Of a DNA stretch of 14,085 nt, positions 1 through 14,085 are shown piece by piece. Each line of letters starts with the position of its first letter. Positions within the stretch are counted from its first letter, which is position 1. Source of the DNA: Paracoccaceae bacterium (lineage in GTDB: Bacteria; Pseudomonadota; Alphaproteobacteria; Rhodobacterales; Rhodobacteraceae); the NCBI GenBank assembly GCA_007131945.1, contig SLPP01000215.1, forward strand, positions 1-14,085, given 5' to 3'. Made by a program: the position numbers and the translations under genes. The notes under the pieces are model-generated. The model saw nothing but the letters and a program-made list of their open reading frames with translations, made no database searches and had not been told where the DNA came from.

Positions 1-99
1 CCGCCGCGCAGGCGCGCGCCTGATCCGGCCGCCGCGCGTCCGCAGGGGAGTCCGCGGGTGTCTGTTTCCGGCTTGCGCCCGCCGCGAAAGGGCGCGGGA

Positions 100-175
100 C
101 GAAAGTTTCATTGTGGTTAACGAGAACGAATTATATAGGATAATCAATATATTGCCGGAGCGTCCACGCGTGGAC
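100..175 (+). repeat. Intergenic dyad element, copy 1
   Basis: Read on the plus strand this copy has GAAAGTTTC at 101-109, GGTTAACG at 115-122, an AT-rich stretch at 128-152, TTGCC at 152-156 and a perfect 14-nt palindrome GTCCACGCGTGGAC at 162-175. The same parts in the same order and spacing occur on the minus strand at 4405-4482 and 10607-10684. From the outer edge of the GTTAAC block to the palindrome centre is 46.5 nt in all three. It lies beyond the 3' end of the minus-strand FkbM gene, and whatever lies upstream is outside the window. It is clearly related to the other two copies but less similar in the AT-rich spacer. Its function is unknown. Confidence 0.7.
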
Positions 176-223
176 CTATCGCCGCGCGGCGCGCGTTCGG
201 GCCCATCTGGCGGGTCGCGCTTC

Positions 224-240
224 CGGGCGGTTCCCGCCCG
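224..240. other. Short GC hairpin downstream of the FkbM gene
   Basis: CGGGCGG at 224-230 pairs with CCGCCCG at 234-240 around a TTC loop, about 30 nt past the FkbM stop codon. No T-run follows on either strand, so it is at best a weak terminator or a 3'-end-stabilising hairpin. The rest of 1-269 contains only the dyad element and GC-rich sequence with no convincing gene. Confidence 0.25.
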
Positions 241-269
241 CGGCCCGTGGCTGTCGGCGCTGGATGCGG

Positions 270-1022
270 TCAGGCCGCGACGGCTTCGGGCGCCACGAGC
301 CGGGCGAAGATGTCGCCCGATGTCGCGTCCGCAGGCAGGCCGGCCAGCCATGCCCGCAGCGCCTCCGCCCCGCGCCAGTCGGGCCACAGGAAGCCCGCCG
401 CCTCGCCGACAACCACGTTGAAGCGATAGGGTCCGAGCGCGCAGAGCCGGTCGATCACCGCATGCGACAGCGCCGGGAAACCCGGCAGGTATTCCGCCGA
501 AATGATCTCGACCGGGACCGAGAGGCCGGCCAGCACCTCGATCTCGAACCCCTCGACGTCGATCTTGATGTAGCGCGGCACGCCCGCCTGCGCGATCAGC
601 CGGTCGAGCGTGGTCACCCGCACCCGCTGCCGCCGGTCCCAGCGCACATGGCCGAAGCCCGGCCTGGCGGCGGCTTCCTCGGGAAAGCGCGCGCTCAGCG
701 ACGAGACCGTCGGGTGGCGGGACGACAGCGCCATCTCCGCCTCGCTCTCCGCCGGGCCGGCCGCCGCCTCGTGCAGCGTGATGTCGCGCGGCAGGCTCGC
801 GCGCAGGAAGGACGCGAAGACCGGCTGGGGCTCCAGCGCGACAACGCGGGCGCCCGCCGCGCGCATCGCCCGCGACCGGTTGCCGACATGCGCGCCGATG
901 TCGAAGGCCAGATCGCCGGGTGCAAGAAGGCCGCGGTAGAAGCGCCGCATCTCGGCCAGCCGCGCCGGATGGTAATAGATGGCGAGCGACCGGAGCAGAC
1001 CGAGCCAGGGGGAGAGTCGCAC
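270..1022 (-). CDS. FkbM-family SAM-dependent methyltransferase
   Basis: Predicted cytoplasmic class I methyltransferase of the FkbM type, a family that O-methylates sugars or secondary metabolites. The substrate cannot be read from the sequence. With the start chosen here the protein has 250 residues. The SAM-binding motif I is FDIGAHVGN at residues 40-48, followed by the acidic strand ALEPQP at 62-67. The family hallmark TLDRL followed by YIKIDVEGFE lies at 138-160. The C-terminal SGDIFAR (235-241) resembles the end of other rhodobacterial FkbM proteins. I chose GTG at 1020-1022 because AAGGAG (complement of 1030-1035) lies 7 nt upstream. A longer open frame reaches 1145, but its extra N-terminus is low-complexity Arg/Pro sequence. 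The gene is divergent from the pterin-like operon, so a shared role is possible but unproven. Confidence 0.85.
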   Translation of the reverse strand: MRLSPWLGLLRSLAIYYHPARLAEMRRFYRGLLAPGDLAFDIGAHVGNRSRAMRAAGARVVALEPQPVFASFLRASLPRDITLHEAAAGPAESEAEMALSSRHPTVSSLSARFPEEAAARPGFGHVRWDRRQRVRVTTLDRLIAQAGVPRYIKIDVEGFEIEVLAGLSVPVEIISAEYLPGFPALSHAVIDRLCALGPYRFNVVVGEAAGFLWPDWRGAEALRAWLAGLPADATSGDIFARLVAPEAVAA

Positions 1023-1306
1023 GTGATTGCTCCTTGCCGCAGCGCAGGGACGGGATTGGCCTTCGGGAAAGATAGGACGCTTCGGCCCGGGTCCAGAGCG
1101 CTCGCGGCTTCCCGCCCATCTTCGGCGCGCGCGCCCCGGAGGCACTTGTCAGCCGCCGCCCGGCCCTATTTCATCGCACATGGTGGGCATCGACACGGCA
1201 ACGAACGAACCCCGCCCGGCCCGCATGACCTCGGCGCCGGGGGGTTGCCGTTGCCGCCCCGCGCCGGATCGGTGCATCGCTCGGCCAGGCACGCAGCCGG
1301 GACGCC
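1023..1306. promoter_or_regulatory. Divergent promoter region between the FkbM gene and the pterin-like operon
   Basis: These 284 nt contain no gene I can support and must hold the start signals for both flanking units. On the minus strand a possible -10 TATCTT (complement of 1069-1074) has CTGGAC 16 nt upstream as a poor -35 and is placed sensibly for the FkbM gene. I see no convincing promoter for the plus-strand operon. The Shine-Dalgarno sequence before its first ATG is also weak (GGGA a few bases upstream). Confidence 0.3.
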
Positions 1307-2251
1307 ATGACCGCTGACGCGCTCTGGTGCGTCGCGCCCGCGCGCGCCGAGATCCGCCCCGGCCGGATCGGCGAGGGCGTCGCCCTGCGCATGCTCTGCT
1401 CGGGGATAAGCCGTGGCACCGAGCGGATCGTCTTCGAGGGGCGGGTGCCCAAGGGCCAGGCCGAGCGCATGCGCGCGCCCTGGCAGGAAGGCGATTTCCC
1501 CTTCCCGGTAAAGTACGGCTATTGCGCCGTGGCCGAGATCGCCGAGGGCGCGGATGCCGGGCAGAGGGTCTTCGCGCTCTTCCCGCACCAGACGCGCTTC
1601 CGGCTGCCGGCGGAGGCACTGCTGCCGCTGCCCGCAGCGCTGCCCGCCGAGCGCGCGATCCTCGCGGCCAACATGGAGACCGCGCTGAACGTCCTCTGGG
1701 ACAGCGGCGCCGGCCCGGGCGATCGGATCGCGGTGATCGGCGCCGGCGTCATCGGCGCGCTCTGCGCTTATCTGGCCGCGCGCCTGCCCGGGGCCGAGGT
1801 TACCCTGAGCGACCGGCGTGCAACCCGCGCGGCGCTGGCCGATGCGCTCGGCTGCGGTTTCGCACCGCCCGATCGGCTTGAAGAGGGGGCGGACGTTGTC
1901 ATCCATGCCAGCGCGAGCGCCGAGGGGCTGGCCCGCGCGCTCGAGATCGCCGGCGACGGCGCCACCATCGTCGAGGCGAGCTGGCATGGCAACGCGCCGG
2001 TCCTGCTGCCGCTGGGCGGTGCCTTTCACAGCCGCCGGCTGCGTCTTGTCAGCTCGCAGGTCGGCGCCCTGCCGACGTCCCGCGCGCCGCGCTGGACGCA
2101 TCGCCGCCGCCTCGCCAAGGCGCTCGACCTGCTCACCGACCCGCGGCTCGACGCGCTCGTCTCCGGCGAGACGCCCTTCGCCGAACTGCCCGCCGCCTAC
2201 GGACGCATCCTGACCGACCCGGACACGCTGTGTCACCGGGTCCGCTACTGA
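1307..2251 (+). CDS. Medium-chain dehydrogenase/reductase (BchC-like, probably zinc-free)
   Basis: 314-residue NAD(P)-dependent oxidoreductase of the MDR superfamily. The N-terminal GroES-like catalytic domain (about 1-125) contains CSGISRGTE at 31-39 and MRAPWQEGDFPFPVKYGY at 55-72, a pattern I associate with the bacteriochlorophyllide dehydrogenase (BchC) branch. The Rossmann domain follows, with the dinucleotide motif IGAGVIG at 144-150 and an acidic strand end LSDR at 167-170. The usual zinc-ligand pattern of alcohol dehydrogenases is not seen: where GHE is expected the sequence reads KYGY, and the four-Cys structural zinc lobe is missing. The gene is the first of four plus-strand genes with short gaps, so it probably reduces or oxidises an intermediate of that pathway. 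The start is the first ATG of the frame, and the N-terminus aligns sensibly with the family. Confidence 0.82.
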   Translation: MTADALWCVAPARAEIRPGRIGEGVALRMLCSGISRGTERIVFEGRVPKGQAERMRAPWQEGDFPFPVKYGYCAVAEIAEGADAGQRVFALFPHQTRFRLPAEALLPLPAALPAERAILAANMETALNVLWDSGAGPGDRIAVIGAGVIGALCAYLAARLPGAEVTLSDRRATRAALADALGCGFAPPDRLEEGADVVIHASASAEGLARALEIAGDGATIVEASWHGNAPVLLPLGGAFHSRRLRLVSSQVGALPTSRAPRWTHRRRLAKALDLLTDPRLDALVSGETPFAELPAAYGRILTDPDTLCHRVRY

Positions 2252-2275
2252 ACCCTTCGCCCGAGAGGAAACCGC

Positions 2276-2671
2276 ATGTTCGCCGTCGAGGTCCGAGACC
2301 ATATCATGATCGCCCATTCGCTGCCCGCCGCCGTCTTCGGGCCGGCGCAGGGGATGCACGGCGCCACCTTCACGGTCGATGCCGCCTTCTTCACCGAGGA
2401 TCTCGACGCGCACGGGCTCGTCGTCGATATCGGGCTCGCGACCGAGGCGCTGGCCGCGGCGCTGGAGCCCTTGCGCTATCGCAACCTCGACGAGGTGCCG
2501 GAATTCGCCGGCAAGTTCACCACGACCGAATTCCTGTGTCGGCACATCCTCGACGCGCTGGCCGCGCGGATCGCCAGCGGGGCGCTGAACGATGCCGGGC
2601 GCATCAGGCGCCTGCGGATCAAGCTCCACGAAAGCCACGTCGCCCGCGCCTGGAACGAGCGCGAGATCTGA
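2276..2671 (+). CDS. 6-pyruvoyl-tetrahydropterin-synthase-fold protein lacking the catalytic triad
   Basis: 131-residue member of the PTPS/QueD (6-carboxytetrahydropterin synthase) superfamily, close to the usual 120-140 residues. Recognisable landmarks are AHSL with His14, MHGATF with His28, VVDIG at 49-53, NLDE at 70-73, TTTEF at 82-86 and LHESHVARAW at 117-126. By-eye alignment to QueD and mammalian PTPS shows striking losses. The catalytic Cys four residues before the first His of HGH is Ala24, the third zinc-ligand His of HGH is Ala30, and the Asp-His pair of LDH is Arg67-Tyr68. It probably does not catalyse the textbook reaction, though pterin binding may remain. GAGAGGA at 2263-2269 is the ribosome binding site. 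It lies 24 nt after the dehydrogenase gene and 3 nt before the methyltransferase gene. Confidence 0.85.
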   Translation: MFAVEVRDHIMIAHSLPAAVFGPAQGMHGATFTVDAAFFTEDLDAHGLVVDIGLATEALAAALEPLRYRNLDEVPEFAGKFTTTEFLCRHILDALAARIASGALNDAGRIRRLRIKLHESHVARAWNEREI

Positions 2672-2674
2672 GCG

Positions 2675-3466
2675 ATGGGGTTCTCGCCCGACTGGCTGGC
2701 CCTGCGCGAACCCGCCGACCGTGCCGCGCGAGACGGCGCGCTTCTGGCCGCGGCGGCGCGTGCGGCCGGCCCCGCGCCGGTGATCGTCGATATCGGGTGC
2801 GGTACCGGATCGATGCTGCGCGCGATGGGCGACCTGGTTGAGGACGGGGCGCGGTGGCGGCTGGTGGACAACGATCCCATTTTGCTTGCCGCCGCGGTCG
2901 CGGCGGCCGATGGCCAGGCCGAGGGCCATCTCCTGGACCTGGCTGATCTTGAGGCGCTGCCGCTCGACGGGGCCACCCTGGTCACGGCCTCGGCGCTACT
3001 CGACCTCGTATCTCACGACTGGCTTGCGCGGCTCGTCGCGCTTCTGGGGGAGAGGAAGGTGCCGCTTCATGCCGGGCTGAGCTATGATGGAAGGATGTTC
3101 TGGGATCCGCCGCACGTTTCCGATGCCGCGATTACCGAGGCGTTCAACCGGCACCAGCGCCGCGACAAGGGCCTTGGCCCCGCGCTCGGTCCCGACGCCG
3201 TCGACGCCGCCGCGGGACTTTTTCGCGCTCACGGCTTTGTCGTGCGGACGGCGTCGAGCCCCTGGCAACTCGACGCGGCGGACGCGGCGTTGCACAGTGA
3301 ACTGCTGCGGGGCGTCGCCGATGCCGCGGAAGAGGCCGGCGCGGACGATGCGCGCGGCTGGCTCGTCGATCGCCTTCAGGCGGTTTCGCGGACGCGCTGC
3401 CGGATTGGCCATGTCGATCTGCTGGCGCAGCTTCGCGCGCCGGGGCCAGAGGGAGGCCGAGCATGA
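2675..3466 (+). CDS. Class I SAM-dependent methyltransferase of the pterin-like operon
   Basis: 263-residue protein with a Rossmann-like SAM domain. Motif I is VIVDIGCGTG at residues 36-45, preceded by a helical N-terminus of about 35 residues typical of small-molecule methyltransferases. The acidic loop VDND lies at 64-67 and a motif-IV-like TASALLDLVSHDWL at 104-117. The C-terminal third is substrate-specific and I cannot assign it. It starts 3 nt after the PTPS-fold gene and overlaps the next gene by ATGA (3463-3466), so the three are almost certainly translated together. In that setting the likely substrate is a pterin or pyrimidine intermediate, which is inference. Methyltransferase plus RibD-type reductase also occurs in the toxoflavin pathway, but no specific homology is claimed. 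Confidence 0.85.
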   Translation: MGFSPDWLALREPADRAARDGALLAAAARAAGPAPVIVDIGCGTGSMLRAMGDLVEDGARWRLVDNDPILLAAAVAAADGQAEGHLLDLADLEALPLDGATLVTASALLDLVSHDWLARLVALLGERKVPLHAGLSYDGRMFWDPPHVSDAAITEAFNRHQRRDKGLGPALGPDAVDAAAGLFRAHGFVVRTASSPWQLDAADAALHSELLRGVADAAEEAGADDARGWLVDRLQAVSRTRCRIGHVDLLAQLRAPGPEGGRA

Positions 3467-4296
3467 TGTTGAACGTGGAAGTCACGCCTCGGATCTGGGA
3501 GCGCGTGCTCGCCATTCGCGCCGGGCTGGCCTGCGCCTGCTGCGGCGACTGGTCGGCCGGCGAACGCGGTGCGCTCGCCCTCTATGGTCCGCTGGCGCGG
3601 CGCGACCTGGGTCCGGTCACGATCGGCCAGATCGGCCAGTCGCTCGACGGTCGGGTCGCGACGGTGGCGGGCGATGCGCGCGACATCTCGGGACCGGACG
3701 GGTTGAAGCACCTGCACCGGCTGCGGGCACTGGTCGACGGCGTCGTCATCGGGGTGCGCACGGCTCTGCACGACACCCCGCGGCTGACCGTGCGGCTCTG
3801 CCCGGGCAGCAACCCGGCGCGGGTGATCATCGACCCGCAGGGTCGGCTGCCCGACGACGCGCCGGTCCTGCGGGCCGACGGCGCGCGTCGCATCGTGATC
3901 CAGAGCGTCGATCGGCCCCGTCCCGCGGGCGTCGAGGCGATCCGCCTGCCGGTGACCGGCGGCCGGATCGATCCGGTCACGATCGACACTGCGTTGCGTG
4001 GGGTGGGGCTATCTGCGCTGCTGATCGAAGGCGGGGCGATCACGCTGGCGAATTTCGTCGATGCCGGGCTGCTGACCCGGCTGCATGTGGCGGTCACGCC
4101 GCTGCTGATCGGCGGCGGGCCGCAGGGCTTCCACACGCGCGAGCCGGTCGCCCGGCTGTCCGACGCCCTGCGTCCCGAGGCGCAGGTCTTCGCGCTGGGC
4201 TCGGATATCCTGTTCGATTGCGCGCTGCGCGACGAGGCGAAACTGGCCCGCCTGCCGGTGCACCGTCCGGCGCGGGCCGCGCGGCGGGTCGTCTGA
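3463..4296 (+). CDS. Stand-alone RibD C-terminal (DHFR-like) reductase
   Basis: 277-residue protein whose residues about 50-255 form a RibD_C/dihydrofolate-reductase-like NADPH reductase. Landmarks are GQSLDGRVAT at 58-67, HRLRALVDGVVIG at 85-97, HDTPRLTVR at 103-111, RVIIDPQGRLP at 120-130, LLIEGGA at 186-192 and PLLIGGGPQGF at 213-223. In riboflavin synthesis this domain reduces the ribosyl side chain of the diaminopyrimidine made by GTP cyclohydrolase II. Here the N-terminal deaminase domain is absent (no HAE or PCxxC zinc motif). It is replaced by about 50 residues containing CACCGDW at 24-30. The start overlaps the methyltransferase stop (ATGA). GGGAGG at 3451-3456 serves ATG 3463, or possibly ATG 3466. 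A role in a dedicated pathway beside, rather than in, riboflavin synthesis is inferred from the neighbours. Confidence 0.85.
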   Translation: MMLNVEVTPRIWERVLAIRAGLACACCGDWSAGERGALALYGPLARRDLGPVTIGQIGQSLDGRVATVAGDARDISGPDGLKHLHRLRALVDGVVIGVRTALHDTPRLTVRLCPGSNPARVIIDPQGRLPDDAPVLRADGARRIVIQSVDRPRPAGVEAIRLPVTGGRIDPVTIDTALRGVGLSALLIEGGAITLANFVDAGLLTRLHVAVTPLLIGGGPQGFHTREPVARLSDALRPEAQVFALGSDILFDCALRDEAKLARLPVHRPARAARRVV

Positions 4297-4404
4297 TCAC
4301 GGTGGCAACACCGCCGGCTCCCGGGCCCGCCCCTTGCTGCCGCATCCGGGGCGCCGATCGCGCCGGTGGGGACCTCTGATCCGCGTCCGGGCACGCCGGC
4401 GTGG

Positions 4405-4482
4405 TGCTCAAATTTGAGCAGTTCGGCAAGAAATTGATGTAAAACAGAAATACGGCGCCGTTAACCACAGCGAAAGCTTTGG
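4405..4482 (-). repeat. Intergenic dyad element, copy 2
   Basis: Plus-strand landmarks are the perfect 16-nt palindrome TGCTCAAATTTGAGCA at 4405-4420, CGGCAAGA at 4424-4431, an A-rich spacer, CGTTAACC at 4459-4466 and CGAAAGCTTTGG at 4471-4482. It aligns without gaps to copy 3 with about 55 of 78 identical bases (counted by eye). The differences inside the palindrome keep its symmetry. It sits between the convergent ends of the RibD-like gene and xerD, in a 287-nt gap with no gene. A second 12-nt palindrome, CACGCCGGCGTG, lies just outside at 4392-4403. Confidence 0.75.
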
Positions 4483-4542
4483 CTGGAGGCGGGAAAAGCG
4501 GGTGCGGACCGACGGCATGACGCGAACGAGGGCCGAGATCCG

Positions 4543-4562
4543 GGTTGCTTCCTCGGGCAACC
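4543..4562 (-). terminator. Hairpin downstream of xerD, possible terminator
   Basis: GGTTGC (4543-4548) and GCAACC (4557-4562) can pair around an 8-nt loop, 21-41 nt beyond the xerD stop codon. No T-run follows on the minus strand, so intrinsic termination is uncertain. Confidence 0.25.
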
Positions 4563-4583
4563 GCGCGCGGCGTGGTCCGCTGG

Positions 4584-5528
4584 TCAGCCGCGCTCGCGCG
4601 CCAGAGGATGATGCGCCATGACCAGGGCGCGCAGGCGTTCGTCCAGCACATGCGTGTAGATCTCGGTCGATGACAGATCGGCATGGCCGAGAAGCAGCTG
4701 GATCACGCGCAGGTCGGCGCCGCCGGCGAGCAGATGCGTGGCGAAGGCATGGCGCAGCACGTGCGGGCTGACGCGGTCGGGCTCGATCCCGGCGCGGGCG
4801 GCAACCTCCTTGACCAGGGCGTGAAACCGCACCCGGCTCAGATGCCCCGCCGCGCCGCGCGCGGGAAAGAGGTATCTCGATGCCGGCCGCCCCGCCTTCC
4901 GGGCGGCGTCCTCGGCGCGGTCGCGATGCGCGAGCCAGACCGCGACCGCGGCGCGCGCGGCATCCGAGAGCGGCACCATCCGGTCCTTGCCGCCCTTGCC
5001 GCGTACGAGGATCATCTCGGGCGCACCGCGCAGTGCAGCATGCGGCAGGCCGACAAGTTCCGAGACCCTCAGCCCGGTCGCGTAGAGAAGTTCGAACAGG
5101 CAGGCATTGCGCGCGCGCGCCGCCGGATCGGGGCCGTGGTTGCGCGCGGCTTCGAGCAGCGCGGCGACCTCGGCCTCGGTGAGTGTGCCGGGCAGGCGCT
5201 GCGCCCGGCCCGGCCCGTCGATCCGCAGCGCCGGGTGGTCGCCGCGCCAGCCCTCGTCCATGGCAAATCGGTAGAAGCGCTTGAGCGCCGAGAGCCGCCG
5301 CGCCCGAGTCGCGCGCGACATGCCGGCGGCGTCGAGCGCGATCAGATAGGCCTCGACATGCTCGCGCCCGGCCTCGCCCAGATCGCTGCCGCGCGCGGCG
5401 AGCCAGGCCGAGGCATCGCGCAAATCGCGGCCATAGGCAAGGAGCGTGTTGCGCGCCGCGCCGCTCTCGGCCCCCATCGCCTCGAGGAAGGTGGCGATTC
5501 GGCGGGCGTCCTGCGCGGGCAGGTCCAC
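4584..5528 (-). CDS. xerD: Site-specific tyrosine recombinase XerD
   Basis: 314-residue tyrosine recombinase. With XerC it normally resolves chromosome dimers at dif near the replication terminus, under FtsK control. The N-terminal SAM-like core-binding domain spans about 1-105, with RNTLLAYGRDL at 26-36 and LKRFYRFAMDEG at 82-93. The catalytic domain carries Arg154 (TGLRVSEL), Lys178 (RGKGGKDR), His256 and Arg259 (SPHVLRH), His282 (LLGHADLSSTEIYTHV) and the nucleophile Tyr291. Their spacing matches E. coli XerD. The start is GTG at 5526-5528, three bases after the stop of the 526-residue protein, which suggests coupled translation. Nothing around it looks like a phage or island (no att-like direct repeats, no accessory genes), so the housekeeping recombinase is more likely than an integrase. 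XerC is the main alternative name. Confidence 0.9.
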   Translation of the reverse strand: MDLPAQDARRIATFLEAMGAESGAARNTLLAYGRDLRDASAWLAARGSDLGEAGREHVEAYLIALDAAGMSRATRARRLSALKRFYRFAMDEGWRGDHPALRIDGPGRAQRLPGTLTEAEVAALLEAARNHGPDPAARARNACLFELLYATGLRVSELVGLPHAALRGAPEMILVRGKGGKDRMVPLSDAARAAVAVWLAHRDRAEDAARKAGRPASRYLFPARGAAGHLSRVRFHALVKEVAARAGIEPDRVSPHVLRHAFATHLLAGGADLRVIQLLLGHADLSSTEIYTHVLDERLRALVMAHHPLARERG

Positions 5529-5531
5529 GGT

Positions 5532-7112
5532 TCAGCCCCGCCGGTCGAGCAGCAGCGCCTGCAACGCGGTCCGGCGGGCGATGTCCTCGAAACCCAGGTG
5601 GCGCAGCAGCACCAGCCCCTCGGCCAGCATCCGCGGATCGCTGCCGCTGCCGATCCGGTCGAGAACGCGCAGCACCTCCTCGCCGCGCCGACCCTCGGCG
5701 AGGCGCTCGGCGGCGCCGGCGGGCAGCTCGGGAGAGGGCGCGAAGGCTTCGGCCACCGCCGCCTCGATGGCGTCGCCGGGCAGGTCGGGATCGGGAGGCA
5801 GGCCGCGGGCGATCGCCGCCAGAAGCTCCGCCCGCGGCCCCGCGCCGGGGGCGGTGAGCGCGTGCACCTCGTAGGCGTCCGACAGATGGCCGATCGAGCG
5901 GGCGACCTCGGTCGCCGCGCCGTCGAGCGGGATGTCGCGCAGCCGTTCGGCAAAGAGCGCGACCAGCGCCATTTCCAGCTCGGCCGCTTCCATCTGCGTC
6001 CATGCCGCGACCAGCGCCGGCCCGATCGCGTCCGGATCGTCAAGCGCGAGCGCGGCCTCGAGGCGCTGAACCGCCCGCACCCGGTCCCAGATCCCGCCCG
6101 AGGCCGCCGCCGCGCGCTGGGTGTAGAGCCCCAGCAGCCGGTTCGGTGCCAGCGCGCCCGAGCGCACCAGCCGCTCGGCCGCCTCGATCTGCGCCCGCCA
6201 GCCGATCGTGCCGCGCAGATCGGCATGGGCGAAGGCGACCGGCAGGCCATGTGTCGACACCGGCTCGCCGATCGCCTCGAGCATGCGCCAGGCGAGCGGG
6301 CTGAGCTGCGCCGGCAGGCCGGTGAGCGGCACGATCGGGTCGGCATCGACATGGCCCTCGACCTCGAGGAAGCGCGCGATCAGCATGTCGTAGGGGGGTG
6401 GCAGGCCGCCTTCGCCCTCGACCGCGTCATGGGCAGCCTCGGCCGCCGGCCAGTCGCCGCTGCGGGCCAGGCAGTAGATCCGCGCCGCCTCGAAGGGGAA
6501 GGGTATCTCGCCGGTGAGCACGCGCCGACATACCGGCTCCTCGTCGCCGAGCAGAAGCGCGATCTCGAGCCAGCGCAGCTTCAGCCCGGCGTCGCGCGAA
6601 TCGAGCGTGTCGAGGAGCGCCAGCGCCTGGTCGAGCGCGCCGAAATCGTAGAGCTTGTCGATCCTCGCGGCGAGAAGCGGCGAGCCCTGCGCCGCGGGCG
6701 GGGCGCCGCGGGGCGCGTCGAACTCGGCGAGCAGCAACCGGTAGGCCAGCATGCGCAGCGCGGGCAGCGTGTCGAGCGGCAGCGCGGCGACGAGCGGTGC
6801 CAGCTCCTCGGCCGTGCTCGGCCCCCAGAAGTCGCGCGGCAGGCCGACACGCGCGGGCGGGAACAGGCCGACGGCATCGGGATTCACCCGGTCGAGCGGA
6901 CGCATCGTGATCGCGCCGTCGATCCAGGCGTCGCCGGTCGGCGGCGTGACCGGGTAGAGCTCGCCCGCGTCGGGCACGAGCAGCGTGTCCTGCAGCCATT
7001 CGATGGCGGCCAGCGGCGCCTCGGCGGCAAGCGGCGCGGCGCTCAGGCAGGCGATCAGGGCGCCCGCGAGGGCATCCCGTCCGTGCCTGACGACGCTCGC
7101 GCCACCGCCCAT
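5532..7112 (-). CDS. Exported helical protein of unknown function
   Basis: 526 residues; I do not recognise a characterised family. The N-terminus has a likely Sec signal peptide: basic residues to Arg12, hydrophobic ALAGALIACLSAAPLAA at 14-30 and probable cleavage near AA-EA at 30/31. The mature part is rich in Ala, Leu and Glu, with helical stretches such as LDQALALLDTLD and GDWPAAEAAHDAVEG, which look like degenerate TPR-type repeats. No catalytic motif or other membrane segment is evident. It begins 6 nt after the 54-residue membrane protein gene and ends 3 nt before xerD, so the three appear co-transcribed. I recall similar proteins beside xerD and aroK in other Rhodobacteraceae, which would point to a conserved envelope role, but that is memory, not a search. 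The long open frames on the opposite strand are shadows of its GC-biased codons. Confidence 0.8.
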   Translation of the reverse strand: MGGGASVVRHGRDALAGALIACLSAAPLAAEAPLAAIEWLQDTLLVPDAGELYPVTPPTGDAWIDGAITMRPLDRVNPDAVGLFPPARVGLPRDFWGPSTAEELAPLVAALPLDTLPALRMLAYRLLLAEFDAPRGAPPAAQGSPLLAARIDKLYDFGALDQALALLDTLDSRDAGLKLRWLEIALLLGDEEPVCRRVLTGEIPFPFEAARIYCLARSGDWPAAEAAHDAVEGEGGLPPPYDMLIARFLEVEGHVDADPIVPLTGLPAQLSPLAWRMLEAIGEPVSTHGLPVAFAHADLRGTIGWRAQIEAAERLVRSGALAPNRLLGLYTQRAAAASGGIWDRVRAVQRLEAALALDDPDAIGPALVAAWTQMEAAELEMALVALFAERLRDIPLDGAATEVARSIGHLSDAYEVHALTAPGAGPRAELLAAIARGLPPDPDLPGDAIEAAVAEAFAPSPELPAGAAERLAEGRRGEEVLRVLDRIGSGSDPRMLAEGLVLLRHLGFEDIARRTALQALLLDRRG

Positions 7113-7118
7113 CCCGGC

Positions 7119-7283
7119 CTATCCCGTGCCCAGGTCGACCGGCAGGCTGCGCGGCTCGGCCGGCATGTCGAGATCGCCGAAATAGGCGAAGGCCACGAAG
7201 CCCAGCCCGGCGATCAGCAGAAGCAGGATGAGCGCGCGGAACAGGTAGCCGAAAAAGCCGGGGCGGTCGTCGCGTCGGGGCAT
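7119..7283 (-). CDS. Small single-pass membrane protein (54 aa)
   Basis: Reading the complement from ATG at 7281-7283 to TAG at 7119-7121 gives 54 residues. There is a basic N-terminus (MPRRDDRPG), then one strong transmembrane segment at about residues 14-34 (LFRALILLLLIAGLGFVAFAY), then a short polar tail with MPAEPRSLPVDLG. Positive residues before the helix predict the N-terminus in the cytoplasm and the tail outside. AGAAGG lies about 11 nt upstream of the start. The gene ends 6 nt before the exported 526-residue protein, so they are probably co-transcribed and may act together at the envelope. Its small size means automatic callers could miss it. The function is unknown. Confidence 0.75.
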   Translation of the reverse strand: MPRRDDRPGFFGYLFRALILLLLIAGLGFVAFAYFGDLDMPAEPRSLPVDLGTG

Positions 7284-7408
7284 CGTGTGCTCGGGCCTTC
7301 TCTTGTCGGGTCGGGTCTGCGCCCCGCCACCGGGGCCGCCCGTGCCATTGTTGCGCGTTTTATATATGGTAGTCGCGGCAAGATCACGCCATTGAATGCG
7401 CGGATGAG
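7284..7408. promoter_or_regulatory. Divergent regulatory region, xerD operon and aroK-aroB
   Basis: The region separates the minus-strand small-membrane-protein operon from aroK. It contains a conspicuous AT island TTTTATATATGG at 7358-7369 in otherwise GC-rich DNA, a plausible -10 region for one or both directions. I cannot fit a good -35 hexamer at normal spacing on either strand, so the exact promoters are left open. Confidence 0.35.
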
Positions 7409-7439
7409 AAAAAACCTGCCCGGCCGTGACGGTCCGGGC
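7409..7439 (-). terminator. Intrinsic terminator pointing away from aroK
   Basis: GCCCGG plus CCG (7418-7426) pairs with CGG plus CCGGGC (7430-7439) around a TGA loop, with one bulged T at 7433. On the minus strand this nine-pair stem is followed after 3 nt by TTTTTT (complement of 7409-7414), the classic rho-independent layout. No minus-strand gene ends here. It could stop antisense transcription from aroK-aroB before it enters the small-membrane-protein operon, or act as an attenuator in a long leader of that operon. On the plus strand the same hairpin would sit in the aroK leader RNA. Confidence 0.55.
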
Positions 7440-7492
7440 GGGGCGGGGCGAGGGCGACAGACGGGAACAGCGGGCGCAGACAGCGGGCGGGA

Positions 7493-8044
7493 ATGGCGGC
7501 AGGCAGGCGCGGCAGGCTCAAAAAGACGGTGGTGATGGTCGGGATGATGGGTGCCGGCAAGACCGCCGTGGGGGGCGAACTGGCGCGCAGCCTCGGCGTG
7601 CCGTTCCTCGATTCGGATGCCGAGATCGAGCGCGCCGCCAATGCCACGATCGCCGAGATCTTCGCCCGCGACGGCGAGCCCTTCTTCCGCGCCAAGGAGG
7701 CGCAGGTCATCGCCCGGCTGCTGAAGGGTCCGCCGGGCGTGCTGTCGGTCGGCGGCGGGGCGTTCCTCAACCCCGAGACGCGGGCGCTGATCAGCGATCT
7801 CGGCGTCGCGGTCTGGCTGAAGGCCAGTCTCGATCTGCTGTGGAGCCGGGTGAAGCGCAAGGATACCCGCCCGCTCCTGCGCACGGCCGATCCGCGGCGC
7901 ACGCTGGCCGGGCTGATGGCGGCGCGAGAGCCCGCCTATGCGCAGGCCGACCTGATCGTCGAGGTCGCGCCGGAAGCCTCGATCGAGGAGACCGCCGCGC
8001 GCGTGCGCGCCGCGCTCGCCACCCGCCCCGATGTCCTGTCCTGA
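7493..8044 (+). CDS. aroK: Shikimate kinase
   Basis: 183-residue cytoplasmic kinase that phosphorylates shikimate with ATP in the chorismate pathway. The Walker A loop is GMMGAGKT at residues 17-24. The shikimate-binding DSD lies at 40-42, FFRAKE at 64-69 and GGGAF at 87-91. The lid contains RPLLR at 126-130, and the adenine-loop region has REPAYAQAD at 145-153. The length is normal for AroK. The ATG at 7493 is preceded by a GGCGGGA stretch lying very close to it; a slightly different start within the first ten residues is possible because the Arg-rich N-terminus is not conserved. Only 9 nt separate it from aroB, so the two consecutive shikimate-pathway enzymes form an operon. An aroK-aroB pair is common in proteobacteria. 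Confidence 0.95.
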   Translation: MAAGRRGRLKKTVVMVGMMGAGKTAVGGELARSLGVPFLDSDAEIERAANATIAEIFARDGEPFFRAKEAQVIARLLKGPPGVLSVGGGAFLNPETRALISDLGVAVWLKASLDLLWSRVKRKDTRPLLRTADPRRTLAGLMAAREPAYAQADLIVEVAPEASIEETAARVRAALATRPDVLS

Positions 8045-8053
8045 GGTGCCCCC

Positions 8054-9175
8054 GTGACCGACCGCCCCATCGACACCGTCGCCGTCACGCTCGGCCCGCG
8101 CAGCTACCGGGTGCGCATCGGTTCGGGGCTGATCGCCCGCGCCGGGGCCGAGATCGCGCCGCTGCTCCGGCGTCCGCGCGTCGCGGTCCTGACCGAGGAG
8201 CGGGTGGCGGCGCTGCATCTGCCCGCGCTCGAGGCCGGGCTCGCCGCCGAGGGGATCGCCCTGCAGGCGCTGGCGCTGCCGCCCGGGGAGGCGACGAAAA
8301 GCTGGGCGCAGCTTGCCCGCGCCGTCGAATGGCTGCTCGCCGCCGAGGTCGAGCGCGGCGATCTCGTCGTCGCCCTGGGCGGCGGCGTGATCGGCGATCT
8401 GGCGGGCTTTGCCGCCGCCATCCTGCGCCGCGGCGTGCGCTACGTGCAGGTCCCGACGACGCTGCTGGCGCAGGTCGACAGTTCGGTCGGCGGCAAGACC
8501 GGGATCAACACCGCGCAGGGCAAGAACCTCGTCGGTGCCTTCCACCAGCCAAGCCTCGTTCTGGCCGACATCGCGCTTCTCGACACGCTGCCCGAGCGCG
8601 ACTTCCTTGCCGGCTATGCCGAGGTGGTGAAATACGGGCTTCTGGGTGATGCCGCTTTTTTCGCCTGGCTCGAGGCGAACGGCCCGGCGCTCGCCGCCGG
8701 CGACCGGGCGCTGCGGCAGGAGGCGGTGCGCCGGTCGGTGGCGATGAAGGCGGGCATCGTCGCGCGCGACGAGCACGAGGCGGGCGAGCGCGCGCTGCTC
8801 AATCTCGGCCATACCTTCGGCCATGCACTGGAGGCGGCGACCGGCTATTCCGACCGGCTGCTGCATGGCGAGGGCGTGGCGATCGGCTGCCAGCTCGCCT
8901 TCGAGCTTTCCGCGCGCCTCGGGCTCTGCCCGCAGGAGGCGCCGAGCCGGCTGGCCGCGCATCTGGCCGCGATGGGGATGAAGCGCCGGCTTGCCGACAT
9001 CCCCGGCGCGCTGCCTGAAACGGGCGATCTGATCGCGCTCATGGCGCAGGACAAGAAGGTGATCGAGGGAAGGCTGCGCTTCGTCCTCGCCCGCGACATC
9101 GGTGCGGCCTTCGTCACCGATGCCGTGCCGCCCGAGGCGCTGCACGCGCTGCTCGACGCGGCGCGCGCGGCGTAG
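8054..9175 (+). CDS. aroB: 3-dehydroquinate synthase
   Basis: 373-residue NAD- and metal-dependent enzyme that converts DAHP to 3-dehydroquinate, the second step of the shikimate pathway. NAD-binding landmarks are PGEATKS at 77-83, GGGVIGDLAGF at 109-119 and PTTLLAQVDSSVGGKTGIN at 134-152. The metal ligands appear as Glu190 (GYAEVVKYG), His253 (LGHTFGHALE) and His271 (LLHGEGVAIG). Length and order match the family. The start is GTG at 8054, with GAGG overlapping the aroK stop as the ribosome binding site. The gene ends at TAG 9173-9175, and 49 nt later the tRNA-Gly gene comes from the opposite strand. No convincing terminator with a T-run is seen in that gap. Confidence 0.96.
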   Translation: MTDRPIDTVAVTLGPRSYRVRIGSGLIARAGAEIAPLLRRPRVAVLTEERVAALHLPALEAGLAAEGIALQALALPPGEATKSWAQLARAVEWLLAAEVERGDLVVALGGGVIGDLAGFAAAILRRGVRYVQVPTTLLAQVDSSVGGKTGINTAQGKNLVGAFHQPSLVLADIALLDTLPERDFLAGYAEVVKYGLLGDAAFFAWLEANGPALAAGDRALRQEAVRRSVAMKAGIVARDEHEAGERALLNLGHTFGHALEAATGYSDRLLHGEGVAIGCQLAFELSARLGLCPQEAPSRLAAHLAAMGMKRRLADIPGALPETGDLIALMAQDKKVIEGRLRFVLARDIGAAFVTDAVPPEALHALLDAARAA

Positions 9176-9224
9176 GGCGGTGTCACGCGCCCTGCAGCGC
9201 GCCTCGATCTGTCCGGAAGTGGTC

Positions 9225-9298
9225 TGGAGCGGGTAGCGGGAATCGAACCCGCGCGTTCAGCTTGGGAAGCTGACAGGCTACCATTACATCATACCCGC
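9225..9298 (-). tRNA. tRNA-Gly (anticodon CCC)
   Basis: The minus strand folds as a full cloverleaf. The acceptor is GCGGGTA (complement of 9292-9298) paired with TACCCGC (complement of 9229-9235), followed by discriminator T and an encoded CCA (complement of 9225-9227). The anticodon stem TCAGC/GCTGA encloses the loop TTCCCAA, giving anticodon CCC at 9264-9266, which reads the GGG glycine codon. The T-arm contains GGTTCGATTCC. Total length is 74 nt with CCA. Confidence 0.95.
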
Positions 9299-9307
9299 AT
9301 GAGCCGT

Positions 9308-9336
9308 CGTCTAGCGGCCGGCCCGATTCCCGTCAA
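9308..9336 (-). promoter_or_regulatory. Promoter of the tRNA-Gly gene
   Basis: On the minus strand TTGACG (complement of 9331-9336) is followed by exactly 17 nt and TAGACG (complement of 9308-9313). Nine bases then separate it from the mature tRNA 5' end. Both hexamers and the spacing fit a housekeeping sigma-70 promoter of alphaproteobacterial type. It lies in the 58-nt gap after the ssb stop codon, so the tRNA need not depend on ssb transcription. Confidence 0.7.
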
Positions 9337-9356
9337 GACGTGGCGATCAGAGGCGA

Positions 9357-9821
9357 TCAGAACGGGATCTCGTCGTCCATGTCGGCCGGGCCGCGGTCGA
9401 AGCCGCCGGAACGGTCGCCGTAGCCGCTGTCGCGCCCGCCCTGGTCGGAATAACCACCACCGCCCTCGCCGCGACCGTCGAGCATGGTGAGTTCGGAACG
9501 ATAGGGCCGAAGAGCGATCTCGGTCGTGTATCGGTCCTGGCCCGATTGGTCTTGCCACTTCCGCGTTTCGAGTTGACCTTCGAGATAGATCTTGGAGCCC
9601 TTCTTCAGAAACCGCTCGGCGACATTGACCAGCGGTTCCGAATAGATCGCCACCCGGTGCCATTCGGTCCTCTCGCGCCGCTCGCCGGTCTGTTTGTCGC
9701 GCCAGGTCTCCGAGGTCGCGATGCGCAGGTTGCAGACCTTGCCGCCACTCGGGAAACTCCGCACCTCGGGGTCGGCGCCGAGATTGCCGATGAGAATGAC
9801 CTTGTTGACCGAACCTGCCAT
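9357..9821 (-). CDS. ssb: Single-stranded DNA-binding protein
   Basis: 154-residue SSB, the essential homotetramer that coats single-stranded DNA in replication, repair and recombination. The OB-fold spans about residues 4-113: [16 protein letters not shown] at 6-21, [11 protein letters not shown] at 52-62 and [17 protein letters not shown] at 74-90. Trp40, Trp54 and Trp89, with Tyr60, fall at or next to the ssDNA-stacking positions of E. coli SSB. A Gly/Asp/Ser-rich disordered linker follows, ending in the acidic protein-interaction tip DMDDEIPF. I chose ATG at 9819-9821 because GGGAG lies 6 nt upstream and MAGSVNKV matches the family start; a longer frame to 9845 adds eight unlikely residues. 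The gene is divergent from the lytic transglycosylase. I found no GTTC-N7-GTTC SOS box upstream. Confidence 0.96.
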
Positions 9822-9994
9822 GCCGCTCTCCCGTCGAATCTGCACTCGCCCTCCGGTAGCACGACTGCGCCGCGCGGGACAGGGGAAACGGCCGGCTTGC
9901 CTTGCGCGGTGATTCCGGTCACAAGAAGAGAGGAACGCGCGGCCGCCGGCCCGGGCCGGATCGTGCGCGCGGGACAGTTGCGGGGGGTTGCCGG

Positions 9995-10594
9995 ATGCGT
10001 TCGCTCATCGCCATGCTCGCCGTCGGCCTGGGGACGATGGCCTTCAGCGAACCGACCGCGGCGAGCGGTCTGCGCCTCGGCGGAGCGGCGTCGTCCGATG
10101 CGGTGGCGCGCAACCAGACCCGGCTGATGGAGACGCGGCTCTCGAGGCAGTACTCGGCCTCGGACCGGCATTTGCCGAACCTGCCGCAGCCGGTCGATGC
10201 CCGTGCGCCGCGGTATTCCGGGCCCAATCCCGGCGCCTATCTCGACATGGCCCGCGCCGCCGCGCGCCGGCACAACGTGCCCGAGGACCTGTTCCTGCGG
10301 CTCGTCCACCAGGAGAGCCGCTGGAATTCGGCGGCGGTCTCGCCCAAGGGGGCGCGGGGGCTGGCGCAGCTGATGCCCGACACGGCGCGGCTCCTGCGCG
10401 TCGATCCCGACGATCCGCGCCAGAACCTCGAGGGCGGGGCGCGGTATCTGCGGATGATGTACGACCGCTTCGGCAACTGGCGGCTGGCGCTGGCGGCCTA
10501 CAATGCCGGCCCCGAGGCGGTCGAGCGTCACGGCGGCGTGCCGCCCTTCGCCGAGACGACGCAATACGTGCGGGTAATCCTCGGCTCGGGCTGA
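9995..10594 (+). CDS. Small exported lytic transglycosylase (SLT domain)
   Basis: 199-residue protein with an N-terminal signal peptide ([14 protein letters not shown] at 4-17, likely cleavage in the Ala-rich stretch around 22-24). An unstructured linker reaches about residue 78, and a Slt/MltE-type transglycosylase domain spans about 80-195. The catalytic Glu107 lies in HQESRWN. The motifs [16 protein letters not shown] at 119-134, NLEGGARYL at 144-152 and [13 protein letters not shown] at 165-177 follow in family order. Such enzymes cleave the MurNAc-GlcNAc bond of peptidoglycan in the periplasm, forming 1,6-anhydro-MurNAc. The ATG at 9995 is chosen because it creates the signal peptide and follows a G-rich ribosome-binding stretch at about 9981-9986; a frame open from 9902 adds an Arg-rich non-conserved leader. 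The partner process (division, secretion or recycling) cannot be told. Confidence 0.9.
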
Positions 10595-10606
10595 ACGGCG
10601 GTTGCG

Positions 10607-10684
10607 CGTCCAAATTCGGACACTTTGGCAAGATCCTGACATAAAATGAAAATCCGCCGCCGTTAACCGCAACGAAACTTTCGG
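10607..10684 (-). repeat. Intergenic dyad element, copy 3
   Basis: Plus-strand landmarks are the imperfect palindrome GTCCAAATTCGGAC at 10608-10621, TGGCAAGA at 10625-10632, a spacer with ATAAAATGAAAAT at 10641-10653, CGTTAACC at 10661-10668 and GAAACTTTC at 10674-10682. It aligns without gaps to copy 2. It nearly fills the 96-nt gap between two converging genes, starting 13 nt after the transglycosylase stop and ending 6 nt from the AraC-regulator stop. Any RNA made across it from either gene would include the structure. Confidence 0.75.
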
Positions 10685-10690
10685 CCGGGG

Positions 10691-11527
10691 TCACTTCCTG
10701 GGGATGACCGGGGCGGCGGCGGGGCGTTTACGGAAGGCCGAGGGCGTCATGCCCGCGGCTTTCTGGAAGGCGCGGGTGAAGTAGCCGGCCGAGTTGTAGC
10801 CCAGATGCTCGGCCACCGCCTTGACCGGCAGCTTCGTCTCGGTCAGCAGGCGGCGGGCCTCGAACAGCACGCGGTCCTCGAGCAGCATGTGCGCGCTGCG
10901 CCCGCAGGTGGCGCGGCAGGCGCGGCTCAGATGCGTCGGCGTCACGCCGAGCGCGGCGGCGAAGTCGGCGACGGCGACATTCGAACGGAAATCACGCTCC
11001 AGCAGCGTGGCATAGCGCGCGACCAGCCGCTGCGCGGCGAGCGAGCGGCCGGGCAGGGGCTCGGGCGTGCCGGCGCGCAGGATCTGCCGTTCCAGCCAGA
11101 CGCTGAGCAGGCCGAGATGGTGCTGCGCGGCGCGCGCGGCACCGGGCCGGTCGCCCTCGATCTCGCGCTGGATGTTCTCGAGGACGCCGATCAGCTCCTT
11201 CTGCGAGATCGGGTCGCGCAGGCGCAGCACATGCACCGCGTCGGGCAGGTCGAGCCCGTGGTCGCGGCCGAAGAAGACCGCGGTGCCCTGCACCCGCGGC
11301 GTCACCTCGAAGCCGTGCATCGTGCCGGGCGGGATGAAGATCGCGTTGTGCGGCCCGTAGCCGCGGGTCGTGCCGGCGATGGTGATGCGGCCCTGGCCCT
11401 GGGTGAACCACAGAAGCACCGCCTCGCGCAGCGACCGCATCGCCTCCACCCGCCAGCGCCCGCCGGCGGCGAGCCGCGAGATCGGAACGAGGCGCAGGAC
11501 GGAGGGGGTTTCGGGGACGATGGTCAT
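10691..11527 (-). CDS. AraC-family transcriptional regulator with cupin-like sensor domain
   Basis: 278-residue regulator. The N-terminal half is an AraC-type cupin ligand-binding domain, with WFTQGQGRITIAG at 40-52 and the beta-strand motif HNAIFIPPGTMHGFE at 60-74. A helical linker (about 105-160) probably mediates dimerisation. The C-terminal DNA-binding domain has two helix-turn-helix units: VAVADFAAALGVTPTHLSR at 184-202, and VKAVAEHLGYNSAGYFTRAF at 235-254 followed by GMTPSAFRK at 259-267. The effector and target genes are unknown. I chose ATG at 11525-11527; the frame stays open to a TTG at 11620, but the extra residues look non-conserved. The ribosome binding site is weak. It lies 129 nt downstream of miaA on the same strand, a gap large enough for its own promoter and containing a GGCGGCGG/CCGCCGCC palindrome. 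Confidence 0.88.
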   Translation of the reverse strand: MTIVPETPSVLRLVPISRLAAGGRWRVEAMRSLREAVLLWFTQGQGRITIAGTTRGYGPHNAIFIPPGTMHGFEVTPRVQGTAVFFGRDHGLDLPDAVHVLRLRDPISQKELIGVLENIQREIEGDRPGAARAAQHHLGLLSVWLERQILRAGTPEPLPGRSLAAQRLVARYATLLERDFRSNVAVADFAAALGVTPTHLSRACRATCGRSAHMLLEDRVLFEARRLLTETKLPVKAVAEHLGYNSAGYFTRAFQKAAGMTPSAFRKRPAAAPVIPRK

Positions 11528-11559
11528 CTCGGGCCGGGTGCTGGACTGACGCCACACTA

Positions 11560-11575
11560 GGCGGCGGCCGCCGCC
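11560..11575. promoter_or_regulatory. Perfect 16-nt GC palindrome upstream of the AraC-type gene
   Basis: GGCGGCGGCCGCCGCC is self-complementary over 16 nt and lies 33 nt before the chosen start codon of the AraC-type regulator. It could be an operator for autoregulation or a hairpin after miaA. GC-only palindromes arise easily in DNA of this composition, so support is weak. Confidence 0.2.
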
Positions 11576-11656
11576 GAGCCAACGAAAAAGTGAAAGCGAT
11601 GCGCGAAGATTGTCGCTCAAGCGGCTTGCGGCGTTGCGGAAATGCGACTCGAGGCG

Positions 11657-12559
11657 TCAGTCGGGGGCGACCCGCGGCCAGCCGGCCATGCGGTTGCGGA
11701 ACCAGGTGCGCTGGCGCTTGGCGTATTGCCGCGTGGCAAGTGTTGCGGCGGCCTCGGCCTCGGCCAACGACATCTGGCCCCGCAGATGCGCGATCAGTTC
11801 CGCCGCGCCGATCGCGCGGGTCCAGAGCGGCATCGGGCCGGGGGTCTCGGTGTCGGGCCAGTGGGGCAGGGCGGCGCGCGCCTCGTCGAGCGCGCCGGCG
11901 CGCAGCATGGCGGCGAATCGGTCCGCGATTCGCCGCGCGAGAAGGTCGCGGTCGGGCATCATTAGAAGCGGCGCCGCCCGCGACAGCGGCAGGAGCGGCG
12001 GATCGGTGGCGTCCTGCCAGGCGGCGAGACCGCGCCCGGTCGCCTGCAGCACCTCCCAGGCGCGGCGGATGCGGGCGGGGTTCCGCCGGTCTATCCGCGC
12101 CGCGGTGCCGGCGTCGAGTTCGGCAAGGAGCGCGGCGGCGCCGCCCTCCCGCAGCCGCGCCGCGGCGGTCGCGCGGATCCCGGCGGGGATCGGCGGGATC
12201 GCCGCCAGCCCGCCGGTCAGCGCGGTGAAATAGAGGCCGGTGCCGCCGACGATGACCGGGTCCGGATGCCGGTCGAGGATACCGGCGAGCTCGCGCAGCC
12301 AGTGGCCGACGGAATAATCCGCCCCGCGCGGGACGTGGCCGTAGAGCAGATGCGGGGCGCGCGCCTCGTCCGCCGGCGAGGGCCGCGCGGTCAGCACCCG
12401 CCAGGCATCGTGCACCTGCAGCGCGTCGGCATTGACCACGACCCGCCCCTGCGCCTCGGCGATACGCAGGGCCAGCGCCGACTTGCCGCTCGCCGTCGGC
12501 CCGGCGATCAGCACGGGGCGGGCGGGGTCGGGCAGGATCGAAGCGGCGGGCATCGGCAT
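11657..12559 (-). CDS. miaA: tRNA dimethylallyltransferase
   Basis: 300-residue enzyme that transfers a dimethylallyl group from DMAPP to N6 of A37 in tRNAs reading UNN codons. The P-loop is GPTASGKS at residues 20-27. The catalytic-Asp region reads NADALQV at 43-49, followed by LTARPS at 56-61 in place of the common GTAKP. The motif VIVGGTGLYF lies at 102-111, RNPARIRRAWEVLQATG in the middle, and the family's ATRQYAKRQRTWFRN near the C-terminus. The variant wording of the second motif resembles other rhodobacterial MiaA proteins. ATG at 12557-12559 is the chosen start; ATG at 12551-12553 is nearly as good, and no strong ribosome binding site precedes either. The gene is divergent from pyrH and upstream of the AraC-type regulator gene. 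Confidence 0.93.
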   Translation of the reverse strand: MPMPAASILPDPARPVLIAGPTASGKSALALRIAEAQGRVVVNADALQVHDAWRVLTARPSPADEARAPHLLYGHVPRGADYSVGHWLRELAGILDRHPDPVIVGGTGLYFTALTGGLAAIPPIPAGIRATAAARLREGGAAALLAELDAGTAARIDRRNPARIRRAWEVLQATGRGLAAWQDATDPPLLPLSRAAPLLMMPDRDLLARRIADRFAAMLRAGALDEARAALPHWPDTETPGPMPLWTRAIGAAELIAHLRGQMSLAEAEAAATLATRQYAKRQRTWFRNRMAGWPRVAPD

Positions 12560-12703
12560 CGTCTGGGCGAAATCGGGCCGGCCGGGCGGATTGACCGTTG
12601 AACCCGCGCGCCTTTTCCGACATTTTCCGCGCGATTGAAACACCCCGATGTTGATGCCCCGGCGCATCGGCCCCGCGCGGCCGTCCGGGCAGGAAAGGCC
12701 CGG
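12560..12703. promoter_or_regulatory. Divergent promoter region between miaA and pyrH
   Basis: This 144-nt gap must drive both genes. On the plus strand TTGAAC at 12598-12603 is followed 17 nt later by CATTTT, a possible but weak promoter for pyrH. The Shine-Dalgarno sequence AGGAAAGG at 12691-12698 is strong and sits 5 nt before the pyrH ATG. Confidence 0.3.
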
Positions 12704-13429
12704 ATGAAGCACGACAGCCCCGTCACCTATCGCCGCGTGATGCTGAAGATCTCGGGCGAGGCGCTGATGGGCGACCAGGGCTACGGGCTGCACCCGCCGA
12801 CGGTGAAGCGCATCGCCGAGGAGGTGAAGTCGGTCCACGACCTGGGCGTCGAGATCTGCATGGTGATCGGCGGCGGCAACATCTTCCGCGGCCTGCAGGG
12901 CTCGGCCCAGGGGATGGAGCGCACGACCGCCGACTACATGGGGATGCTGGCGACGGTGATGAACGCGCTGGCGATGCAGGCCGCGCTCGAGAGTCTCGGC
13001 GTCTTCACCCGGGTGATCAGCGCCATCCCGATGGACCAGGTCTGCGAGCCCTATATCCGCCGCCGCGCCGTGCGCCATCTCGAGAAGAAGCGCGTCTGCA
13101 TCTTCGCCGCGGGCACCGGAAACCCCTATTTCACCACCGACACGGCGGCGACTTTGCGCGCGAGTGAAATGGCTTGCGAGGCGATCTTCAAGGGCACCAA
13201 GGTCGATGGCGTCTACGACAAGGACCCGCGCAAGCACGCCGACGCGACGCGCTACGAGACGATCAGCTACGACGAGGTGCTGGCGAAGCATCTCAACGTC
13301 ATGGACGCCTCGGCGATCGCGCTGGCGCGCGACAACAACCTGCCGATCATCGTCTTCTCGCTGGACGAGCCCGGCGGCTTCCGCGGCATCCTGCGCGGCG
13401 AAGGCACCTACACGCGGGTCGAGGGCTGA
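12704..13429 (+). CDS. pyrH: UMP kinase
   Basis: 241-residue bacterial UMP kinase of the amino-acid-kinase fold, a hexameric cytoplasmic enzyme making UDP from UMP and ATP in pyrimidine nucleotide synthesis. It typically responds to GTP and UTP. Landmarks are LKISGEAL at 14-21, [11 protein letters not shown] at 53-63, [15 protein letters not shown] at 135-149, [11 protein letters not shown] at 165-175 and [20 protein letters not shown] at 199-218. Length is normal. ATG at 12704 is chosen over an upstream frame from 12635 because AGGAAAGG lies 5 nt before it and [20 protein letters not shown] fits the family N-terminus. frr follows after 108 nt, the usual pyrH-frr order. The usual upstream partners rpsB and tsf are not adjacent here; miaA is divergent instead. 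Confidence 0.96.
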
Positions 13430-13537
13430 TGGGTGTGGCTTTCGCGCACGGCATTGTGTAGATCGGTTTTCAGATTTTCAACCTGACGCCGCCAGGATGC
13501 CCTTGCGCGGCGCCAACGGGAACACGCAGGTAGCCTC

Positions 13538-14085
13538 ATGTCCGACGACCTCGACATCGACATCAAGGACCTCAAGCGGCGGATGGAGGGCGCGATCGCC
13601 GCGCTGCGCACCGAGTTCGGGTCGCTGCGCACCGGCCGCGCCTCGGCCGCGATGCTCGACCCGATCCAGGTGGACGCCTATGGCCAGATGACGCCGATCA
13701 ACCAGCTCGGCACCGTCAACGTGCCCGAGCCGCGGATGGTGACGATCAATGTCTGGGACCGCTCGATGGTCGGCAAGGTTGAGAAGGCGATCCGCGAATC
13801 CGGGCTGGGGATCAACCCGCAGCTCAACGGCACGATCATCATGCTGCCGATCCCGGAACTGAACGAGGAACGCCGGCGCGAGCTGACCAAGGTCGCGGCG
13901 CAATATGCCGAGCATGCCCGCGTCGCCATCCGCAACGTGCGCCGCGACGGGATGGACCAGCTGAAGAAGGCCAAGACCGCCGGCATGGGCGAGGACGAGC
14001 AGAAGCTGTGGTCGGACGAGATCCAGGAACTGACCGACAAGTACATCGCCCGGGTCGACCAGGCGCTGGACACCAAGCAGGAAGA
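13538..14085 (+). CDS. frr: Ribosome recycling factor (3' end cut by window)
   Basis: The open frame from ATG 13538 to the window end gives 182 codons of ribosome recycling factor. With EF-G this protein splits post-termination ribosomes. Recognised stretches are [20 protein letters not shown] at about 30-49, the VNVPEPRMV segment, [49 protein letters not shown] and the C-terminal [18 protein letters not shown] is usually about 185-188 residues, so only a handful of residues are missing, and this is a window edge rather than a real truncation. AGG at about 13528 is the ribosome binding site. It follows pyrH after 108 nt, with no obvious terminator between them. Confidence 0.95.

What the first reader, a model, noticed from the sequence alone, without database searches (positions are those of the whole stretch)
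100..10684. Three-copy composite dyad element with invariant internal spacing
Copies at 100-175 (plus), 4405-4482 and 10607-10684 (minus) share a GAAA/TTTC dyad, a GTTAAC core flanked by conserved bases, an AT-rich spacer, TTGCC and a terminal palindrome. The distance from the GTTAAC block to the palindrome centre is 46.5 nt in all three. The palindrome sequences differ (GTCCACGCGTGGAC, TGCTCAAATTTGAGCA, GTCC-N6-GGAC) but each keeps dyad symmetry, the signature of a selected DNA site or RNA hairpin. Three copies in 14 kb suggests many per genome. Possible roles are a nucleoid-protein or regulator site, a bidirectional 3'-end processing or termination element, a small RNA family, or a passive repeat.
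Basis: seen in the sequence. Interest (0 to 1): 0.78.

Follow-up and report, generated by a model that had tools for sequence, protein, structure and literature searches.

The report
Composite IHF-palindrome sites at gene ends
The three repeats are copies of an 80-base DNA site present about 150 times in this bacterium, mostly just after a gene ends; it combines a likely docking site for the DNA-bending protein IHF with a mirror-symmetric sequence whose letters differ between lineages, which points to an undescribed DNA-binding system.

Summary
The element is a sharply bounded block of about 80 bp: TTTC-N7-TTAA head, AT-rich stretch, a match to the IHF consensus, and a 16-bp palindrome without a loop.

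The palindrome is a DNA feature, not an RNA hairpin: among 195 copies with 85 palindromes the arms covary into the centre, no G-U preference appears, and four RNA folds are no better than shuffles. In better-sampled genomes of other genera the palindrome is nearly uniform but genome-specific. In three of them a third half-site, matching the local palindrome, lies 42 bp upstream across the IHF site. A gene's 3' end faces the palindrome in 132 of 148 Pararhodobacter and 59 of 79 other cases. The element is patchy: in quantity in 3 of 18 genus members; a match in 32 of 394 family genomes.

Best reading: an IHF-bent protein complex marking gene ends, resembling E. coli RIB/BIME-1 but of other sequence. 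The palindrome-binding protein and the function are unknown.

The parts
99..182 (+). Element copy 1 (84-column unit; palindrome faces the 3' end of the FkbM-type methyltransferase gene that ends at 270)
   Evidence: (72.3 bits)
106..120 (+). Head of copy 1: TTTC-N7-TTAA direct repeat, resembling a CtrA full site TTAA-N7-TTAA
   Evidence: sequence; consensus from passages of PMC6180460; block conserved
142..154 (+). IHF-consensus match of copy 1 (AATCAATATATTG)
   Evidence: sequence; WATCAANNNNTTR from passages of PMC10380432 and PMC3281130
161..176 (+). Palindrome of copy 1 (CGTCCACGCGTGGACC; inner 14 bp perfect)
4399..4482 (-). Element copy 2, between a RibD_C-domain gene (ends 4296, +) and a gene on - that ends at 4584
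   Evidence: (83.3 bits)
4461..4475 (-). Head of copy 2: TTTC-N7-TTAA
   Evidence: sequence
4427..4439 (-). IHF-consensus match of copy 2 (CATCAATTTCTTG)
   Evidence: sequence
4405..4420 (-). Palindrome of copy 2 (TGCTCAAATTTGAGCA, perfect)
10601..10684 (-). Element copy 3, between a lytic-transglycosylase-like gene (ends 10594, +) and an AraC-type regulator gene (ends 10691, -)
   Evidence: (81.8 bits)
10663..10677 (-). Head of copy 3: TTTC-N7-TTAA
   Evidence: sequence
10629..10641 (-). IHF-consensus match of copy 3 (TGTCAGGATCTTG)
   Evidence: sequence
10607..10622 (-). Palindrome of copy 3 (TGTCCGAATTTGGACG; two of eight pairs are not Watson-Crick)

Best explanation
Each copy is a composite protein-binding site in double-stranded DNA. 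IHF binds the WATCARNNNNTTG core and bends the DNA sharply. A symmetric, probably dimeric, lineage-specific protein (unidentified) binds the palindrome. An OmpR/CtrA-type regulator, or something with the same 11-bp repeat, binds the TTTC-N7-TTAA head, which the bend brings back toward the palindrome. In three other genera the palindrome protein also contacts a third half-site 42 bp (four helical turns) upstream. The complex sits at the 3' ends of genes, mostly between convergent genes, and most likely insulates them: it separates converging transcription or its supercoils and anchors the chromosome, much as one may suppose for E. coli RIB/BIME-1 elements. Shown: anatomy, DNA-level symmetry, lineage dialects, third half-site, 3'-end placement and patchy distribution. 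Inferred: IHF binding (from consensus), the protein dimer, the head-binding regulator and the insulating role.
For: Copy number. Gap-free alignment A1, chosen without regard to the palindrome; its CA at the IHF contact position is 31 of 32 and was not in the seed pattern (TTGCC was in it, so TTG is partly selected). Palindrome pairs 2, 3, 5 and 6 from the centre are Watson-Crick in 190, 189, 181 and 186 of 195 copies against 96, 103, 59 and 96 expected with independent arms; centre pair 158 against 82. The six variable palindrome pairs are the six strongest couplings of all column pairs in 160 copies. 113 of 195 perfect palindromes against a mean of 6 after re-dealing arms. A 22-bp palindrome has 48 places in G135 (<=3 mismatches), reversed control 0. 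Third half-site at 42 bp with at least 6 of 8 bases: 24 of 25, 6 of 12 and 4 of 4 copies in G135, G082, G340. TTAA-like box at 28-30 or 40-41 bp from the IHF CA, about one helical turn apart. Right-hand gene points in: 132 of 148 and 59 of 79. Nine of nine close pairs (<100 bp) in G000 have palindromes outward.
Against: No binding data. The palindrome protein was not identified. In Pararhodobacter 85 palindromes coexist in three genomes, hard for a single sequence-specific dimer, because nothing in dimer binding requires both arms to change together; a mutational process that restores symmetry, or several paralogues, could contribute. The third half-site shows no peak in Pararhodobacter (160 copies) nor in ten other genera, which however were sampled by only 2-9 copies each; G260 has it in 1 of 2. 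Two thinly sampled genomes, G394 and G057, each gave two different palindromes, against uniformity. The head is not a strict CtrA site (first half TTTC). No transcription data bear on the insulating role.
Confidence: 0.5

Rival explanations
1. RNA element: the palindrome is a hairpin at the 3' end of mRNAs (terminator, stabiliser or small RNA).
For: Sits close after stop codons (median 38 bp in Pararhodobacter, 10 bp in G135); arms covary; the head carries GC-rich sequence plus a T-run read as a terminator in the other direction in 39 of 160 copies (five column-shuffled controls 18-32).
Against: Pairing extends to positions that a hairpin loop cannot pair (pair 2: 190 of 195; centre 158 of 195); no excess of G-U on either strand; folding z-scores -0.76, 0.14, 0.19, -1.10 for four copies; no U-run after the palindrome in gene direction; terminators in convergent ends facing it 10 of 101, no different from 5 of 52 without an element; the third half-site matches as DNA across an IHF site.
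Confidence: 0.08
2. Passive or formerly mobile repeat (MITE, REP/RAYT-like) that accumulates at gene ends because insertion there is harmless; conserved parts are transposase signals.
For: Patchy distribution within one genus and family; positions hardly shared between genera (one palindrome-side and two mixed-side protein matches of G000 with G135 and G082); IHF sites occur in some transposable elements (passage of PMC3281130).
Against: No near-identical copies: best pair 82% in G000 and G010, 84% in G135, over the 62 positions before the palindrome. Sites persist at orthologous places while symmetry is mostly kept (21 pairs, 0 identical palindromes). RAYT family PF01797 is found in 3 of 29 genomes: 2 of 11 carriers (G010, G081) and 1 of 18 others. 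No autonomous copy was seen, but none was systematically sought.
Confidence: 0.17
3. Attachment-like site of a site-specific recombinase: direct-repeat arm sites, IHF bend, inverted core, as in the P' arm of lambda attP (recalled).
For: Order of parts matches: 11-bp direct repeats, IHF site, inverted core; close pairs are arm-to-arm with cores outward.
Against: Some orthologous loci align across or on both sides of the element without a cassette (L078/L007, L080/L065, L087/L137), not tested exhaustively; no recombinase correlate was looked for; about 150 active att sites would be expected to destabilise a genome (inference).
Confidence: 0.08
4. Chromosome-scale marker read by a segregation, nucleoid-occlusion or replication protein (like Noc, SlmA or MatP sites, recalled), the gene-end position being only tolerance.
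For: Copy numbers of 3-29 (10 genomes), 48 and about 150 per genome; palindromic sites; dialects as expected for a co-evolving protein.
Against: The 11 listed sites of G118 (of 12) run from 20 kb to 4.29 Mb of one contig, and orientation is mixed on G010, G340 and G354 contigs (no formal test); the strict orientation towards gene 3' ends is unexplained by such a role.
Confidence: 0.13

Closest known systems
E. coli RIB / BIME-1 (repetitive elements at 3' ends of transcription units that interact with IHF; passage and reference-list entry seen in PMC2817692)
   Same: IHF site combined with palindromes, many copies, extragenic, at 3' ends
   Different: One palindrome per unit rather than two oppositely oriented REPs; palindrome arms covary and differ by lineage; extra TTRA-N7-TTAA block and, in three genera, a third half-site at 42 bp
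Neisserial Correia/NEMIS elements (passages of PMC2229807)
   Same: Short intergenic repeats with an IHF site
   Different: Those are MITEs; no terminal inverted repeats seen here, and copies are old and divergent
DNA uptake sequence dialects of Neisseriaceae (search listing only)
   Same: Genome-wide short motif with lineage-specific dialects read by a co-evolving protein
   Different: No IHF core or composite anatomy recalled for DUS; no uptake evidence here
CtrA full site TTAA-N7-TTAA (passages of PMC6180460)
   Same: Two half-boxes 11 bp apart in the head
   Different: First half is TTTC in Pararhodobacter; placed at gene ends, not promoters

Membership tests
RIB / BIME-1 | IHF-binding sequence | tested here: inconclusive
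   Consensus WATCARNNNNTTG met in anatomy; binding not testable
RIB / BIME-1 | Located at 3' ends of transcription units | tested here: met
   Palindrome-side gene points in: 132 of 148 (Pararhodobacter copies with the common spacing), 59 of 79 (14 other genomes)
RIB / BIME-1 | Two oppositely oriented REP palindromes flanking the IHF site | tested here: not met
   One palindrome per unit; conserved block ends at the head; only some copies lie in pairs
REP/RAYT system | Y1 transposase (PF01797) in the genome | tested here: not met
   2 of 11 carriers and 1 of 18 other genomes; absent in G000, G008, G135, G082, G300
Intrinsic terminator | GC hairpin followed by a U-run in the direction of the facing gene | tested here: not met
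   Inside the element, read from the facing gene, in 1 of 101 convergent and 2 of 32 tandem cases
Structured RNA family | Match to an Rfam family | tested here: not met
   At gathering thresholds only a tRNA at 9228-9298 in the window
MITE | Terminal inverted repeats, recent near-identical copies | tested here: not met
   Sharp block without inverted ends; best pair 82-84% identical
CtrA-regulated site | TTAA-N7-TTAA | tested here: inconclusive
   TTTC-N7-TTAA in Pararhodobacter; exact TTAA-N7-TTAA seen in one G260 copy; binding not testable
Caulobacter CerM-associated intergenic repeats | GANTC methylation site in the repeat | not tested
   No count made
Integrase attachment site | Cognate recombinase and strand exchange at the core | not testable with these tools
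   Only the order of parts agrees

The most novel reading that the evidence does not exclude
A previously undescribed chromosome-wide protein-DNA system of Rhodobacteraceae: a fast-evolving DNA-binding protein and from a few to about 150 cognate composite sites per genome, at gene 3' ends, in lineage-specific dialects, assembled around an IHF bend with palindrome and (in some genera) a third half-site locked at four helical turns; within Pararhodobacter the sites diversify while most keep strict two-fold symmetry.
Probability: 0.45. Interest if true: 0.85.

Novelty: new variant of a known kind. Interest (0 to 1): 0.72.

Why it matters
IHF-containing repeats at gene 3' ends are known from enterobacteria, but why they exist is, to my knowledge, open. 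An alphaproteobacterial family of other sequence with the same placement, in which the partner's specificity appears to have changed between genera and which is present or absent within one genus, is a natural experiment. It allows the partner to be sought by comparing carriers with non-carriers, and the role of 3'-end nucleoprotein complexes in convergent transcription, supercoiling or chromosome folding to be tested. The within-genome covariation without a loop is also unusual and asks for a mechanism.

Tried and rejected
RAYT association: PF01797 in 3 of 29 genomes, 2 of them among 11 carriers. Terminator replacement: an early contrast (facing genes 4 of 42 with a canonical terminator, head-side genes 10 of 26) did not hold. 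With more gene ends, convergent ends facing the palindrome have one in 10 of 101, ends without an element in 5 of 52, head-side ends in 32 of 78, of which 24 come from GC-plus-T sequence inside the head; I withdrew it. Non-carriers G001 and G017 had 6 of 20 and 8 of 32 convergent ends with a terminator, higher than in carriers; not followed up. Hairpin in the head and GAAA/TTTC dyad: no convincing covariation (of five head pairs one at p 0.04). Trans factor sought among genes starting just beyond palindromes: mostly housekeeping-like by eye. Low-copy genomes as possible homes of the factor: no recurrent candidate (judged from the first 70 residues of each predicted protein, no family search). 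Plasmid records: only weak partial matches for a 38-nt element query, matches to genes for one locus, none for another. Viral contigs: one exact pattern, none. Replichore orientation in G118: the 11 listed sites (of 12) form two blocks, about 5% by chance on my reckoning; dropped. Literature: searches (descriptive terms and palindrome strings; open-licence library only) listed no paper that describes this element by title or abstract; subscription papers were not searchable.

Biases to know: A2 holds 43 of 47 candidate rows (L248, L255, L225, L177 left out; G300 rows dropped for a different spacing) and was chosen requiring at least 7 of 8 symmetric pairs, so its pair count is not independent evidence; A1 was chosen without looking at the palindrome, and the 195 copies were scored column by column without pairing, though many of their loci were first found with R1, which contains pairs. 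The sets of other genera required at least 6 of 8 pairs. Part of the G135 copies were found with the palindrome itself; the others came from R1 matches. Searches used only the 160 copies with the common spacing, of 195. Gene calls are from my own codon-usage script, not an annotation. G010 windows were chosen around known copies. Ortholog pairs L178-L030 and L070-L188 rest on matches of 149-175 bp. An earlier count gave 43 of 45 for the G010 windows; one search shows 42 of 46.
Full report
Observation. The three copies exist as stated. The window is contig C70 of a 3.29-Mb, 417-contig, 92% complete genome. One relative with the element, G010, has a contig of the same length as a record titled Pararhodobacter sp. 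SW119 (145,087 bp) and a match at the same coordinates, so I take the genus to be Pararhodobacter. GGTTAAC-N30-TTGCC occurs 24 times exactly and 195 times with up to two mismatches, against 52 for the reversed pattern. A strict pattern over the genome collection found two stretches: one in SW119 and one in Dyadobacter that scores only 20.6 bits.

Anatomy. In element orientation: (N)AAASNTTTC, RTTGY, GGTTAACG, a variable stretch, an AT-rich stretch, WTCARNNNNTTGCC, a short purine-rich linker and a 16-bp palindrome. The information profile of 157 copies rises at -43 and ends at about +36 relative to the IHF core, flat outside. The core matches the IHF consensus WATCAANNNNTTR (passages); CA is 31 of 32 in A1 and was not in the seed pattern, whereas TTGCC was. 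The head holds two half-boxes 11 bp apart, TTTC-N7-TTAA; other genera show forms such as TTGA-N7-TTGA, TTGA-N7-TTAA or, in one G260 copy, TTAA-N7-TTAA, the form of a CtrA full site (passages of PMC6180460). The distance from a TTAA-like box to the IHF CA is 28 in 117 of 160 Pararhodobacter copies, and 29-30 or 40-41 where found elsewhere, about one helical turn apart; in G081, G375, G300 and G385 the search found no such box.

Palindrome. In 195 copies with 85 distinct palindromes, the variable pairs 2, 3, 5 and 6 from the centre are Watson-Crick in 190, 189, 181 and 186 copies; expected with independent arms 96, 103, 59 and 96. The centre pair is Watson-Crick in 158 (82 expected) and the outermost in 158 (79 expected). 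Re-dealing the arms among copies gives 6 perfect palindromes on average against 113 observed. These six pairs are the six strongest couplings of all columns; nothing convincing supports the GAAA/TTTC dyad or a hairpin in the head. Because the symmetry runs through positions that cannot pair in a hairpin, mismatches show no G-U preference, and RNA folding of four copies is no better than shuffles, the constraint is on double-stranded DNA. In a table of six outer and three inner half-site words 17 of 18 combinations occur, but not independently (chi-square p 0.001); copies with the 14-base spacer prefer other centres (15 of 34 against 10 of 160). This leaves room for more than one site type.

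Orthologous loci. Of 21 pairs of elements at corresponding places and orientation between G000, G008 and G010, none has the same palindrome, yet most keep full or near-full symmetry. Matching DNA in these loci is about 77-90% identical. Between genera positions are hardly shared: among 18 and 6 palindrome-side proteins of G135 and G082 against 104 of G000, one match, plus two between opposite sides; G000 and G010 share 11 palindrome-side proteins. No two copies in a genome exceed 82-84% identity before the palindrome (106 G000, 45 G010, 25 G135 copies).

Other genera. Model R1 finds the element in quantity in 3 of 18 genus members (G000 150, G010 150, G008 80); G002, G007 and G016 have one marginal match each. 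Model R2 (IHF plus palindrome half, A2) finds the same three (140, 145, 73), three places in G007, and none in 14. In a sample of 394 family genomes 32 have a match at E<=0.01, 15 (own genome included) with five or more; of 385 class genomes only the own genome and one weak match. In better-sampled genomes elsewhere the palindrome is nearly uniform: 25 of 25 TGTGCACATGTGCACA in G135, where the 22-bp version has 48 places and none for the reversed control; CGTCCAC(A/G)(C/T)GTGGACG in 12 of 12 in G082; CGTCCCCATGGGGAC(G/A) in 4 of 4 in G340; forms of TTTTCACGCGTGAAAA in G108, G299, G354, G402 (3-5 copies each). In G300 the arms CGTTCA...TGAACG are fixed and the centre is free. Against uniformity, G394 and G057 each gave two different palindromes in two copies.

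Third half-site. Scanning offsets of 20-87 bp, the left half of the palindrome recurs exactly 42 bp upstream (start to start) in 24 of 25, 6 of 12 and 4 of 4 copies (at least 6 of 8 bases) in G135, G082 and G340; in G082 and G340 the direct orientation is clearly the better one (in G135 the half-site is itself symmetric). It follows each genus's own palindrome. One of two copies in G260 has it; ten further genera (2-9 copies each, too few to exclude it) and Pararhodobacter (160 copies) show no such peak. This is what a sequence-specific protein contacting three half-sites around an IHF bend would leave behind, and neither an RNA hairpin nor drift predicts it.

Gene context. In Pararhodobacter the gene beyond the palindrome points towards it in 132 of 148 cases with a call (160 copies), median 38 bp from the stop; in 14 other genomes in 59 of 79, in G135 mostly 2-29 bp from the stop. 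Nine of nine close pairs in G000 have palindromes outward. In the window all three palindromes face gene ends (270, 4296, 10594), and the two copies whose head side is visible lie between convergent genes. Perfect palindromes with arms of 7 or more are in 0 of 16 convergent intervals of G017 and 2 of 10 of G001 (of other sequence), against 31 of 43 in the chosen G010 windows.

Mechanism. I commit to a composite nucleoprotein site (palindrome protein, IHF bend, head-binding regulator) at gene ends, working like RIB/BIME-1 to insulate converging genes or organise the chromosome. The site being a DNA-protein site I hold at about 0.9, IHF at about 0.85, the insulating role at about 0.4. The oddest result, many palindromes within one clade that mostly stay symmetric, is not explained by a single dimer; a degenerate specificity combined with mutational restoration of symmetry, or several paralogues, are possible and untested.

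Known kinds. It works like RIB/BIME-1 but does not show its two-REP structure, and it does not look like a RAYT-served REP, an intrinsic terminator for the facing gene, an Rfam family or a recent MITE. I found no description in the searches listed.

Noticed in passing
all Pararhodobacter copies: Two subclasses: the 14-base spacer goes with centres GCTGGC, GCCAGC, GCTAGC, AAGCTT (15 of 34 against 10 of 160; Fisher p 2e-7).
   Followed up: partly
element heads, about columns 15-36: GC-rich sequence followed by a T-run reads as a weak terminator for the head-side gene in 39 of 160 copies (column-shuffled controls 18-32), without convincing covariation.
   Followed up: partly
G007 (L071): A genus member outside the carrier group has three R2 matches; the one read has TGTCCACGCGTGGACA between convergent genes, perhaps a remnant.
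   Followed up: no
G118, single contig: Orientation of the 11 listed elements forms two blocks along the chromosome; possibly chance.
   Followed up: partly
G135:C335:5953-6310: Two palindrome copies at the edges of runs of N, probably an assembly gap.
   Followed up: no
window 4584-5528 (-): Gene next to the head of copy 2 reads by eye like a tyrosine recombinase of the XerD type (from the start of the translation, no family search); an aroB gene is at 8054-9175.
   Followed up: no
window 9228-9298 (-): tRNA gene.
   Followed up: no
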